This document shows positions 1 through 64,000 of a stretch of DNA of 64,000 nt, in pieces. The DNA comes from Aporhodopirellula aestuarii (GTDB lineage: Bacteria; Planctomycetota; Planctomycetia; Pirellulales; Pirellulaceae), in NCBI RefSeq assembly GCF_023701485.1, contig NZ_JAMQBK010000031.1, forward strand, positions 62,001 through 126,000, written 5' to 3'. Under the pieces are notes generated by a model. It made no database searches. It was given only the letters and a program-made list of their open reading frames with translations, and was not told the origin of the DNA. Within the stretch, counting starts at the first letter, position 1. Every line of letters starts with the position of its first letter. The translations under genes were made by a program, and so were the position numbers.

Positions 1-181
1 GATTCGCAATCTGGCCGATGCCCGATCGCGACTCGTTGCGATGCTGCTGGAGTGCCGCGTGCCACCTAAAACCCGCACGCCAACGCGTCCGACACTGGGC
101 AGCAAGAAACGTCGCGTGGAAGGAAAAAGACGGCAATCGCAAAAGAAACGCTTGCGTGGGAATCCCGGACGAGACGATTGA
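1..181 (+). CDS. arfB: ArfB-like ribosome-rescue peptidyl-tRNA hydrolase, C-terminal end
   Basis: Only the last 59 codons are in the window; the reading frame starts before base 1 (frame beginning at base 2) and stops with TGA at 179-181. The tail PPKTRTPTRPTLGSKKRR, followed by a Lys/Arg-rich stretch, is the signature of the ArfB (YaeJ) and class-I-release-factor-like family, whose basic C-terminal tail enters the mRNA channel of stalled ribosomes. The catalytic GGQ domain would lie upstream and cannot be seen. A different overlapping frame at 18-215 is open but has no recognisable protein features. Identification rests on the tail alone. Confidence 0.75.
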   Translation, partial: IRNLADARSRLVAMLLECRVPPKTRTPTRPTLGSKKRRVEGKRRQSQKKRLRGNPGRDD

Positions 182-364
182 CGCGACTGAACAAGTGTTT
201 GGGAGCGATGATTGAAGGTTCACCTACGGCCGTACGCTGATATACTGATAAATGGGGCTGGGCGATCTAATTAACAACGTTGCGGTCCCCCCCGGCTGAT
301 GACTGCGTTTCGACGCAGGGGCTTTTATTTCAGAAATCACTCCGCACTCTCGAATAATTCATTC

Positions 365-1099
365 ATGAAACGCCCACGGCACCTGGACGATCTGTTGAAG
401 CGATGGGCATTTGACCCAACAACTCTCAATGTCCGCATGATCAAAGGCAAAGACGATCGCGACGTTTTGCAGATGCGGGTGGACATGGGGGTGTTGCAGC
501 TTGAGACGACCGGGCGGCCTGATGGGGAGTTGATCGAAGGCTCCGAAAGCTACCTCGAACATTTGAACTTATGCCGCCTCAATGACCCCGACTACCAACT
601 TTCGGAAAAGGACTTCAACGAGATCGACCGCGAGTTCATGCAGTTTTATCACCGGCGTATCTGTTGGCTGCGGCTGCAGTTTTATCATCGCGCGGTGATG
701 GACGCCGATCACACGTTACGATTGATGGATTTGTGCGAAGAACTGTCGGATGATCCGGAATGGTCTTCGACACACGAACAATATAGACCGTTTGTGTTGT
801 TCCATCGCACTCAAGCTGAGGCGCTCGGCGAGTTGGAAGAGAATACTCCCGAGGAAGCGATTCAAGCGATCAACCGCGGGCTAGAAACATTGCGTGCGTT
901 CTTTGTCAAACACGATGCTGAGGAGCACTTCGACGAAGACGAGTTGATCGTCCGGTTGGTCGAACTGCGTGAATCGTTGCGAACCGAGTACTCGGTTGGA
1001 CAAACTCTGCGTGAACGGCTCGAGCATGCTGTCGAGCAAGAGCACTATGAGTTGGCCGCTAAATTGCGAGATGAACTGACGAGACGAGAAACGCACTGA
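365..1099 (+). CDS. UVR-domain protein (UvrB/UvrC motif)
   Basis: A 244-residue soluble protein. The last 35 residues (LRERLEHAVEQEHYELAAKL and onward) form a UVR motif, the helical hairpin by which UvrB and UvrC interact and which also occurs in McsA-type regulators. The first 200 residues are an acidic, helical region with no known fold that I recognise. The start at 365 (MKRPRHLDDLL) is preferred over the in-frame ATG at 299 because the 22 extra residues look non-coding. The stop is one base before the RegB-like kinase start, so the two are probably co-transcribed. A direct role in repair is not shown. Confidence 0.75.
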   Translation: MKRPRHLDDLLKRWAFDPTTLNVRMIKGKDDRDVLQMRVDMGVLQLETTGRPDGELIEGSESYLEHLNLCRLNDPDYQLSEKDFNEIDREFMQFYHRRICWLRLQFYHRAVMDADHTLRLMDLCEELSDDPEWSSTHEQYRPFVLFHRTQAEALGELEENTPEEAIQAINRGLETLRAFFVKHDAEEHFDEDELIVRLVELRESLRTEYSVGQTLRERLEHAVEQEHYELAAKLRDELTRRETH

Positions 1100-1100
1100 T

Positions 1101-2519
1101 ATGGCGTTGATCTCGCACGCCCCTTTGGGGTCATCGACGTGGTTGTTGCGATTGCGTTCGTTCGCAAGCATCGGGCAATTGATCGCGATCGTTTTAGCCA
1201 ACCCGGTAACGTCGACATCGCTGCCGCTCGTACCGTTGCTCGCGTTTGTTGCCCTGACTGCGTGCACCAACTTTGTCTATGGATGGTGGCTTTCACGCTA
1301 CGAGCAGGGCGTGGTCGATGACGCGAACAGCGTAATCCCGTTGCGGGTGGCGTTTGCGTTGATGGCGCTCGACCTCGTCACGTTGACGGGAATGTTGTAT
1401 TTCAGCGGCGGGGCCGACAACCCGTTTTGCTTCTTTTACTTCGTCAACTTGGCGGTCGGTGGCGTGATGCTGCAGCCTGCAGCGGTGTGGACGTTGACCG
1501 GGCTCGCGGTGCTCGGCTATTCAGTGCTGCTGCTCGAATCGTGGCCAGTCCGTGGGTTGAGCGTGCAGACGATCGATCCTTCGACGGTTCAACTCGGTGT
1601 GCTGGGGATGCGCGACATCGCATCGCTGATCGCGTTTGTCGCGTGCGGTACGGTGATCACTTACTTTGTGGCGCGGACGTCGCGGCAACTGCGAGACCGC
1701 GAGGAGGATTTGCGGCGCAGCCAATCCGAGCGGGCCGATGCCATGCGGCTTGAAGGGCTCACGACCTTGGCGGCCGGCGCCGCCCATGAATTGGCGACGC
1801 CTCTTTCGACGATCGACATCGCTTGCCGTGAGCTGACGCGGCATCTCGAATCGATCACCAAGCCTGCTTCGATCGATGAGGACCTGAGGTTGATCGACGG
1901 GCAGTTGCAGATGTGTCGTCAGATTCTTTCTCGAATGCGTGCCGCGGCGGGCGATGCGGTTGCTGATCAGTGGAACCAAACAACGCTTGGCGATTTGATC
2001 GACACGACACTCGACGGGATCCGTGACCCCCACCGGGTCGAGATTCTCGAACCGGAAGAATTGTGGATTCCCGAGCCGGTGTCAGAGGACGACGCAACCG
2101 GTTCCACTGACGAAGATGCTGATTCAGATACACCCGCGTGGGAACGCCAACCGATGTGGCTTCCCGAAGAGGCGGTCGCACAGGCGATACGCAATTTGAT
2201 CCACAACGCGCTCGACGCGAGCAGCCCGGACGATTCGGTGACGGTTCAGGCTCGACGTCGCGGCAGGGACGTCATTCTGTATGTGGTGGACCAAGGGCAC
2301 GGGATGTCCAGCGATGTGATCGACCGCGCCGGCGACCCATTCTTTACCACCAAGGAACCGGGCCGAGGCATCGGTTTGGGGCTGTTCTTGACCCGCAACG
2401 TGATCACCCGACTCGGGGGCCGGTTGACCTTCGACAGCGTGCCTAGCGAGGGGACAACCGCTACGGTCGTGTTACCGCTCGCCGGAACCTTGAAGTCCCG
2501 CTCGCAATATCGCGATTGA
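1101..2519 (+). CDS. regB: RegB/PrrB-like membrane sensor histidine kinase
   Basis: A 472-residue kinase. Several hydrophobic segments fill residues 12-200. Between them lies GGADNPF at residues 103-109, matching the GGxxNPF heptapeptide that in RegB/PrrB kinases is tied to quinone sensing. The H-box AHELATPLSTI puts the phospho-acceptor at His229. The C-terminal HATPase has an N-box (NLIHNALDAS) and G-boxes (DQGHGM, GRGIGLGLFL). Known members are redox sensors that control respiration and photosynthesis genes with RegA/PrrA. A RegA-like regulator follows 56 bases downstream, supporting the pairing. About 40 acidic residues (DDATGSTDEDADSD region) are inserted in front of the ATPase domain, which is unusual. 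Confidence 0.85.
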   Translation: MALISHAPLGSSTWLLRLRSFASIGQLIAIVLANPVTSTSLPLVPLLAFVALTACTNFVYGWWLSRYEQGVVDDANSVIPLRVAFALMALDLVTLTGMLYFSGGADNPFCFFYFVNLAVGGVMLQPAAVWTLTGLAVLGYSVLLLESWPVRGLSVQTIDPSTVQLGVLGMRDIASLIAFVACGTVITYFVARTSRQLRDREEDLRRSQSERADAMRLEGLTTLAAGAAHELATPLSTIDIACRELTRHLESITKPASIDEDLRLIDGQLQMCRQILSRMRAAAGDAVADQWNQTTLGDLIDTTLDGIRDPHRVEILEPEELWIPEPVSEDDATGSTDEDADSDTPAWERQPMWLPEEAVAQAIRNLIHNALDASSPDDSVTVQARRRGRDVILYVVDQGHGMSSDVIDRAGDPFFTTKEPGRGIGLGLFLTRNVITRLGGRLTFDSVPSEGTTATVVLPLAGTLKSRSQYRD

Positions 2520-2575
2520 ATGCACCGTTCTGGTCATTGGGGTGTTGAAAAAGTTGCTCGCGACGACGATGCTAA

Positions 2576-3328
2576 ATGCACGTGCAGTTGCTTCTCTCCA
2601 CTTATCATGCGGCGTTGCTTGTGAGTTTTTCCCCTGAATACCCAGACCCATCCGATGCATGCACCGCCGAAACGGTGGGCGCAAAGTCGATCATGCTGGT
2701 CGACGACACGGAAGTTCTCAGAGAGCGGCTCGCGATGGCGATGCGAAGCCGTGGTTTCGAAGTTCGCACGGCCGGGAATTTCGACGAGGCCGTCAGCGTC
2801 TTCACCCACGCCCCGACCGATTTAGCGGTTCTGGATCTGAGGATGCCAGGACGCAGCGGCTTGGATTTGCTGCGAAAGCTTTTGCAGATCAAACCTGATT
2901 GCAGGATTATCATGTTGTCCGGGTTTGGAAGCATCCCGGCCTCGATTGATGCCGTCCGAGCCGGCGCGGTCAACTTCCTCAGCAAACCGGCGGACGCGGA
3001 CGACATTTTGTCGGCGTTCGTGCGAGGTGAAGAACCCTTGGTTCCCGAGGGCGGCCTAGCCTTCCCTGCTCCTTCGCTGGCGCGAAATGAATGGGAACAC
3101 ATCCATCGAGTACTCGCCGATTGCAACAACAACATTTCGGAAGCGGCCCGGCGGTTGGGAATCCACCGTCGGTCGCTCCAACGGAAGCTTCGCAAACGCG
3201 CCCCGTTAGATCCGAAGTTGCCGGGTGCCGACGAGTTCTTCGAAGGGGAAGAAGGGTACGACGACCACGACGATGAAATGCTCGACGGCCAAGACGACGA
3301 CGGTGCTGCCACCGACTCGGACGACTGA
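2576..3328 (+). CDS. regA: RegA/PrrA-like response regulator
   Basis: A receiver domain beginning IMLVDDTEVLRERL, with phospho-acceptor Asp in LAVLDLRMPG and switch Lys in FLSKPAD, is followed by a short Fis-type HTH (NISEAARRLGIHRRSLQRKL), exactly the layout of RegA/PrrA/ActR. A 35-residue Asp/Glu-rich tail (FEGEEGYDDHDDEMLDGQ and onward) is added, which the proteobacterial proteins lack. The start is uncertain: the first ATG at 2576 gives 39 poorly conserved residues before the receiver; GTG at 2675 or ATG at 2693 would give a family-sized N-terminus. It probably acts as DNA-binding partner of the upstream kinase. It is convergent with the VWA gene, 12 bases away. Confidence 0.85.
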   Translation: MHVQLLLSTYHAALLVSFSPEYPDPSDACTAETVGAKSIMLVDDTEVLRERLAMAMRSRGFEVRTAGNFDEAVSVFTHAPTDLAVLDLRMPGRSGLDLLRKLLQIKPDCRIIMLSGFGSIPASIDAVRAGAVNFLSKPADADDILSAFVRGEEPLVPEGGLAFPAPSLARNEWEHIHRVLADCNNNISEAARRLGIHRRSLQRKLRKRAPLDPKLPGADEFFEGEEGYDDHDDEMLDGQDDDGAATDSDD

Positions 3329-3340
3329 AACACCGGGCCG

Positions 3341-6300
3341 CTATTGTTTGCGTGCCCGCCGTTTGGCTTCGAGCAATCGCTCGGTATAGCTCGCTTCCGG
3401 TTGGGCTGTCGCGTCTGATTGAGGCGTGTCCCGTTTGAGATCCGCTTTTCCGGGAGTCACGACTTCGGATAGCCCACCGTCATCCTTCACATCGAGTGTG
3501 ACGGAGGTGGGTTCGAACCGGGTGTCCGAACGCCTCGCCGCACCGGACGCATTAACCGCGTGCTTTTGTTGCCTCAGCTGATCGAGTCGGGCAACGGTGG
3601 CAAGCTCGGGTTGGCCCTTGCCCATCCATTCGTCCCACCACGTCTTCAAGAAGCCGAAGCGGATCGCGACGCGGCGGATCAACACGTCGGTGAAAAATAA
3701 ACCCGCCGCAATCAGGACAAACCAAGGCCAAGCGTCGCGAATACGTCGTGCCAGCGGGAGTCCGCTGCGGAAGGCATCGCTCTCGAGGACCGCGTCGGAT
3801 ACTTGCTCACCCAACGGTGCCGTGACCTCCCCGGGTTTTCCGCCCTCGGGGCTCAGGGATGCGAGTTGTGCCATCAACGTTTGATTCGATTTTCGATAGC
3901 GAAATTCGTCGCTGTACGGGACAGTTACTCCGGTACTCAGTGGTGCGTTGCCCGATCCGGGAAGCACATTAACGAAATAGGTACCCGCTCGATCAATCGG
4001 AAAACTTCCGGAGTAGCGTCCCGGGGCGACCTGTTCCATGCGAAGAGGCAACGGTTCGAGCGACGGGTCGAGTACGGACCCGGCCACTTCGAGAAAGTTA
4101 AGGAATTGGTCATCGTCCGTCAGCGCTGTCACGATCACTTCGACGCGTCCGTCGTCGACTTTGGTTGCCAACGAAAACTGACCGGTGTCACCCGTTGGGC
4201 GCATCAACCATCGGATAAGCTGCGAATGGAGTTTTTCGTATCCCGGCCACTGCACCCACTCGGCCGCCCATCGTTGCCCGGCGTCGGTCGTTAACACGGC
4301 GGTGCGCCCGAGTCCGTAGTTCCACGTTGCGAGGATGGTTGCGTTCTCGGGAGTATCTGGTTTGGGAGACCGCAATACGACTTGAGCCAATGGGCTGGAC
4401 TTAGTTTGCGTCAACACAAATCCGCGGATCGCGGGCAAGGACGTGTCGATACCATCCAAGACCACATGCGGAAACACGACCTCTGGGAACGCACCGCCGT
4501 TAGGTTCATAAACAAGCGGACGCGATACCCGGCGGGCTTCACGCTGGAAAATCGCCGGCAATGCCCGCCCCGATTTGACTTCGTAATACTTGCCACCTGT
4601 TGATTGAGCGATTCGCCGCAGTTGGGTGCTGCCGGTCGTGCCGTGCGATTCCACAGCCACGGTGCTGACCGTGATGCTGTTGTCTTTGAACGCTTTGATG
4701 ACGCCCGACGAAGGAGGGCTCGGGTCGCCATCGCTGATGATGATGCAGTGCTTCATGGCGGCGCTTGTGCGGGCGAGTCCGGCAACCGCCATTCGCATTG
4801 CCGGGTCGAATTCAGGCATGTCGCCCGGTGTCATCCGTCCGAGCGACGCAAGCATGGCTTTGCGGTTTGGGCCGACTTCAAGCAGCCCTTTCGATCCTCC
4901 CCAAAGCCACCGATCACCGCTCGGCGACCAGTGCAAAACACCAGCCAGGTCGGAGCCGCCGAGCTGGGTGATCGACGCCTCCGCGATCTTCTTTTGCCAG
5001 TAGTTGCCTTGAGCCATTTCGCTGGCGTGCATGATCAGCGCCAAAGCGCCGACGGCGTTGACCTTGGCGTTGCGAATTTTGAAATCGACCGGCATCGCCT
5101 TTTCGATTTCTGTCCCCGTCCATCCACCCGCGCCGAGTGCATCGGGACCACCAATCATTAAGAGGCCGGCGCCGAGTTGTTGCGTATTGCGAACGAGCAT
5201 TTCGATATGCTCATCGGTAAATGACGAAATTTTATTCGCGCTGTCGCTGTCGACTCGCGGTACACCGGCGAGAATCACAGCATCGTAAGGCTGCAATTCG
5301 GCAATTGACCCGAATAGGCGTTCGGTGGTCATCGGCGTGACTTCGATGTTCGCATCACGCAGCGCCGACATCATCGATTCATAATCGCTGAGCTTATCGG
5401 GCGAATGGATCAACAGCACACGGCCTTTTCCGCGCACGTAGGTGTATCCCGTTGCGGAGTTGTTTTGCGAGAGGGCGTCGTCGTCTTCGGAATCCGGAAT
5501 GAATTCGGCTTCGTAGGTGTATGCGGCCGGTTGTTCGATCGTGTGCCGCATCGGAAACACATTTTTGCCCGGTGCCAATTCGATCGTCTGTTCGAGCAGC
5601 AAGGACTCTTCGCCGGCGACTTTTTGTTTGACGCGAAGTCGCCCCCGAACGGGAGTGTCTGCGGCCGCGTCGCTGCCGTCGTTGCCCTTGCCGGTGCCGG
5701 TGCCACTGCGATCGCCTTGACGGTCGATCACGATTCGGGCTTCGAAAGGCTGTCCTTTGCGGATGTTCGATGGCAAATCGATTTTCTCGACGAGTACTTC
5801 TTCACCGGCTGCAGTCATCACGGGAACGATATCGATACCGATACCGGCTGCAGTCAAACGGCTGGCCATGGACCGCGCCTGTCCAATGTTCTCATTGCCA
5901 TCGGTAACGATGACGATTCGCCGCGAAGTATCTTCGGGCATCGATGCTTGAGCGAGGTTCAACGCAGCCTCGAGGTTGGTCGCGTCGGTTCGTTCGAGCA
6001 GACTCTCCAGACGTCGCATTGGCGGGACGTCGTCGTCGTAGGGAGGGATCTCGATCGTCGCGTCTCGGCCAAACACGATCAGCCCGGCGCGGTCGCCGCG
6101 GGCATCGTTACGATGTTTTGAAACAGCGGCGATGACAAAATCCAGCATCGCGGACCGTTTGGCCTCGGGGATGCTTTCGCTCTGGTCGAGGACGTACATC
6201 ACAGTGACCCGGTCGCTCGTCCAAACCAGCTGCACACCTGCAAGCGCCGCGACGATGCCCGTCCAAACCAACGTTCGGGCCAGCAACGCGACCCACCGAC

Positions 6301-6439
6301 GCACCGGTCCCAGGACACCGAGGTGCCGCAATCCCAAGTACCAAATCAATGGCAGCACGGCCAGGAGAACAAGATATCCTGGGGACTCGAACCCGATTCG
6401 GAACGGCAGAGACAAGGTGATACCGAATGTGTGAGGCAA
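3341..6439 (-). CDS. Large membrane protein with von Willebrand A and GATase-like domains
   Basis: A 1032-residue protein. Two membrane segments (about residues 20-40 and 50-72) are followed by a VWA domain with a MIDAS-like DQSES at residues 85-89. Then come a beta-rich region, a class-I-glutamine-amidotransferase-like segment (GRVLLIHSPD; LLMIGGPDALGAGG) and a second VWA-like region whose MIDAS position reads MHASEM although IIISDGDPS is kept. A C-terminal membrane segment (WFVLIAAGLFFTDVLI) and a charged cytoplasmic tail end the protein. Such proteins are common in planctomycetes, often near MoxR ATPases and DUF58 proteins, but no such neighbour is present here. Function is unknown; an extracytoplasmic binding or assembly role is inferred. 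It is convergent with the response regulator. Confidence 0.8.
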   Translation of the reverse strand: MPHTFGITLSLPFRIGFESPGYLVLLAVLPLIWYLGLRHLGVLGPVRRWVALLARTLVWTGIVAALAGVQLVWTSDRVTVMYVLDQSESIPEAKRSAMLDFVIAAVSKHRNDARGDRAGLIVFGRDATIEIPPYDDDVPPMRRLESLLERTDATNLEAALNLAQASMPEDTSRRIVIVTDGNENIGQARSMASRLTAAGIGIDIVPVMTAAGEEVLVEKIDLPSNIRKGQPFEARIVIDRQGDRSGTGTGKGNDGSDAAADTPVRGRLRVKQKVAGEESLLLEQTIELAPGKNVFPMRHTIEQPAAYTYEAEFIPDSEDDDALSQNNSATGYTYVRGKGRVLLIHSPDKLSDYESMMSALRDANIEVTPMTTERLFGSIAELQPYDAVILAGVPRVDSDSANKISSFTDEHIEMLVRNTQQLGAGLLMIGGPDALGAGGWTGTEIEKAMPVDFKIRNAKVNAVGALALIMHASEMAQGNYWQKKIAEASITQLGGSDLAGVLHWSPSGDRWLWGGSKGLLEVGPNRKAMLASLGRMTPGDMPEFDPAMRMAVAGLARTSAAMKHCIIISDGDPSPPSSGVIKAFKDNSITVSTVAVESHGTTGSTQLRRIAQSTGGKYYEVKSGRALPAIFQREARRVSRPLVYEPNGGAFPEVVFPHVVLDGIDTSLPAIRGFVLTQTKSSPLAQVVLRSPKPDTPENATILATWNYGLGRTAVLTTDAGQRWAAEWVQWPGYEKLHSQLIRWLMRPTGDTGQFSLATKVDDGRVEVIVTALTDDDQFLNFLEVAGSVLDPSLEPLPLRMEQVAPGRYSGSFPIDRAGTYFVNVLPGSGNAPLSTGVTVPYSDEFRYRKSNQTLMAQLASLSPEGGKPGEVTAPLGEQVSDAVLESDAFRSGLPLARRIRDAWPWFVLIAAGLFFTDVLIRRVAIRFGFLKTWWDEWMGKGQPELATVARLDQLRQQKHAVNASGAARRSDTRFEPTSVTLDVKDDGGLSEVVTPGKADLKRDTPQSDATAQPEASYTERLLEAKRRARKQ

Positions 6440-6497
6440 GGGAGACGGGCGGGCACCTTCCAGTGTACCGCTTTAGCGTCGCGAATTGGCGTCCAAC

Positions 6498-8039
6498 TTA
6501 TGCCTCCGTTTTGGTGCGATCCCAGAACGACACGGCAAACAAAACAAAAATAGCGGCGGCCATGATCGCCGGTGACAACCAAAAATCTCGCCACTGAGCC
6601 ATCGTTTCCGCCAAAATCCCTGGATCAAGGGATTCGGGCAGATCACGCGTGAACATTTTGGAGAAGGTTTGCAGGAACGAGCTCGATGTGGATTCCCCCC
6701 TCGCCGCGCCGAGTGCTTCGACGTACTGCGGCGCCGCAGTGACCTGATTGCCGTAGTTGCCAAAGGTCAAGTTCAAAGGGATGAAACCGAACAGATTGCC
6801 ACCCGCCATGATCCGATACCCAAAGAACATGCCGATCCCTTGTGTTAGGAACACAAGCAAACCTTGCGCCTGGCCGCGAATCGCCTTGGGTGCCTTGGCG
6901 TCGGTGTACATGAATCCGGTGACAAAGAAAAAGTCGTAACAGATTCCATGGAGGGCCACCGCGAGCAGCAACATCCAAGTGGTTTGATCCGCGGCGCCGA
7001 TGGCGAATAACAGGTAACGAACGAACCAACATGCCATCCCGATCAAGATCATTATTTTCACGCCGAGCCGACGGAAGAAAAACGGGATCAGCAACATGAA
7101 AAAGATCTCTGACATTTGGCCAATCGTCATCGTCGCGCCCGGCTCAGCAAAACCGGTCTGATTCAAATACGTTGCCGTCATCCCGTAGTAGTATGCGAGC
7201 GGAATGCAAATCAACGTGGAGCAAACAGCGAAGACAAAAAAGTTCCAATTGCCGAGCAGTTTAAAAGCATCGACCATCAACAACGAACGAACGTCCATCG
7301 GTTGGCCACGCAGCGGGGGCGGTGTGTTGGGCAAGAAAAAACACAGCACACCGAGAGCGAGCGAACTGGCGGCGCCCATCCAAAAAATGTTGTAGGACGC
7401 GGACCACCCGAGAATGCCGAGTGTCAGTCCGGCGACGATCCACCCGATGGTTCCCCAAACGCGAATCTTTGGAAATTCATCTTGGCTAGGGATATGAGTG
7501 AACGCGATTGTGTTACCGAGCCCCAGTGTTGGCATGTAGCACAACAGGTACGCGAGGATCATCCAAACGAGCGTCTTGCCGGCGGCGTTTTCTTCCGACT
7601 GCATCGTTAAGAACGCGGCGGCGTCATAGGTCCCATTCGCCCGCATCTCCGCTGCTGACTCGGCCGCGAATGTGGACGCCGTTTCAGCGAGTCCGGGGAT
7701 GATCAACATGATCACTCCGCCGATGAGCATCAGTGTTCCCATCACTTTTTCAGATGAGAAAAAACGATCCGCCACCAAACCGAGGAACAACGGTGCAAAG
7801 ATTGCCGCAATCGGTGCCGACTCATAGGCTCCTCCGATAAACGCGCCGAGCAAGTGCGTGTCCATCGCAGCCGAGAGCGTGGCGAACCAAGATCCCCACG
7901 CAAAGAACTGCAGAAACATCATCACTGAGAGCAACCAGATGATGGTCGATGGTGACAACGTTGTCAGTGGTGCAGGGGCGTCGTTGTCGTCCTCAGCAGG
8001 CGTTTCGGAAGCGGTTTGTTCGGGCGGAGTATAGGGCAT
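6498..8039 (-). CDS. MFS transporter of the nucleoside/H+ symporter (NupG-like) family
   Basis: A 513-residue integral membrane protein with about 12 predicted helices. The N-terminal helix FLQFFAWGSWFATLSAAM and the following EXAPIAAIFAPLFLG-type helix match the nucleoside:H+ symporter branch of the major facilitator superfamily. A hydrophilic 35-residue N-terminus (TPPEQTASETPAEDDNDAP) precedes helix 1, and an enlarged loop after helix 4 (about residues 120-150) is specific to this homologue. Planctomycetes and Bacteroidetes commonly carry it; the true substrate may be a nucleoside or a sugar derivative. It lies upstream of the VWA gene on the same strand, 58 bases away, without an obvious shared role. 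Confidence 0.8.
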   Translation of the reverse strand: MPYTPPEQTASETPAEDDNDAPAPLTTLSPSTIIWLLSVMMFLQFFAWGSWFATLSAAMDTHLLGAFIGGAYESAPIAAIFAPLFLGLVADRFFSSEKVMGTLMLIGGVIMLIIPGLAETASTFAAESAAEMRANGTYDAAAFLTMQSEENAAGKTLVWMILAYLLCYMPTLGLGNTIAFTHIPSQDEFPKIRVWGTIGWIVAGLTLGILGWSASYNIFWMGAASSLALGVLCFFLPNTPPPLRGQPMDVRSLLMVDAFKLLGNWNFFVFAVCSTLICIPLAYYYGMTATYLNQTGFAEPGATMTIGQMSEIFFMLLIPFFFRRLGVKIMILIGMACWFVRYLLFAIGAADQTTWMLLLAVALHGICYDFFFVTGFMYTDAKAPKAIRGQAQGLLVFLTQGIGMFFGYRIMAGGNLFGFIPLNLTFGNYGNQVTAAPQYVEALGAARGESTSSSFLQTFSKMFTRDLPESLDPGILAETMAQWRDFWLSPAIMAAAIFVLFAVSFWDRTKTEA

Positions 8040-8302
8040 GCGAGGGCCGTATGGGTGGGTATGGAGATGCGAGAGGTGGGCCCGTGAGTATAGCAGTATT
8101 TTGAGAAAAGCGGCACGTAGTCTGATCGCTCCTATCCGTCGTAATTCCTACAACCCGATCGCGGCGCAGGATCATCTCGCGGGAGCCTCATTGTCGATGC
8201 AACAATTTGTTCACGATCTGTTTTTTCGGCTTACGGTTGCTCAGAGCGACTCTCGTTATGCACTCGCACCAGTCCGCCGCTTCGCTAGTACTGCCGGCTC
8301 AT

Positions 8303-9085
8303 ATGATTCAAGTTCAACATCTTACGAAAACCTACGAAGACCTCCGTCGAGGCCGATTCCGAGCTGTCGATCAAGTCAGTTTTACTGTCCGGCCGGGGGA
8401 GATCTTCGGCCTGCTCGGGGCCAACGGAGCGGGCAAAACGACCGTCTTGCGTATCCTGTCCACCGTACTGCGTCCCACCTCCGGAATCGCGACCATTGAC
8501 GGTTACGACGTCGCGCACGAGCCCGCCGAAGTCCGGCGTCGCATCGGTTTCGTCAGCAACAACACGGCGATCTATGACCGCATGACGGCGTGGGAAATGG
8601 TCGAGTACTTCGGTCAACTCCACGGGATGACCAATGACTCGCTATACCAGCGCTTGGAAAAACTCTTCGATCAATTGCGAATGAACGAGTTTCGTGATGT
8701 CCCAGGCGGCAAGATGTCGACCGGCATGCGTCAGAAGGTTTCGATCGCCCGTGCGTTGGTCCATGACCCCCCGGTGCTGATCTTTGATGAAGCCACGTTG
8801 GGGTTAGACGTCTTGGTCGCCCGCAACCTGCTCGCGGTTATCCGTGAACTCCGCGAAGCCGGCAAATGCCTGATTTTTTCGACCCACATCATGAGCGAGG
8901 TCGAACGACTGTGTGATCGCATCGCGATCATGCACAAGGGGCGTATTCTCGATTCGGGAACGCTCGATGAATTGACCGGACGGCACCAAGAAACTGATTT
9001 CGAGGAGTTGTTCTTCTCGTTGCTCAGTTCACATGAGGACGCCACGCACACGATCGACGCGAAGGAAATGGAGGTGGCAAGATGA
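8303..9085 (+). CDS. natA: NatA-type ABC transporter ATP-binding protein
   Basis: A 260-residue ABC ATPase. Walker A is GANGAGKTT, the signature is a divergent [15 protein letters not shown] and Walker B is [12 protein letters not shown]. The switch His lies in [10 protein letters not shown]. Sequence and partner fit NatA, the ATPase of NatAB-type exporters that in Bacillus extrude Na+. The start at 8303 ([13 protein letters not shown]) is chosen because ABC ATPases begin close to this motif; the frame stays open back to 8207 but adds 32 atypical residues. The stop overlaps the start of the permease gene in ATGA, so the two are translationally coupled. Substrate is not shown by sequence. Confidence 0.85.
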
Positions 9086-11454
9086 GCCTGTCGTCCAAGG
9101 AAAAACGAAAAGCCGCGATGCGTGCCGGGCGTCCCCGGTTCAGTGCAATCCGTTTGATGTACACGCGTGAGATGCGTGATCAACTGCGCGATCGCCGGAC
9201 TCTGTTCACGATCGCAGTCCTGCCGATGCTGCTCTATCCGTTGGTCGGCATGCTGTTATTGCAGATCGCTCAGTTCACCCGCCAACACACGATTTCGGTC
9301 TGCGTAATCGGTGTCGAGCATGTCACCGACGACGCGGAGCATGCGGAAACAAACACCTTTGTTTCGCCGCTGTTGGTCACCGTAGAGGACGAAGAGGAAG
9401 CGAGCCCGTCTCGGTTGCAACCTCTTGGCGTGAGTGAATCGACACCTGTTCGGTTCTCGAAAACACTATGGGATTCCGATTCGAACATTGACGTTTACGC
9501 TTATTCGGCGGCCGAATTGTCGCGTTCGGGTGACTTGGAAGAACGTGCTCAAGATTGGGTGCGTGACCAGGTATTCGACTGCGTCGTTTGCGTTCGGCAA
9601 CCACTCGGCGTTAACGGCCCGGTGATCATGCAGGACAACCAGGAAACCGACGCCGCTGGTGCATCCGTGGGGTTGTATTACAACGTCGCGTCGGATCAAT
9701 CGATGATTGCGAAAGACCGCATGGTCTCGATCTTAAATCGCTGGCGCGGTAGCTGGGTTCGAACTCGGTTGTCCGATGCGGGTGTCGAATTGTCGGTGCT
9801 GGATCCCTTCAAGATTAACGATTGTGACATCGCCCCCGAACGAACCCGCGAAGCGGCGTTCTGGAGCAAGCTGCTGCCGTTTATCATGCTCGTGTGGGCA
9901 ATGACGGGTGCGTTTTATCCCGCGATTGACCTGGTCGCTGGAGAGAAGGAACGCGGTACGCTCGAAACGTTATTGTGCAGCCCCGCGCTGCGTAGCGAAA
10001 TCGTGTGGGGCAAACTCGGTGCAGTTATGACGTTCAGCATGATGACGGCGTTACTGAATGCCTCGTCGATGCTTGTCACCAGTTCATTCGTATTCAATCA
10101 AATTGGTGTCGGGCCGGCTGGTTCGTCGATGGGCGCACCACCACTGATCCCGATGCTGTGGCTGCTGGTCGCGCTTATTCCACTGTCGGCTCTGTTTAGC
10201 GCATTGGCACTCGCTGTTGCCGCCATGGCACGTAGCAGTAAAGAGGGCCAGTATTATCTGATGCCACTGATGATGGTCACCCTGCCACTGGTGCTTTTGC
10301 CGATGTTACCGGGCACGACCTTGAATCTCGGCACCAGCCTGATCCCGGTGACAGGCATGTTTTTATTGGTTCGTAGTTTGGTCGAAGGCCAACACATGGA
10401 GGCACTCACCTACCTGCCGATGGTGGCGGTGGTGACGTCGGTGTGCCTGAGCCTCGCAACACGTTGGGCGAAGCGACAGTTCGAGTCTGAATCGGTGCTC
10501 TTCGGCGACGGTGACCAGTGGGAACTTGGTGCCTGGATGCGACACTTGTGGCGTGACCGGCAACGAGCCGCGACACCGACAATTGCGTTTGGTTGTGGTG
10601 CCGTTATTCTGGTGGCGTTATTCTTCGGCAAGCTCGCCGTGACGGAAATGCCAGATACGTTTGGCGGCATCGCCAAATTGATCTTCTTGCCACAGTTCGG
10701 CTTGATCCTGGCCCCGACCCTGCTCATGGCAACGATGATGACCACGTCGCTGCGAACGAGCCTTCGTTTGAATACGGTCAATTGGCGGATCTGGTCACTC
10801 GTCGCTGTTTTAGCCGTGATGCTGCATCCGCTGTACATGCAACTCGCCGGATTGATCGGTCAGATGTATCCGCTGAGCCCTCAGGCACTCGAGGCGATGC
10901 GGCCATTCGGCGAACACATCTCATCTGCCCCATGGTTGTCCGTGATCCTCTTGATGGCGGTTGTGCCTGCGATCTGTGAAGAACTCGCCTTTCGCGGATT
11001 CATCTTCGGGGGATTGGTGCGGAACAACAGCCCCGTGCGTGCCGTTCTGGTTACCGCGTTCATGTTTGGAATTTCACACGGTGTTCTGCAACAGTCGATC
11101 TCGGCGACCTTCATGGGAATCCTGCTCGGCTGGGTTGCCCTCCGCACCGGGAGTGTTCTGCCGGGGATTCTGATTCACTTTGGCAACAACGCCCTGTCAG
11201 TTTCGCTCGGACGGATTGCTGAATTGCAACTGCCGGGGATGCAAAACTTGATTTCGGTCGATGCCGTCAGTCAGGCTCCGCAGTACCATCCGATTTGGAC
11301 GGGGTGTGCGTTGTTCGTTTCGGTCGCCTGCTTGATCGGGATGTACCGAATCACCGCCGACATGGACGTGATGGAAAATAACGATGTGCTCGCCGACCGA
11401 ATCATTTCGGATCAACCGGTGCGAGATCCATCACTCAAGCAGTACGCGTCATAA
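9082..11454 (+). CDS. natB: NatB-type ABC permease fused to a CPBP-family membrane protease
   Basis: A 790-residue fusion. Residues 1-500 form a NatB/ABC-2 permease: one helix near residue 40 ([20 protein letters not shown]), a large extracytoplasmic loop of about 200 residues, then five or so helices after [12 protein letters not shown]. Residues 500-760 carry more helices and the motifs of CPBP (CAAX protease and bacteriocin-processing) proteins: EELAFRG near residue 633, FGISH near 662 and HFGNN near 699, which supply the catalytic and metal-binding residues. The ATPase gene overlaps by four bases. Fusion of the exporter permease with a CPBP domain suggests a coupled processing or quality-control step; this is inference. 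The 3' end overlaps the convergent hydrolase gene by six bases. Confidence 0.85.
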
Positions 11455-12432
11455 CGGACCGGATAGTGCCGATTGGTTCTCAAGCTGTCTGAGACCTTCA
11501 AGCTTTCTAAGCTCCTCGAGTGCCCGCTCGAGGGGCTGTTTTGATATCGGATCGTTGTGATACAAGCCTGGAACTTCGACCCAGGCTTTGTAACGCGTTG
11601 CCAGCGAATCAAACAACTGTCGCCCATTTTTCATCGGCACGATCCGGTCCGGTGTGCCGTGGATCTGGACAACGCAGCCTTGAAAGTCGCTTAGTCGCGA
11701 GGAACTGTCGAATCGATTGCGCATCAACCACTGAACCGGCAGCCACGTGAACCGGTCCGCCCCCACATTAACGGTACTATCAAAGGTGCGATCGAGGACC
11801 AACGAGTGTGGCGGCGTGTTTCGCTCTTGCAGCAGCTCGACGAGTCCCGCGGCAATGCCCCCACCGAGCGACCGGCCATAGATCGTAATTTGCTCGGGTG
11901 GCACCCTCGTTAACTCGGACAGGGCATCCATTGCGGACAACGCGTCCGATACGCAAGTCGATTCCGTCGGTGTGAAACCTTCGTTCTGGAACCCACGGTA
12001 CTCGGCCGTGAAGACGCTCGCGTTCATCGCATCAGACAGCAACCGCGTCCAACCATCCATGTCCATCGCGCGGATTCCGTTGCCGTGTAAAAACAGAATG
12101 ACACGGTCGGCGTCAGAGCGGATGAGTAATCGACCTTTCAGTTCAGCCTCGTCGACCGCCCGATAGGCGAACGTCGTGATCATGTTGGTGATAGGTGCGT
12201 CGGGGTCGAACTGCGGCCCATTATCCGAAGATGGCGGCCCCATGTAGGCCCCCGGAAACACCAATCGCGTTTCCAGCAGGACCATCGCGACGCAAAGCAC
12301 CCCATAGGCCACTGCGATGGACGTGATCGCCCTCCGCGTCCGGTGCCATAGGAAACGGACAGGAGATTTGGCTGATTGCGCGGATGATTCAGGTTTTGCC
12401 GAGGTGGCTTCTTCCATGAGGGACGCTTTCAT
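11449..12432 (-). CDS. Membrane-anchored alpha/beta hydrolase
   Basis: A 327-residue alpha/beta-hydrolase fold protein. An N-terminal membrane segment (AITSIAVAYGVLCVAMVLL) would leave the enzyme tethered outside the cytoplasmic membrane. The fold shows the oxyanion HGNGIR, the nucleophile elbow YGRSLGGGIA, a late acid in HGTPDRIVP and His in GLYHNDP. The closest known group is the BEM46/ABHD13-like serine hydrolases, whose substrates are poorly known. The start at 12432 (MKASLMEEATS) is preferred; 12417 is an alternative, and the frame is open to 12552. It is divergent from the small protein starting at 12564 and convergent with natB. Confidence 0.75.
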   Translation of the reverse strand: MKASLMEEATSAKPESSAQSAKSPVRFLWHRTRRAITSIAVAYGVLCVAMVLLETRLVFPGAYMGPPSSDNGPQFDPDAPITNMITTFAYRAVDEAELKGRLLIRSDADRVILFLHGNGIRAMDMDGWTRLLSDAMNASVFTAEYRGFQNEGFTPTESTCVSDALSAMDALSELTRVPPEQITIYGRSLGGGIAAGLVELLQERNTPPHSLVLDRTFDSTVNVGADRFTWLPVQWLMRNRFDSSSRLSDFQGCVVQIHGTPDRIVPMKNGRQLFDSLATRYKAWVEVPGLYHNDPISKQPLERALEELRKLEGLRQLENQSALSGPL

Positions 12433-12563
12433 CAAATGAGATCGGCGATTGACCGTTGCTGTCGCTCGCCGGGTGCTAGGTTTGAACGTACAAATGTAGC
12501 CGAATTCGCTGGATTTTGGACTGCCCGCTCGATCGAGCGAACCTCCCACCACCGACGACAGTG

Positions 12564-13049
12564 ATGTTTCCCCGTAACCGATTTACCGACATTCAATCGC
12601 AGTCAACGTCAATCGCCGCGATCACCCGTGGACGTATCATCATGCGAGCCGGCCGATTGGTCGCGATTGAGCAACATTGGTTGCGCAGCCCGGTTTCGGT
12701 GGCTCAGATTTGGTGGGAGTCGAATCATGGGCGGTTGCGAGGTGATGAATGTTTGCTGGATTATCACATTCCGCGTGGTCTGCCATCCTTCATTACCCTC
12801 GATTACATCCGCAGCGGCAGCGAAACGCAATACAAAACTTTCATCGGTGCCTGCCACATACTCAACGAGGTCGCACGGCTGCGTCGCGCCGACGCGATCG
12901 TCGCTCACGTCACCAACGTACGTATCAGTGACCGATTGCTCCAACGTTTGGGGTGGCAACGTCACTTGGAGCACTGGAAAGGACGTCATTACATCCGTCG
13001 ATTCTATGACGGCTACCCGACGCTACCGAACAGTTACTGCGGCGCGTAA
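12564..13049 (+). CDS. Conserved hypothetical protein, possibly GNAT-like
   Basis: A 161-residue soluble protein that I do not recognise with certainty. The C-terminal stretch NVRISDRLLQRLGW then HYIRRFYDGYP resembles the end of an N-acetyltransferase fold, where a NxxSxRLLxRLGW pattern marks the acetyl-CoA-binding helix, but a clear acetyl-CoA loop (Q/RxxGxG/A) is missing. The start at ATG 12564 (MFPRNRFTDI) is preferred; an in-frame ATG at 12516 would add 16 residues that overlap the promoter region of the divergent hydrolase. The stop overlaps the end of the convergent hydrolase gene by 16 bases. Codon use is normal for the window. Confidence 0.6.
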   Translation: MFPRNRFTDIQSQSTSIAAITRGRIIMRAGRLVAIEQHWLRSPVSVAQIWWESNHGRLRGDECLLDYHIPRGLPSFITLDYIRSGSETQYKTFIGACHILNEVARLRRADAIVAHVTNVRISDRLLQRLGWQRHLEHWKGRHYIRRFYDGYPTLPNSYCGA

Positions 13050-13921
13050 CGTTTCAAAAAATCAGCGGTCACGTTGGCGACATATTCGGCGTCACCCGGA
13101 TGGTTGACGAGCAGATGGTCGGCGCCGCTGAGCGTGATCAAACTGCAACCGGGTAATCCGTCTTCGTCTTCGACGAGGCTCGCGATTCGCAGCGCGTGAT
13201 CATAGCCGAGGGTTTGGTCCACCGGCGAATGGAACGCCAACACTCTGCTGCGGATCCGATTCAGGTGATCGGCGAGTTGGTGGGACCGAAAGTCCTCCAC
13301 CATTTTCCGAGGTATCGTCCAGGTGCGGCCACCGATGACGACATCGCCTCGTCCGCTGTGTTCAATTTCTGGGTTCATGCGGGTGAGCAACTCCGCAAGA
13401 TGCTGGGTGTCGCTCGGCGCCGCGATGCTCACGATGGCGGCGATTTTTTCGCGAACGGAATCTGCAATCGGTTTGTGTACATGCCCTGGCATTCCCGCCG
13501 CTATCGCCAGCGAGGCCGCTCCGCCAAAGCTGTGTCCGATCAGCCCGGTTACGGTACCGATTGATTCCGTTGCGAACGTGATCGCCGCCGACAAGTCGGC
13601 GAGGTTGGTCGAGAAATTGGTGTCGGCAAAGTCGCCTTCGCTTCCTCCGAGGCCCGTCATGTCATATCTCAGAACCGCGATGCCGGCTTCTGCCAAGCTT
13701 CTTGAAATCCGCGTGATCGCTTTGAGGTCTTTATTGCAGGTGAAACAATGACTGAAGACCACCACGGGGACCGCGGTGGATTCCAAGCTCGGCTTATCAG
13801 AGACAGGACGCACGGGCCGATCGATAATGCCGGCCAGTGCAAACCCGCATCCGCCTTCAAAGCGAACCCGATACGATCGGCGTTCGAAACGATCTGCCTG
13901 TGACATGGCAGCTTCGCTCAC
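13034..13921 (-). CDS. Alpha/beta hydrolase (OsmC-partner-type)
   Basis: A 295-residue cytosolic alpha/beta hydrolase. It shows the oxyanion region [11 protein letters not shown], the nucleophile elbow [10 protein letters not shown], Asp in FHSPVDQTL and catalytic His in SGADHLLV. The [10 protein letters not shown] sequence with its two Cys is characteristic of hydrolases that in many bacteria are fused or adjacent to OsmC peroxidases; no OsmC gene is visible here. The gene follows floA with a four-base overlap (stop of floA at 13918-13920 inside the start region), so it is translated from the floA message. Substrate is unknown. Confidence 0.75.
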
Positions 13922-15021
13922 GTCGATTGATCCATGGGGAGATTGGAATCTGTCGAGCCGATGCGTCCGGCTTGAAACGCTTCGGCCATCGCTTTGGGAA
14001 CTTCCGCTTCGGCAAGAACGAGTCGCGATCGGTTTTCCGAAACGCGGGCCTTCATTTGTTGTTCCTCGGCGATCGCCTCGGCACGTCGACGTTCGGCTTG
14101 AGCTCTCGCGACACGCGTGTCCGCTTCCGCTTGATCACTCTGCAACCGGGCGCCGATGTTCTCACCGACGTCGATGTCGGCGATGTCAATCGATACGATC
14201 TCGAACGCGGTTTGTGCGTCGAGGGCGCGTGACAGCACGACGCGGGTGATCATGTCTGGATTTTCGAGGACGTCGAAGTGCGATTCGGCTGACCCGATCG
14301 AGCTGATGATTGCTTCACCCACCCGGGCGATGATGGTGTCTTCGGTCGCTCCACCGATCAGTTGTTCGATGTTGGTTCTCACCGTTACACGAGCCCGTAC
14401 CCGCAGTTCGATACCGTTTTTTGTGATGGCGCTGAGGGTTGTTTTGCCACTGCGTTTTGGGTCGGGGCAATCAATGACTTTGGGATACACACTCGTTTGG
14501 ACGGCATCGAGCACGTCGCGGCCAGCCAAGTCGATCGCGGCGGCTTGATCGAAGTCCAACGGAATGCGAGCACGGTGGGCAGCGATGATCGCATGGATCA
14601 CGTTCATGACGTTGCCGCCGGCGAGGTAGTGTGCCTCCAGGCGATGGGTGCTGATCCCGTCACCGCGGCTGATGTTCAGTTTCGCTTGTGCTGCCATCAC
14701 TTTGGCCTGCACGATCACGTTCGGATTGACCTTGGTGAAGTGCATGCGGATCAGATTGGCGAGCTTCACGTCGGCTTCCGACATGAACGCCTGGAACCAT
14801 AGTTTCCCGTACTGGATCAGGAAGAAACCGAGGATCGCCGCAAACGACAACGCGATCAGGATGCCGACAATAATCGCAACGCTATAAAGGCTGAACGGTG
14901 TTTCAGCCTCCGCGAGGAGGCTGGCGGCGAAGGTCGAATGCAAGGTGGCGGCGTGACCAAGGATTGGTTCGAGTGCAGCTAACATGAGAATCGGTCTGCC
15001 GGAATGGGATTCGTAAAGCAA
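13918..15021 (-). CDS. floA: Flotillin-like protein FloA
   Basis: A 367-residue FloA (former UPF0365) protein. A membrane-inserted hairpin or helix ([20 protein letters not shown], about residues 48-67) is followed by the SPFH/PHB-like region ([20 protein letters not shown]) and a coiled coil rich in Ala, Glu and Arg ([20 protein letters not shown]). In Bacillus FloA organises functional membrane microdomains together with FloT. About 30 residues precede the membrane part, more than usual, so initiation at Met13 (14985) is possible. The downstream alpha/beta hydrolase overlaps by four bases; the usual NfeD partner is absent. Confidence 0.9.
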
Positions 15022-15301
15022 TATCGCTTGAAACGCGTCTGCTGAGAGATCCCATGGTAGCCGATAACTCAGTGACTTTGCACATGGCAGGAAACGAAAT
15101 CCGATCGCCCGACCACGGGAGAAAAGATGCGTGTTTGGTCACCAAGACGCGACGGCGGCAGAATCGCACAGGAACGTTTTGCCGCGAAATCGGGTTGAGT
15201 GCACTCGCCAACGCGGCACAGGACGCGAGTCGCGGGAGCCGCGCAACCAAACTTTGCTGCTGGCTCTTCACTCGTTCGCAAAGTAGCTCGTCGGGCTCGG
15301 C

Positions 15302-17095
15302 CTATTTGCCCCAGCCCGCGACGTCGATCAACATGTCGGTGAGCGAACTCACCGGGGCCGCCGGTTCGGTGTAGCTCCACATGTTGCGGACCAAATCGGT
15401 CATCAACATTCCGCCCAAACTCATCACCATCAAGATCAACATCAAGCCAACGGTTTGCAACAGCGTGAAGGGGATTTCGTATCCCGCGACGCCACCCACC
15501 GCGGCTGCGGCCGGTCGTTCGTACGCACTGTCATCCGGGGTAAACGGCTCTTCGGCATGTTCGACGCCTTCGTCGATCCCTTCGACACCCCCAAAAACGT
15601 CGCCGCCTTCCTCTCCGAAGACCTCGGCGTCTTGGACCACCGCTTCTTCGACGAATGCCGGCTCGTCAAAGCCGCCACTGCCGAAGGAGTCTGAGTTCTC
15701 GACATCGATCTCTTGTGATTCGCTCTCGTCGGACGCTTCGAGCTGGATCCCGGAAGGTGAGAGTTGGAATTCTTCATCTGAGGGGAAGTCCAGGTTCGCG
15801 CCGCTGCCGTCCTCGGGAATCAGCCCCGATCCGTAACCGCTGCTGCCCGACCCTGAGCCACTGCCACTGCCCTCAACCAGTTCCGCACCCAGATCGAGTG
15901 CCGAGATACTGCTGCCGGCGAGATCCAATGGCTCGCTCTCAAGCGACAAACCACTGTCCGACGGGCTCATGAGATTGATACCGCTGTCACCAGCGATAGA
16001 AATATCGCTCCCCGCACTGCTGACGATCAGATCGTCGTCGTCGTCGGAGATGACCAAATCGTCGTCGTCCGCCAAGGCGTCATCAACGCCCGAAGATCCA
16101 CCTTCGTCGGCGCCGAGCAGTGAGCTGCCCAAGAGGTTTTCGCTATCACCGCTGAGTAAGCCGCTGCCGACCGAATCGCCGGCGAGCAAATCGAGTTCGC
16201 TGAGCACGTCACCACTGACTTTGCCGACCCCACCGACACCGCTGGCGCTGTCTTGAAGATCGAGGTCCTCCATCATTTCGAGGCTGCTCGCTTTTTCATC
16301 ATTGCCGACCATGCCAAAGTCGATATCCGAATCGCTGCCGAGCAACACGTCGCCCGAATCCGGAGCTGCAACATCTACACCGCTAATGTCGTCAGAGCCT
16401 GGCCCCGCGCCCTTGCCGACTGAAGAAGACGAGCCGCCCTCAATTTCGAGGGCCGGTGAATCATCATCGCCTTCGAGATCCAGAACACTGCCGAGATTGA
16501 ACTCGTCACTGTCTTGCGCCGAACCGGCGGTGGGAGCAGGTTTCTTGCCAGCTGCGGCGGCTTCTTTGGCGGCCAAGTTGAGTTCGCCGCTATCGTGCGA
16601 AATGGCCGAACCGGCGAGATCGAGTTCGTCCAAATCGATCGGCAAGCTGCTGCCACTGCCGCTGCCGCTACCGATCGACGAACCGCCCTCGCCACCTGGA
16701 ATGATTAAGACATCGCTGCCACCTGAACCGTCGCCGGCGATCAAGTTGACGTCGCTATCGCTGCCCGAACTCGAACCTTCCATTCCGAGTTCGATGCTGC
16801 TGCCTCCGCTGCCATCGGCGTCGAGGTTGATTTCATCGAGTTCGATGCCGCTGCCGTCGCCGCCGATCACCTTACCGACTTTTGAGCCAGGGCCGTCGGC
16901 ACCGAGAACCCCTGATCCGAACCCAGATAAATTGGGCAGTTCTTCACGCAGGCGGGCAATTTCCGATTCCGGAAATTTCCAACTCGAACCGTCGCGGAAT
17001 CCGCGAACTTGGCCCTGAGAACGCAAATCGATCAGAGACTGCGTGGGAATGCCGAGCTGTTTTGCGGCTTCTTCGAGCGAGAGATAAGTGGCCAT
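15302..17095 (-). CDS. HTH protein with long Gly/Ser/Asp-rich region and C-terminal membrane segment
   Basis: A 597-residue protein. Residues 1-50 (MATYLSLEEAAKQLGIP through GSSWKFPESEIARLREEL) are an excisionase/MerR-like winged helix. Residues 55-520 are low complexity: Gly, Ser, Asp, Glu and Leu with loosely repeated blocks such as GSGIELDEINLDADGSG, ELDLAGSAIS and ISDDDDDLIVSS. Residues about 540-575 form a hydrophobic helix (LLQTVGLMLILMVMSLGGML). The DNA-binding head and the membrane tail are thus separated by a flexible acidic linker. Planctomycetes carry related proteins of unknown role. A 9-bp inverted repeat lies just upstream. Transcriptional regulation from the membrane or chromosome tethering are both possible. 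Confidence 0.75.
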   Translation of the reverse strand: MATYLSLEEAAKQLGIPTQSLIDLRSQGQVRGFRDGSSWKFPESEIARLREELPNLSGFGSGVLGADGPGSKVGKVIGGDGSGIELDEINLDADGSGGSSIELGMEGSSSGSDSDVNLIAGDGSGGSDVLIIPGGEGGSSIGSGSGSGSSLPIDLDELDLAGSAISHDSGELNLAAKEAAAAGKKPAPTAGSAQDSDEFNLGSVLDLEGDDDSPALEIEGGSSSSVGKGAGPGSDDISGVDVAAPDSGDVLLGSDSDIDFGMVGNDEKASSLEMMEDLDLQDSASGVGGVGKVSGDVLSELDLLAGDSVGSGLLSGDSENLLGSSLLGADEGGSSGVDDALADDDDLVISDDDDDLIVSSAGSDISIAGDSGINLMSPSDSGLSLESEPLDLAGSSISALDLGAELVEGSGSGSGSGSSGYGSGLIPEDGSGANLDFPSDEEFQLSPSGIQLEASDESESQEIDVENSDSFGSGGFDEPAFVEEAVVQDAEVFGEEGGDVFGGVEGIDEGVEHAEEPFTPDDSAYERPAAAAVGGVAGYEIPFTLLQTVGLMLILMVMSLGGMLMTDLVRNMWSYTEPAAPVSSLTDMLIDVAGWGK

Positions 17096-17111
17096 GGCAA
17101 CGCGAGGTTTC

Positions 17112-17156
17112 GAAAAGGGGCGTTAAGAAAATTGGCGAATTCGTACACCCCTTTTC
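17112..17156. promoter_or_regulatory. 9-bp perfect inverted repeat upstream of the HTH gene
   Basis: GAAAAGGGG at 17112-17120 and its exact reverse complement CCCCTTTTC at 17148-17156, with 27 bases between, lie 17 bases before the HTH gene start and 60 bases after the end of the upstream gene. It may be an operator for the HTH protein itself or a weak long-loop terminator. Which of these applies cannot be told from sequence. Confidence 0.4.
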
Positions 17157-17215
17157 CTACGTGCCGTTCTTTCGAATCGATCGCGTATGCGGTCTGACGT
17201 CCGAGCGTCGATCGA

Positions 17216-17686
17216 TTAATTCGATCGAGGCGGGAGTCCTTGCATCCGACGGATTTGATCGGCCAGTGGCGGGGTGACGTTCAGTTCTAGGGTGAAGTCG
17301 GCGGCAATTTCGCGGCTGCTGACCAGCCGGATTTTGCCTTCAGAACCAACATGATACACCGCCATCCATCGTTTTTCCGCATCTACGATCGTAATTACTT
17401 GAGTTCCCGAGTCGTCAACGTGGGAAAATCCGATCAAATCCCCCGAACCGGCAACATCACGCCCGTCGCGAGACTCGATCACCGTCACTTGGCTCCCAGC
17501 CACCTCCCCGAATTCGGGAGCGACTGCCCCCAATTGTTGGGGCACCGAGGAATATCCAGGAGTTTGTGCCGTGACCGATGGGGAACTCCCCGAGGCCCAG
17601 ATCGCGCCGATCAGGATTCCGAGGGCCAAAGGCAGCAGGCTCGGCGCAATTCGTTTGAACCGCGAAGGAAAGAGGGAAGGATTCAT
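17216..17686 (-). CDS. Small exported hypothetical protein
   Basis: A 156-residue protein with an N-terminal basic region and a hydrophobic stretch (LLPLALGILIGAIWASG, residues 17-33), followed by a Ser/Thr/Gln-rich segment. This is a signal peptide or single anchor. The remaining 120 residues look like a beta-rich domain (QVITIVDAEKRWMAVYHVGS; IRLVSSREIAADFTLELNV) that I do not recognise. It is divergent from the stator-like operon with a 270-base spacer and upstream of the HTH gene on the same strand. Related small proteins with 'VITVVDPKTRVLAVYH'-like cores are, as far as I recall, common in planctomycetes, without known function. Confidence 0.65.
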   Translation of the reverse strand: MNPSLFPSRFKRIAPSLLPLALGILIGAIWASGSSPSVTAQTPGYSSVPQQLGAVAPEFGEVAGSQVTVIESRDGRDVAGSGDLIGFSHVDDSGTQVITIVDAEKRWMAVYHVGSEGKIRLVSSREIAADFTLELNVTPPLADQIRRMQGLPPRSN

Positions 17687-17956
17687 AGCGGGGGTCCAAA
17701 GAGTTGGAAACGGATTCGCAATCGCGAAATGTGCGGCAGTTCATCCTGCAGCCCCTCCTTTACCTGGGATCGAAACCCGGTCGCAAACCCGAAATCATAG
17801 CGATTTGGTCAAGTTTGACGGTTGTGTCGGTCGATCTGGTTGTTCGTACGCACTCCATGATATGGTCGCTCACGTACGCGTCGGAACCTCTGCGCGGGCA
17901 TACGACAAACCACGCCTCGGCCCAGCGGCCTCCATCTCGATCGGAAAAGGAGTCCC

Positions 17957-19486
17957 ATGACTCAACCTCCCGAACCCGTTTCAGTAAGCCATCAAATGTT
18001 CATGCAGGATTCGCCGGCTCGGAAATCACCAGCGATGGCGTTGGTCACCAAGCTCACGCCCCTGGCAATCGGGCTGGCTGGCGGCTGTGCGTTTTATGCA
18101 GTCGTGCTGGCCGTCGATTGGGCACCTCTGAACCGATATTTTCTCGGTCACCCCGTCGCCGTCGCCGCGACGATGTTGTTCGCCGTGGCCGTTTCGATTC
18201 TCGCGTTCATGACGCTCGACACCGCGTCGCAGCAACGTTCGATGCGTCTGCTCCGCGACGCCGATTTAATGCCGCCGCCGGCTCAGGAAGACAAACCGCT
18301 GTCGCCGGCGCAGCGTTGGCGAGACGAAAACGATGCCGGGCACGCGGCTCGAATGTGGCGAGTGGGACTGAGCAAATTACCCGCCGCGACTCGTAGCAGC
18401 GCCCTCGTGCGACGTCTCGATGAAGTCCTCACGCGGCAATCGCATCGCACAACGACGGGTGAATTGCCGGAAGATCTGAGAGAGTTGTCGGTTCGCGACG
18501 CGGATGCCGCACACGATTCGCTCGGATTGATTCGGATCATCGTGTGGGCGATCCCAATGCTCGGGTTCCTCGGTACCGTGATCGGGATTACGCAAACTCT
18601 TGGCGGGCTCGACTTCACCGACGGGACCGCCGCGGTGGACCGGCTCAAAAGCGGTTTGTATGTGGCGTTCGACACCACCGCGTTGGGACTCGTGCTTTCC
18701 GTTGTTGCCATCTTCTTGCAGTTCCCGGTCGAACGAGGGTTGCAGAGCTTGCTGGTCGATATCGACGAACGGGTGCGAGATTTGGTGTCGTTGGGATTGC
18801 CCAGCGAAAATCCGGCAGATAACCAAACGGCCATGATCACGCATCTGTGCCGAGGGATTGAAACCGCGGTCGCTGAATCGTTGGCCACCCAGGCGAAATT
18901 GTGGCGGGAAACGATTGAGGAAGCCCAAGAAGCTTGGCGCAGCCAGCACAACGAGGGCGCCGAGCAGTTCCGTCAATTGCTGCAGTCCGCGATGAAGCCG
19001 GCCCTGACACATCACGCCGACCGCATCGACGCCTCGATCGGCCGACTCGATGGGGCCGCCCATTCGGTCGAAAATGCATTGCGGGAACAGACCGCGGTGT
19101 GGCGTGGTGCGTTGCAAGAAACCGCATCGGAAGTGCAAACGCATCGCCGAACTCTGTTGACGCACACCGAGGCGATGACGACGCTCGCGACACGCCAAAG
19201 CGAACAAGATGCCTCGCTTCGAGACGCGTTGAAACGCGTCGTTTCCGATCGCAATTCAAAGAGCGAACCCAAGTCCGCTCCGGCACTCGATCCCGCGGTA
19301 ACCCAAGCCATGACGACGCTCGCACGGGCCGTCGATCTGCTTTCGACCCGTTTGCCGCTGCCGCCAGAACGGCCCACGCGAACCTCCGCAGGTCCTGGCC
19401 GCGGTGCCAGAGCGGCCGGCAACTCGAATGCCGGTACGAGAGCCAATGGTGCCGCCGATCGTGACTCCCTAGGACGTGCGGCATGA
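17957..19486 (+). CDS. MotA/TolQ/ExbB-family proton channel with long coiled-coil tail
   Basis: A 509-residue membrane protein. Two helices (about residues 25-50 and 58-85) are followed by a cytoplasmic stretch and two helices carrying the MotA/TolQ/ExbB core (IVWAIPMLGFLGTVIGITQT, residues 195-214; AFDTTALGLVLSVVAIFLQF, residues 236-255). Residues 290-440 are a cytoplasmic helical, coiled-coil-like tail. In this family five such subunits surround two MotB/TolR-type subunits and use proton flow to drive rotation or force. The next two genes overlap head to tail in ATGA and encode single-pass proteins in the MotB/TolR position. The extended tail resembles ZorA more than ExbB, but no nuclease or helicase follows. 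Confidence 0.85.
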   Translation: MTQPPEPVSVSHQMFMQDSPARKSPAMALVTKLTPLAIGLAGGCAFYAVVLAVDWAPLNRYFLGHPVAVAATMLFAVAVSILAFMTLDTASQQRSMRLLRDADLMPPPAQEDKPLSPAQRWRDENDAGHAARMWRVGLSKLPAATRSSALVRRLDEVLTRQSHRTTTGELPEDLRELSVRDADAAHDSLGLIRIIVWAIPMLGFLGTVIGITQTLGGLDFTDGTAAVDRLKSGLYVAFDTTALGLVLSVVAIFLQFPVERGLQSLLVDIDERVRDLVSLGLPSENPADNQTAMITHLCRGIETAVAESLATQAKLWRETIEEAQEAWRSQHNEGAEQFRQLLQSAMKPALTHHADRIDASIGRLDGAAHSVENALREQTAVWRGALQETASEVQTHRRTLLTHTEAMTTLATRQSEQDASLRDALKRVVSDRNSKSEPKSAPALDPAVTQAMTTLARAVDLLSTRLPLPPERPTRTSAGPGRGARAAGNSNAGTRANGAADRDSLGRAA

Positions 19487-21651
19487 GTCGGCGCCGCGCC
19501 GGAATTTCACCGTCGCTTTTCCCGTTCCTGGCGGTGTTGATTTGCACGCTCGGGACGCTGATTTTGCTGCTGGCGTTGGTCGCTCAACAAGCCAACGACG
19601 CTGCTGTTGCGCAGGTCGAGCAGGAACGTCGGGAGAAACTCGCGTCGGCGGCTGACAAAGTCAATGCGCCGGTGGCCTCGGCGACGCTCACGTCTCCGGT
19701 CGCTGACGAGGATGACGCTCCGCCCGCGATGACAGCATCGGCGGCGCAGCGGTTGATCGCGCAGGAACAATTCCGCGTCAGTCAGCTCGTCTCGTTTCGT
19801 AATGAGCAGACCGCGGAACTCGAGCGAAAACGTGACGAGATCACGCAAATCGAGTCGCATATGCGAAAGATCAAGGCACGCCTCGCCGATCTCAACGCCG
19901 AAGTCGAAATGGCCATGACGGAGGGTGAAAATCCGGTTGAGGTCGCTCAGACGGACGAAACAACGCTCGTGTTGATGCGCGAGGAAGCCGCCAAATTGCG
20001 TGCCGAGATAGATGAACTTGAGTCGAGTGAACGCGGCAGCAAGCCGCGTGTCGTGATTGTTCCACACCGCGGACCGAACGGTACCCAACGACGACCGATC
20101 TATGTTCTCTGCACCGCCGATGGTTTGGAAATCCTCCCCGAAGGTGCACGCATCACCAAGGCCCAGGCCCTCGCGGCAACTGAATCCGATAATCCACGCA
20201 GCAATCCGCTCGGGGCCGCACTCCGCACCGCACGGATGCACGCCATGCAGCAGTACGGCGACCAACTCCCGCCGTATCCCTTGCTAGTCGTTCGCCCCGA
20301 TGGCATCTACATGTACCGCGTCGCGAGCGCTTTGATGAAAGATTGGGACGACCAGTACGGCTACGAACTCGTGCCGAGCGAAGTGGACTTGGCTTTCCCA
20401 GGCGGCGACAACGTGCTGCGAAGGAACATGGAGCTCGCCATCCACGAGGCCGCCGCACGCAACTTCCACTACGCCTCCGGAAGAGGTGGTGGCGGTCATG
20501 GCAACGGAAGTGGCTATGGGTCTTCGTCCGTTCCAGACGCTTATCGGGGATCGCCTGACCAGCAACCGGGATCGTACGCCGCGGGATCGTACGCGGCTGG
20601 CCAAGACGGACCAGGACAAACAAGCTCCGGACAACCTTCCGGGGGCCAGCCTCCGAATCCGGGGTTTGCCTCCACGGGACAAGCCCCAAGGGGTGCGGGA
20701 ACGTCACGAACGCCGGCGCGGGCGCTGCCGACGTTGTCAGCCCGCGATCTGGATCGGCAGGCGCAATCCAACGGTTTTTCGCTCGCTCGCGACCAGCAAT
20801 TTAGCGCCATGGGCAATGTCTTTGCCGAGCCACCCGGTTCGCATGGAGGATCCTACGGCGCCGCCGGTTCGGTCAAATCGCAATCCGCAGCTCTCAACGA
20901 TTTCCTAGCAGGCAAAACGCCTCCCGGCCTCGAAGATTCCGCGCAGTCGGACAACCCAGGCGGTGAATCAGGCGGGACGGGAAGCTCAGGAACGGATTCG
21001 CCGGGCAGTGGTACGCCGGACAGTGGTACGCCGGGCCAATCCGATCTTGCAGGGACCGGATCTTCGGCCGGGACGTCGTCGCAACCGCCACCTCCTGGTG
21101 CACAACCGGGACAGATGAGCTCGTCCGCAATGTCACAGTCTGCAATGTCGCAAAGCCCGAGCCAGATGAGCGGGGTCGCCATGGCGCTCAGCAATCCAGG
21201 CCAACCTGGTTCGCCAGAGTCGTCTGCCAATGGATCGTCGTCGGAGTCGGGACAAAGCTCGTCACAGTCGCCACAATCACCGCAGGTCGCGCAAAAGATG
21301 GTCCGCCGCGAAGGTAAGGATTGGGCGTTACCGGAAGCGTTTCGCGGAATGGGAGGCACCGAATTTGTGCGTCCGATTTCGATGCGGTGTCACCACGACC
21401 GTTTTGAGTTGATCGAACAGGGACAGGTCGTCCAAACCTTCACCTTTGACCAGCAAGACGTTTATGGCCCGACTCTGCAACTCGCTACGGCGATCCGTGA
21501 CCGCGTGATGGGATGGGGGGCGACGATGCAGGGTGGCTACTGGAGACCGCGTCTGGAGGTCAGTGTGGGCCCACACGCCGAACAACGCTTTCATGAATTG
21601 CAAACGCTCATGCAAGGTAGCGGCGTCGATGTGGTTAGGAGATCACCATGA
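19483..21651 (+). CDS. Stator-operon single-pass membrane protein with low-complexity region
   Basis: A 722-residue protein. One membrane helix lies at residues 10-30 (LFPFLAVLICTLGTLILLLA), in the place of a MotB/TolR helix, but it has no Asp that could carry a proton. A coiled coil follows (residues 85-185), then a domain with IYVLCTADGLEILPEGARI and LLVVRPDGIYMYRVASALM (residues 205-325). A Gly/Ser/Pro/Gln-rich stretch covers residues 330-600, and a second domain (RPISMRCHHDRFELIEQG and onward) ends the protein. No OmpA-like peptidoglycan-binding domain is seen. The start ATG overlaps the stop of the channel gene and its stop overlaps the next start. Probably one of two partner subunits of the channel. 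Confidence 0.8.
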   Translation: MSRRRAGISPSLFPFLAVLICTLGTLILLLALVAQQANDAAVAQVEQERREKLASAADKVNAPVASATLTSPVADEDDAPPAMTASAAQRLIAQEQFRVSQLVSFRNEQTAELERKRDEITQIESHMRKIKARLADLNAEVEMAMTEGENPVEVAQTDETTLVLMREEAAKLRAEIDELESSERGSKPRVVIVPHRGPNGTQRRPIYVLCTADGLEILPEGARITKAQALAATESDNPRSNPLGAALRTARMHAMQQYGDQLPPYPLLVVRPDGIYMYRVASALMKDWDDQYGYELVPSEVDLAFPGGDNVLRRNMELAIHEAAARNFHYASGRGGGGHGNGSGYGSSSVPDAYRGSPDQQPGSYAAGSYAAGQDGPGQTSSGQPSGGQPPNPGFASTGQAPRGAGTSRTPARALPTLSARDLDRQAQSNGFSLARDQQFSAMGNVFAEPPGSHGGSYGAAGSVKSQSAALNDFLAGKTPPGLEDSAQSDNPGGESGGTGSSGTDSPGSGTPDSGTPGQSDLAGTGSSAGTSSQPPPPGAQPGQMSSSAMSQSAMSQSPSQMSGVAMALSNPGQPGSPESSANGSSSESGQSSSQSPQSPQVAQKMVRREGKDWALPEAFRGMGGTEFVRPISMRCHHDRFELIEQGQVVQTFTFDQQDVYGPTLQLATAIRDRVMGWGATMQGGYWRPRLEVSVGPHAEQRFHELQTLMQGSGVDVVRRSP

Positions 21652-22721
21652 GCGGAAGACGCCGCAGCACACTTGAGCTCGGTCACGATGCCTTCTTGGA
21701 TATCGTGGCTAACCTCGTCGGTATTCTGATCATCCTCGTGGTCGTTCTGGGGACGCAAACTCAACGGATCACAGAGCTGATGCGTGAAAACGTCGAATCG
21801 GAAATGCAACTCGCCGAAGACGACCTACCACAGGTCGATGCGACTCCAGATCAACCGGTCGAAGCCGTCGCGTCACGGGCTCAACTCGATCAACTCGGTG
21901 AGATGGCCATGCGGGCCGCCTCGGCCCAACGGGACTCGATGCGGATCGAAGCGAACCTGCGCCGCTACAACCAGCAAATTGAACAACTCTCCGAAGCTCG
22001 CGGAAGATTGCTCGACCTGATGAGTATCGCCGAAGCAGCGTGGGAAGAGAAAAAGTCTGAACTCGATCAATCCAAGGTCCTCGCGGCCAAGTATCAACGT
22101 GAAATTCGCGAGGTGGAATCTGAAATAGCAACCCTCGCGGGGACCAAAGAGCGGTTGGCCAATGAGGAGGCTCCGCTCGTTGCCGTCGAGCACCTGCCGA
22201 CGCCGATGGCGAAGACTGTTTTCGGTGACGAAATCGATTTCCGCTTGAAGGGCGGACGATTGTCGCTCGTTCCCGTGGAACCGTTGATGAAGGAAATCAA
22301 AGAGGACGCGCAGCGCATGACGCCCAAACCCGGCAAGGACGCTTCGACCGTCGGCCCGATTCGGGACTACATTGCCAACTATGTCGTCGAGCGAGAAATC
22401 GGTCGCATCACACAGAACGGCAAGACCGCCATGGCGATGGCCACGCGGCTTGGTGCGGTCGCGTTTGAGCCGCTCGACGAATCCGTCGGCCAACCCGTGG
22501 GACAAGTATTGCGAGACCGCAGTTTCTTAGACATCGAACTCGCCGGCCGCGACCCGCACTCCACCACGATCACGGTCTGGGTTTACCCGGATAGTTTTGG
22601 TGAATTGCGTCAGCTCAAAGAGCACCTCTATCAGCGAGGTTTTGCAACCGCGGCTCGCCCACTGCTGAACGGTCAAGCGATCATCTTCAGCAGCAGCGGC
22701 ACGCGTTCGAAGGCGCAGTAG
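21648..22721 (+). CDS. Stator-operon single-pass protein with proton-carrying Asp
   Basis: A 357-residue protein with one N-terminal helix, HDAFLDIVANLVGILIILVV (residues 14-33). The Asp at residue 19 lies at the position of the essential proton-binding Asp in MotB, TolR and ExbD. A coiled coil follows (residues 85-160). The C-terminal 170 residues hold a small domain related in style to that of the preceding gene (DEIDFRLKGGRLSLVPVEPL; FLDIELAGRDPHSTTITVW). The gene is the third of an operon in which all junctions overlap by four bases. The natural reading is a stator subunit that couples proton flow to an extracytoplasmic or envelope partner. The target is unknown. Confidence 0.8.
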   Translation: MSGRRRSTLELGHDAFLDIVANLVGILIILVVVLGTQTQRITELMRENVESEMQLAEDDLPQVDATPDQPVEAVASRAQLDQLGEMAMRAASAQRDSMRIEANLRRYNQQIEQLSEARGRLLDLMSIAEAAWEEKKSELDQSKVLAAKYQREIREVESEIATLAGTKERLANEEAPLVAVEHLPTPMAKTVFGDEIDFRLKGGRLSLVPVEPLMKEIKEDAQRMTPKPGKDASTVGPIRDYIANYVVEREIGRITQNGKTAMAMATRLGAVAFEPLDESVGQPVGQVLRDRSFLDIELAGRDPHSTTITVWVYPDSFGELRQLKEHLYQRGFATAARPLLNGQAIIFSSSGTRSKAQ

Positions 22722-23032
22722 TTCGCCACCGGCTTGATGGAAGGTCGTTCGGCGGCAACCCGCCAAATCGAGCGTTCCGGCGACATTTCTCGCCACCACA
22801 CAGAGTCACCTAGCCAGCTCGCAACCGGATAGACTCAGGGTAGCTTCCGAGAGGCGACGCTCCCGCGCTTCATCTGGCCCACTCAGCGGGAACGGTGAAG
22901 CAACGACCGACTTATCGCGATGTTGCCACTTCCTCGATACGGCGGCAGCGCACGAAAAAGGGAGAGCCGATGCTCTCCCGAAATCGCTTAGATCATCGTG
23001 TCGCTCCAGGATAACCCCGTTGCGAGAGGACC
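22722..23032. other. Intergenic region between the stator operon and rplK
   Basis: 311 bases separate two convergent units. No open frame with coding character is seen. The only clear element is the minus-strand terminator of rplK at 22955-22979; I see no terminator for the plus-strand operon. The gene rplA, expected here in the canonical order, is absent. Confidence 0.7.
22955..22979 (-). terminator. Rho-independent terminator after rplK
   Basis: Read on the minus strand, GGGAGAGC, loop ATCG, GCTCTCCC makes a perfect 8-bp GC-rich stem followed at once by TTTTT. It lies 54 bases beyond the rplK stop and would end the tuf-secE-nusG-rplK transcript. This is the clearest intrinsic terminator in the window. 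Confidence 0.9.
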
Positions 23033-23458
23033 TTAGCCTTCGACGACGATGCCCATGCTGCGGGCGGTGCCTTCGATCATCAGCGCCGCTTGGTCGATGC
23101 TGCGGGCGTTCAAGTCTTCGAACTTCTTCTGCGCGATCTCTTCGCACTGGGCGCGAGTAACTTTGCCGACTTTGTCCTTGTTAGGCACGCCACTGCCCTT
23201 GGCGATGCCAGCGGCGATCTTGAGCATCGAAGCCGCTGGTGGGCTCTTGGTAACAAAGTCAAAGCTGCGATCGTTGTAGACGGTCACGATCACGGGGATA
23301 GGCGTACCGTTGTACTCCTTGGTCCGGTCGTTGAACTGCTGAACGAACTGGCCCAGGTTGACGCCGTACTTACCGAGCGACGTACCAACAGGAGGGGCCG
23401 GAGTCGCTTGGCCACCGGGAACTTGAAACTTGGCTTGGCCGGTTACTTGTTTTGCCAT
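23033..23458 (-). CDS. rplK: Ribosomal protein L11
   Basis: A 141-residue protein, exactly the family length. The N-terminal domain has the Pro-rich QATPAPPVGTSLGKYGVNL that binds the methyltransferase and the GTPase-associated centre; the C-terminal domain ends in ARSMGIVVEG and binds the 1050-1100 region of 23S rRNA. L11 supports elongation-factor binding. The gene follows nusG on the minus strand, as in most bacteria, but a strong terminator follows it and rplA is not next. A 5-unit heptad repeat fills the 35 bases just before its start codon. Confidence 0.97.
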   Translation of the reverse strand: MAKQVTGQAKFQVPGGQATPAPPVGTSLGKYGVNLGQFVQQFNDRTKEYNGTPIPVIVTVYNDRSFDFVTKSPPAASMLKIAAGIAKGSGVPNKDKVGKVTRAQCEEIAQKKFEDLNARSIDQAALMIEGTARSMGIVVEG

Positions 23459-23462
23459 GGGA

Positions 23463-23497
23463 AAAAGCTTTTAGCTGTTAACGATTAGCGATGAGCT
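23463..23497 (-). repeat. Heptad repeat, copy a (5 units) in the rplK leader
   Basis: Read on the minus strand, five successive 7-base units fit the pattern NGC/TTNAN: AGCTCAT, CGCTAAT, CGTTAAC, AGCTAAA and AGCTTTT. The block ends four bases before the rplK ATG, where a ribosome-binding site would be expected, and no Shine-Dalgarno sequence is present in it. It belongs to the repeat family found also at 25093, 26644, 26705, 26827, 26888 and 29561. Confidence 0.6.
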
Positions 23498-23596
23498 TAA
23501 TCGAGGATTGTGAGTGGATATGGTAAAGTAAATTGCGAGGCGGAGATCATACAATCGAAACCGCAGTCGGGCGACCGAATGTTCGCCCGGTGTTGC

Positions 23597-24310
23597 CTAC
23601 AGTGGTTCGACTTGCCAGTGATCGAGTTCCATCGGGACGCTGCGACCGAAAATATTGATGATAACGGTGACACGTCCGTTGGCTTCGTCGACCACGTCGA
23701 CTTCCCCTTCTTGATTCTCGAAATTGCCTTCCTTGACTCGAACTCGATCGCCAACTTTGAACGGGATCGCAGTTTTGATCGGAGTATCGTCTTCGTCATC
23801 GACAAGCGGACGGTTAATGAACCGTTCGACGTCGTCCGGTTCCATCGGCATGGGTTTGCCCGCGGCACCGGTGAAGTCACTGATTCCGGCGGTTTCCCGC
23901 ACTAAGAACCAAGTGTCATCATTGATCGACATGTAGACCATGATGTAGCCGGGAAGCAATTTGCGTTTGGTAACACGTCTTTTGCCGTCGCGGGTGAAGG
24001 TGGCGACGTCTTCGGAAGGCACCACAATGTCGCCGAAGTATTCTTCCATGCCTTCCATCTTGACGCGTTTTCGCAGTGCGTCGGCGATGGAGTCTTCGCG
24101 GTTAAACGCGACCTTGAGGATATACCAATCCATCGGCGACTCGTCGTTCACCTCAGGCTTGGGCGGAGCGTTCGGATCAACCGGTGCGGCTGGTGGCAAC
24201 GAGGGAGCAGCGGGCGCGTCGCTCGAGGCAGCTTCAACAGCAGCCTCATCCGTAACGGCGGACTCCTCTTCGCTGGCAGTTTCGTTCTCGGTAATTTCGT
24301 TTTCGCTCAC
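23597..24310 (-). CDS. nusG: Transcription termination/antitermination factor NusG
   Basis: A 237-residue NusG. The first 60 residues are a Glu/Ala/Pro-rich extension (SEEESAVTDEAAVEAASSDA) absent from E. coli NusG. The NGN domain follows (DWYILKVAFNREDSIADAL; RKLLPGYIMVYM; FLVRETAGISDFTG), then the C-terminal KOW domain (FKVGDRVRVKEGNFENQEGE). NusG binds RNA polymerase, suppresses pausing and links it to Rho or to the ribosome through S10. The start overlaps the secE stop in ATGA, so the two are coupled, as usual for secE-nusG. Confidence 0.96.
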   Translation of the reverse strand: MSENEITENETASEEESAVTDEAAVEAASSDAPAAPSLPPAAPVDPNAPPKPEVNDESPMDWYILKVAFNREDSIADALRKRVKMEGMEEYFGDIVVPSEDVATFTRDGKRRVTKRKLLPGYIMVYMSINDDTWFLVRETAGISDFTGAAGKPMPMEPDDVERFINRPLVDDEDDTPIKTAIPFKVGDRVRVKEGNFENQEGEVDVVDEANGRVTVIINIFGRSVPMELDHWQVEPL

Positions 24311-24753
24311 GAAGTGACTCTGAGGGTGCTAAAGATGAACTGCCAAACGACGTCAAACGCAAACAGCGTGATGGCGAGGAAGAAAATGGTGAAGATCACA
24401 ACGACCGCAGCTCGCTTTAGTTCATCCTTGCTGGGCCAAGTCACCTTGTTCATTTCGGCTTCGACGGCGATCAAAAAGTCCGCGAAACGCGGCCAGTTGA
24501 CGACCCGGAACCCGAACCATAGCCCTGCGGCCAACAACACTCCGGCGATGCTGCGGGCGACGATCACGTTTTCCATCATGGTGGGGAGGAACGTGTATAA
24601 ACGCCAGCATCCCAAGGCGACGATCACGAAAACCGCCAGCGCAGTCAATTGCCGAACGATACGGCCTTGATTCGGCTTGTAGACGTTTGTGTGGAACAGC
24701 TCGCTCGCCAACGGTGGGCCAGCTGCGCCTGATTGAGTTAGATCTTTTGACAT
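24307..24753 (-). CDS. secE: Preprotein translocase subunit SecE
   Basis: A 148-residue protein. The conserved C-terminal part has the amphipathic helix and membrane segment of SecE (AEMNKVTWPSKDELKRAAVV, then IFTIFFLAITLFAFDVVW). Two extra hydrophobic helices stand before it (QLTALAVFVIVALGCWRLY; IAGVLLAAGLWFGFRVV), giving a three-helix form like that of E. coli rather than the single-helix form of Gram-positive bacteria. SecE clamps SecY in the translocon. The gene lies between tRNA-Trp and nusG on the same strand, the standard place. Confidence 0.95.
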   Translation of the reverse strand: MSKDLTQSGAAGPPLASELFHTNVYKPNQGRIVRQLTALAVFVIVALGCWRLYTFLPTMMENVIVARSIAGVLLAAGLWFGFRVVNWPRFADFLIAVEAEMNKVTWPSKDELKRAAVVVIFTIFFLAITLFAFDVVWQFIFSTLRVTS

Positions 24754-24879
24754 CCCTTAGGTCCTTCCCGGCCAATCATTTCGGCAGGATATGAAAACTC
24801 GTCCCGTTGGCGTCCTGCGAACGGAATTGCAATGACCTACTCCGTCACTGCGGGCTCGGTCCGGATATTTGATTCAAAG

Positions 24880-24952
24880 CAGGGGCGGCGAGAGTCGAAC
24901 TCACAACCGCTGGTTTTGGAAACCAGTGCTCTGCCAATTGAGCTACGCCCCT
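24880..24952 (-). tRNA. tRNA-Trp (anticodon CCA)
   Basis: On the minus strand the acceptor AGGGGCG pairs with CGCCCCT, discriminator G follows, and the anticodon loop TTCCAAA gives CCA, flanked by the stem CTGGT/ACCAG. The T-loop reads TTCGACT. The CCA end is not encoded. It sits between tuf and secE, the same position as trpT in many bacteria, and is probably processed from the tuf-secE transcript. Confidence 0.96.
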
Positions 24953-25032
24953 GTGAGAAACCGGTCGAATACGATGCCAGTGGCAACCTATCCAGGCTAG
25001 ATTCTCTGAACGACATGTTAACGAATTGCCGA

Positions 25033-25066
25033 AGCCCTGGATTGCGATCAAATCGCGATCCAAGGC
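25033..25066. repeat. Inverted repeat between tuf and tRNA-Trp
   Basis: Two 16-base arms (25034-25048 region and 25052-25066 region, AGCCTTGGATCGCGAT on the minus strand) pair with one C-A mismatch and one G-U around a three-base loop. On the minus strand no T run follows; on the plus strand TTTT follows. It lies in the tuf-trpT spacer and may pause transcription or be a processing site. Confidence 0.5.
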
Positions 25067-25092
25067 TTTTCAGGCAGATTCTAACGAATGGA

Positions 25093-25120
25093 GGCTGAAA
25101 GCTAAATGCTAAAAGCCAGC
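25093..25120 (+). repeat. Heptad repeat, copy b (4 units) after tuf
   Basis: Four 7-base units in register, GGCTGAA, AGCTAAA, TGCTAAA and AGCCAGC, end 10 bases from the tuf stop codon. The motif is on the plus strand, so it is antisense within the tuf transcript. Same family as copies a and c to g. Confidence 0.55.
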
Positions 25121-25130
25121 CGAGGCCATT

Positions 25131-26327
25131 CTATTCGATGATCTTGGTCACAACGCCCGAACCGACGGTACGTCCACCTTCGCGGATAGCGAAACGAACA
25201 CCATCGTCCATTGCGATCGGCTTGTGCAATTCAACGGTAACTTTGACGTTATCGCCAGGCATGCACATGTCGGCATCGACCAAGTTTGCGGTTCCGGTCA
25301 CGTCGGTCGTGCGGAAGTAGAACTGAGGACGATATCCGCTGAAGAACGGGGTGTGACGGCCACCTTCGTCTTTGCTGAGGCAGTAAACTTCAGCTTCGAA
25401 CTTGGTGTGCGGGTTGATGCTCTTTGGTTTGGCCAAGCACTGACCGCGTTGGATGTCTTCACGTTTGACACCACGGAGCAAGCAACCGACGTTATCGCCA
25501 GCACGACCTTCGGTCATTTCCTTGCGGAACATTTCGACACCGGTGCAAGTCGTTTTGACTGGCGTTTCGGCGAGACCGACGATTTCGACTTCTTCGCCAA
25601 CCTTGACAACACCGCGTTCGATACGGCCCGTAGCAACGGTACCACGACCTTCGATCGAGAACACGTCTTCGATTGCCATCAAGAATGGCTTGTCGTCTTC
25701 GCGGGTTGGTTCAGGAATGTACTCGTCCAACGCGTCCATCAGTTCCGAGATGCCCTTGCTGGCTTCTGGGTCGGATGGGTTGTTGTACGCAGGCAACGAA
25801 CTGCCCTTGATGACAGGAACGTCATCGCCAGGAAAGTCGTACTTGCTGAGCAATTCGCGAACTTCGAGTTCGACCAATTCGAGCAACTCTTCGTCGTCGA
25901 CGAGGTCGCACTTGTTCAGATACACGACGATGTAAGGCACACCAACCTGGCGAGCCAACAGCACGTGCTCTTTGGTTTGCGGCATTGGGCCGTCGGCAGC
26001 CGACACGACGAGGATTGCACCGTCCATTTGGGCGGCACCCGTGATCATGTTCTTCACGAAGTCAGCGTGACCTGGGCAATCGATGTGGGCGTAGTGCCGG
26101 CTTTCCGTTTCATACTCCACGTGGGCAACTGCGATCGTCACCGTCTTCGTCGCGTCACGAACCGTACCGCCCTTAGCGATATCGGAGTAACCCTTCGCCT
26201 TAGCTAAGCCCTTAGCCGCTTGAACGGCGAGGATAGCACCTGTCGTGGTCGTTTTACCGTGGTCAATGTGGCCAATCGTCCCAACGTTAACGTGGGGCTT
26301 GGTCCGTTCAAATTTGTCCTTAGCCAT
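25131..26327 (-). CDS. tuf: Elongation factor Tu
   Basis: A 398-residue EF-Tu. G1 is [11 protein letters not shown]2 lies in [16 protein letters not shown]3 is [13 protein letters not shown]4 is [11 protein letters not shown] and G5 is SSLPAYNNP, followed by domains II and III to the end (VTKIIE). EF-Tu carries aminoacyl-tRNA to the ribosome. Effector residues usually read GITI(N)xxHVEY; here they read [14 protein letters not shown], an unusual switch-I sequence. The gene follows four tRNA genes on the same strand, the tufB arrangement of E. coli. AGGTGAA about 8 bases before the ATG is a good ribosome-binding site. Confidence 0.97.
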
Positions 26328-26565
26328 GCTGATTCACCTACAATCGCGATCTGCACCACTACTCCCGCTGAGATACGCTCTGCGAAAGCCCTCCTCGCCC
26401 GCGACCGTGTTCACACCCACGGTGGACCGCTGACGACTCGGCCGTGCCGATCGCATTCGATCTATAAAAATCGAAACGAAACGGAAATGTTTGGACGTCC
26501 CGTATCTGAAAAGACCGGCCACGTGTTTTGCACGCTAAAAAAGCCAATCTGCCGGACGTCCCGAA

Positions 26566-26637
26566 AGCTGCTGATGGGATTTGAACCCATGACCTCATCC
26601 TTACCAAGGAGGCGCTCTACCCCTGAGCTACAGCAGC
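26566..26637 (-). tRNA. tRNA-Thr (anticodon GGU)
   Basis: On the minus strand GCTGCTG pairs with CAGCAGC and discriminator T follows. The anticodon loop TTGGTAA reads GGT (Thr). The anticodon stem CCTCC/GGATG holds one C-U mismatch at 28-42. The T-arm is ATGGG TTCAAAT CCCAT. No CCA is encoded. It is the last tRNA before tuf, the thrT position of the E. coli tufB operon. Confidence 0.93.
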
Positions 26638-26643
26638 AAAAAA

Positions 26644-26664
26644 AGCTGCTAGCGATTGGCTTTC
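26644..26664 (+). repeat. Heptad repeat, copy c (3 units)
   Basis: Three 7-base units in register, AGCTGCT, AGCGATT and GGCTTTC, start seven bases beyond the 5' end of tRNA-Thr(GGU), in the spacer to tRNA-Gly. This is the most degenerate of the copies listed. Confidence 0.4.
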
Positions 26665-26704
26665 GCGGTTAGGTCGGACAGGACGCCGAGGCGTCGCGGT
26701 GAAC

Positions 26705-26739
26705 GGCTAATCGCCAAAAGCGGATCGCTAGTAGCTTCT
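26705..26739 (+). repeat. Heptad repeat, copy d (5 units)
   Basis: Five successive 7-base units, GGCTAAT, CGCCAAA, AGCGGAT, CGCTAGT and AGCTTCT, end five bases before the 3' end of tRNA-Gly. Every unit has GC at positions 2-3. Copies c and d bracket the same tRNA spacer. Confidence 0.55.
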
Positions 26740-26743
26740 TTAA

Positions 26744-26814
26744 AGCGGGTGAAGGGAATCGAACCCTCGTATTCAGCTTGGAAGGCTGCTGCTCTACCAT
26801 TGAGCTACACCCGC
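26744..26814 (-). tRNA. tRNA-Gly (anticodon UCC)
   Basis: On the minus strand GCGGGTG pairs with CACCCGC and discriminator T follows. The anticodon loop CTTCCAA reads TCC within the stem CAGCC/GCTGA. The T-loop is TTCGATT. No CCA is encoded. It holds the glyT position in the tRNA-tuf cluster. Confidence 0.95.
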
Positions 26815-26826
26815 AGGAAAACGCTT

Positions 26827-26854
26827 CGCTGTCGGCTAAAAGCAAATCGCCTAC
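26827..26854 (+). repeat. Heptad repeat, copy e (4 units)
   Basis: Four 7-base units in register, CGCTGTC, GGCTAAA, AGCAAAT and CGCCTAC, lie 13 bases beyond the 5' end of tRNA-Gly in the spacer to tRNA-Tyr. Confidence 0.5.
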
Positions 26855-26887
26855 TTCAAAGGGGCAGGGGTCCTGGCCGTTTGCTTG

Positions 26888-26922
26888 AGCGAATTGCAGC
26901 TAGCGGACTGCTAGTCGTTTCT
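26888..26922 (+). repeat. Heptad repeat, copy f (5 units)
   Basis: Five 7-base units in register, AGCGAAT, TGCAGCT, AGCGGAC, TGCTAGT and CGTTTCT, end five bases before the 3' end of tRNA-Tyr. Copies e and f share this spacer in the way c and d share the other. Confidence 0.45.
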
Positions 26923-26926
26923 GCAA

Positions 26927-27008
26927 TGGGGGCTACAGGATTCGAACCTGTGTAGGCATAGCCAGCGGATTTACAGTCCGCCCCCTTTAACCACTCGGGC
27001 AAACCCCC
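26927..27008 (-). tRNA. tRNA-Tyr (anticodon GUA)
   Basis: On the minus strand GGGGGTT pairs with AGCCCCC through one G-U pair and discriminator A follows. The anticodon loop CTGTAAA reads GTA. A long variable arm (GCTGGCTATGCCTACAC region) marks a class II tRNA as expected for bacterial Tyr. The T-loop is TTCGAAT. No CCA is encoded. tyrU position of the cluster. Confidence 0.95.
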
Positions 27009-27178
27009 AAAAAATCGATTCGTTAGTTATTTCGTGGCGACCAGGTCAATGCCATCTGCCGCCGCGTGCATCATAAAGAACTCTGTGTGTCTGTTAAATG
27101 TCCGTCTAAATCTCATCCAAATTGTCTTCGGTCGGCACCCGCCAGAAACATCTTGAATGATGTTTGCAATGTTCTAAG

Positions 27179-27251
27179 AGCCAACGGAGGGATTCGAACC
27201 CACGACCGGCTGATTACAAATCAGCTGCTCTGCCAACTGAGCTACGTTGGC
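27179..27251 (-). tRNA. tRNA-Thr (anticodon UGU)
   Basis: On the minus strand GCCAACG pairs with CGTTGGC and discriminator T follows. The anticodon loop TTTGTAA reads TGT within the stem CTGAT/ATCAG. The T-loop is TTCGAAT. No CCA is encoded. It is the first gene of the tRNA-tuf cluster, matching thrU of E. coli. Confidence 0.96.
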
Positions 27252-27572
27252 CGCTGTTGCCGACCAGGGAAGGCAGAGTGTACCGATCCGCCGGTTGGGA
27301 ACAAGACGGAATTGAACCAAAATAGCGACTGAAAAACAAAAAAAACGGTTGTAACGGGCTGCCAGCGAGCAACAGACCGGTCCTCGCAACGCGGGGTTCG
27401 CTTTTCAGGGCCGCTGCGCCCCCGATACAGGGCCACTGAACACGCTATCCTCGGGGCGTTTGGCGAGTTGGCAAGTTTGATAGCGGCGATTTCGCGATCG
27501 CCTGTTAAATTAGCAGGCTCGCACACATCGGCACCTTTTCCACTACCGCACGCCTTGGTATCACCTTCGAGA
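27252..27572. other. Divergent intergenic region between the tRNA cluster and rsmG
   Basis: 321 bases hold the start sites of two divergent units: the minus-strand tRNA-tuf cluster and plus-strand rsmG. A plausible promoter for the tRNA cluster is at 27277-27304. No open frame with coding character was found. An in-frame extension of rsmG back to 27468 looks non-coding. Confidence 0.6.
27277..27304 (-). promoter_or_regulatory. Candidate sigma-70 promoter of the tRNA-tuf cluster
   Basis: On the minus strand TTGTTC (four of six matches to the -35) is followed after 16 bases by TACACT (four of six to the -10). The predicted start is about 20 bases before tRNA-Thr(UGU). GC-rich sequence (CTGCCTTCC) follows the -10, like a stringent discriminator. 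Fit is moderate. Confidence 0.4.
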
Positions 27573-28331
27573 ATGACTGATCCAACCGAAATGAATGACC
27601 TCGAAGACACTTTCGAGTCCGCGCTCCTGCGATACGGGATGCAGCTTGACGGGCCCCTCGCAGATTCGCTGAAACGGTATGCGGAGTTGATGTGGCGGTT
27701 CAACGAACAGCTGAATCTCACCCGGCATACGACCTGGGACCTCTACGTGGGCCGCGATTTGCGGGATTGCCTGCAACTGGCACACCTGATCCAGCCCGAT
27801 GAGGCCGTCCTCGATCTGGGCAGCGGCAACGGCGTCCCTGGCATCCCGCTGGCGATTCTTCGCCCGGATGTGGAGGTGTCGCTGGCGGAGTCAGTGGGCA
27901 AACGCGCCAAAGTTCTCGACGAACTGGTCACCGAACTCAACCTGAGCGTCCCCGTCTATTCTTCGCGTGGCGAAGATTTACTGGAAGATTTTCGCTTCAC
28001 CACCATCGTCAGCCGGGCTGTCGGAAGCCTGATGAAATTTTGCCGATGGGTGGAGCCGCACTGGGGCAGTTTTGACCGCCTACTGCTGGTCAAAGGGCCG
28101 CGATGGGTCGAAGAGCGGGCCGAAGCGAGACACTACGGGGTGCTGAAGAACTTTGACCTGCGTGTCATCGCGAGCTACCCGCTCGGTCTGCCAAGCGAAG
28201 AAGTCGCCGAGGTGGCGACTGCTGCGGCCGCTGAAGGCAGTGAGGGAGAGGTTGGCGACGACACCGATCTCTCCCATCTGGAGGGGCAAGGGGTGATTTT
28301 GCAGTTGTCACGCAAGGGACGATTTGCCTAG
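27573..28331 (+). CDS. rsmG: 16S rRNA (guanine527-N7)-methyltransferase RsmG
   Basis: A 252-residue Rossmann-fold methyltransferase. The S-adenosylmethionine-binding motif I is LDLGSGNGVPGIPLAIL, an acidic residue follows in VSLAESVGKRAKVL, and motif IV is TTIVSRAVGSL. RsmG (GidB) modifies G527 in the 530 loop of 16S rRNA, where loss gives low-level streptomycin resistance. The start at ATG 27573 (MTDPTEMNDLED) fits family length; 27591 is an alternative. A GidA partner is not in the window. A Glu-rich insertion (AAAAEGSEGEVGDD) near the C-terminus is specific here. Confidence 0.92.
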   Translation: MTDPTEMNDLEDTFESALLRYGMQLDGPLADSLKRYAELMWRFNEQLNLTRHTTWDLYVGRDLRDCLQLAHLIQPDEAVLDLGSGNGVPGIPLAILRPDVEVSLAESVGKRAKVLDELVTELNLSVPVYSSRGEDLLEDFRFTTIVSRAVGSLMKFCRWVEPHWGSFDRLLLVKGPRWVEERAEARHYGVLKNFDLRVIASYPLGLPSEEVAEVATAAAAEGSEGEVGDDTDLSHLEGQGVILQLSRKGRFA

Positions 28332-28335
28332 CCAT

Positions 28336-28367
28336 GTTGCCCGGCTGTTGAATTTTCAGCAGGCAAC
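28336..28367. repeat. Hairpin between rsmG and cysD
   Basis: GTTGCC and GCTG on the left (28336-28347) pair with CAGC and GGCAAC on the right (28357-28367), leaving small internal bulges and a nine-base loop. It begins five bases after the rsmG stop and ends directly at the candidate -10 of cysD. It could end rsmG transcription or act as a site for a sulfur regulator. Confidence 0.45.
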
Positions 28368-28373
28368 TATACT
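28353..28373 (+). promoter_or_regulatory. Candidate -10 element for the cysD operon
   Basis: TATACT at 28368-28373 matches the sigma-70 -10 in five of six bases. The only -35-like hexamer, TTGAAT, ends 14 bases upstream, too close for a normal spacer, so use of this promoter would need an activator. It lies about 185 bases before the cysD start. Confidence 0.3.
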
Positions 28374-28559
28374 TTCACGCCATGCGGGCTCGGGGATTTG
28401 CGGCTGCTCGGTGGATTAGGTAAAGGGACACACGGGCGCAGTGTGCTGTTTGGCTCGAGGCCAAAGCCCCACTTCGCTCAAATCCATGCCGCACGAAACC
28501 CGGTCCCGACCACACATCGTTTCCAACCCACATTACTCGCCTCCGGCTCAACGGTTCCC

Positions 28560-29471
28560 ATGTCAGACTACAGCCTCACCCACCTGAGACAGCTCGAGGC
28601 CGAGAGCATCCATATTTTCCGCGAAGTTGTCGCTGAGTTCGACAAACCGGTCATGTTGTATTCGATCGGCAAAGACTCAGCGGTCCTGCTGCGACTGGCG
28701 CTCAAAGCGTTCGCACCCGCGAAGTTGCCCTTCCCGCTGCTGCACGTCGACACGACGTACAAATTCAAGGACATGATCGAGCATCGTGAAAAATACGTTC
28801 GCGGTGAACTCGGCCTGGATGTTCTCGTTCACATCAATGAAGAAGGGCTGAAGCTCAATATCCCACCTTGGGAAGACAGTGAGCGGCACACCGAATTGAT
28901 GAAAACCGACGCATTGAAAGCGGCGCTCAACAAATACCAATTCGACGCCGCCTTTGGTGGTGCTCGTCGCGATGAAGAAAAAAGCCGTGCCAAAGAGCGT
29001 GTCTTCAGCTTCCGTGACAAGGCACACCGCTGGGATCCCAAGAACCAGCGACCTGAGTTGTGGAACCTCTACAACGGACGGGTCAACAAAGGCGAATCGA
29101 TTCGCGTGTTCCCGATGAGCAATTGGACCGAACTGGATGTTTGGCAATACATCCATCTGGAAAACATCCCGATCGTCCCGCTGTATCTCTCGGCACCTCG
29201 CAAAGTCGTGCGGCGTGATGGGATTTTGCTGATGCGAGACGACGACCGCATGCCATTGCTGCCCGGCGAAGTCGAAGAGACGAAGATGGTTCGGTTCCGC
29301 ACCCTCGGTTGCTATCCGCTTTCGGGGGCCGTCGAAAGCGAAGCCACAACGCTTCCGGAAGTCATCCAGGAAATGTTGTTGACGAGAACCAGCGAACGCC
29401 AAGGCCGCATCATTGACCAAGACGAAGGCGGCGTCGGCATGCAGAAGAAAAAAGAACGTGGCTATTTCTAG
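28560..29471 (+). CDS. cysD: Sulfate adenylyltransferase subunit 2
   Basis: A 303-residue protein of the family's normal length. The PP-loop is [17 protein letters not shown], then [37 protein letters not shown] and the C-terminal [20 protein letters not shown] are all as in E. coli CysD. With CysN it makes adenylyl sulfate (APS) from ATP and sulfate. The start at 28560 ([16 protein letters not shown]) is chosen by homology; the frame is open to 28398. The cysNC gene follows after 135 bases. APS could serve cysteine synthesis or, with PAPS, sulfated polysaccharides; cysH is not in the window. Confidence 0.95.
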
Positions 29472-29560
29472 CCACCTAGTGGCAGTCTCTCGCTGACAGC
29501 AGTTCGCGACCGCTCGAGAAAGCGGACGAACTCCCCTCGAACCCGTCTACCCTCCACTCC

Positions 29561-29602
29561 AGCTAGCAGCCAGACGCTAATAGCTGACCGCCAAAAGCTC
29601 TC
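29561..29602 (+). repeat. Heptad repeat, copy g (6 units) in the cysNC leader
   Basis: Six uninterrupted 7-base units fill 42 bases: AGCTAGC, AGCCAGA, CGCTAAT, AGCTGAC, CGCCAAA and AGCTCTC. All have GC at positions 2-3 and mostly C or T then A or G after it. It ends four bases before the cysNC ATG, the same spacing as copy a before rplK. The upstream 29491-29511 holds three weaker units in the same style. Confidence 0.65.
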
Positions 29603-29606
29603 TTCC

Positions 29607-31550
29607 ATGTCGCATCAATCAGATCTGATCGCAACCGATATCGACGCTTACCTGAAACAGCACGAGCAGAAACAACTGCTGCGTTTCATTACCTGTGGCA
29701 GTGTTGATGACGGCAAGAGCACGCTCATCGGGCGTCTGCTCTACGACTCCAAACTCGTCTACGAAGACGAACTCGCGAAAGTCCAAAGTGATTCGGTTCG
29801 CCAAGGTTCCGTCGCCGGAGGGTTCGATCCGTCGCTATTTATGGACGGCCTCAAAGAGGAACGCGAGCAAGGCATCACGATCGACGTTGCCTACCGCTAC
29901 TTCAGCACGGCGAAACGCAAGTTCATCATCGCCGACACCCCCGGCCACGAGCAGTACACGCGCAACATGGCGACCGGGGCGAGCACGGCGGACCTAGCGA
30001 TCATCCTGATCGACGCCCGGCATGGCGTGCTCACCCAAACCCGCCGTCACTCTTTCATCGTCTCGTTGCTCGGCATTCGCCACGTCGTGGTTGCGATCAA
30101 CAAAATGGACCTCGTTGACTACAGCGAGGACCGCTTCAACGAGATTTGCACCGAGTACCGAGCCTTTGCGGCGCGACTCGATTTGCCGGACCTGAACTTC
30201 ATCCCGATCAGCGCCCTCAACGGCGACAACGTGGTCGAACGCAGCGAGTCGTTGTCGTGGTACACAGGGACGACGCTGATGAATTTCCTCGAAACCGTTT
30301 ACATCGGTTCGGATCGCAACCTGCAGGATTTCCGGATGCCGGTGCAGTACGTGAACCGGCCTAACCTGAACTTCCGTGGTTTTTGCGGCACGATCTCCTC
30401 AGGCATCATTCGCCCCGGTGACGAGATCATGGTGCTACCGAGCCGCCGGAAATCGAAGGTCAAACAGATCGTCACGTACGAAGGCGAACTCGAAGAGGCG
30501 TTCGCTCCTCTGTCGATCACGCTGACGCTCGAAGACGAAATCGATGCCAGCCGTGGTGACATGATTGTCCGTAGCGGCAACCTGCCCCGGAGCGAAGCGA
30601 GCGTCGAGGCAATGTTGGTGTGGATGGGTGAAGACGCCATGGTGCCCGGCAAGACCTACCTGATCAAACACACCACGCAAACGCTGCCCGGCAGCATTCA
30701 GACATTGAAATACCGTGTCGACGTCAACACGTTGCACCGGACCCCCGCCCCGACTCTCGAACTAAACGAGATCGGACGTGTGGCGATCGAGCTGTCCGCT
30801 CCGATTCACATGGACCCGTATCGACGCAACCGATCCACCGGTGCGTTTATCTTGATCGACCGTATCACCAACTCCACCGTTGCGGCGGGGATGGTTCTTG
30901 ACCGCGGTGCGACCGGCAAGACTCGCTCGGTTTGGGATGACGATATCGAAGCAGCGGCTCAAGACGATAGCGTCGAGGTCTCTGCGGTGTCCGCGGAAGA
31001 CCGTGTCGCACGGTTTGGCCAGAAACCCGTCACGGTCCTACTCACCGGATTGACCGGAAGCGGCAAGACTTCGATCGCCCGATCAGTCGAACGCAAACTG
31101 TTTGATACCGGTCGCGCCGTTGCCGTCATTGATGGCGAGCAACTTCGCCGCGGTTTGAGCCTCGACCTGGGCTTCACCGCCGAAGACCGAAGCGAAAACC
31201 TGCGCCGCGGTGGTCACGTCGCTCAAACGCTCAATGACGCTGGTTTGATTTGCCTCGCTTCGATGGTCGCTCCCGCCGAAGACGTGCGGCAGAAGGTTGG
31301 CAAACTGATCGGCGGCGAGCGGTACCTCGTCGTCCACGTCGCCACACCTCTGGAAGTCTGCCGTCAACGCGATACGAAGGGACAGTACGCGAAAGCAGAC
31401 GCGGGCGAATTGCTGAACTTCCCCGGCGTCACCGCCGAATACGAAGCACCGGAATCACCGGACCTCGTCGTTGATGCGTCGTCGTCCTCGATTAGCGAAT
31501 GTGCGGACGCGATTGTCGAGCTGCTAAAGTCTCGCGAGTTCATTAAATGA
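29607..31550 (+). CDS. cysNC: Bifunctional sulfate adenylyltransferase subunit 1 / adenylylsulfate kinase
   Basis: A 647-residue fusion. Residues 25-450 are the CysN GTPase: G1 [20 protein letters not shown]3 [12 protein letters not shown] and G4 [11 protein letters not shown]. Residues 475-647 are an APS kinase (CysC) with P-loop [14 protein letters not shown], then [15 protein letters not shown] in place of the usual DGDNVRxGLNxDLGF and [10 protein letters not shown] in place of FISPxxxxR. CysN drives APS formation by GTP hydrolysis; CysC makes PAPS. The altered kinase motifs leave its activity uncertain. The stop overlaps the start of the downstream peptidase gene by four bases. A heptad repeat precedes the ATG. 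Confidence 0.93.
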
Positions 31551-33760
31551 AGTCTCTTTTTCGCACCTCGTTTCTGATGTTGTCGGCCGGCGTTTTGGCG
31601 GCGGCGGCACCAACCGCTTCATCCGCACCCAATGAGCCTCTCGTGACCGCCTCTTCTGAAACCGTGATGGAATCTCCGCTGCTGGCTCCCTGGACCGGAC
31701 CGTATGGCGGCGTCCCACCGTTCAAGAGTGTTCGGGTCGACGAGTTCACCGCCGCGTTTGACTTTGCCATCGACGCAGCCAAGCGTGAGATCGAAGCGAT
31801 CGCCGATAATCCCGAACCACCGACGTTCGAGAACACCCTGCTGGCGCTTGAGACCGCGGGCAAAATGCTCGATCGGCTAGAAACCGTATTCGATGTGCAC
31901 GCCTCGAACCTGAACGTCGGGCCAATTCCAGATATCGAGCGCTCGGTCAGCCCCAAGCTCTCTGCGTACGCCGACTCGATCACGCAAAACCGAAAGCTGT
32001 TTGCACGGATCGAATCGGTTCACAAAGACGTTTTCGAAACGCAAACCGTTGAGCTGGAAGACGATGCGAAGCGTCTGCTCGATGAGACGTACAAAGATTT
32101 CATCCGGATGGGAGCTCGTCTTTCGGAAGAAGACAAGGCGAAGCTGTCGCAGATCAACGCCAGACTCGCTCGTCTGTTCACCGATTTCAATCAAAGTGTG
32201 CTCGAGGAAGAAAAGCGACACGTCACTTGGATCGATGACCGCAATGACCTCGCTGGATTGTCTGATTCAACAATCGACTCCATGGCGGCGGCCGCGAAGG
32301 AAAAGGGCGGGAAGGCAGCTTATGCGGTCACCAACACGCGTTCGTCGATGGACCCCTTTTTGACTTACGCGGAAAACCGCGAACTGCGCGAGATCGTCTG
32401 GCGAAACTTCTATTATCGCTGTGACAACGGGGATGAGTACGACAACAAAAACATCATCCGAGAGATATTGCATCTCCGTGACCAGCGTGCCGATTTGCTC
32501 GGCTATCCTTCGCACGCACATTGGCGAATGGAATCCACGATGGCCGCCCAGCCCGAAGCGGCGATGGACCTGATGATGAAGGTATGGCGTCCTGCGGTCG
32601 CACGAGTTGCCGATGAAGTCGCCGACATGCAGCGGATTGCCGACGCGGAAGCCGAAGCCGCCGGCACCCCCAAGATCAAGATCGAACCGTGGGACTATCG
32701 CTTTTATGCGGAGAAGGTTCGTAAAGAAAAATACGATCTCGATATGGCCGAAGTCCGTCCGTATTTGCAACTCGACAAGATGCGTGAGGCGATGATGTAC
32801 TGCGCCTCTCGGCTGTTCGACTTGCAGTTTGAACGGGTCTCGGGACTGCCGACGTTCCATCCCGACGTCACCGTTTATGAAGTCACGCGTCATGGCGACC
32901 ACGTCGGTTTGTTCTACCTCGATCCGTTTGCCCGCGAAGGCAAACGAAGCGGAGCGTGGATGACCGATTACCGCGAGCAATCCGGCATCGGGCTCGCCGC
33001 TGGCGAGAGTAATATTCCCGTGAGCACGCCGATCGTTTCGAATAACAGCAACTTCATCCCATCCTCCGGAGATGGTCCGATCTTGATCTCGTGGGACGAC
33101 GCGACGACGCTGTTCCATGAGTTCGGCCACGCCCTCCACGGACTGTCCAGCCGCGTTCGATACCCTTCGCAATCGGGTACCAATGTGGCCCGCGACTTTG
33201 TTGAGTTCCCGTCGCAGATTCTGGAACACTGGCTATCGACTCCGGATGTCCTCAGCAAATTCGCGACTCACTACGAAACCGGTGAGCCGATGCCGGCGGA
33301 CTTGCTAGAGAAGATTCAGCGTTCGTCGAAGTTCAACAGCGGATTCGAAACGACCGAATATCTCGCGTGTGCAATCCTCGACATGAAACTGCACGCGGCG
33401 GACGCTAAGGAAGTCGACATCAAGGAGTTCGAACGCGAACAGCTCGATGCGATCGGGATGCCCAGCGAATTGCCGATGCGACACCGACTGCCGCACTTCA
33501 GCCACCTGTTCAGCAGCGATGCGTACTCAGCGGGCTATTACAGCTATCTGTGGAGTGACGCGTTGACGGCTGATGCCGCTGAGATGTTCGAACAATCCGA
33601 GGGTGGCTATTTCGACGAAGGTGTCGCGAACAAACTGCGAGACCATGTGCTCAGCGTTGGCAACACGATCGATCCGGCGGAAACGTATCGAGCGTTTCGA
33701 GGCCGTGACGTTGACACCGCCGCGTTGCTGAGAAAACGCGGTTTTGAGGCGGCTGAATAG
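31547..33760 (+). CDS. dcp: Exported M3-family oligopeptidase / dipeptidyl carboxypeptidase
   Basis: A 737-residue zinc metallopeptidase of the M3 family (OpdA/Dcp group). The zinc site is [11 protein letters not shown], with the two His and catalytic Glu near residues 523-527, and the third ligand Glu is in [13 protein letters not shown]. The N-terminus [20 protein letters not shown] has the shape of a signal peptide, ending near APTASSAP, so the enzyme probably works outside the cytoplasmic membrane, unlike E. coli Dcp which lacks an obvious one. It degrades short peptides. The start overlaps the cysNC stop in ATGA. No functional link with sulfate activation is evident. Confidence 0.9.
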
Positions 33761-33837
33761 GCCGTTGTGGGCAGACGTCGGATCACTCGGCTGAACCGAC
33801 GCTTTCGAAATCAGACCTCCGCTCACGCGGAGTAATC

Positions 33838-33864
33838 GGTCGACCATTGATTCAATGGTCGACC
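33838..33864. terminator. Bidirectional hairpin between dcp and the phosphohexomutase gene
   Basis: GGTCGACCATTG and its exact reverse complement CAATGGTCGACC flank the loop ATT; the stem extends three more pairs past a single bulged C. It lies between two convergent stop codons (33760 and 33884). No T run follows on either strand, so it may act with Rho or as an RNA 3'-end stabiliser. Confidence 0.6.
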
Positions 33865-33883
33865 CGATCAACGCTCTGGTAGC

Positions 33884-35740
33884 TTAGGCCACGCTGACTC
33901 GGGCGAAGTCGCGGACATCGTCTTCGATCGCTCGGATGCGATCGGCCAGCTTTGTGTTGGCGACTGCTAGGTCCTGCGACTCCGCGGCTTCGAGTCGAGT
34001 GAAGATGTAAAACTTCACTTTTGGCTCGGTACCACTTGGCCGGACGGCGACGTAGTTGCCCTCTTCTTCCATGTCCATGATGACCATGTTCCCGACTGGC
34101 CCGTCGAGCGGTGAGGTCTCAGGCGTATCGGAAATGGCCGTGACGGTTTGGTTTTGATAATCACGAACTTGCTTGATCGGCATTCCCCCGAGGCTCTTGG
34201 GAGGTGCTTCGCGAAACGCTTTCATGAGTGATTTCATTGCGGCCATCCCTTCGCTGCCTTCCATGAAAACGTTGATCAGGTTTTCGCGATGGTATCCGTG
34301 GCGTTTGTACAATTCACCGAGGTGATCATGCATCGACTGACCTTTGGCCTTCAGATCAGCCGCCAATTCGCTGGCCAACATGCAGGCGACGGCACCGTCT
34401 TTGTCACGCGAGTAGGTGCCGACCAGGTAACCGTGCGATTCTTCACATCCGTAGAGAAAATCCTCAGGGCCTTCGCGGTCCATCGCCTCAGCGATGTATT
34501 TGTATCCGACCAGCAGGTCGCCCACGCATCGGACGTCATGTGCGGCGGCAATGCGGCGGACAAGCTCCGTCGTGACCAACGTCTTTACCACGTAGGAACG
34601 CTCGCTGATCTTGCCGGCTGCGGCTGACTTATCGAGCACGTAATTGGCCAACAAGGCGGCGATTTGATTCCCGGTAAACGTGCCCCATTCTCCCGCAGTG
34701 TCGGTCGACAGAGGAGCGGCGATCCCGAGTCGGTCGCAATCGGGATCCGTCGCTAGAACCAGATCGAATCCCTCGATGCGAGCCTGTTCGATTGGTTTTT
34801 CGAAGACGGCGGTGTTCTCAGGGTTGGAAACGTGGCCGGGGACGTTCGGGAAATCGCCGCTGGGCTGTCGATGCGGTTCGTAAACCGTGACGCTTTCGAA
34901 TCCGTCCCGGACCAACAGCGGCACGACGGCAGCCTCACCGACGCCATGCAGCGGCGAATACAAAACTCGCACTTCGCGTGGCCCGGGAGTTCCGCATGCT
35001 GCAGCGGCATCGAGGAAAGCGGCATCGATCTTGTCGGTGACGATTTCGATTTGGCCGTCTTTCAACGCTTGTTCGAAGTTCGCTCGTTTGATTTCTTGGC
35101 AACTCATCACGCCGTCGATGATCGCTTTATCGTGCGGGGGCAAAACTTGCGCGCCGCTGGACCAATACACTTTGACGGCGTTGTCGCTTGGCGGATTGTG
35201 GCTGGCGGTGACCATGATGCCGCAATCGCACTCCAAGTAGCGAACGGCGAACGACAGTTGAGGCGTGGCGCGATAATCGTCGAGCAAGTAAACCTTGATG
35301 CCAGCAGCGACCATCACTTCGGCGCACAACTCGGTGAAATGACGTGAACGATGGCGGGTGTCGTAGGCGATTGCGCACGACAGCGGTTTCTTTCCGCCGT
35401 GATATTTGACGACGTAATCAGCGAGACCTTGAGCACTTTCACCGATAGTGCGATCGTTGATCGCGTTGGATCCGATTTCGTACATCCGCCCCCGGCGGCC
35501 ACCGGTGCCGAACGGGATGATCGTCCAGAAAACGTCATCGAGTTTCTGCCATTGCTCTTCATCGATATGCCGCAGCACGCTCTCCCGATATTCGCGATAA
35601 CGTTCTTCGGTTAACCAACAGCGGATGTTTTCCGCCGCACCGGCCGTGATTCGTTCCTCCTGTCGAGCCTGCTCGACATGGGCGATGGCGGTTTGGACAC
35701 GAGGGGAATCGGGGGCAGCGGGCGCGGGCGTCGTTGACAT
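33884..35740 (-). CDS. Phospho-sugar mutase (phosphoglucomutase/phosphomannomutase)
   Basis: A 618-residue alpha-D-phosphohexomutase. The phosphoserine loop is TASHNPP, with Ser180, preceded by the substrate-binding IPFGTGGRRGRM. The metal loop is DPDCDRLG, the sugar-binding loop is GCEESHGYL (CEESHG) and the phosphate-binding loop is RPSGTEPKVKFY. Length and the EESHG loop fit the PGM2-like or type-2 group that interconverts hexose-1- and 6-phosphates or pentose phosphates. It supplies sugar phosphates for glycogen or envelope sugars. The first 60 residues are an extra helical part. It stands alone, convergent with dcp. Confidence 0.9.
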   Translation of the reverse strand: MSTTPAPAAPDSPRVQTAIAHVEQARQEERITAGAAENIRCWLTEERYREYRESVLRHIDEEQWQKLDDVFWTIIPFGTGGRRGRMYEIGSNAINDRTIGESAQGLADYVVKYHGGKKPLSCAIAYDTRHRSRHFTELCAEVMVAAGIKVYLLDDYRATPQLSFAVRYLECDCGIMVTASHNPPSDNAVKVYWSSGAQVLPPHDKAIIDGVMSCQEIKRANFEQALKDGQIEIVTDKIDAAFLDAAAACGTPGPREVRVLYSPLHGVGEAAVVPLLVRDGFESVTVYEPHRQPSGDFPNVPGHVSNPENTAVFEKPIEQARIEGFDLVLATDPDCDRLGIAAPLSTDTAGEWGTFTGNQIAALLANYVLDKSAAAGKISERSYVVKTLVTTELVRRIAAAHDVRCVGDLLVGYKYIAEAMDREGPEDFLYGCEESHGYLVGTYSRDKDGAVACMLASELAADLKAKGQSMHDHLGELYKRHGYHRENLINVFMEGSEGMAAMKSLMKAFREAPPKSLGGMPIKQVRDYQNQTVTAISDTPETSPLDGPVGNMVIMDMEEEGNYVAVRPSGTEPKVKFYIFTRLEAAESQDLAVANTKLADRIRAIEDDVRDFARVSVA

Positions 35741-35882
35741 GTGGATTCAGCTTGATTGAGGGTAGAGGAGAAACGTGGGCCTGTGCGTCGGATCGGATTG
35801 CGACCGGCCGATGAAGATGAGCCTCACCTGCGCCGGCATTCACCCACTAGCCAGTTTAGGACTTTCCACGCCCCTCGACCAG

Positions 35883-36809
35883 TTAGCTGACCAGTCCCTG
35901 GGTGACGGTCATAAAGACGTCCTCGAGCGTCGGATCACGATCATTAAACGATCGCATCTTGACGCCTTGCTGAATCAGGTACTCAAGCAGCTGAGCCAGT
36001 CCCGCATCGTCGGTCTCGAGCTCAGCGATCACTCGGTCAGGACGAATTTCCAAGTCTCGCAGCGCCGGGCTGCTGCGGAGGATCGAAATGCCCGCATCCT
36101 CATTTTCGGTAAAAGAAATCTCCACCATGCGGTTTCGGCGGATTTGGCGGTACACCGAATCGATCGGTCCGTGCATCAGCAACTGCCCCCGCTCGATAAT
36201 CCCGATGGAGGTGCAACAGTCCGCCAGCTCGGTCAGAATGTGGCTGCTGATCAGGATCGTTTTGCCCATCCGCCGAAGTTCCTTGAGCAACGCTTTGACT
36301 TCGACACGGGCCCGCGGATCGAGACCGCTGGCGGGTTCATCGAGAATTAACACAGGCGGATCGTGAACGAGCGTTTTCGCCAGACACAACCGCTGTTTCA
36401 TCCCCCGCGAAAGACCGTTCACAAAATCATCGCGTTTGTGCCCGAGGTCCAACAGTTCGAGCACATTGTCGATGATCGGGCCGCGAGCCGTCCGAGCGAT
36501 CCCGTAGGCGACGGCAAAGAAATCTAGGAATTCCCAGACCCGCATCCCGTCGTAGACGCCGAAATTGTCGGGCATGTAACCGATCGAACGACGCACCCCC
36601 ATGGGGTCACCCATCACGTCAAACCCAGCCACCTCCCCGCGTCCGCGGGTGGCTTTGAGCAGCGTGGCAAGGAACCGGATCGTCGTGCTTTTGCCCGCCC
36701 CGTTGGGACCGATGAATCCAAACGTCTCTCCCGCTTCGATTTGCAAATGAATGCTATCAACGGCTGTGAATTCGCCGTAGTCTTTGCCGAAACCTTCGAG
36801 CGTGATCAT
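35883..36809 (-). CDS. ABC transporter ATP-binding protein
   Basis: A 308-residue ABC ATPase. Walker A is GPNGAGKSTT, the signature is NGLSRGMKQRLCLAKTL, Walker B is VLILDEPASGLD, and the switch His is in ISSHILTEL. The C-terminal 80 residues have the DrrA/CcmA-type extension. It is the kind that partners an ABC-2 permease for export or, in Bacteroidetes, GldFG in gliding; no permease gene is next to it. It lies downstream of the GATase-like membrane protein on the same strand with a 167-base gap, and in planctomycetes these are often neighbours. Confidence 0.85.
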   Translation of the reverse strand: MITLEGFGKDYGEFTAVDSIHLQIEAGETFGFIGPNGAGKSTTIRFLATLLKATRGRGEVAGFDVMGDPMGVRRSIGYMPDNFGVYDGMRVWEFLDFFAVAYGIARTARGPIIDNVLELLDLGHKRDDFVNGLSRGMKQRLCLAKTLVHDPPVLILDEPASGLDPRARVEVKALLKELRRMGKTILISSHILTELADCCTSIGIIERGQLLMHGPIDSVYRQIRRNRMVEISFTENEDAGISILRSSPALRDLEIRPDRVIAELETDDAGLAQLLEYLIQQGVKMRSFNDRDPTLEDVFMTVTQGLVS

Positions 36810-36976
36810 GGTGTGTTCTTTGATTCAGCAATAAATGTTGACGTGACCGGCTCGATCGAGATCGGTTTCGGGAGGCCGTTTCCCGCTCCTGTTTAACCCA
36901 CACACCGGCCGCACGCAACGCACTCGGTGACGGTCGGAAACGCGACGACGCCCCCAAAAGACACTGCGTGCCGCGA

Positions 36977-39757
36977 TCAGGGGGCTGCCGCTTTCGCCCT
37001 CGTCGAATTGCCTGATTTGCGAACTAAATCACTGACCATGTTGGCATCCTGGACTGCTTTGGGACGCGGCGTCATGGACAGGTGCACGAGGACGAGGGTT
37101 TGCGCACGCACCTGTTTGCAATTCGGTGTAATCGTTAACTCACCGAGAGGTTGTTCTACGCGAGCGACAAGCCTCGCAGATCCTGGCTGAATCATGCCCG
37201 GGGTGATCAGACGCTGCATCCAGTCGGTCATCCCCATCGGCAAGTCGCCGGGTACGGTGACGCTGTTTTCCGGCCGCAGGCGGATCGGCTTACGGCTTTC
37301 TGAAGACAGCGTCCCCATGCTCGCGATCGAGCTTGATCCGTCGATACTTCTTTCCACCACAAACGCGTCGAGCAATTCGAGCGAGGACTCGTTAACGAGG
37401 TAGGCCTGATCAACCGAAGTGAGTGAATCGCTCGACTCCGCTTCCTCCGATGCAGAAACTTGCACTCGTATGGCGCCGTCGATATCAATGATCTGTTCGG
37501 TGTGCACGATTCCGTACGAGTTACTACCGACCGAGATGTTGTCGAGCGAGGGGCCGGCCTCGAATCCGAAATCCATTTCCGGCTCAACGTTACCAAATAG
37601 ATTGGTGTCACCTTCTCCCTGCGATCGTCGTGTGCGGATCACGTCGATCGCGGCATCCGGCGTGGCAAAGTCAACGCGGTAGCGACTCGCCAACGAGTTG
37701 TACAAACCGATCACGCGAGTCAGGTGCCCTCGCGAGTAGTCTTTTGGCAATTCGAGCAAGGCGACCTCGTTGCGACTGCGGGCAAAACCGACGTCGAGTT
37801 GGGCGGCCCGCGCGACCCACAAAGCACCAAGAATTGCCAGCGGGACGACGGCGAGCCAAGCCCACTCCAATCGCCCCAATAACCGGAATACGAAGTAATT
37901 GACGGGGATCAGGACGATCAGATAAATCAGCAGGCTGCGGAAGACCAGCGAGGAGTCGGGGATTGTCACACCGATCTCGTGGCGGAGCGTGTCACGGCCC
38001 AACGCAACCATCGGGCTGTCATTCTTCCAACCACCTAAACCACTGACCGGATGCGGCCATGCGTCGTCCCAAATCCACGGTGCCAACGATGAAACGGGCG
38101 TCTGTGGCAGGTCGTTTTGCGAAGTGGACTCAGCCACCGCGGAGACATCGTTGACGCGAACTGCCTCATCTTCTTCGTTAGATCGAACCGGTTCCGCGGG
38201 CTTTGCAATCGCAGGCATTTTGGCGTCACGCGAAAAAAAACGAACCCCGGTGTTGATCGACGGATGAACCGTTTCGGTTTCGACACCCACGAACGTTTGG
38301 TGAACCGGCGGCAAACCCGCCAGCCCCGCCTGCACATCCTCTTTGGGGACCAGCGTCGTTGGATCGAGCGGCATCGACGCCGCGGCGTTGTTTATAAACC
38401 TGTCTGGATTTCCCAGGTGAAAAACGCGGGGTGGTCGTGCGAGGATCGCCGAGTTGACGAAGCCGTCGTAGGATCGCCACTCGGTCAGCCACTCGCTCAT
38501 TAAGTCGACGCGGGACTGGACGATGCGACCGCGTCCGACGCGTTGTTCGACGAGCAGCCCGCCTTCGCCGATCTCCGTGGCGTGAGCACGCTTTTCGCCC
38601 GCAACGGAAACTTGAGAGGAGTTCTTCGCGATGTTCTCAGCCACCGATGCGATGGATACATCCGTGTGGATGTTATGCGACCGAACGAATTGCTGCGCCG
38701 CCTCGATGTCGAGTTCTTCGACCCCACTCGTTTCGATCGGTAAGAGGTCCTGGAACATTCGATCCGACAGTGAGTCCACACCGGACGGACCGTTGACGAT
38801 CAGCAGCCCGCCGAAATGTAACCAATCGAGAATGGCGGTCCGCTGCGTTATGGTCAGGGCGGTAACCGGAACATCGTCCCACAACAGGACCGCCGTCGAA
38901 GTCCAGTCGAGTGCGGTTTCCGCGATCGGTAGGACGCCCTGCGTGGGCGGAATGACGATGCGGTAGTTGTCGCGACTTTGGGAGAACGATTGTTCGCTGC
39001 GAAACGGGGTGACCCAGTTGGACGTTTGCAGTCGGGTGAACCGTTCCGGTCGATCGGTCAGGATGACGAAGAAATACGTCTGAGGAAGCATCGCGGCAAA
39101 CCGAGACGGATTCAAATCCAAACGACCGGATGAATCGTTGGCAATGAATTCCCCGCCAAAACGGATGGCATCAATGGTCTTAGCCCCACGATTGGGAACG
39201 AGCAGTCGCGTGTCGAGCCGGCGACGTTGTCCCTTGGGCAAAACGGCGGGGCGCCGAACGGCGAATGATTTGGCAGAATCCAGTTCGGGGAGTTCGCGTT
39301 CCAGCTCGTTTTCAAATGTGACTTCGGTGCGGCCGACTTCGGCACGCGTTTGCACGACACCGCGGCGGTCTTCGCGGTTGCTGCGGATTGAAAGTTCGAC
39401 GCTCGTCCAGTGTCCCGGTTTGACGGAACCGTCGGGGAATCCACCGTTACCGGCGTCCGGTCGCGAGAGCGGATAGGCTTTTGCTGGAACCGTTGAAAAA
39501 GGTGGCTGAAGCTGCTCGAGCTTCTTGGCTTCCTCATCGACGGTTTCGTTCATGCGGCATCCATCGCAGCCCACGATGAGCGGCAATAGGACGATCGCGA
39601 GCACCCAAAACCGATGGTCGGTGCCTCGTCCATCGAACAGCGGGCGGTTCGAAAGATTGGGGCGATCGCTCGCCGCGTCGCCGTGGTGGTGCAGCGCTGC
39701 AGATGCTCGCACAACGCTTCCGATTAGTGACCACGCTCGGGTGAGCGTGGCTACCAT
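36977..39757 (-). CDS. Large GATase-like membrane protein
   Basis: A 926-residue protein from the ATG at 39757. A hydrophobic segment with a lipobox-like end (FWVLAIVLLPLIVGCDGC) lies near residue 70, later than a normal signal peptide. An extracytoplasmic part follows, with a glutamine-amidotransferase-like core (GGLLIVNGPSGVDSLS). Two helices lie about residues 610-660 (LLIYLIVLIPVNYFVFRLLG; WLAVVPLAILGALWVARAAQ) and a soluble C-terminal domain of 260 residues ends the protein. It overlaps the small upstream gene by seven bases (ATGGTAG). The layout is like that of the subunit found beside ABC exporters of the gliding or polysaccharide type. Function unknown. Confidence 0.75.
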   Translation of the reverse strand: MVATLTRAWSLIGSVVRASAALHHHGDAASDRPNLSNRPLFDGRGTDHRFWVLAIVLLPLIVGCDGCRMNETVDEEAKKLEQLQPPFSTVPAKAYPLSRPDAGNGGFPDGSVKPGHWTSVELSIRSNREDRRGVVQTRAEVGRTEVTFENELERELPELDSAKSFAVRRPAVLPKGQRRRLDTRLLVPNRGAKTIDAIRFGGEFIANDSSGRLDLNPSRFAAMLPQTYFFVILTDRPERFTRLQTSNWVTPFRSEQSFSQSRDNYRIVIPPTQGVLPIAETALDWTSTAVLLWDDVPVTALTITQRTAILDWLHFGGLLIVNGPSGVDSLSDRMFQDLLPIETSGVEELDIEAAQQFVRSHNIHTDVSIASVAENIAKNSSQVSVAGEKRAHATEIGEGGLLVEQRVGRGRIVQSRVDLMSEWLTEWRSYDGFVNSAILARPPRVFHLGNPDRFINNAAASMPLDPTTLVPKEDVQAGLAGLPPVHQTFVGVETETVHPSINTGVRFFSRDAKMPAIAKPAEPVRSNEEDEAVRVNDVSAVAESTSQNDLPQTPVSSLAPWIWDDAWPHPVSGLGGWKNDSPMVALGRDTLRHEIGVTIPDSSLVFRSLLIYLIVLIPVNYFVFRLLGRLEWAWLAVVPLAILGALWVARAAQLDVGFARSRNEVALLELPKDYSRGHLTRVIGLYNSLASRYRVDFATPDAAIDVIRTRRSQGEGDTNLFGNVEPEMDFGFEAGPSLDNISVGSNSYGIVHTEQIIDIDGAIRVQVSASEEAESSDSLTSVDQAYLVNESSLELLDAFVVERSIDGSSSIASMGTLSSESRKPIRLRPENSVTVPGDLPMGMTDWMQRLITPGMIQPGSARLVARVEQPLGELTITPNCKQVRAQTLVLVHLSMTPRPKAVQDANMVSDLVRKSGNSTRAKAAAP

Positions 39758-40077
39758 CCCATCACCATGTTCGACTCGATCGCCCGACGGGCTTGGTCGA
39801 CGTCGCAACCGGTTTCCATTCGGTACAACCGGATCGCGTTGACCTTGTCGCCGGCCGATTTGCTGAGGCAATCACGAGCAATCATGCACGGATCCAGCGT
39901 GCGGTCGGTCAATCCCAGGGCACCTTTGCTGATGACCCAGGAATCACGTGGCCGCTTGGTGATTCGCAGCACTTCGTCTTCGGGATACGCGTCGTCGACA
40001 ACGTCCTGTGCGGAGGATTCGTCGTCGGCCCAGGTGATGATAATGTGAGCGTCGGTTTCGATTTCGAACAAAGGCAT
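39751..40077 (-). CDS. Small protein with L7/L12-C-like or UBA-like segment
   Basis: A 108-residue acidic protein. The first 55 residues are a beta-rich region (LFEIETDAHIIITWADDES). The end, AIRLYRMETGCDVDQARRAI, resembles the helical C-terminal segment of ribosomal L7/L12 (AIKxYREATGxxLxEAKxxVE) and UBA domains, which bind other proteins. The stop overlaps the start of the GATase-like gene, so the two are translationally coupled. No function is known to me. Confidence 0.65.
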   Translation of the reverse strand: MPLFEIETDAHIIITWADDESSAQDVVDDAYPEDEVLRITKRPRDSWVISKGALGLTDRTLDPCMIARDCLSKSAGDKVNAIRLYRMETGCDVDQARRAIESNMVMGW

Positions 40078-40200
40078 GGCGTTATCTCAGGTAGGGGCGA
40101 GCACGAGAGGTGGATTCGCGGCGTTGGCCGGGCCCGAACGTGCTCGAAACGCCGACTCCGCCGCATGCCCAGCATAGGCATCACTGCCTGAGTCGGCAAA

Positions 40201-40213
40201 CGGGGAGACCCCG
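40201..40213 (-). terminator. Short hairpin after rpoD
   Basis: On the minus strand CGGGG, loop TCT, CCCCG is followed by TTT. The five-pair stem is short but fully GC and lies 7 bases after the rpoD stop. It is a weak but plausible intrinsic terminator. Confidence 0.4.
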
Positions 40214-40219
40214 ACATTC

Positions 40220-41812
40220 CTAAATCGCTTCGCTGCTTTCGAAAACCATCAACTCAGCTCCATCGAGGAAACTGACGAGCGATTTTGCTCGATAGGGCTG
40301 TTGCAGTTTGCGGACCGCCTTGCTCTCGATTTGACGCACCCGTTCGCGGGTCACTTGGAAAATGCGACCGACTTCCTCGAGCGTGTAGGTGTAACCATCG
40401 GCAAGGCCGTAACGCAGGCGAAGGATTTCTCGTTCACGGTAGTTCAGCGTTTCCATCGCCAAATCGATCTGGCGTTTGAGTGCTTCGCGGTTGGTTTCCA
40501 CCAACGGATCCTGGTCCCGGTGGTCTTGCAAAAACTCGCCAAAGGCGCTGTCCTCGTGATCGCCAACGGGTTGGTCGAGCGACAGCGGCTGACGGCTCAT
40601 TTTCAAAATCACGCGGGTGTCATCGAGCGACAATCCGCTGCGGGCACAAACCTCTTCCGGGGTGGGCTCGCGTCCATGTTCTTGAACGAGGTCTCGCGTG
40701 ATTTGGCGGATCTTGTTCATGGTGTCGATCATGTGGACCGGCACACGGATTGTTCGGCTCTGATCTGCGATCGCACGGGTGATCGCTTGGCGAATCCACC
40801 ACGTCGCATAGGTGCTGAATTTGTATCCGCGGGCATGTTCGAATTTATCCACCGCCCGCATCAAACCCGTGTTGCCTTCTTGGATCAGGTCCAGGAATGA
40901 GAGTCCACGGTTGCGGTATTTTTTGGCGATCGAGACAACGAGGCGAAGGTTACCCGCCGAAAGCACGCGTTTGGCGGCATCGTAGTCGTCCCGCAGCGTA
41001 TCGCAGCGTTCGACGCGGCGTTGCAGCGTGCGGGGCGTCTCGTAGGTCAACCGCATCAGGCAACGCAGTTCGCTACGCAAATCATCGGCCGACGGCATTC
41101 CCGCGAGTGCGAGCCGATCAGGTGACGAAAGGATCTCGCGGATCTCAATCATGCGAAGGGCGCTGCGACGAAGTTTTTCAAAGATGGGCTGAAGCTTGTT
41201 GGTCCGCAGATTCATCTCTTCAACCAACCGCACCGCTTTGTTGCGGCGGATGACGAGGTTTCGCCATGCGGCACGCCGGCGGCGCATCGGCATCGATTTG
41301 TTGATCGCGACGAGAAAATCACCGCGGTTTTGAGCGAGCAGATGGCCGAGTGTTCGCGTGTTCGGGACGATCCGTTTCATGATCGCCTTCTTCTCAGACG
41401 CGTTCGTCACGCTGACTTCGATCGTGCGATCCAAACGCAACTGTTTGTCGCGGACCTGTTGCAGCAATTTGAGGGCGGCCTGCAGCATGAAATCGGTTGC
41501 CATCATGCAGTGCCGGTAGCGGTCACGCGTGGCTTCAATTTGCACCGCGGCGGAGACTTCTTGGTCGCGGGTGAGCAAGGGGATTTGTCCCATTTGCATC
41601 AAATACATGCGAACCGGATCTTCGGTCGGATCGTTGGGCATTTCCTCACGGCGGGCGAGCAAGTCGTCTTCGGAGAGGACGGCAAGGTCGGAATCATCAG
41701 AGATCGCGTCTGAGAACTCTTGTCCCATCGTGCGGGAACGTCGGGAAATCGAATCCTCGGCGTCAAACGCGTCGTCCTGTAAACTGCGACTGCTGAATTT
41801 TTTGCCCATCAT
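40220..41812 (-). CDS. rpoD: Primary sigma factor (RpoD/SigA)
   Basis: A 530-residue sigma-70. Region 1.2 is [16 protein letters not shown], followed by a long non-conserved helical part, region 2 ([50 protein letters not shown]), region 3 and region 4 ([20 protein letters not shown]). Region 1.1 is missing or very short, as the protein has only about 55 acidic residues before region 1.2. The start is fixed by GAGGAAAG five bases before the ATG at 41812; the frame stays open to 41908. It directs RNA polymerase to housekeeping promoters. It is divergent from glnE, 620 bases away. Confidence 0.93.
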
Positions 41813-41830
41813 GCTTTCCTCGGTTCCCGG
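41813..41830 (-). promoter_or_regulatory. Strong ribosome-binding site of rpoD
   Basis: On the minus strand GAGGAAAG stands five bases before ATGATG at 41812, one of few strong Shine-Dalgarno sequences in this window. It decides the start codon against the longer open frame. The second ATG (41809) would be three bases later. Confidence 0.6.
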
Positions 41831-42432
41831 ATGATTCTCAGAGCGGTGCGAGGGAACGAACCAAGCACGGTCAGTGCCATCAAGCGATTGGGGCAAAGCG
41901 TAAATCATTACAAGTTGTTATCACGAAAGAGGTTAGGCAAGAAAACTTGCCCGCAGGGCGGAGAAGCATGCGGCGAGACATGTGGCGTCCATTCATCATC
42001 ATGCTGCCTCTACGCAACATCTGATGAATTCTCCCGACTCGTCTCAACGTCCATCATTTGATGCTCATGACGTTCCCCCCGTCCTCGCATGCCAAAAAGT
42101 AGGTCAGGTTTCGTGGTGCATCTGAAAAAGCGAGGGTTTCATTGTGAAAATCGACTCGGCTACACCAATCTCTTCTGCCCGTTTAAACTCCGATTCGTGG
42201 TGGTTTGTACTCTGGTGATTCGCGATTCTCGAATCGATTTGGAGCTGCGTTTCCCGTCATTTGGGTGTATTGACGGATTTCCGCCGTTGACCCGTTAGAC
42301 TCCTCCTGAGCGTGGAAAGTTCCCGATAGCGATGACCGGACGAATTTGCTTTCAAATCTCTGTCAGAGAGAGCCTGCGGCGGCACGCGACGGGGCGTATC
42401 CTGATGAAGCCGCTTGCCCTCAGGGACCGACA
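41831..42432. other. Divergent intergenic region between rpoD and glnE
   Basis: About 600 bases, less GC-rich than the genes. Small open frames (41831-42061 and 42089-42298) have no recognisable protein features. It should hold the promoters of both genes, but I found no convincing -10/-35 pair; TTGACG at about 42272 lacks a good partner. No RNA gene or riboswitch was recognised. Confidence 0.5.
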
Positions 42433-45400
42433 ATGGTGAACTCTGTGAATCCTTGGAACGACTATCACCCGCTCGACGATTCGATATTTGTCGATGCACC
42501 GGAGTCGCTCCGCGCGTTGAAGGAAATCGCCGCCAGCGGGGCCTCGCAGGACCTGCTCGCCAATCTGTGGCAGGCCCTCCACGACCATCTCGGTTCGATC
42601 GATTCGCCCGATGATGGGGTCCGATTACTGTCCCGATTTATCGGCGTGTCCCGGAGCCCGACTTCATTGTTGGCCCTTTTTGAGCGTGACCCGCAAGCAC
42701 TGCCGTCGCTGCTCCAAGTGCTTTCGACGAGCAACGCGGTCGCCGAACTTCTTATTGGTGACCCCGAGAGCTTCGATCTCCTCCGCGCCAGTGACGGACG
42801 CCCGGCTTCTCGGGAGTTGCTCAGTGATGAGTTGGCCAGCGAATTACGGAATATCGCCTCGATCCCGCGTGCGGCGATCGCAATTCGGCGTTACGCGGGC
42901 CGCGAAATGTTGCGGATCGCCTACGGTGAGTTTGTCCGCGGGTTGCCACCCGATCGTGCGGCAAGGCAAATCAGCCACCTGACCGATGCGGTGCTCTCGA
43001 CGGCGCTCGATTTTACGATCGAGCAAACAGCGTCGCGGCTGAAGTACCCGCAGCGGATTGACGGCTCCGAACCGAAATACACGATCATCGCGTTGGGCAA
43101 TTACGGCGGCGAAGAGATCGGCTACGATTCCCCGCTCGATCTACTGTTGCTATGCGATCAAATCGACCGCAAGAACGAAAGCCATCTCAAATTCAACCGG
43201 CAAGTCGCCGCCGGGCTGATCAAATTACTCGGGTCCAATCGCGGTCCCGTCGTATCGATCAACCTGCGTTTTGTCCCTCAACCTGGCGAAGATGTTACGG
43301 GACACGATACCCAACGACTAAGCGACCTCACTCGTAGTGGTGACACATCGTCGCGTTTAATTGATTTTCACGATGCGGTTGATGCGGCCGCGTATTTTGA
43401 GCGAGAGAATCAAACATTTGATCGGCTCGCATTCGTCAAGGCGCGCGTGGCGGCGGGGGACCGCGATCTCGGCGAAAAGTTCCTGCAACGGATTGAACCT
43501 TGGGTCTACCACCGCTTGCTCAGCAGGAGCGAGATTGCCGATATCCGCGTCTTACGCCGCAAGCTCGAAAAACGTGCCCTGTCTGCCGATGCCGAGAACG
43601 GCACGCCGATCGCCGACTGCCCTGGTGGACGGCGAGACATCGAGTTGACAATCCAGTTCCTGCAGCTTTTGCACGGCGGAGAACTACCGGAGGTTCGCGT
43701 CACCAGCACGCTCGACGCGATCGCGGCGCTGAATCGTCATGGTTGCTTGACTCAGCAAGAAGCCTCGATCCTCTCGGAAAACCACGCTCGATTGTGTCGA
43801 CTCGAGCATCATCTCGCTGTCTTATTCGATCATCGTGTCACGCACTTACCCGATGACGACGCCGTTCGCACGCGGTTGGCGTGGCGGCTCGGCGTGCGGT
43901 TATCGAGTGACTCGGGAACCCGCGGCGGAGCACTGACTCACGGTGACCGCGTACGGTTCGAACAGTTGCTTTCGGAAACATTCGAAGTCAATCGAAAGAT
44001 CATCAATCACTTGATGGTGCAGGATGTTGCGGCCCAGCCGATCGCGTCCTCAGACGCTTCCGTGGAGACAGCCGAGCCCAGCATCGCTGACAATGACGAC
44101 GCCGATGTCGTCGAAATCGAAACCGAATTGATTCTTGACCCCGATCCCGATCTCGATACCTACCGGGAAGTGCTACGAGGGCACGGGCTTAAACAGACTG
44201 ACCGAGCTATCGACAACCTGTCCGCACTGAGCCACGAGACGGTGTCGTTCTTATCGCCCCGTCGATGTCGACACTTTTTTGCGGGAGTGGCTCCCGCGCT
44301 GTTGCGAGAGATCGCCATGACGCCGGCGCCGGATCAGACGTTGGCACGACTCGTTGAAGTGACCGATTCGATCGGTGCCAAGGCGACATTGTGGGAACTG
44401 CTCGGTACGAATCGGGCAACGTTGTCATTGATGATCCGGTTGTGTTCTTTAGCGCCGTATCTGACTGAAATCTTGATCGGCAACCCCGGCATGATCGATG
44501 AACTCGTGGATTCATTGATCATGGATCGATTGCCACGGGCGGAGCGTCTCGATATGCAGACGATTCGGTTGTGCCAGTCGGCCGACGATCTGCAGCCGAT
44601 CCTGCAGACCTTTAAAGCCGGATGTCACCTGATGATCGGTGTTCGCGATTTTCTAGGTAAAGAATCAGTGGACGCGATCGGGGAGTCGCTCAGTGATACC
44701 GCCGATGCTTGCTTGCGCCGGGTGATCGAAAGCGAACACGAGAAGCTGGCCGCGAGATTTGGCGACCCGATTGACAAAAATGGCAAGCCCGTAGAGATGG
44801 TTGCCGTGGCGTTGGGCAAATTCGGCGGACGGGAAACCAACTATCACAGCGACCTCGACCTGACCTTCCTTTACACTGCGGAAGGCGAAACCAAGCGGAG
44901 AGTGGGCGGCCCACGAACAACGCTTTCGAATCGGCAGTTCTTTAACCAGCTCGCGCGGGCTGTGGTTCAGAAAATCGATTCGCAGACCGAGCGGTTGTAC
45001 GAAATTGATTTGCCATTCGCGGGCGGAGCCGATGAGACCGTTCTGACGCATTCGATTGAACAGTTCGCGAAACCGTTTCGGCACGGCGGGGCTCCGTTGT
45101 GGCAGCGGGTGGCATTGTGCCAAGCGAGACCATGCGCGGGCTCGCGCAAAGCGATCGATCTTGCTGAGATGACGATCCGCAAAGCGATTGAGCAAACCCC
45201 GTGGCGAGACAGCCACTTCACTGAAATGAAGGCATTGCGACATCGCAGCGAATCGACCGCCACGCCGGGAAATCTCAAACGCGGGATCGGTGGCACCGTG
45301 GATGTTCAGTGCATCGTCGCAGCGGGCGTGTTGAAATCGTCCCACCCGGATTCGCCTAAGATCGCGACCGGTATCGTGGCGGCGCTCAAGGACCTTGCCG

Positions 45401-45663
45401 AAGCGGGCGTTTACGATCGAGAGGATGCGGACACGCTGATCGAAAACTATCGCTACCTGCGAACGGTCGAAGCAAAGCTGCGGCTCATCGGCACGACTGC
45501 AAGACACGAGTTGCCATTGTCGGCCGACGGTGGTGCGGACACCTTGGCGATGAAGCAATTGGCTGACTTGTTAGAGGCAACGGATCCTAGTGAGATCGTT
45601 GACCGTTGTGACAAAGCTCGTCAGTCCAATCGGAGTCTGTTTGATCGGTTGATGTCACCGTGA
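42433..45663 (+). CDS. glnE: Glutamine synthetase adenylyltransferase with altered adenylyl-removing domain
   Basis: A 1076-residue GlnE, longer than the usual 950. GlnE adds AMP to glutamine synthetase through its C-terminal domain and removes it through its N-terminal domain. The C-terminal nucleotidyltransferase motif is intact: ALGKFGGRETNYHSDLDL, with the Asp pair near residues 807-809. In the N-terminal domain the matching motif reads ALGNYGGEEIGYDSPLDL (from residue 221): the conserved Lys is Asn and the first Asp of SDxDL is Pro234. The start at 42433 (MVNSVNPWNDY) is preferred over 42346. The stop overlaps a GTG start of an ABC ATPase gene. Confidence 0.92.
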   Translation: MVNSVNPWNDYHPLDDSIFVDAPESLRALKEIAASGASQDLLANLWQALHDHLGSIDSPDDGVRLLSRFIGVSRSPTSLLALFERDPQALPSLLQVLSTSNAVAELLIGDPESFDLLRASDGRPASRELLSDELASELRNIASIPRAAIAIRRYAGREMLRIAYGEFVRGLPPDRAARQISHLTDAVLSTALDFTIEQTASRLKYPQRIDGSEPKYTIIALGNYGGEEIGYDSPLDLLLLCDQIDRKNESHLKFNRQVAAGLIKLLGSNRGPVVSINLRFVPQPGEDVTGHDTQRLSDLTRSGDTSSRLIDFHDAVDAAAYFERENQTFDRLAFVKARVAAGDRDLGEKFLQRIEPWVYHRLLSRSEIADIRVLRRKLEKRALSADAENGTPIADCPGGRRDIELTIQFLQLLHGGELPEVRVTSTLDAIAALNRHGCLTQQEASILSENHARLCRLEHHLAVLFDHRVTHLPDDDAVRTRLAWRLGVRLSSDSGTRGGALTHGDRVRFEQLLSETFEVNRKIINHLMVQDVAAQPIASSDASVETAEPSIADNDDADVVEIETELILDPDPDLDTYREVLRGHGLKQTDRAIDNLSALSHETVSFLSPRRCRHFFAGVAPALLREIAMTPAPDQTLARLVEVTDSIGAKATLWELLGTNRATLSLMIRLCSLAPYLTEILIGNPGMIDELVDSLIMDRLPRAERLDMQTIRLCQSADDLQPILQTFKAGCHLMIGVRDFLGKESVDAIGESLSDTADACLRRVIESEHEKLAARFGDPIDKNGKPVEMVAVALGKFGGRETNYHSDLDLTFLYTAEGETKRRVGGPRTTLSNRQFFNQLARAVVQKIDSQTERLYEIDLPFAGGADETVLTHSIEQFAKPFRHGGAPLWQRVALCQARPCAGSRKAIDLAEMTIRKAIEQTPWRDSHFTEMKALRHRSESTATPGNLKRGIGGTVDVQCIVAAGVLKSSHPDSPKIATGIVAALKDLAEAGVYDREDADTLIENYRYLRTVEAKLRLIGTTARHELPLSADGGADTLAMKQLADLLEATDPSEIVDRCDKARQSNRSLFDRLMSP

Positions 45664-46796
45664 CCGATGTCGGCCCGGTACCACCAAACTCGGCGCAACC
45701 AGTCCCTGCGTCGTATTTGACATTGCGGGGGATTCGGAAATCCTTTGGCCGCGAGTGCGTTCTCGATGGATTGAACCTGGATGTCAGCGAGGGCGAGTAC
45801 CTCGTGGTGCTCGGCCCGAGTGGCTGCGGCAAAAGCACGCTGCTGCAGATCATTGCGGGATTGGTTCGTCCCGATTCCGGTGACGTGAAGCTCGCATCGC
45901 GATCGCTCGACCGGGTTTCCCCCAAGGATCGTGACGTCTCGATTTTGTTCCAAGACGATCGTCTGTATCCACACTGGAACCTGCGAAAGAACCTCGAATT
46001 GGCTTGTGACAGGTCACCGGTGAAGAAGCACCAGAGCGGTGATCCGGTATTGGAATTGGCGCAAAGATTGAACATTGGCGGTTTGCTGCAGCGTCGGCCC
46101 GATGAAATCAGTGGTGGGCAGTTGCGGCGGGCGGCGTTGGCGAAGGCGTTGCTGCGACAGCCCGCCGTCTGTCTGCTCGACGAGCCTTTCGCGGCAATCG
46201 ATACGATGATGAGAGAGGACCTGATTTCGCTGCTGGCGGATTTTCCGCGAGAACGGGGTGGTGGGTGTTCTCAGACTTCGGTCGTGCATGTCACGCACGA
46301 TGGCGAAGAGGCGATGCGATTGGCCGATCGGATTGTGGTGCTCGGCGGAGGCCGGGTGTTGCAATCAGGAACGCCCGACGACATCTATCGAAAGCCACAA
46401 TCACTCGATGTCGCCAAAGCCATTGGCACACCACCGGCGAACATGATCGCCGGGAATCAAGTCCGGGCGATGCTAGCAGATCGCTATGATCAGTTAGTTC
46501 AAGCACTCCCGGGTTGCCATGATTCATCGACCTTCATCGTACGTCCCGAACACATACGCCTCGCGCTGCAGACGGACGTTTCTGATCGCGATGGAGACAT
46601 TTGCGACGGTCAATGGCGCTTGGCGGCAACCGTTTTGTCATCTCGCTTTGTCGCCGGCAGATGGCTCGCAAGCATATCCGTTGATGCGGATCGTGAACTC
46701 GTCTTAACGGTCTCGTCCCCGCTCGAGATTGGGCCCGCAGGCCGTCACGTGATCGCGCACGTGTCGTTGGCAGACATCGTCTGCGTGCCCGGTTGA
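45660..46796 (+). CDS. ABC transporter ATP-binding protein (MalK/UgpC type)
   Basis: A 378-residue ABC ATPase of the sugar/polyamine import group: Walker A GPSGCGKSTLLQIIAG, Q-loop LFQDDRLYPHW, signature ISGGQLRRAALAKAL, Walker B VCLLDEPFAAID and switch His in VVHVTHDGEEAM. A C-terminal TOBE-like beta domain of 130 residues (FIVRPEHIRLAL) is typical of MalK/UgpC/PotA subunits. It begins with GTG overlapping the glnE stop (GTGA), so it is translated from the glnE message, but there is no permease or binding-protein gene next to it. The substrate is unknown; it may serve several permeases encoded elsewhere. Confidence 0.85.
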   Translation: MTDVGPVPPNSAQPVPASYLTLRGIRKSFGRECVLDGLNLDVSEGEYLVVLGPSGCGKSTLLQIIAGLVRPDSGDVKLASRSLDRVSPKDRDVSILFQDDRLYPHWNLRKNLELACDRSPVKKHQSGDPVLELAQRLNIGGLLQRRPDEISGGQLRRAALAKALLRQPAVCLLDEPFAAIDTMMREDLISLLADFPRERGGGCSQTSVVHVTHDGEEAMRLADRIVVLGGGRVLQSGTPDDIYRKPQSLDVAKAIGTPPANMIAGNQVRAMLADRYDQLVQALPGCHDSSTFIVRPEHIRLALQTDVSDRDGDICDGQWRLAATVLSSRFVAGRWLASISVDADRELVLTVSSPLEIGPAGRHVIAHVSLADIVCVPG

Positions 46797-46809
46797 AACG
46801 GGCGAACGA

Positions 46810-48099
46810 TTAGCCCGCGTACTTGCTAAGGCAGAGCGTGACGTTTTGGCCGCCGAATCCGAAGCTGTTATTGAGGACGTGCTTCAAGTCGGCCTCGCGG
46901 GCTTGGTTGGGCACGTAGTCCAAATCGCAATCGGGGTCAGGCGATTCGTAATTAATCGTCGGTGGCAACACGCCATCGCGGAGTGCCATCAGGCACACGA
47001 TCATTTCGGTGACGCCGGCGGCAGCGATCAGGTGCCCCATCATGCTCTTGGTGCTGCTGACAGGGGTGTTCATCGCGTTTTCGCCGAAGACCTCGCGGCA
47101 CGCTTTGGTTTCCACGCGGTCGTTGACCTTGGTGCTGGTGCCGTGGGCGTTGACGTAATCGATGTCGGCCGGTGTTAAGCCGGCGTCTGCGATCGACATC
47201 CGCATCGCTGCGATCCCGCCGTGGCCGTCCGGCGGGATGTCGGTAATCCGATACGCGTCGGCGGTCGTTCCGTATCCGGCGACTTCACCGTAGATCGTCG
47301 CTCCGCGGGCTTTGGCCGATTCGAGCTCTTCCAAGATGACCATGGCGGCACCCTCGCCAAGAACGAAGCCGTTGCGTCCGGCATCGAACGGACGACTTGC
47401 CTTGGTCGGTTCGTCGTTGCTCTCGGACAACGCGGTGAGCAGGTTGAACCCGGTCACGCCAAACGGATGGATCATGCTGTGTGTGCCACCGGCCAGCATC
47501 GCGTCGGCTTCACCACGGCGAATAATCTCGGTCGCTTCGCCAACGGCTTGGCTGCTGGCAGCACACGCGGTCAGGCAGTTGAAGTTAGGCCCCTGGGCAT
47601 TGAACCGGGCGGCCAAATGAGCCGCCGGCATGTTTGGTTCCTGTTCGAGCTCTTTGGCCGGGTCGAGCAAGTCGATACCAGCGGCAACGAACCGTTTGGG
47701 ATCGTATTCGCCAGTTGCAAGTGCCGCCGTCATCATGCGGCTGAACGTTCCGAAGTCTTGATTGCCTTCGCCGCTGCCGAGGTACACGCCCAACCGAACC
47801 GGGTCGGAAATCACGTCGAGCACGCCGCTGTCATTGATCGCCTGGGTTGCCGCGGCGATCGCGAATTGGGTGTGTCGTCCTCGGCGAACGTGTTGAGCGC
47901 CGTCCTCGACGGCTTTGGTGACATCCCAATTTTTGATTTCGGCACTGATCCGGGTAGGAAAACCGGTAGCATCAAACAGTGTTGTCGGGGCGACACCACT
48001 TTGACCCTCTTTCAGACCAGACCAGACCGTCGTGACATCCCAACCCATGGGGTTGATCATTCCGATCCCAGTAACGACGACTCGGCGACGCGACGACAT
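46810..48099 (-). CDS. 3-oxoacyl-ACP synthase, KAS II (FabF) type
   Basis: A 429-residue thiolase-fold condensing enzyme. The active-site Cys is Cys179 in NCLTACAASSQ; the two His are in NAHGTSTKVND and KSMMGHLIAAAG, giving the Cys-His-His triad of elongating synthases. It condenses malonyl-ACP with acyl-ACP. It is the last gene of a minus-strand series (FabZ, acyl carrier protein, hotdog protein, this gene) with gaps of 6 to 34 bases, so the cluster is likely one operon. FabD, FabG and FabH are missing, suggesting a dedicated acyl chain rather than the main fatty-acid set. Confidence 0.92.
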   Translation of the reverse strand: MSSRRRVVVTGIGMINPMGWDVTTVWSGLKEGQSGVAPTTLFDATGFPTRISAEIKNWDVTKAVEDGAQHVRRGRHTQFAIAAATQAINDSGVLDVISDPVRLGVYLGSGEGNQDFGTFSRMMTAALATGEYDPKRFVAAGIDLLDPAKELEQEPNMPAAHLAARFNAQGPNFNCLTACAASSQAVGEATEIIRRGEADAMLAGGTHSMIHPFGVTGFNLLTALSESNDEPTKASRPFDAGRNGFVLGEGAAMVILEELESAKARGATIYGEVAGYGTTADAYRITDIPPDGHGGIAAMRMSIADAGLTPADIDYVNAHGTSTKVNDRVETKACREVFGENAMNTPVSSTKSMMGHLIAAAGVTEMIVCLMALRDGVLPPTINYESPDPDCDLDYVPNQAREADLKHVLNNSFGFGGQNVTLCLSKYAG

Positions 48100-48105
48100 G
48101 GACGC

Positions 48106-48612
48106 TCAAAGATTTTTGTAGTAAGGAATCGGTTTCCCGTCGGCGGTTACCGCGACATGAAAGAAGTTCATCAGTCGCAACATTGCGCGGAGGTCACCGG
48201 GATTGAATAGAGGCCCATCAACGAGATGCCCCTCTTCTAAAAATGCAAACATCAAATCGGCTTCGGCCTGCAACTCACCGTTGCAGTGGCTCGTGCCGCT
48301 GATCACGGCACCGAGCCCTTGCGTCCGACCGAGCCGGACGTGGTAATTCAGAGTATCACCGGGTCGAGCCGGGGCATGATATTTTACTGTCCCGACCTTG
48401 GCCAAGACGACACGTTTGGTGAATTGGAAATGCTCGTGTACGAGGATTCCACCCACCTGGGCGAGTCCCTCAATGATCAACGTCGGCGGCAGCACGGGGT
48501 AGCCTAGACTGTATCCGTCTAGAACTTCCTCGTCGAGCGCAACGTTCTTGATGCCGCTGGCATGCGAACCGCTGACGAATTCGGTGAATCGATCGACCCA
48601 GAACCAACGCAT
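48106..48612 (-). CDS. Hotdog-fold FabZ/FabA-like protein lacking the catalytic His
   Basis: A 168-residue hotdog protein. It aligns with FabZ over GYPVLPPTLIIEGLAQVGG, keeping Glu48, but the catalytic His of HFPxxPVMPG is Tyr34 here (DGYSLGYPV). The rest fits (FAFLEEGHLVDGPLFNPG). FabZ/FabA need His and an acidic residue for dehydration, so this protein may not dehydrate by the usual route, or may bind acyl-ACP. The start at 48612 (MRWFWVDRFTEFV) follows the stop of the acyl carrier gene by four bases; the frame is open to 48657. Next gene is the KAS II enzyme. Confidence 0.8.
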   Translation of the reverse strand: MRWFWVDRFTEFVSGSHASGIKNVALDEEVLDGYSLGYPVLPPTLIIEGLAQVGGILVHEHFQFTKRVVLAKVGTVKYHAPARPGDTLNYHVRLGRTQGLGAVISGTSHCNGELQAEADLMFAFLEEGHLVDGPLFNPGDLRAMLRLMNFFHVAVTADGKPIPYYKNL

Positions 48613-48616
48613 GAGC

Positions 48617-49006
48617 TTACGCGTTGATCTTGCTGGCGACGTAGCTGCACAAGTCACCCACGGTGAGCAGGTTGCCGAAGTCTTGAACGCGTGGGTTTTC
48701 TTCGAACTTCGAAAGGTCTGCCCATGGCATGCGGGTCTTCAGTTCGGCCATGCCGTCAGCGGTGACCACGCCATCTTGGACGTATTGGCTGTTGGTCAAA
48801 ATGTCTTCAGGCGACAGTTCTTCGCGAGGAATTTGGATGTCGAAAGACTTTTCGAGCTTGAAAACGATATCGAGAAAGTCGATCGACTCGGCACCGAGGT
48901 CACCAACGAGTGTGGCGTCAGGTGTTGCTTCCTCTTCGTCCACACCGAGAGCATCGACCAGGGCGGCCTGCACCTTTTCAAAAATTTCGTCTTGAGACAA
49001 CGACAT
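48617..49006 (-). CDS. Acyl carrier protein with C-terminal extension
   Basis: A 129-residue protein. Residues 1-80 are an acyl carrier domain with the phosphopantetheine attachment Ser41 in DLGAESIDFLD. Residues 85-129 (MPWADLSKFEENPRVQDF then LLTVGDLCSYVASKINA) form an extension absent from the 78-residue FabZ-cycle AcpP; its end looks like the last helix of an ACP after an insertion. AGGAA about 8 bases before the ATG is a reasonable ribosome-binding site. It stands between two hotdog genes and upstream of a KAS II gene, so it probably carries the acyl chain made by this cluster. Confidence 0.9.
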   Translation of the reverse strand: MSLSQDEIFEKVQAALVDALGVDEEEATPDATLVGDLGAESIDFLDIVFKLEKSFDIQIPREELSPEDILTNSQYVQDGVVTADGMAELKTRMPWADLSKFEENPRVQDFGNLLTVGDLCSYVASKINA

Positions 49007-49040
49007 CGTGCGTTCCTATTCGTGGTTTAACTAAAAAGTA

Positions 49041-49565
49041 TTAGGGTGTCATGGTTGGTGACATGTTTTCCCCAGGCTGCACCAGAGCAGCGACAGGAGG
49101 ACAGTCACCGTAAAGTTGAAAAAATTGCTCGCGAGCGAGACGTTTGAGGTCGGTGTCGGTATCAAGATGATCGGGATCGCCACTAGAGCAGCTTTCTAAA
49201 ATCAGCCGGGCGGCTACCGTCGTGCGATCGCCTTTGCGGGCGACGGCTTTGACCGTCGTCATGACTCCATCGGTCTTGGAGATTTCAGCCTCGATCGTGA
49301 GCGTTTCGCCGGGGGAGAGGAAGTCGCCAAACTTGACGTTGCGAACTTCCCGCACCAAAACCAACGCACTGTCGAAACCCGGCGACATGCGGATTAACCA
49401 CACCGCCGCCTGATGCAATGCCTCGAGCATCATCACACCGGGCATGACCGGAAAGCGTGGAAAGTGATCCTTCAAGTACTCTTCGTCAGCGGCCAACGTG
49501 CGTTCGCCGACCAGCCGATGGCCGGGTTCGAGGAAGGTGATGCGATCGAGTTGACTGTATTTCAT
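49041..49565 (-). CDS. FabZ-like 3-hydroxyacyl-ACP dehydratase
   Basis: A 174-residue hotdog-fold protein with the complete FabZ active site: His34 in DHFPRFPVMPGVMMLEAL and Glu48. It should dehydrate 3-hydroxyacyl-ACP. The C-terminal 40 residues (SCSSGDPDHLDTDTDLKRLA) are more acidic and longer than in E. coli FabZ. The start at 49565 (MKYSQLDRITFLEP) is preferred over 49613. The acyl carrier gene is 34 bases downstream. The class III aminotransferase gene ends 95 bases upstream. Confidence 0.87.
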   Translation of the reverse strand: MKYSQLDRITFLEPGHRLVGERTLAADEEYLKDHFPRFPVMPGVMMLEALHQAAVWLIRMSPGFDSALVLVREVRNVKFGDFLSPGETLTIEAEISKTDGVMTTVKAVARKGDRTTVAARLILESCSSGDPDHLDTDTDLKRLAREQFFQLYGDCPPVAALVQPGENMSPTMTP

Positions 49566-49660
49566 GTGGGGAATCTTAGTGGTCCGCCCAAAACCCCTCA
49601 ACCGGAGATTCATCCCAGAAATGCCCGCTTCGCAAAATTTTCGCCGTCGGCGTAGCTCGC

Positions 49661-51112
49661 CTAACCCAATTTTGCTTTCAATTGGGCCAATCCCTGGTCG
49701 AGCAAGTCGACCGCCGCATCAATATGAGCGGTCGACGTAATCACCGGCGGAGGTAGGAATCGCACCCGAACCGGCGACGCGCCGCACAGAAAACCGAGCA
49801 AACCGAGGTCGTAGAGGATCCCCATCAGCATTTTGGCTTGGTCGAGCGATCCGTCCCCGGGGGTAAATCCGATCATCATGCCTTCTCCCCATGGCCCCCG
49901 AATCAGGCCAGCGTGTTTGGCCGCGAGCTTTTCGAGTTGCCCGGCAAAATACTGATGTCGGGCCACATTCGTCCCCTCGGCGCCGAAGCATCCGTTCGCT
50001 TCGAGCAGGTCCAGCGTCGCCAATCCGGTGCGAATCGCGGACGTCGACCCCGTGAACGTCTGGCTCAGGATCGGTGACGTGGGGTGAAATTCTTTGCGAT
50101 ACAGCGTCGCGCACACCTGCGTGATTTTCCCGACCGTGACAATGTCGGCAAACGAGTCCAGCCCGTAATGCTGGAACGCGAAAGGTCGGCTCGTTCGTGA
50201 AAACGACTGGATTTCGTCGAAAATGATCGGAATCCCGGCTTCTCGAAGCGGACCGCACAGGGCCGCGAAAAAATCGTGACTGCCCGGATAGTACCCGCCC
50301 TCGCCCGCGATCGGCTCGGCCCAGAACGCCGCGTGTTTCTTGGGATATCGAGCGAGCAGCTGCTTCAACTCGTTGACCGCCCACCGGGTCGAACGTTCTG
50401 GATTGTGCGGATCCAAGAACGGTAAATAGTCGACCTGGATTGCGAGCGGGATGCCATCACGATAGCTCGGTCGATCTGTCAACGCCGCCAAAGCGATCGA
50501 GCGACCGGCAAAAGCATTGTCGAACGCGATGATCCGGTTGGCCGGTTGGGCGTGGTGAAAGGCGAGTTTGAGCGCGTTTTCATTGGCCATCGCGCCGCTG
50601 GTCGAAAGCAATCCGTGCTCAAGCGGAGCCCCAGACTCACTCGCCAAAGCCAACAATCGGCTCAGCATCTGAACGCTAGGCACGTTTTGCTGCAGATTCC
50701 CCTGCATCACGGTGTCTTCGATCGCGGCATCGATACTTGCCTCGACCATCGCCGGATGCGAGTGGCCGCAACCGTGCACCCCGATCCCGCCGATGAAATC
50801 CAACTTGACGCTTCCGTCGGCCAATTCCACGTAGGGGCCGTTGCCCAGCCCCGAAGCGAAATACGGCCACAAGGGCGGGCCACCGCGGGCGCGAATGTAA
50901 TCCTGCGTAATCGCTTGATAGGATTCGCTCAATTCTGGATTGGCGGCCGCGACGTTGTCGAGCGACGCCGCGTGTTCCTGGACCGCTTCGGCGATCAAGC
51001 GTTTGGCCTCGGAAATCCTCGGATCATTCTGCAAGGAACTGGCGTGCAGCGGCGACGCGTTTTTCGATTGGTTTGACGTGTCGGCTGACGAAGAGGCGGC
51101 GGAAGAAGTCAT
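49661..51112 (-). CDS. Class III pyridoxal-phosphate aminotransferase
   Basis: A 483-residue fold-type I aminotransferase. The cofactor-binding Asp is in IPIIFDEIQSFSRT, and the Schiff-base Lys lies in DIVTVGKITQVCATLY. The sequence GKxxQVC after the Asp resembles L-lysine 6-transaminases, but substrate-pocket details cannot be checked here. A Ser/Asp/Asn-rich N-terminus (SSAASSSADTSNQSKNAS) precedes the domain. It is on the same strand as and directly upstream of the acyl carrier cluster, 95 bases from FabZ, so it may feed an amino-modified acyl product, or merely be adjacent. Alternative: glutamate-semialdehyde or acetylornithine type. Confidence 0.85.
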   Translation of the reverse strand: MTSSAASSSADTSNQSKNASPLHASSLQNDPRISEAKRLIAEAVQEHAASLDNVAAANPELSESYQAITQDYIRARGGPPLWPYFASGLGNGPYVELADGSVKLDFIGGIGVHGCGHSHPAMVEASIDAAIEDTVMQGNLQQNVPSVQMLSRLLALASESGAPLEHGLLSTSGAMANENALKLAFHHAQPANRIIAFDNAFAGRSIALAALTDRPSYRDGIPLAIQVDYLPFLDPHNPERSTRWAVNELKQLLARYPKKHAAFWAEPIAGEGGYYPGSHDFFAALCGPLREAGIPIIFDEIQSFSRTSRPFAFQHYGLDSFADIVTVGKITQVCATLYRKEFHPTSPILSQTFTGSTSAIRTGLATLDLLEANGCFGAEGTNVARHQYFAGQLEKLAAKHAGLIRGPWGEGMMIGFTPGDGSLDQAKMLMGILYDLGLLGFLCGASPVRVRFLPPPVITSTAHIDAAVDLLDQGLAQLKAKLG

Positions 51113-51344
51113 GGATTTCGTTTTCGCTGAAAAACGCTGAGAGTTCAGAGGAAGTGAGGGCGAGTCATCATCGTCGTTTGCCGACGCTTTGACAATCGTT
51201 GATCTTTCGGGGTTCGGCGCCCTAGGTAATTTGAGTCGCCTTTTTGCTTCCTTCCGATTGTTTTGGTCTTAGCGATCCTGCGTCGTCGATAAACAGTGCG
51301 GTAGCGAAGTACTTTCGCGCAATCCGTTTTTAACGAATGTCACC

Positions 51345-52223
51345 ATGAACACGATGATGGAAATCGCGATGAACCGCAAACTGACACGCACCCATTTAGG
51401 CCTCCAGCGACTTGCCGCCATGGCAATCGTCGCTGCCGCGTTCTCGGCCGCCGTTTCAACTCAAGCAACCGGCCAAGGGATCTGGGCCGATCCGGCTTGC
51501 GGGACCGAGCCAGTATGTGGTGCCGAACCGGTTTGTGGTGCGGAACCTGTCTGCAGTTGCCAGGAACCCGTTTGCGGCTGTGAACCTGCCTGCGGACTTG
51601 AACCCTCCTGTGGGCTGGAACCGGCCTGTGGTTGTGAGCCTTCGTGCGGTTTCGAGGGGGCTGATTGCAATGAGCTTCTCGGGCCTGAGAAGGGACTCCT
51701 CGCCAAAGCCCGTTTGCTTAACGTGAAGCCGCTATTTTGCATGTTCGATTCCGTCACCAGCGGGATCAAAAAAATCACCAGCCACCGTTGTCTCTTTCAA
51801 CGAACTTCCAAAACGAGCTGCGAGTGTGCGACTTGTTCACACACCACGGGGCACGCGATGGAGAGTTATCCTGACTACGATCCGATGATCATTTCACCTG
51901 CAAACGAGCCGTCGCCAATGGTGCCTCATGTGCAGCCCGCGGCGCCGGTCACTCCGATGCCGAGAACGACGATCCGGCGTGACGCACCGGTGCCACCGAC
52001 GTTGCCATTGCCCGGCCGAACAAACGATCTCGAATTTGATCGTCCAGGACGCACGTTTGACGAATTGAATGATCCGTTCGAAGACGATTCGGCCAGTCAC
52101 ACGGTGCTTCGGCAGCGTGGTATTCTGCAAGCCACCTTCGCACAAGGTGATTCCAACGAGTCGCTTCGTCGTGAACAAGCGACGCAGGAACACGACGAAT
52201 ATGCGGATTACTTCCGCGAGTAA
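51345..52223 (+). CDS. Exported protein with Cys-rich pentapeptide-like repeat
   Basis: A 292-residue protein. Residues 20-44 (QRLAAMAIVAAAFSAAVSTQ) form a signal peptide. Residues 52-108 are eight or nine short units such as CGAEPV, CGCEPA and CGLEPS, with Cys every 6-7 residues. Further Cys at CECATCSH follow, then a Pro/Asp/Arg-rich tail. Many Cys could form disulfides or bind metal outside the cell. Related Cys-repeat exported proteins occur in planctomycetes, whose wall proteins are also Cys-rich. Start at 51345 or 51369 (in-frame ATG). The MBOAT gene follows after 18 bases. Confidence 0.75.
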   Translation: MNTMMEIAMNRKLTRTHLGLQRLAAMAIVAAAFSAAVSTQATGQGIWADPACGTEPVCGAEPVCGAEPVCSCQEPVCGCEPACGLEPSCGLEPACGCEPSCGFEGADCNELLGPEKGLLAKARLLNVKPLFCMFDSVTSGIKKITSHRCLFQRTSKTSCECATCSHTTGHAMESYPDYDPMIISPANEPSPMVPHVQPAAPVTPMPRTTIRRDAPVPPTLPLPGRTNDLEFDRPGRTFDELNDPFEDDSASHTVLRQRGILQATFAQGDSNESLRREQATQEHDEYADYFRE

Positions 52224-52241
52224 GGACCGGAAAGCCAACCG

Positions 52242-53648
52242 TTGAATTTCGCTCAAGCTGAATTTGTCGTCTTCCTATGCGTCGTCCTGGTGGTGACCTG
52301 GACGATGGGGGCTTCAAGTCGCCGGCTTCGCAACGGTTTCTTGTTGGCGGCGAGTTATTATTTCTACGCCTACTGGGATTATCGCTTCTGCGGCCTATTG
52401 TTGATATCGACGTTGGTCGATTATTACGTCGCTCGCAGAATGTTCTCGTGTGCCTCACCGCGTCGGCGGCGGGCTTGGTTGATCGTTAGTTTGGCGGTCA
52501 ACCTTGGAATGCTCGGTTTCTTCAAGTATTTCAATTTCTTTCTCGATACCGCTCGACCGCTGATCGAATCGCTCGGTGGTCACGCCGGCAACCTGAACGT
52601 GATCTTGCCTGTTGGCATTTCTTTCTTCACGTTTCAAACGCTCAGCTACACGATCGACGTCTATCGCGGGAAACTGCGTCCGACCTCGAGCTTGCTGGAC
52701 TTTGCCCTTTACGTCGCGTTCTTTCCTCAGTTGGTTGCCGGACCGATCGTTCGCGCCGCGAGTCTCTTGCCGCAGCTCGCGGTGGTGCCACCGTTTCGTT
52801 ATCGAATGATGTATGGCGGGTTCCAGCAGCTTTTGCGAGGCGCGGTGAAGAAGGTCTTAATCGCCGATCGCCTCGCCGAAACGGTGGATGTCGTTTTTGC
52901 GGGAGTCGAAATTTATAGCAGCGTGAGCGTGTGGATCGCGGTGATCGCTTATGCAGGACAAATCTACTACGACTTTTCAGGCTACAGCGACATGGCGATC
53001 GGTATCGCCAAGATGCTCGGCTATCGATTCCCGGTCAATTTCCGGCATCCGTATCTCGCAACGTCGATGTCGGATTTTTGGCGTCGATGGCACATCACGC
53101 TTTCGACATGGCTGCGGGATTACCTTTACATCTCGTTGGGCGGTTCGCGCGGATCGACTCGATCGACCCAGCGTAATTTGATGATCACGATGACGCTCGG
53201 AGGGCTGTGGCATGGTGCCGCAGTGACCTATGTGCTGTGGGGACTCTGGCACGGGCTCGCGTTGGTTTCCGAGCGGTATCGTCGATTCACATCGAGATTT
53301 CCTCTCGTCATTCGTTGGTCATTCGTAATGTTGGTCGTGTTGATGGGATGGGTGCTGTTTCGCAGTCCCGATTGGACGACCGCGACGCTGGTGTATCAGC
53401 GGTTGTGGATGCCGTGGTATCTCACGCCAACGGGTGAGACCGTGCGGATCTTATGGTTACCACCCCTGACACTGTTGATGATCGCTATCATGGTGATCGA
53501 ACACGCGGCATGGATGACCCGGCTTCGCCGTTGCATGAGGCTCCCGATCGGAGCGTGGTACAGCGGTGTGGTGACGGCGATCATGATCTGGAGTTTGCTG
53601 CTCTACGCGCCGCGTGGTTTCCGGCCATTTGTTTATTTTCAGTTCTAG
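52242..53648 (+). CDS. MBOAT-family O-acyltransferase (AlgI-like)
   Basis: A 468-residue polytopic membrane protein beginning with TTG at 52242 (MNFAQAEFVVFL). It has 10 or more helices and the MBOAT core: YDFSGYSDMAIGIAKMLGY, FWRRWHITLSTWLRDYLYI and the catalytic His in GGLWHGAAVTYVLWGLWHG. AlgI-type enzymes move acetyl groups across the membrane for O-acetylation of alginate or other polysaccharides with AlgJ/AlgX-like partners. No such partner is next to it. An N-terminal ATG at 52302 would delete part of the first helix, so TTG is chosen. Confidence 0.9.
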   Translation: MNFAQAEFVVFLCVVLVVTWTMGASSRRLRNGFLLAASYYFYAYWDYRFCGLLLISTLVDYYVARRMFSCASPRRRRAWLIVSLAVNLGMLGFFKYFNFFLDTARPLIESLGGHAGNLNVILPVGISFFTFQTLSYTIDVYRGKLRPTSSLLDFALYVAFFPQLVAGPIVRAASLLPQLAVVPPFRYRMMYGGFQQLLRGAVKKVLIADRLAETVDVVFAGVEIYSSVSVWIAVIAYAGQIYYDFSGYSDMAIGIAKMLGYRFPVNFRHPYLATSMSDFWRRWHITLSTWLRDYLYISLGGSRGSTRSTQRNLMITMTLGGLWHGAAVTYVLWGLWHGLALVSERYRRFTSRFPLVIRWSFVMLVVLMGWVLFRSPDWTTATLVYQRLWMPWYLTPTGETVRILWLPPLTLLMIAIMVIEHAAWMTRLRRCMRLPIGAWYSGVVTAIMIWSLLLYAPRGFRPFVYFQF

Positions 53649-53739
53649 TTCGACCAGCCCGAGTGTTGTCACGTGTCGCGTCCGATTAAGTTGGCGATGC
53701 GAATACTCTGGAGTTGGATCGTTGTTAGGGAAGTTTGAT

Positions 53740-55347
53740 ATGCCGAGTCGTTTGTTTCTGTGGGCGTTGACATCAGCATTGGCTGGTTTTTTATTCGGTT
53801 TTGATACCGTCGTGATTTCGGGTGCCGAGAAAACCATCCAATCCTTGTGGTCGCTCGGTCACGCCCAGCACGGCCTCGCGATGAGCATGGCGTTATGGGG
53901 AACGGTCATCGGTTCGCTCGTTGGTGGCTGGCCGACAGATCGATTCGGACGCAAAACGACGCTGCTGTGGATCGGAATCCTGTATCTTGTTTCGGCGATT
54001 TGGTCGGCGTTGGCGACCGATGTCTATTCTTTCATGATCGCGCGTCTGATCGGCGGCATCGGTGTCGGCATCTCGACGGTGGCCGCTCCGCTGTACATTT
54101 CGGAAATCTCGCCGCCGGCTCGGCGTGGTCGGCTCGCGGGAATGTTTCAGTTCAATATCGTCTTCGGAATTCTGGTCGCCTTTGCCTCCAATGCGTTACT
54201 CGCCGGGATCGGCGACCACGCATGGCGATGGATGCTGGGCGTGGAAGCGATTCCCGCGTTGATCTTTTCGCTGATGTGTCTCGGGTTGCCGGAGAGTCCT
54301 CGGTGGTTGATTTCGCGACGCGGTGACGAGGTCGAAGCGATGCGTGTGATCGGCATCGCAAACCCGGAATGGTCAGAAGACGAGGTGCGGCAATTGGCAG
54401 AAACGATCAAAGCGTCTTCGGAACAGCACGTTTCTGACGAACCGTTCTGGACGATGCGATTGCGTATCCCAATCTTGCTGGCATTCCTGGTCGCATTTTT
54501 TAACCAGCTGTCAGGCATCAACGCGATCCTCTACTTCGCCCCGCGTATTTTCGAGATGACCGGACTGGGACAGCAGGCGGCAATCATTCAATCAGTCGGG
54601 ATCGGTGTGATCAATTTAGGGTTCACGTTTCTCGGTTTGTACCTGATCGATCGGCTCGGTCGCCGCACGTTGCTGTACATCGGGTCGTTCGGGTACATCG
54701 CGTCGCTGGGCTTATGTGCTTGGGTGTTCTTCACGTACGCACCGCAATTTCAAGTCGCAAACTCAGCCATCGCGGTCAAGAGTTCGATCGCGACATATGA
54801 GAAAGCCGCCGCCTTACCGGCGCCCAAGGAATCCGACTTGACGAAGTTTCAATCGGACATCGACGCCGCAATAGAAGCCCTCGCCGTCGCTTCGCAATCG
54901 CCCGAATTCGATGGCGACGCGATTGAAATTCCAGCGTCGGCAGAATTTGACGACGTTGTCGCGGCAGCCGATCAAGCGATGTCGCAGGCGAGCGTTGAGT
55001 CGGGATTCGGCGGGAAGTTGGTGATGTTCTGTATCTTCGCGTTCATCGCAGCCCACGCCGTTGGTCAGGGCGCGGTGATTTGGGTGCTGATTTCAGAGAT
55101 CTTTCCAAACCGTCATCGTGCCGCGGGTCAATCTCTCGGCAGCTTCACGCACTGGATCTTCGCCGCCCTTTTGACAACGGTGTTTCCTTGGTTCATCGGG
55201 AATTTCCCGCCTTCAGTCGTGTTCGGATTCTTCTGCTTCATGATGGTGTTGCAACTGATCTGGGTTGCCACCATGGTTCCCGAAACCAAAGGTGTTCCGT
55301 TGGAAGAAATGGAAGCCCAACTCGGCATCCGAGCGATCGAGCGATAA
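53740..55347 (+). CDS. Sugar-porter MFS transporter with enlarged loop
   Basis: A 535-residue sugar porter. Helix 1 is LAGFLFGFDTVVISGAE; the conserved DRFGRK, PESPRWL, NQLSGINAILYFAPRIF, GQGAVIWVLISEIFP (helix 10) and PETKGVPLEEME are all present. These proteins import hexoses or pentoses, usually with protons. About 90 hydrophilic residues (333-423), rich in Ala, Ser, Asp and Glu, are inserted between helices 9 and 10, in the extracytoplasmic loop. The start at 53740 (MPSRLFLWALT) is chosen by homology; the frame is open to 53614. It lies 91 bases after the MBOAT gene. Confidence 0.9.
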   Translation: MPSRLFLWALTSALAGFLFGFDTVVISGAEKTIQSLWSLGHAQHGLAMSMALWGTVIGSLVGGWPTDRFGRKTTLLWIGILYLVSAIWSALATDVYSFMIARLIGGIGVGISTVAAPLYISEISPPARRGRLAGMFQFNIVFGILVAFASNALLAGIGDHAWRWMLGVEAIPALIFSLMCLGLPESPRWLISRRGDEVEAMRVIGIANPEWSEDEVRQLAETIKASSEQHVSDEPFWTMRLRIPILLAFLVAFFNQLSGINAILYFAPRIFEMTGLGQQAAIIQSVGIGVINLGFTFLGLYLIDRLGRRTLLYIGSFGYIASLGLCAWVFFTYAPQFQVANSAIAVKSSIATYEKAAALPAPKESDLTKFQSDIDAAIEALAVASQSPEFDGDAIEIPASAEFDDVVAAADQAMSQASVESGFGGKLVMFCIFAFIAAHAVGQGAVIWVLISEIFPNRHRAAGQSLGSFTHWIFAALLTTVFPWFIGNFPPSVVFGFFCFMMVLQLIWVATMVPETKGVPLEEMEAQLGIRAIER

Positions 55348-55415
55348 TGCCCTTTCGATCGGAGGGTGGAGTTTGTGCGGGCACCGCCGATGGGTGATCC
55401 GGGATCGGTTAGCGA

Positions 55416-56642
55416 TCAATTCCCAATTTCATCGGTCACCACGAATTCTTTCCAAGGCACGTCACTCTGCTTGCCGTGCGGAGTTAGCAATGCTTGGTAA
55501 ACGCGGTAGTCGATGGAATTATTGATGAATTGCACCGCGCCGCTGGCCATCACCGCATTGACACCATCGTGGTGAGCCGACGAGGGGCGAGCCAAATCTC
55601 GCGCGTCCCGCATGTTGGAAACCACCTTCACGAACATGTCCTGCGCGGTGCTGTTTGAACCGGTGCCGCCACCGTTGATTCGGTGGAGTGAATGAACTGC
55701 CGCGGGAGCTTCTCCAACGTTGGTATTCCATGCTGGGCTCGCAGTCGCAGTCGCGGCCATGTCTTCATAGTGCCAAACGATCCCATGGATGTACCGTGCG
55801 GCTTCGATTTTGGGAGTCACTTCCGCGTTGAATGGAACATCGTAAGGAGTCGGCAGGCTGCTCGACTTTAGATCCGAGGCGTGGATCAATCCCGCACGAT
55901 GCCAAGGGAACGCTTGAACGTTTTCAGTGTAAAGCAGAGTGTGTCCGGCGCCGTCTTTGATCTGATCGAGACGAACCCGTGGGCCTTCGGAAACGGACAG
56001 GCCGACTCCAGTGGATGAATTCACGCTAGCGATGTTGTACTTGGAATTTCCGATTCCGTTGGCGCGATTTTGCGAGCTCAGGAAGGTGACACCGGCGATC
56101 GTGGAACCATCTGGACGAAGGTGACACATACCGTTGTTGGACACATAGCAGTTCTTGGCTCGAGTGCCGGAGGTAACTGGATTGCTCGCGCATTGAAAGA
56201 TTGCCAAGTTCGGTGCCGCCTGGGGATGGAAACCGTCTCCTTCAAAGTTTCCGCTCGTCGCATTCGAGCTGTCCGACAGGATCGGGTAACGATCTTCGGT
56301 CCAACGTTCGTAGGTGGGCAGACCTTCAAGATAGGGGAGTAACGCGACGGCCCATGTACCGATCTTGCGATGCGACGTCACGCTGGCACCGACTTCGCTC
56401 GATGGGTCAACTCCGCCCGCGAAAAATCCGAAATCTTGCACATAACCTGGGAATTGCCCCTTCGATGCCTCGTGTTGCAGTCCTGCCATGCCGAGCTGCC
56501 TTAGATTGTTGGCGCACTCTGTTCGCCGGGCTGCCTCTCGTGCGGCCTGGACGCCCGCGGTCGTCAGAGCGACCAATACGCCGATGATCGAGATCACGAC
56601 TAACAGTTCGACCAACGTGAATGCGAGTCTTTGACGTTTCAT
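55416..56642 (-). CDS. DUF1559 prepilin-like protein
   Basis: A 408-residue protein typical of planctomycetes. The N-terminal MKRQRLAFTLVELLVVISII is a type-IV prepilin-like cleavage and methylation signal, with the hydrophobic helix following. The next segment, REAARRTECANNLRQLGMA, is the start of the DUF1559 domain. Near the end HHDGVNAVMASGAVQFI carries the H-x-DG-like motif of this family. These proteins are made in large numbers in planctomycetes and may build pseudopili or cell-surface structures; function is not established. It is convergent with the sugar porter, 68 bases apart. Confidence 0.93.
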   Translation of the reverse strand: MKRQRLAFTLVELLVVISIIGVLVALTTAGVQAAREAARRTECANNLRQLGMAGLQHEASKGQFPGYVQDFGFFAGGVDPSSEVGASVTSHRKIGTWAVALLPYLEGLPTYERWTEDRYPILSDSSNATSGNFEGDGFHPQAAPNLAIFQCASNPVTSGTRAKNCYVSNNGMCHLRPDGSTIAGVTFLSSQNRANGIGNSKYNIASVNSSTGVGLSVSEGPRVRLDQIKDGAGHTLLYTENVQAFPWHRAGLIHASDLKSSSLPTPYDVPFNAEVTPKIEAARYIHGIVWHYEDMAATATASPAWNTNVGEAPAAVHSLHRINGGGTGSNSTAQDMFVKVVSNMRDARDLARPSSAHHDGVNAVMASGAVQFINNSIDYRVYQALLTPHGKQSDVPWKEFVVTDEIGN

Positions 56643-56856
56643 TGGAAGGTCCCCAGGGAAGCGAGAAGAGCGGCACGCGTCTGCAAAAGAAACGCATATT
56701 CCGTGACTCGATTAGAGCACCGCCTGCATCCCTTCGCAAATTTTTCGTGGTTTCCCGGGTAAAGCTAGATGAATTCCGGTCCTGCCCCCCCACTTGCGAA
56801 TATGCAAGGTCACGCCGGCAAGCTCGCTTCACTCAACCGGCGTCAACGGAGGCCGC

Positions 56857-58185
56857 TCAAATCCCCACTTGTTGCCTGCGGTGTGCCATTCGCCAAAAAG
56901 ACATCGATGCCGCAAGGCCGATGATTGCTGCCAGCGTGAGTACGGCGAAGAAAAATTGATGACCGAGTTCACCCGGCCAACGATCCAACAGAAAACCCAT
57001 CAGCGGTCCCATGAACACGTCGGGCGTGTATCCCACACCCGAAACAATTCCCACCGCGGTCCCCGTATCGCCCAACGGCACACGACCGTCTTCCATCATT
57101 GCGAAATACAACCCTCGTAACGCAAACACGGCTGCGCTCGTGGAAATCAAGGTCGCAAAGAAAAACGTGTTCATGCCCGGGCGAAAACCACCCGATGCGA
57201 TGACCGCACTGCCAATTCCGAATATCAACAAACTCAACATCGTCATTCGCGCAACACCAAACCGATCGGCGAGCAGACCCGCCGCGACAGCCGCGAAAGG
57301 TCGGATCCACATCGAAAGCGTGCCGACTCTCGCCGATTGAACTTCGTTGAAATCCAGCACTTCATGTGCGTACAGCGACACATCGTCTAAGCCTTTGTAT
57401 CCGACGTAGGCACATACCACGACGATCGCTTGCAGCCACACGGTCGGCATCCTCAGCACGCCTCTGACGCCTTTGGGCGGAAGCGTCGTGTCGTGTGTGA
57501 TCTCGTCGCGCGAGTCATCGCCCCGATCACTTTGCCGGCCCAGTGCTACCCAGACCAGTACGGCAGCGAAAAAGGTGATCCCTGAAAACATAAGGATCAC
57601 TTGTTGAAACGCCTTGGATCGCTGGTCGGGCGTGGCACTCTGCACTTCGTCGGGCATGAAGAAAGAAAACAACGCCACCGCTCCGCTCCCGATCCCAGCC
57701 GCAACGAGCCCGCGTCCTCCGTCGAGTATTCCGAACGCGCGGCCCGGTAATTTGGCACCACCCCACGCACGTGTCGCTCGAATCAGTGGTGCCCAAAATA
57801 GCAAGATCGTCGTAACGCCCCAAAAGCCATACAGAACTTTCACCACGGTGAACGACGGAATCGACATCAGCATCAGGCCGCCGAGCGAAGTCGCGAGCAA
57901 TGCAAACGCCATCAACTTCCGAGCGGCAAACCGATCCGCCAGCGGTCCGCCGGGGAAGTAAGCCAACATCGCGATCACGCCGTAAACCGAAAAGGCGATC
58001 CCGAGTTCAAAGTTGGTCAGTTGAAAGACTTCCAACAACGTCGGTCGAAAGACCCTCGGAAGAACAAACGGCAGAAAGAAGACCGTCTCACCCGCAATCA
58101 CCAGCGTAATGATCTCGATGGATCGACGAATGGCGGATGATTCACGACCCAAGTCTTGCATCTTCGGTGTCCGTTTGAACGACAA
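56857..58185 (-). CDS. MFS transporter
   Basis: A 442-residue permease with about 12 predicted helices. The signature loop 2-3 is GGPLADRFAARKLMAF and helix 5 carries GRAFGILDGGRGLVAAGIGS. It resembles the sugar-phosphate/anion or nitrate-type branches of the superfamily, but I see no substrate-defining motif. A central hydrophilic loop of about 30 residues (RQSDRGDDSRDEITHDTTLP) separates the two six-helix halves. The start at 58185 is used; the Met at 58161 (MQDLGRESS) is an alternative. It is divergent from the Fsr-like gene across a 227-base spacer. Confidence 0.82.
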   Translation of the reverse strand: MSFKRTPKMQDLGRESSAIRRSIEIITLVIAGETVFFLPFVLPRVFRPTLLEVFQLTNFELGIAFSVYGVIAMLAYFPGGPLADRFAARKLMAFALLATSLGGLMLMSIPSFTVVKVLYGFWGVTTILLFWAPLIRATRAWGGAKLPGRAFGILDGGRGLVAAGIGSGAVALFSFFMPDEVQSATPDQRSKAFQQVILMFSGITFFAAVLVWVALGRQSDRGDDSRDEITHDTTLPPKGVRGVLRMPTVWLQAIVVVCAYVGYKGLDDVSLYAHEVLDFNEVQSARVGTLSMWIRPFAAVAAGLLADRFGVARMTMLSLLIFGIGSAVIASGGFRPGMNTFFFATLISTSAAVFALRGLYFAMMEDGRVPLGDTGTAVGIVSGVGYTPDVFMGPLMGFLLDRWPGELGHQFFFAVLTLAAIIGLAASMSFWRMAHRRQQVGI

Positions 58186-58275
58186 ACTTCTGCGAGTGAT
58201 TCACGATGAAGCGTCGGCAAGAGCCTGTCAATTACGTTGCGAGGGAAATGCGATTGATCGGCAATATTTGGCAAG

Positions 58276-58315
58276 AAGATTGACGACCTTCAACGAAGAT
58301 TGACGACCTTCAACC
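58276..58315 (+). repeat. Perfect 20-bp tandem duplication
   Basis: The unit GAAGATTGACGACCTTCAAC occurs twice in direct succession (58276-58295 and 58296-58315). It lies between two divergent MFS genes, 97 bases before the start of the Fsr-like gene. It may be a slippage product or a pair of regulator sites. Confidence 0.85.
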
Positions 58316-58412
58316 ATGAACCACTGCCACTGGTGGGCTGTCCGTCTTGCCGTAAGATTTCCAACCCACCGTCGACCCACCGTGGTCATCGCAAAATAAA
58401 CCGAGTTGAAGC

Positions 58413-59660
58413 ATGAGTGTTCCCGTCATTGCTACCGATTCCGCTGAATCGCCGCAGTCGAATCCATCGAACCAATCGGTCGAGCAGACCGCGATGATGG
58501 TGCTGGCGTCGCTCAGCGTTGCCCACATGCTCAACGACATCATTCAGTCATTGATCCCGGCGACCTATCCGTTGCTGCGGGATTCGTTGCAATTGAGCTA
58601 TGGCGACATTGGGTTGATCACGTTTGCGTTCCAGCTCACCGCATCGCTGCTGCAACCGGTTGTAGGAATGTACACCGATCGCAAGCCAAAGCCGTTCTCT
58701 CTTGCGATCGGTATGGGAATGACGCTGATCGGGTTGATTCTCTTTTCTCAGGCACGATCACTCGTGACGCTGATGGCATCGGCGGCATTGATCGGCACCG
58801 GATCGAGCATCTTTCACCCCGAGGCGTCCCGGATGGCGCATCTGGCGGCAGGCGGCCGACACGGGTTTGCTCAGTCGTTGTTCCAAGTCGGTGGTAACTT
58901 TGGCACGTCATTGGGACCGTTGTTGGCGGCAGCGATCATCTTTCCATTTGGCCAAGCCTCGATCGCGTGGTTCGCATTGATCGCCTTGGCCGGGATCATC
59001 GTCCTGACCAAAGTCGGAGCGTGGTATCGAACGAAACTTGCCGCCCGCGCCGCGATGGGCAAAACATCCAAGCCGCAGCGGCACGCGTTGCTGTCTCGCC
59101 GCCAAGTCGGGGGCGCGATCGGAGTATTGGTGGCGCTCGTTTTGTCGAAATACGTTTATCTGGTGAGTTTTACCAGCTACTACGCGTTGTACATGGAAGA
59201 GACGTTTGACCTCACCAAACAACAATCGCAGCTCTGTTCGTTTGCGTTCTTATTCGCCGTCGCGGTCGGAACGTTTGCGGGCGGGCCGCTGGGTGATCGC
59301 TTTGGTCGCAAAGTCGTGATCTGGTTTTCAATCCTCGGTGTTGCCCCTTTTTCGCTTTCGCTTCCCCACGCGGGTTTGGTGGGAACCATCGTGCTGACGA
59401 TCTTTATCGGGGCGATCTTGGCATCGGCGTTCTCGGCGATTTTGGTGTTTGCGCAGGAGCTGTTGCCGGGACGCGTTGGCGCGGTGGCGGGACTTTTCTT
59501 CGGTTTCGCGTTCGGCGTCAGCGCGATTGCGGCCGCCTTGCTCGGTGAGTTGGCCGATCGAACGAGCCTACAGTACGTCTTTCAGATCTGCGCGTACTTG
59601 CCACTGATGGGGATCATCGCCGCGTTCCTTCCGAAGCTGGAACGGCATGTCGGCGTCTGA
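58413..59660 (+). CDS. Fsr-like MFS efflux protein (fosmidomycin-resistance family)
   Basis: A 415-residue permease. Helix 1 is SLSVAHMLNDIIQSLIPATY, followed by SYGDIGLITFAFQLTASLLQP, MYTDRKPKPFSL and STGSSIFHPEASRMAHLAAGG-like sequence (GTGSSIFHPEASRMA), all close to Fsr of E. coli, which exports fosmidomycin. The HPEASR motif is the best family mark. About 40 Ser/Asn/Gln-rich residues come before helix 1. Its real substrate in this organism is unknown. It is convergent with the third MFS gene, 29 bases apart. Confidence 0.87.
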   Translation: MSVPVIATDSAESPQSNPSNQSVEQTAMMVLASLSVAHMLNDIIQSLIPATYPLLRDSLQLSYGDIGLITFAFQLTASLLQPVVGMYTDRKPKPFSLAIGMGMTLIGLILFSQARSLVTLMASAALIGTGSSIFHPEASRMAHLAAGGRHGFAQSLFQVGGNFGTSLGPLLAAAIIFPFGQASIAWFALIALAGIIVLTKVGAWYRTKLAARAAMGKTSKPQRHALLSRRQVGGAIGVLVALVLSKYVYLVSFTSYYALYMEETFDLTKQQSQLCSFAFLFAVAVGTFAGGPLGDRFGRKVVIWFSILGVAPFSLSLPHAGLVGTIVLTIFIGAILASAFSAILVFAQELLPGRVGAVAGLFFGFAFGVSAIAAALLGELADRTSLQYVFQICAYLPLMGIIAAFLPKLERHVGV

Positions 59661-59689
59661 TCGCCCGTCCGCGAAAGAGAGAGAATATT

Positions 59690-61033
59690 TTAAACGCTGC
59701 AGCTTTCGAGTTCACCTGATTGATCCGGTTCGATGCAGGCGACAAGAGCTTCGCCTGCGTCAACAGATGCTTCGGCTGCGGCGGGCAAACTCATGTCGAC
59801 GGCGGGAACAACCAGTTCTTCAGCCAAACGCAGACGGCCGGCCAACCACAAACTCACCAGCGAAAACGCAGCGGCGATGGTTCCGACGGTCCCAAAGTTC
59901 AACAGCCGGTCGTCGGCAGATTGAACAACGATCAGTCCTCCAAGATAGGACGCCGCACCGCCGGCAATATGCTGAATCGATGAGTTGGCACTCAAGAACG
60001 CGCCGCGATTCTTAGGCAAGACGCTGCCCGTCACCATCGCCATCGCGGGAATCATGCGACCGACGTTACACACCATCAACGTTCCGAAAACGCAAATCGT
60101 CAACAACACGGCGCCGGCGGGTAATTGCGTGATCAATACCAACATCACCGCCGAGATGGGAGCGATCGCGCGAAAGACGAGCAGTTTGCCGAACCGGTCT
60201 GCGTAACGTCCGACGGTCGGCGAGGCGACCAACGTGAGCGCCCCACCAGCGATGTAGATTAACGGCAGTTGTTGTTCAGTCATCCCAACGTTGCCGACGA
60301 AATACACGCTGAGATAGGGAAAAACGAGAAAACCGCTCATCGTCAACGCAATGATCAACGCAAACGCGTTGAGATGGTTGATGTGCAAAAACGTCGTTCG
60401 CAGCGATGTCAAGGTTGATGGACGCAGGTCCACCGCGTGGTCGTTCAAAACCGGCAATGCAAACCAAGCCAGTGCCAAAACGGGAAGTCCCAGAAGTGAC
60501 AAGGCGATAAAGCTCATCTGCCAACCAAAGTTGGTGCCGATGAACAGTCCCATCGGAACACCGGCGACCGACGCAATGGCAAACCCAGTCATCAAGGCCC
60601 CGGTCGCGCGACCTCGACGGCTATCGGGAAAGACGTCTCCGATGATCGCCATCGAGATGCCGCCGACGATGCCACCAAACGCCCCCGCGATGACTCGCGA
60701 GATTACCAGTGATGGATAGTTCATCGACAGCCCGCAGAACAGAGTCCCGAGTAGAAAGCCGCTGTACAAAAAGAGGAACGCCGTCCGCCGCGAAAAGCGA
60801 TCGACCGTGGCGGAAGCGATCAACCCCGCGATTCCGGCTGCAAATGTGTACGAGGATACGATCAATCCAAAAGCAGATGGGCTGATGTCGAGGGTACGCA
60901 TGAGCTGCGGCCCGAGCGGCATTACGATCATGAAGTCCACGATCGTAATGAATTGAACTGCCGCCAAAATCAGTAATATCAAACGTTCGTTGTGGAGTGT
61001 GTTCGCCACGCCTTCGGCTGGTTTTTCCATCAT
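59690..61033 (-). CDS. MFS transporter (DHA1/arabinose-efflux-like)
   Basis: A 447-residue permease with 12 predicted helices. Helix 1 is FITIVDFMIVMPLGPQLMRT, containing the Asp typical of the DHA1 drug:H+ antiporters, and loop 2-3 is SATVDRFSRRTAF. Motif C-like Gly/Pro helix 5 reads TGFAIASVAGVPMGLFIG. An Ala/Ser/Glu-rich cytoplasmic tail of 40 residues follows helix 12. Substrate is not evident. It is the fourth MFS gene within 8 kb. Confidence 0.82.
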   Translation of the reverse strand: MMEKPAEGVANTLHNERLILLILAAVQFITIVDFMIVMPLGPQLMRTLDISPSAFGLIVSSYTFAAGIAGLIASATVDRFSRRTAFLFLYSGFLLGTLFCGLSMNYPSLVISRVIAGAFGGIVGGISMAIIGDVFPDSRRGRATGALMTGFAIASVAGVPMGLFIGTNFGWQMSFIALSLLGLPVLALAWFALPVLNDHAVDLRPSTLTSLRTTFLHINHLNAFALIIALTMSGFLVFPYLSVYFVGNVGMTEQQLPLIYIAGGALTLVASPTVGRYADRFGKLLVFRAIAPISAVMLVLITQLPAGAVLLTICVFGTLMVCNVGRMIPAMAMVTGSVLPKNRGAFLSANSSIQHIAGGAASYLGGLIVVQSADDRLLNFGTVGTIAAAFSLVSLWLAGRLRLAEELVVPAVDMSLPAAAEASVDAGEALVACIEPDQSGELESCSV

Positions 61034-61336
61034 CTTGATCGGTGGACCTCGGTGCAGGTCCCAATTCCTGGTATGCGGTTCGGCTGCTTATCGATTTTGC
61101 TTGCCATTGTGTCGGTATTCGACAGTCTAGGAGGCAGAAAAGTTCGCGAAACCCGAACGTGCGATAGACCATCACTAGGGGCCGGTAGCGACCGCTCTGA
61201 CGCCTTCTTCGGAGTTGATTTCGAAACCGGTCATCGCGACGCACGCCGCCGGCGTAGGCAAGAATGACATTTGCCATTTCCGATAGGTATCAAGACGTCG
61301 CGTGTCACGACACCAAGTAGACAGGTGAACCGTTCT
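61034..61336. other. Intergenic region upstream of the DHA1-type MFS gene
   Basis: 303 bases between two genes on the minus strand. It should hold the promoter of the MFS gene. Overlapping open frames (60992-61267 on plus) have no protein-like features. No hairpin with a T run, tRNA or repeat was found. Confidence 0.5.
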
Positions 61337-62758
61337 TCAGTCACCAACATGGCACTGAATTGCCAATAACGTGATATCGTCTTGAGCCGGTTGGCTGCCG
61401 ACGTGATCGGTCACTTGTTGGATAAGGTGAGTGACGGTCTCCTCAATCGGTGCCTCTTGATTGTTTCGAATCGCAGCTTCGATGCGTTCGCGGCCAAACA
61501 TCTCGTCCGAGTCGTTTGCCGCTTCGCTGATCCCATCGGTCAACAGAAACAAACGATCACCTGGTTCGAGCCGGATCGTTTCAGTGGTCCAATCCAAAGA
61601 TGTGTCAATGCCCAGTGGCAAACCGGTTGCTCCGATGGATTCGAGTGTTTCTCCACGAACCAACAACAATGGTTCATGGCCGGCGCTGGCCACGGTTAGC
61701 TGATGAGAATCAACCTGCCAACGCAGCATCACGGCAGTCGCAAAACCGTCTTCGGCTAAGTACCGCGGGATTTTCTCGTTGACCTGCTCTAACAGGACGC
61801 CGGGATCGGTGCAGTCGAGCACAGCCGAGTCGATGATCATTTTCAGGATCGAAGCGCTCATCGCCGCGGGCACTCCGTGACCGACCAAGTCGGCGACATA
61901 GATCAACCACGAACCGTCTCGCAATTCGAGGACACCATAGATGTCGCCCGCAACTTCTTCGGCCGGTTGATAGTGCGGAACGATTTCCAAACCGGGGACG
62001 CTGGTCTCTTTCGGCAACAGGTTCCGTTGGATTTGCTCGGCGCGTTTCATCGCCACGGCACGGTTGGCTTCGACTCGGTGCAGCGATGCGGCCATGTCAG
62101 CGATCGCGCTGCTGAGCTCGTTCAGTTCATGGCTGCGAAACGATTCCGCTCGCAAATCAAAACGCTGCGACCCGACCCGATTGACCGATGCCGCGAGCCG
62201 TTTCGTAGGTGTCGCGATGAGCCGAACCAGCACCACGTCTAAGATCAGCGCGGCCAAGGACGCAAACGCAAACAACCAGCTCACGTGCATCAGAATTTTT
62301 CCGCGGACGCTTCGTTTGATGTCAGCTGCCAATTCAATGATTTGCACGTCGAGCTGATCGGTGGAGAAGCGACCGACAATCGCGTCCTGATTGGGATACT
62401 CGGATGGATTACTGGTTCCCGGTGTGGTGTGGGTATGCAATTGACGACCGTTCCAGGTGATGTGGATCCAGCACACCGCGGAGTTAGTTGCAGCCGATGG
62501 GGAGCATGTGCTTTGAAGGAATGCAGCAATCGCCGCTTCGTCTTCCGGATCACTTAACTTCAACAGGGCTTCGCCGATCAAGCTCGCTTCATCACTGAGC
62601 GTCATTCGCCGCGCATCAGTGGCTTGCCGCATCTCACGTCGATAGTCCGTCACCATTAACAAGCCGACCAGCAGAACCAGCGGAATGTTGACCGCCAACA
62701 GCAGGAGATTGAGAGTCGTGTAGGACTTCTTAGGACGGTTCTGGAGGGATTCGGTCAT
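61337..62758 (-). CDS. Membrane-anchored SpoIIE/RsbU-type serine phosphatase
   Basis: A 473-residue protein. One helix at residues 18-38 (LLLLAVNIPLVLLVGLLMV), a periplasmic sensor of about 125 residues (SCSPSAATNSAVCWIHITW), a second helix (ISWLFAFASLAALILDVVLV region) and a HAMP-like linker lead into a PP2C/SpoIIE domain: EEVAGDIYGVLELRDGSWLI, VGHGVPAAMSASILKM, GDRLFLLTDGISEAAN and AQDDITLLAI. Such phosphatases act on anti-anti-sigma factors in partner-switching. No anti-sigma factor or antagonist gene is next to it. The start at 62758 (MTESLQNRPKKS) is preferred over 62905. Confidence 0.85.
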   Translation of the reverse strand: MTESLQNRPKKSYTTLNLLLLAVNIPLVLLVGLLMVTDYRREMRQATDARRMTLSDEASLIGEALLKLSDPEDEAAIAAFLQSTCSPSAATNSAVCWIHITWNGRQLHTHTTPGTSNPSEYPNQDAIVGRFSTDQLDVQIIELAADIKRSVRGKILMHVSWLFAFASLAALILDVVLVRLIATPTKRLAASVNRVGSQRFDLRAESFRSHELNELSSAIADMAASLHRVEANRAVAMKRAEQIQRNLLPKETSVPGLEIVPHYQPAEEVAGDIYGVLELRDGSWLIYVADLVGHGVPAAMSASILKMIIDSAVLDCTDPGVLLEQVNEKIPRYLAEDGFATAVMLRWQVDSHQLTVASAGHEPLLLVRGETLESIGATGLPLGIDTSLDWTTETIRLEPGDRLFLLTDGISEAANDSDEMFGRERIEAAIRNNQEAPIEETVTHLIQQVTDHVGSQPAQDDITLLAIQCHVGD

Positions 62759-62988
62759 ACGCAGCACCCCGCCCGTTTGGGATCCCGCAAGACGTACATG
62801 GAACGATGGCCAAAACGGCGTGAGCAATACCGCATCGACGAAACACCGCATTCGCGGTGATGACACACGCGAGCGTTTTGACAGGCGGTCATTTGTGTTT
62901 TGCAAGGTTTTGGCCGTGACCCACGGCTTGGTCCGAGCGGTGCGTGAGATCGGCTCAATCCGTCCCTGGACACCAATGGATTATTTGA

Positions 62989-63531
62989 ATGAAACGTCTT
63001 GTGATGGTTGCCTTCACCGGTGCCGTTTTCACTTTCCTGGTCCGCTCGGATGAAGCTGTCGCCGCCAGCCAGCCGTTTAGTAGCGATGATTTCCACGCGC
63101 ATTTCCACGGAGGCCATTGCGGCTTCAATGGTCGTGGCGGTGCGCATGCTTACTTTCAATACGGATATGGCGGTCACGAAACGGCGAGTTTTTTCGACGG
63201 GGCGGGTTATAGCGGTTGTGCGTCCGATTGTGATGGCGGGCAAGACGCTCCCGGTGATCGTTTTAATCAACCTGCTGACAGTGGTAACGATCAGCACAGA
63301 CTTCACTTGGACGTTGGAGACGCTTGCGGATTGGAAACGGCGACACCTCATAAACTCGGCGAGGCCGTCTTCTTAATGATTTCCCCGCGATCGGCTGATC
63401 CCAAGGTGGACAAATCCTTAGGAAGTGTAGGTCCACCAAGAGCAGCGAGATCCGTCAAACGCGTAACCCCAGTCGGATTTATTCAAATACCTGTAGGTTC
63501 CGTTAGTAAGTGGGGCGCACAACCGATTTAA
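62989..63531 (+). CDS. Possible exported His/Gly-rich protein
   Basis: A 180-residue frame with a plausible signal peptide (MKRLVMVAFTGAVFTFLV, ending near AVAA) and a His/Gly/Tyr-rich stretch just after it (DFHAHFHGGHCGFNGRGGAH). The second half has no recognisable domain. Two other frames, on plus at 63008-63376 and on minus at 62755-63351, are also open over the same DNA. The signal peptide and the codon use favour this one, but only weakly. His-rich exported proteins can bind metals; nothing else supports that here. It is the least certain gene of the window. Confidence 0.35.
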   Translation: MKRLVMVAFTGAVFTFLVRSDEAVAASQPFSSDDFHAHFHGGHCGFNGRGGAHAYFQYGYGGHETASFFDGAGYSGCASDCDGGQDAPGDRFNQPADSGNDQHRLHLDVGDACGLETATPHKLGEAVFLMISPRSADPKVDKSLGSVGPPRAARSVKRVTPVGFIQIPVGSVSKWGAQPI

Positions 63532-63653
63532 TCGGTTGCACAAATCCAACCGCGACTCCGGAGTCGACGAAAGCGGTTCGCATACCGACAAACTGATTTC
63601 TCAGTGGTCTCGCAAATCGGGACAAGCAGAAACCGTCACAGTTGCGTGGTGGA

Positions 63654-64000
63654 CTACTCGACGATGAACACCGTGCCGCCCTTGCCGTCTTCCATCGCTT
63701 TCACTTTCGGAGCCGTTTTAGGCAGCGGACGGGAAATCGTGTATGCGGCAATTCCCACAACGAGGACGAGGGCAAGCACGGCGATCGCGAGTCCGATGCC
63801 GAGCATCACAAGCTGCGTATCTGCTGAGCGATGCGGCCCGTTGGCTTGTTGGGGTGCGACCTTCTTGGGGACGCCCCCAAGGCCCGCCGTGGCAGGCCGT
63901 AGTGCGGGATTGGGCCGGGTTCGCAGACCACTCGACAACGAATCCAATGGCCCCACAGACGAGAAATCAGACGCCGATCCGACTGAGGCATCCAGCGGCG
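63654..64000 (-). CDS. Single-pass membrane protein, truncated by window edge
   Basis: The minus-strand frame stays open from the stop at 63654 to the end of the window, so the N-terminus is missing. A GTG at 63956 is a possible internal start giving 100 residues, but the upstream residues continue in the same Ser/Asp-rich style (LDASVGSASDFSS) and argue for a longer protein. One helix is present (LVMLGIGLAIAVLALVLVVG), followed by a short Lys-rich tail ending in GGTVFIVE. Before it is a Pro/Arg/Ala-rich region. I do not recognise the family; it could be the tail of a larger membrane protein. Confidence 0.55.
   Translation of the reverse strand, partial: PLDASVGSASDFSSVGPLDSLSSGLRTRPNPALRPATAGLGGVPKKVAPQQANGPHRSADTQLVMLGIGLAIAVLALVLVVGIAAYTISRPLPKTAPKVKAMEDGKGGTVFIVE

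Follow-up and report, generated by a model that had tools for sequence, protein, structure and literature searches.

Organization of the locus

The analysed window, a stretch of 64,000 nucleotides from Aporhodopirellula aestuarii, contains three consecutive open reading frames on the forward strand, encoding a channel protein followed by two single-pass membrane proteins, here called partner 1 and partner 2 (Table 1). The frames overlap by ATGA at both joints, which bears out the claim of an earlier note, made from the letters of the window, that the genes form an operon coupled in this manner. The genome carries three operons of this kind: that of the window (type A) and two others, designated type B and type C.

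Two divergent genes precede the operon, one encoding a protein of 156 residues and the other an HTH_17 protein with a long Gly/Ser/Asp-rich region. Relatives of each lie upstream of the operon at 29 loci, the upstream sequence reaching at least 2 kb at 58 loci, and both proteins may be tied to the motor proposed below. Other planctomycete families have different neighbours beside the operon. Further upstream on the reverse strand (13918-15021) lies a FloA flotillin-like gene (PF12127, 3e-126), linked to the operon in only the two nearest relatives.

Table 1. Coordinates of the operon, its predicted features and its divergent neighbours in the window
Feature	Position	Strand	Description
Divergent HTH_17 gene	15302..17095	-	597 aa; C-terminal hydrophobic segment
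Divergent 156-aa gene	17216..17686	-	156 aa; N-terminal hydrophobic segment
Channel gene	17957..19486	+	509 aa; MotA/TolQ/ExbB family; PF01618 match
Channel pore helices TM3-TM4	18515..18730	+	Residues 187-258; P200, G203, G206, T207, D239, T240, T241
Partner 1 gene	19483..21651	+	722 aa; single-pass; proton site without Asp
Partner 1 transpore-type helix	19516..19590	+	Residues 12-36, LFPFLAVLxCTxG; Ala17 codon 19531-19533 replaces Asp
Partner 1 predicted coiled coil	19735..20034	+	Residues 85-184; heptad signal 85-147, p = 0.03
Partner 1 first periplasmic alpha/beta domain	20059..20382	+	Residues 193-300; from profile and predicted model
Partner 1 Gly/Ser/Pro/Gln-rich arm	20488..21282	+	Residues 336-600; mostly disordered, mostly pLDDT < 50
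Partner 1 second alpha/beta domain	21313..21639	+	Residues 611-719; weak fold resemblance to TolR
Partner 2 gene	21648..22721	+	357 aa; single-pass; proton-site Asp present
Partner 2 transpore-type helix	21684..21755	+	Residues 13-36, DxFLDxxxNxVGILIIL; Asp18 codon 21699-21701; Asp14 codon 21687-21689
Partner 2 predicted coiled coil	21876..22163	+	Residues 77-172; heptad period, 0/500 shuffles as strong
Partner 2 periplasmic alpha/beta domain	22191..22709	+	Three-strand insertion; contains WVYPDSF motif

The channel subunit

The channel matches PF01618 well above the cut-off (51 bits against 22.9, E 1.6e-13), confirming its earlier assignment to the MotA/TolQ/ExbB family. It has four hydrophobic segments, numbered TM1 to TM4 from the sequence, and a long C-terminal cytoplasmic tail. 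Conservation is concentrated in the two pore helices, with 55% of the positions of TM3 and 50% of those of TM4 at least 90% conserved, against 14% in both TM1 and TM2. Residues P200, G203, G206, T207, G210 and T241 recur in types A, B and C and in the classical TolQ/ExbB paralogues aligned from the genome of the window; T240 nearly does. Threonines of this kind ring the Asp of the transpore helix (PMC12204202). All 37 type A rows have Asp at position 239; type B has Asp or Asn there and type C mostly Glu, and the residue is not acidic in the aligned classical paralogues. The channel also matches ZorA profiles weakly (PADLOC, 3.9e-10; NCBIfam, 23.6 bits against a cut-off of 700).

The two partner subunits

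Both partners have basic N-termini and a single membrane-spanning helix, and neither has a Pfam match above the cut-off. Searched up to E 1, neither window partner matches OmpA, ExbD (PF02472) or vWA families in Pfam, and these three are also absent from the 25 families matched by most orthologues; the earlier statement that neither shows an OmpA peptidoglycan-binding domain is thus supported. Profile searches of solved structures with the partners returned coiled coils only, and comparison of both predicted models with solved structures by Foldseek and VIA-align gave no Foldseek hit at E <= 0.001 and only middling Z scores.

The N-terminal helices of the two proteins are alike. Compared over the first 60 residues of each, they align with a profile probability of 93% and a single gap near the N-terminus, which places Ala17 of partner 1 opposite Asp18 of partner 2. 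The proposal that only the second partner has an Asp at the proton-carrying site therefore holds, except that the residue is 18 and not 19. Partner 2 has a further Asp, Asp14, one turn before Asp18 and invariant in a 51-member orthologue alignment. By eye, FPFLA of partner 1 shares a Pro at -3 from the Asp position with TPMID of ExbD proteins from the same genome. At least 90% conservation is reached by 52% of the 25 positions of the partner 1 helix, the highest share in that protein, and by 62% of the positions of the partner 2 helix. The conservation of the partner 1 helix is only slightly one-sided at all helical angles examined, and this evenness fits, without proving, a helix surrounded by protein. 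The SHLS motif is absent from the partner 1 helix, and there is no His in LFPFLAVLICTLGTLILLLALVAQ.

Outside the membrane, the predicted model of partner 2 (mean pLDDT 83.5) consists of a helix at residues 13-56, a second at 77-172 and an alpha/beta domain at 194-348. That of partner 1 (mean pLDDT 68.9) has a helix at residues 13-57, coils up to residue 184 and two alpha/beta domains at 205-296 and 626-719; the long Gly/Ser/Pro region already remarked on in the earlier note corresponds to the low-confidence arm between these domains. The coils of both partners show a heptad signal, that is, a 3.5-residue period, and the predictions make a parallel heterodimeric coiled coil of partners 1 and 2 plausible. 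Profile comparison finds the two alpha/beta domains of partner 1 similar to each other (81%), and neither of them similar to the periplasmic domain of partner 2 (0.4% and 3%). The modelled second domain bears a weak resemblance to TolR (5by4; Z 6.5, rmsd 4.1, 81 aligned residues; Foldseek E 0.12), which would be the only functionally plausible fold relative seen, in a comparison in which unrelated ribosomal proteins score equally.

Conservation of the operon and of the Ala/Asp asymmetry

A scan of 84,980 species genomes with partner 2 gave at least 369 confirmed relatives, the best 80 of which, on 80 planctomycete contigs, were analysed further; among these, the nearest named organism is Rhodopirellula rubra (89% identity in partner 2). 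The channel and partner 1 genes lie directly upstream of partner 2, in the same order, at every locus where the contig extends far enough. The ATGA overlap is found at 70 of 71 orthologous loci between channel and partner 1, and at 47 of 66 between partner 1 and partner 2. The critical residues were read with a motif that put no constraint on the site in partner 1 and accepted any of several residues in partner 2. In the orthologues from the 80 contigs, every readable motif shows the difference: Ala in partner 1 (73/73) and Asp in partner 2 (73/73). Eleven sequences fall outside the motif: six partner 2 proteins read CFLD and retain the Asp, four partner 1 sequences at the ends of contigs are fragments or spurious matches, and the last is partner 1 of the locus L132 discussed below. 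Because both the overlaps and the Ala/Asp difference recur across orthologues, neither the operon nor its asymmetry is due to chance. At one locus (L089:6882-8982) the partner 1 frame is broken, with about 343 residues and a gap before partner 2, reflecting a frameshift or an assembly fault.

With L132 partner 1 as the query, a match was found in 191 of 199 Pirellulaceae genomes and in 65 of 68 genera; among genomes with a completeness of 90% or more and a contamination of 5% or less, partner 1 is present in 142 of 144. Partner 1 is a core gene of the Pirellulaceae. The operon is thus conserved across planctomycetes, a point that the earlier note had named as a check, and we regard the three-gene unit as a real, conserved operon whose product looks like a motor built with two unlike partners.

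Sister operons and more distant relatives

A partner 2 profile built from the three operon types matched 50 of 244 planctomycete genomes at E 1e-6. At the 44 loci examined, partner 2 has the Asp in 43, and one (L208) went unread. Partner 1 is more varied at the same loci: the motif scan gave Ala in 10, Thr in one, Ser in 13 and Asp in 15, with five unread. The Asp-containing partner 1 proteins comprise 14 loci read by the scan, together with L132, a type A locus, and L200, one of the five that the scan left unread, where SFIDA was read by eye. In the genome of the window, type B (contig C99, near 400 kb) combines a zinc-ribbon-like channel with a partner 1 of about 270 residues that reads LFPFLS and lacks both the arm and the second domain. 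Type C (C99, near 80 kb; L061:5451-8182) has Asp in both partners and is preceded by genes for proteins of 312 and 1000 residues. That sister operons have an Asp at the very position of Ala17 identifies partner 1 as a member of the pore-subunit family. Homologues in which both partners keep the Asp, which the earlier note had set against its own proposal if combined with an OmpA domain, thus exist, and they speak for partner 1 as a homologue of pore subunits; the OmpA domain was found in none of those scanned.

In a tree of the channel proteins, type A, type B and the Asp/Asp type C form groups with support of 99, 98 and 100, respectively, and the Asp state takes three changes. An outgroup row (L068, branch length 9.9) is a wrong or unrelated protein and was ignored. 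The root is weak, and neither it nor the pairing of types B and C as sisters (support 83) is relied on here, so that the three changes are given without a direction. The single type A exception so far is L132:1976-6578, from an uncultured Pirellula, whose partner 1 reads FTFLDV and whose channel lacks Thr207, Thr240 and Thr241. As this locus falls inside type A, its Asp was most likely regained; the locus is represented by a single sequence of metagenome origin, which may be a degenerate copy. A search for further type A partner 1 proteins with Asp found only Ala in the close relatives readable on the given strand.

Relatives with comparable layouts occur further afield. The distant planctomycete operon L200:4163-8552 encodes similar partners (SFIDA and SFLDA) with weak vWA matches (E 3.5e-05 and 0.0084), and probably belongs to the published TPH-vWA class. 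A tblastn search with the channel found the same three-gene layout on plasmids of Anabaena cylindrica and Microcystis aeruginosa (L250:4929-7505, L251:3926-6523), where partner 1 has 153 residues and reads LFPFLS, partner 2 has 231-236 residues and reads DSFLD, and the operons adjoin type III-B CRISPR genes or a helicase. Searching plasmids by tblastn with partner 2 of type B, type C or L200 gave no match. A Sagittula plasmid (L252:4479-5334) encodes an ExbD with Asp (PLADAMF) followed by a second ExbD-like protein that by eye has Asn at that position; the two may be a convergent unequal pair.

A proposed motor with an unequal axle and its alternatives

The assembly that these observations somewhat favour is an ion-driven motor of 5:1:1 composition with an unequal axle, in which partner 2 would carry the protons and partner 1 the arm. 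Five channel copies would form a ring traversed by one copy of each partner; at the proton site, Asp18 of partner 2 would provide the sole transpore carboxylate, and partner 1, with its Ala, would be the non-carrying half of the axle. Both partners would continue outside the membrane as coiled coils, probably joined in a heterodimeric stalk, and the disordered arm and second domain of partner 1 would carry force to the cell wall or the outer envelope. The operon, its conservation, the Asp/Ala asymmetry, the homology of the helices and the conserved pore residues are observed and the folds and coils are predicted, whereas the 5:1:1 ratio, the flow of protons, the rotation and the transfer of force to its target are what we infer here. 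The heterodimeric machine suggested in the earlier note thus keeps its two unlike pore-type partners, and a heterodimer sharing one pore would be the best reading of them.

The premise that classical stators use two equal partners proved too simple, given the AglR/AglQ/AglS and ExbD1/ExbD2 systems and the predicted vWA pairs (PMC12204202). MotA5MotB2, TolQ5R2 and ExbB5D2 resemble the window system in channel family, pore residues and an N-terminal transpore helix with an Asp near its cytoplasmic end, but they have two equal axle subunits and OmpA-type or ExbD/TolR-type periplasmic domains. Partner 2 has the N-terminal single helix with a conserved Asp that is typical of 5:2 motors (Asp18, 73/73); Asp on both transpore subunits is not found, as partner 1 has Ala, and would be present if partner 2 homodimerised. 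The AglR/AglQ/AglS gliding motor of Myxococcus xanthus likewise combines one channel with two MotB/TolR-like partners. However, AglQ and AglS are both described with an Asp and with TolR-like peptidoglycan-binding domains (PMC9389320), in which they differ from the window partners. Their pairing has been left open (PMC9389320), and a hand-over-hand use of the two has been speculated on (PMC9120999). A 2025 study predicts heterologous vWA pore-partner pairs with an Asp in each (PMC12204202). These TPH-vWA pairs share with the window the combination of one channel and two heterologous partners with predicted transpore helices in a gene cluster, but the window partners have no vWA match, and only one of them carries the Asp that the published pairs have in each monomer. 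A heterologous axle has therefore been put forward before; a pair in which one subunit has consistently lost the Asp and the domains are not vWA was not found described in the literature consulted.

In the 5:2 model, the axle chains are identical, so that a tenth of a turn brings the motor to an equivalent state, and one ion passes per 36 degrees (PMC9389320). Such models predict ten equivalent steps and ten ions per turn, and a count of five is said to call for a wholly different model (PMC9389320). A single carrier would change the period to 72 degrees and the count to five ions per turn. An obligate heterodimeric axle that works in this way, one subunit having lost its Asp for good and acting as the mechanical arm, is a tentative reading to which we give slightly less than an even chance; such a rotary motor would spend five ions per turn instead of ten and advance by 72 degrees instead of 36. 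An unequal axle is favoured by the invariant Ala/Asp readings, the helix alignment, the shared Thr207, Thr240 and Thr241, the coils and the 142/144 genomes. Against it counts L132, with an Asp in partner 1 and a channel devoid of these threonines: either the asymmetry is not absolute or this copy is degenerate.

Partner 2 might instead form a homodimer within the ring, with partner 1 acting as a transducer like TonB or TolA, its helix at the outer edge of the ring and its arm across the periplasm. The layout of partner 1 (a helix, a long disordered arm and a C-terminal alpha/beta domain) is that of such proteins, and its Ala rules out the usual proton carrying. Its helix, however, is of the transpore type: it lacks an SxHxLxS-type motif (PMC12204202) and any His, is homologous to that of partner 2, is conserved all round and has an Asp in sister families. 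The short type B partner 1, without arm and second domain, also argues against a transducer, which we consider rather unlikely. Less probable again is a single channel served by interchangeable homodimers, those of partner 2 conducting and those of partner 1 plugging or regulating the pore. Both helices are of a type that could fit the ring, and the choice between homo- and heterodimers is likewise open for AglQ/AglS (PMC9389320), but strict pairing in coupled operons fits an obligate pair better.

An anti-phage device like Zorya is very improbable. The channel of Zorya ZorA5B2 (PMC11890865) also has a long cytoplasmic tail, the weak ZorA matches point the same way and the plasmid relatives lie beside CRISPR genes or a helicase. 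Yet the ZorA score falls far below the NCBIfam cut-off, and Zorya has a single type of ZorB whose peptidoglycan-binding domain has no OmpA-type counterpart detected in the window partners, as well as defence effectors, none of which was seen among six neighbouring proteins scanned with Pfam. Moreover, the operon is nearly universal in Pirellulaceae, whereas defence genes are patchy. Equally slim are the prospects of a plain ExbB-ExbD-ExbD energiser of nutrient uptake in which one ExbD has degenerated. There are known operons with two ExbD genes, but classical channel/ExbD operons with Asp occur separately in the same genome, the window partners have no ExbD match in Pfam up to E 1, and the partner 1 position is strictly Ala and does not drift.

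Implications

The operon is likely to encode a core envelope machine of the Pirellulaceae that carries no name in the family libraries searched. A conserved one-Asp motor beside two-Asp sisters would provide a natural test of whether such machines need one carrier or two, and of the role of the second subunit.

Follow-up and report, generated by a model that had tools for sequence, protein, structure and literature searches.

Retention of GlnE with a degenerate adenylyl-removing site in planctomycetes that lack its glutamine synthetase substrate

In the genus of Aporhodopirellula aestuarii, sequence comparisons show that every genome encodes the glutamine synthetase GSII and none encodes GSI, that the adenylyl-removing (AR) site of GlnE has been destroyed, and that glnE is kept at full length under strong purifying selection with the metal-binding Asp residues of its adenylylating (AT) site in place. 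On balance, we lean towards the view that GlnE outlived GSI in this lineage and is kept for a GSI-independent, ATP-dependent role with a pseudo-AR half. GlnE, the founding protein AMPylase, is described with a single substrate in a published review (PMC12409994). Our searches of an open-access library turned up no report of GlnE in GSI-less planctomycetes.

Results

GlnE and the glutamine synthetases of its genus

The window, a 64,000-nucleotide stretch of the A. aestuarii genome, carries glnE on the forward strand at 42433..45663 (1076 codons from ATG), within an ORF that is open from a TTG at 42346 and whose Pfam content (42346-45663, +; two PF03710 and one PF08335 domains) identifies it as GlnE. 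Residues are numbered here from this TTG, and Pro263 is Pro234 when counted from the ATG at 42433. The gene is single-copy in the 9.07 Mb genome; a search there for a second GlnE, which the earlier note had recommended, returned none. An AlphaFold model of the protein (65 rows, window and loci; pLDDT 86.9, pTM 0.68) is matched by both halves of E. coli GlnE in VIA (Z 42.4 and 42.1) and Foldseek, with 3k7d matching the AT domain, and predicts that the overall fold of both halves is retained. E. coli GlnE (the GS adenylyltransferase / adenylyl-removing enzyme; PDB 1v4a, 3k7d) shares with the window protein the repeated nucleotidyltransferase and helical architecture and the AT Asp triad, whereas window GlnE lacks the AR catalytic residues, the AT RLRP and the WERQ Glu, and its genome lacks the GSI substrate. 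Against the NCBIfam bifunctional-GlnE equivalog NF008292, window GlnE scores 347.8 bits, below the cut-off of 487; for two relatives whose sites are intact, the scores are 596.5 and 779.2.

To our knowledge, GSI is the only substrate of GlnE; we know of no GlnE with another client, nor of GSII or GSIII as GlnE substrates. A PF00120 scan of 40 genomes, the window's own included, detected no GSI in any of the 13 genus members, whereas 24 of the other 27 genomes have a full-length one (404-460 bits); among the remaining three, the GSI of G026 is split over contigs and none was found in G022 or G023. The window belongs to a wider GSI-less clade of eight genera (g1, g12, g29, g44, g52, g53, g61, g70) and 37 genomes, in which the best tblastn match to GSI reached 38.6 bits, versus 758-908 in three controls. 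The earlier proposal, of an enzyme that may be limited to adenylylating glutamine synthetase, is at odds with the window genome: GSI is missing there, as it is throughout the genus (13 genomes) and in the other clade members, and one-way GSI adenylylation cannot occur without it. The proposal may describe sister genera such as those of G013, G014, and G017, where the AR site is dead but the AT triad is intact and GSI still has a Tyr. In Pirellulales with GSI (e.g. G016, G019, G021), GlnE belongs to the same family, has the same length, and is ~40% identical, but unlike in the window its AR and AT motifs are intact, and GSI there carries DKDIYDLPPEE.

Nitrogen regulators are still encoded. GlnD is present in 13/13 genus genomes and PII in 40/40 genomes searched, and a search of the window genome for a PII gene, another suggestion of the earlier note, recovered PII together with GlnD. 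In G000 and G004, the main PII still has the T-loop Tyr, the uridylylation site.

Degeneration of the adenylyl-removing site

Asp triads are catalytic in both the AR and AT domains of GlnE. Within the AR nucleotidyltransferase domain (42916..43455, +), the motif that reads GKLGGxELNYSSDIDL in aligned members of the order, the canonical form, is GNYGGEEIGYDSPLDL in the window (43096..43143, +), with Pro at the first metal-binding Asp (Pro263, codon 43132-43134) and Asn at the GKxGG Lys. The translation of this segment confirms these two replacements, which the earlier note had reported, and all 13 genus genomes share the altered site. The strand that should supply the third Asp, canonically YRVDLRLRP, is VSINLRFVPQPG (43258..43284, +) and has no Asp in register; across the genus this column holds Asn or Arg, and its register is uncertain, yet Asp occurs in no register. 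The change at the first Asp is common to the genus, as SPLD in seven genomes and SQLD in six, and because all 13 carry one or the other, chance or sequencing error is ruled out as its origin. None of the 36 GlnE of the wider clade retains the first AR Asp. Together with the missing third Asp and the low NF008292 score, this bears out the inference of a damaged AR site, and we regard its loss of function in window GlnE as well supported.

The N-terminal domain alignment across Pirellulales that had been called for found no Asp in register at the first or third position in the genus, and did find an acid two residues before the first (D261; Glu in the SQLD species) in 13/13 genus genomes. There is a small chance that this displaced carboxylate substitutes for the lost Asp in the genus; most clade members outside the genus have no acid at this position.

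For the AR domain, two unsaturated species pairs of the genus give an omega of 0.046 and 0.030. Alignments and omega together mark it as a pseudoenzyme, a domain that has lost its catalytic residues and is held by purifying selection.

Conservation of the adenylylating site

The AT nucleotidyltransferase domain (44416..45150, +), delimited by Pfam, the 3k7d match, and conservation, was called intact in the earlier note, and this holds only in part. Its motif GKFGGRETNYHSDLD (44815..44859, +) keeps both catalytic Asp, D836 and D838, in SDLDL, and the third Asp is present in YEID (44998..45024, +), giving the window a complete DDD triad. The RLRPxG that should follow is replaced by LPFAGG, and at 45100..45111 (+) WERQ has become WQRV, with Gln in place of Glu920. 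RLRP is lost in 13/13 genus genomes. The GlnE of the sister genus g12 (G023) and of genera g29, g44, g52, g53, g61, and g70 are in the same state as that of the window, with GSI absent, the AR site dead, and the AT motif Asp kept in nearly all, but several of them keep RLRP-like AT motifs. The WERQ Glu is present in 26/26 AT domains read from GSI-bearing genomes versus 0/36 in the clade. Matching Glu-to-Gln and Gln-to-Leu changes prevail in the AR domain (28 and 26 of 36 clade GlnE); because both domains handle the same GS Tyr, this parallel loss may mark residues of GS recognition. The loss of RLRP and the WERQ Glu fits lost GS recognition and also fits lost transfer chemistry.

The two domains differ in what the clade has preserved. 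The first two AT Asp are kept in 35/36 clade GlnE, versus 0/36 for the same two in the AR domain, and the full AT triad is kept in 30/36, with the third Asp changed in five (to Asn in G001) and the first in one. Mean column entropy in the AT domain is 1.12 in the clade versus 1.25 in GSI-bearing relatives; in the AR domain it is 1.72 versus 1.28, and the clade has 6 AR positions that are ≥95% invariant versus 47 in the relatives. By these measures, conservation of the AT domain in the clade matches or exceeds that in GSI-bearing relatives, and conservation of the AR domain falls short of theirs. Since the AR domain, kept without catalysis, has lost its Asp, those of the AT domain are probably in use.

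The main rival to an ATP-dependent role has to be weighed here. Both halves may be pseudoenzymes. GlnE would then bind PII, glutamine, or ATP and act through protein contacts, as a scaffold or sensor without catalysis, and the AT Asp would serve only to hold ATP-Mg or structure. The loss of RLRP and the WERQ Glu would be expected of such a protein, as would the handful of altered first and third AT Asp, and it has a precedent within the same polypeptide in the AR half, a dead domain kept under selection with its fold retained. An AT motif as conserved as in GSI-bearing relatives, next to an AR domain that has lost its first Asp in every clade member, argues the other way, and we consider the scaffold a serious possibility but a distinctly lesser one than the ATP-dependent role.

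Retention and selection after GSI loss

GlnE is encoded in 36/37 clade genomes, as an open frame of ~960-1180 codons (the copy in G007 is interrupted by a contig end); it was not found in G109, a complete genome within the clade. Because GSI is missing throughout the genus, divergence within it post-dates GSI loss. Omega was estimated by Nei-Gojobori, and with several dS saturated, values are reliable only for pairs with dS < ~1. The two unsaturated genus pairs gave 0.060 and 0.055 for GlnE; elsewhere in the clade, omega was 0.054 in g29, 0.069 in g12, 0.062 in g52 (dS 1.8), and 0.044 in g61 (dS 2.9, saturated). Four GSI-bearing pairs gave 0.033, 0.055, 0.056, and 0.044 (the last at dS 2.2). 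These values indicate purifying selection on clade GlnE (0.044-0.069), the dead AR domain included, like that in GSI-bearing relatives (0.033-0.056). GlnD in the same genus pairs has an omega of 0.019 and 0.034, and that of genus GlnE is 1.6 to 3 times higher.

Had GlnE function gone with GSI, leaving an evolutionary relic on its way to loss, neutral drift would bring omega near 1 and introduce stops. The open frames and control-like omega of the clade make this very improbable for the window's lineage. The relic reading finds its evidence in the failure to detect GlnE in G109 and in the GSI-less genomes G050, G057, G084, G092, G118, G133, and G166, in AT sites that are broken too in g11, g54, and g74, and in an omega of 0.13 in g11 and g49, GSI-less lineages outside the clade with a broken AT site. 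That other GSI-less lineages have lost GlnE or broken its AT site as well shows that the protein is dispensable in places.

AR status and GSI status across Pirellulales

We surveyed Pirellulales beyond the clade, reading GlnE in 125 genomes (128 loci) out of 169 classified (of 171 seen); the remaining 44 yielded no GlnE reading, some because none was found, and the sample is non-random, with GSI-less and weak-scoring genomes deliberately included. GSI was canonical in 49 genomes read and changed in the Tyr region in 29, and the AR site was readable in 124/125 genomes. It was intact in 49/49 genomes whose GSI was canonical (35) or unread (14, GSI by score only), and dead in 67/75 that lack GSI or carry one altered in the Tyr region (Fisher p 1.7e-26, not corrected for phylogeny). 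Mapped on an RpoB tree of 60 genomes, GSI shows 13 changes of state and the AR site ~11; among eight supported independent pairs, 6-8 were concordant over 200 pairings (mean 7.6) and none was opposite (median p 0.008).

Eight genomes have GSI absent or changed and an AR site that is not dead. Three of them are assemblies of 89, 91, and 72% completeness (G043, G044, G115); G053 has lost the GSI Tyr with its AR site intact; and for G160 the motif rule was too strict, and the genome was counted as having GSI in the RpoB tree analysis. The other three belong to genus g7 (G018, G098, G128; GSI L066, L245, L246; GlnE L018, L187, L186), in which the GSI Tyr is Phe and GlnE is intact with both Asp triads kept. 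The g7 state is either an early intermediate or a fully equipped GlnE with another client.

Two further observations concern GSI itself. In G079, G085, G108, and G122 (L260, L261, L262, L263), a fast-diverging GSI with 38-54% identity to a family GSI has lost the Tyr and is possibly being repurposed. Genus g66 (G077, G121, G156) retains a diverged GSI that reads SYDL at the Tyr, but no full GlnE was found there.

Among 80 genomes searched for GSII, the AR site had been read in 70; GSII was found in 37/38 of those with a dead site and 11/32 of those with an intact one. Events may plausibly have begun with the arrival of GSII, followed by drift of the GSI Tyr region, death of the AR site, and possibly the disappearance of GSI. 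The same distribution can be read as retargeting of GlnE to GSII (or GSIII), which would preserve the classical circuit in one-way form with another synthetase: nearly every genome with a dead AR site has GSII (37 with, one without), and GSII (closest model GlnII) is present in 13/13 genus genomes. However, GSII persists where GlnE is absent (G050, G092, G109), no obvious new Tyr was seen by eye in GSII of GSI-less genomes (nine GSII, a small sample), and a type III enzyme of ~754 residues was matched in only some genus genomes. We consider retargeting unlikely.

Genomic neighborhood

A sigma-70-type factor gene is divergent from glnE in the window (40220-45663), a pairing shared by many genomes of the GSI-less clade, and an ABC ATPase ORF (45660-46796) begins inside the end of glnE with a 4-base overlap. 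An ABC gene was found downstream of glnE in only 5/13 genus loci (1.5 kb flanks). These neighbors suggest no function, and within 1.5 kb flanks of the loci no neighbor or partner gene points to a GlnE function or client. Directly after glnE in two GSI-bearing genomes, at G016:C18:343316-346718 and G039:C109:7237-10727, comes a small, divergent PII-like gene in convergent orientation.

Discussion

The clade that includes the window has lost GSI yet still selects for GlnE, and GlnE therefore probably does something else, at least there. We infer that acquisition of GSII made GSI dispensable, that the clade ancestor lost GSI and with it GS deadenylylation, and that GlnE either already had a second task or gained one then. 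In the ATP-dependent role that we favor, the AR half would now be a regulatory pseudo-nucleotidyltransferase and the AT half would still bind ATP-Mg, acting through one-way AMP transfer to a non-GSI client or as an ATP-dependent switch. GlnE would perhaps still be steered by PII and GlnD, both of which are present. Several observations count against this reading: the changes in the AT site, the dispensability of GlnE in places, a genus omega above that of GlnD, and a gene neighborhood that offers no hint of a client. More specifically, and more tentatively, we suggest that clade GlnE could be a dedicated one-way AMP transferase, or an ATP-gated regulator, for a non-GSI protein, with its AR half a regulatory pseudo-domain, so that replacement of GSI by GSII would have been followed by a new output for the PII/GlnD nitrogen signal; we put this version at somewhat less than an even chance.

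The repeated losses of GSI and of the AR site amount to a natural experiment, in which the residues that GS modification requires (the AR triad and perhaps also RLRP and WERQ) can be told apart from those on which another function depends. Intermediates are at hand in genomes whose GSI Tyr has become Phe with GlnE intact and in those whose AR site is dead with the AT triad intact. The presence of glnE alone is an unsafe basis for annotating GS adenylylation.
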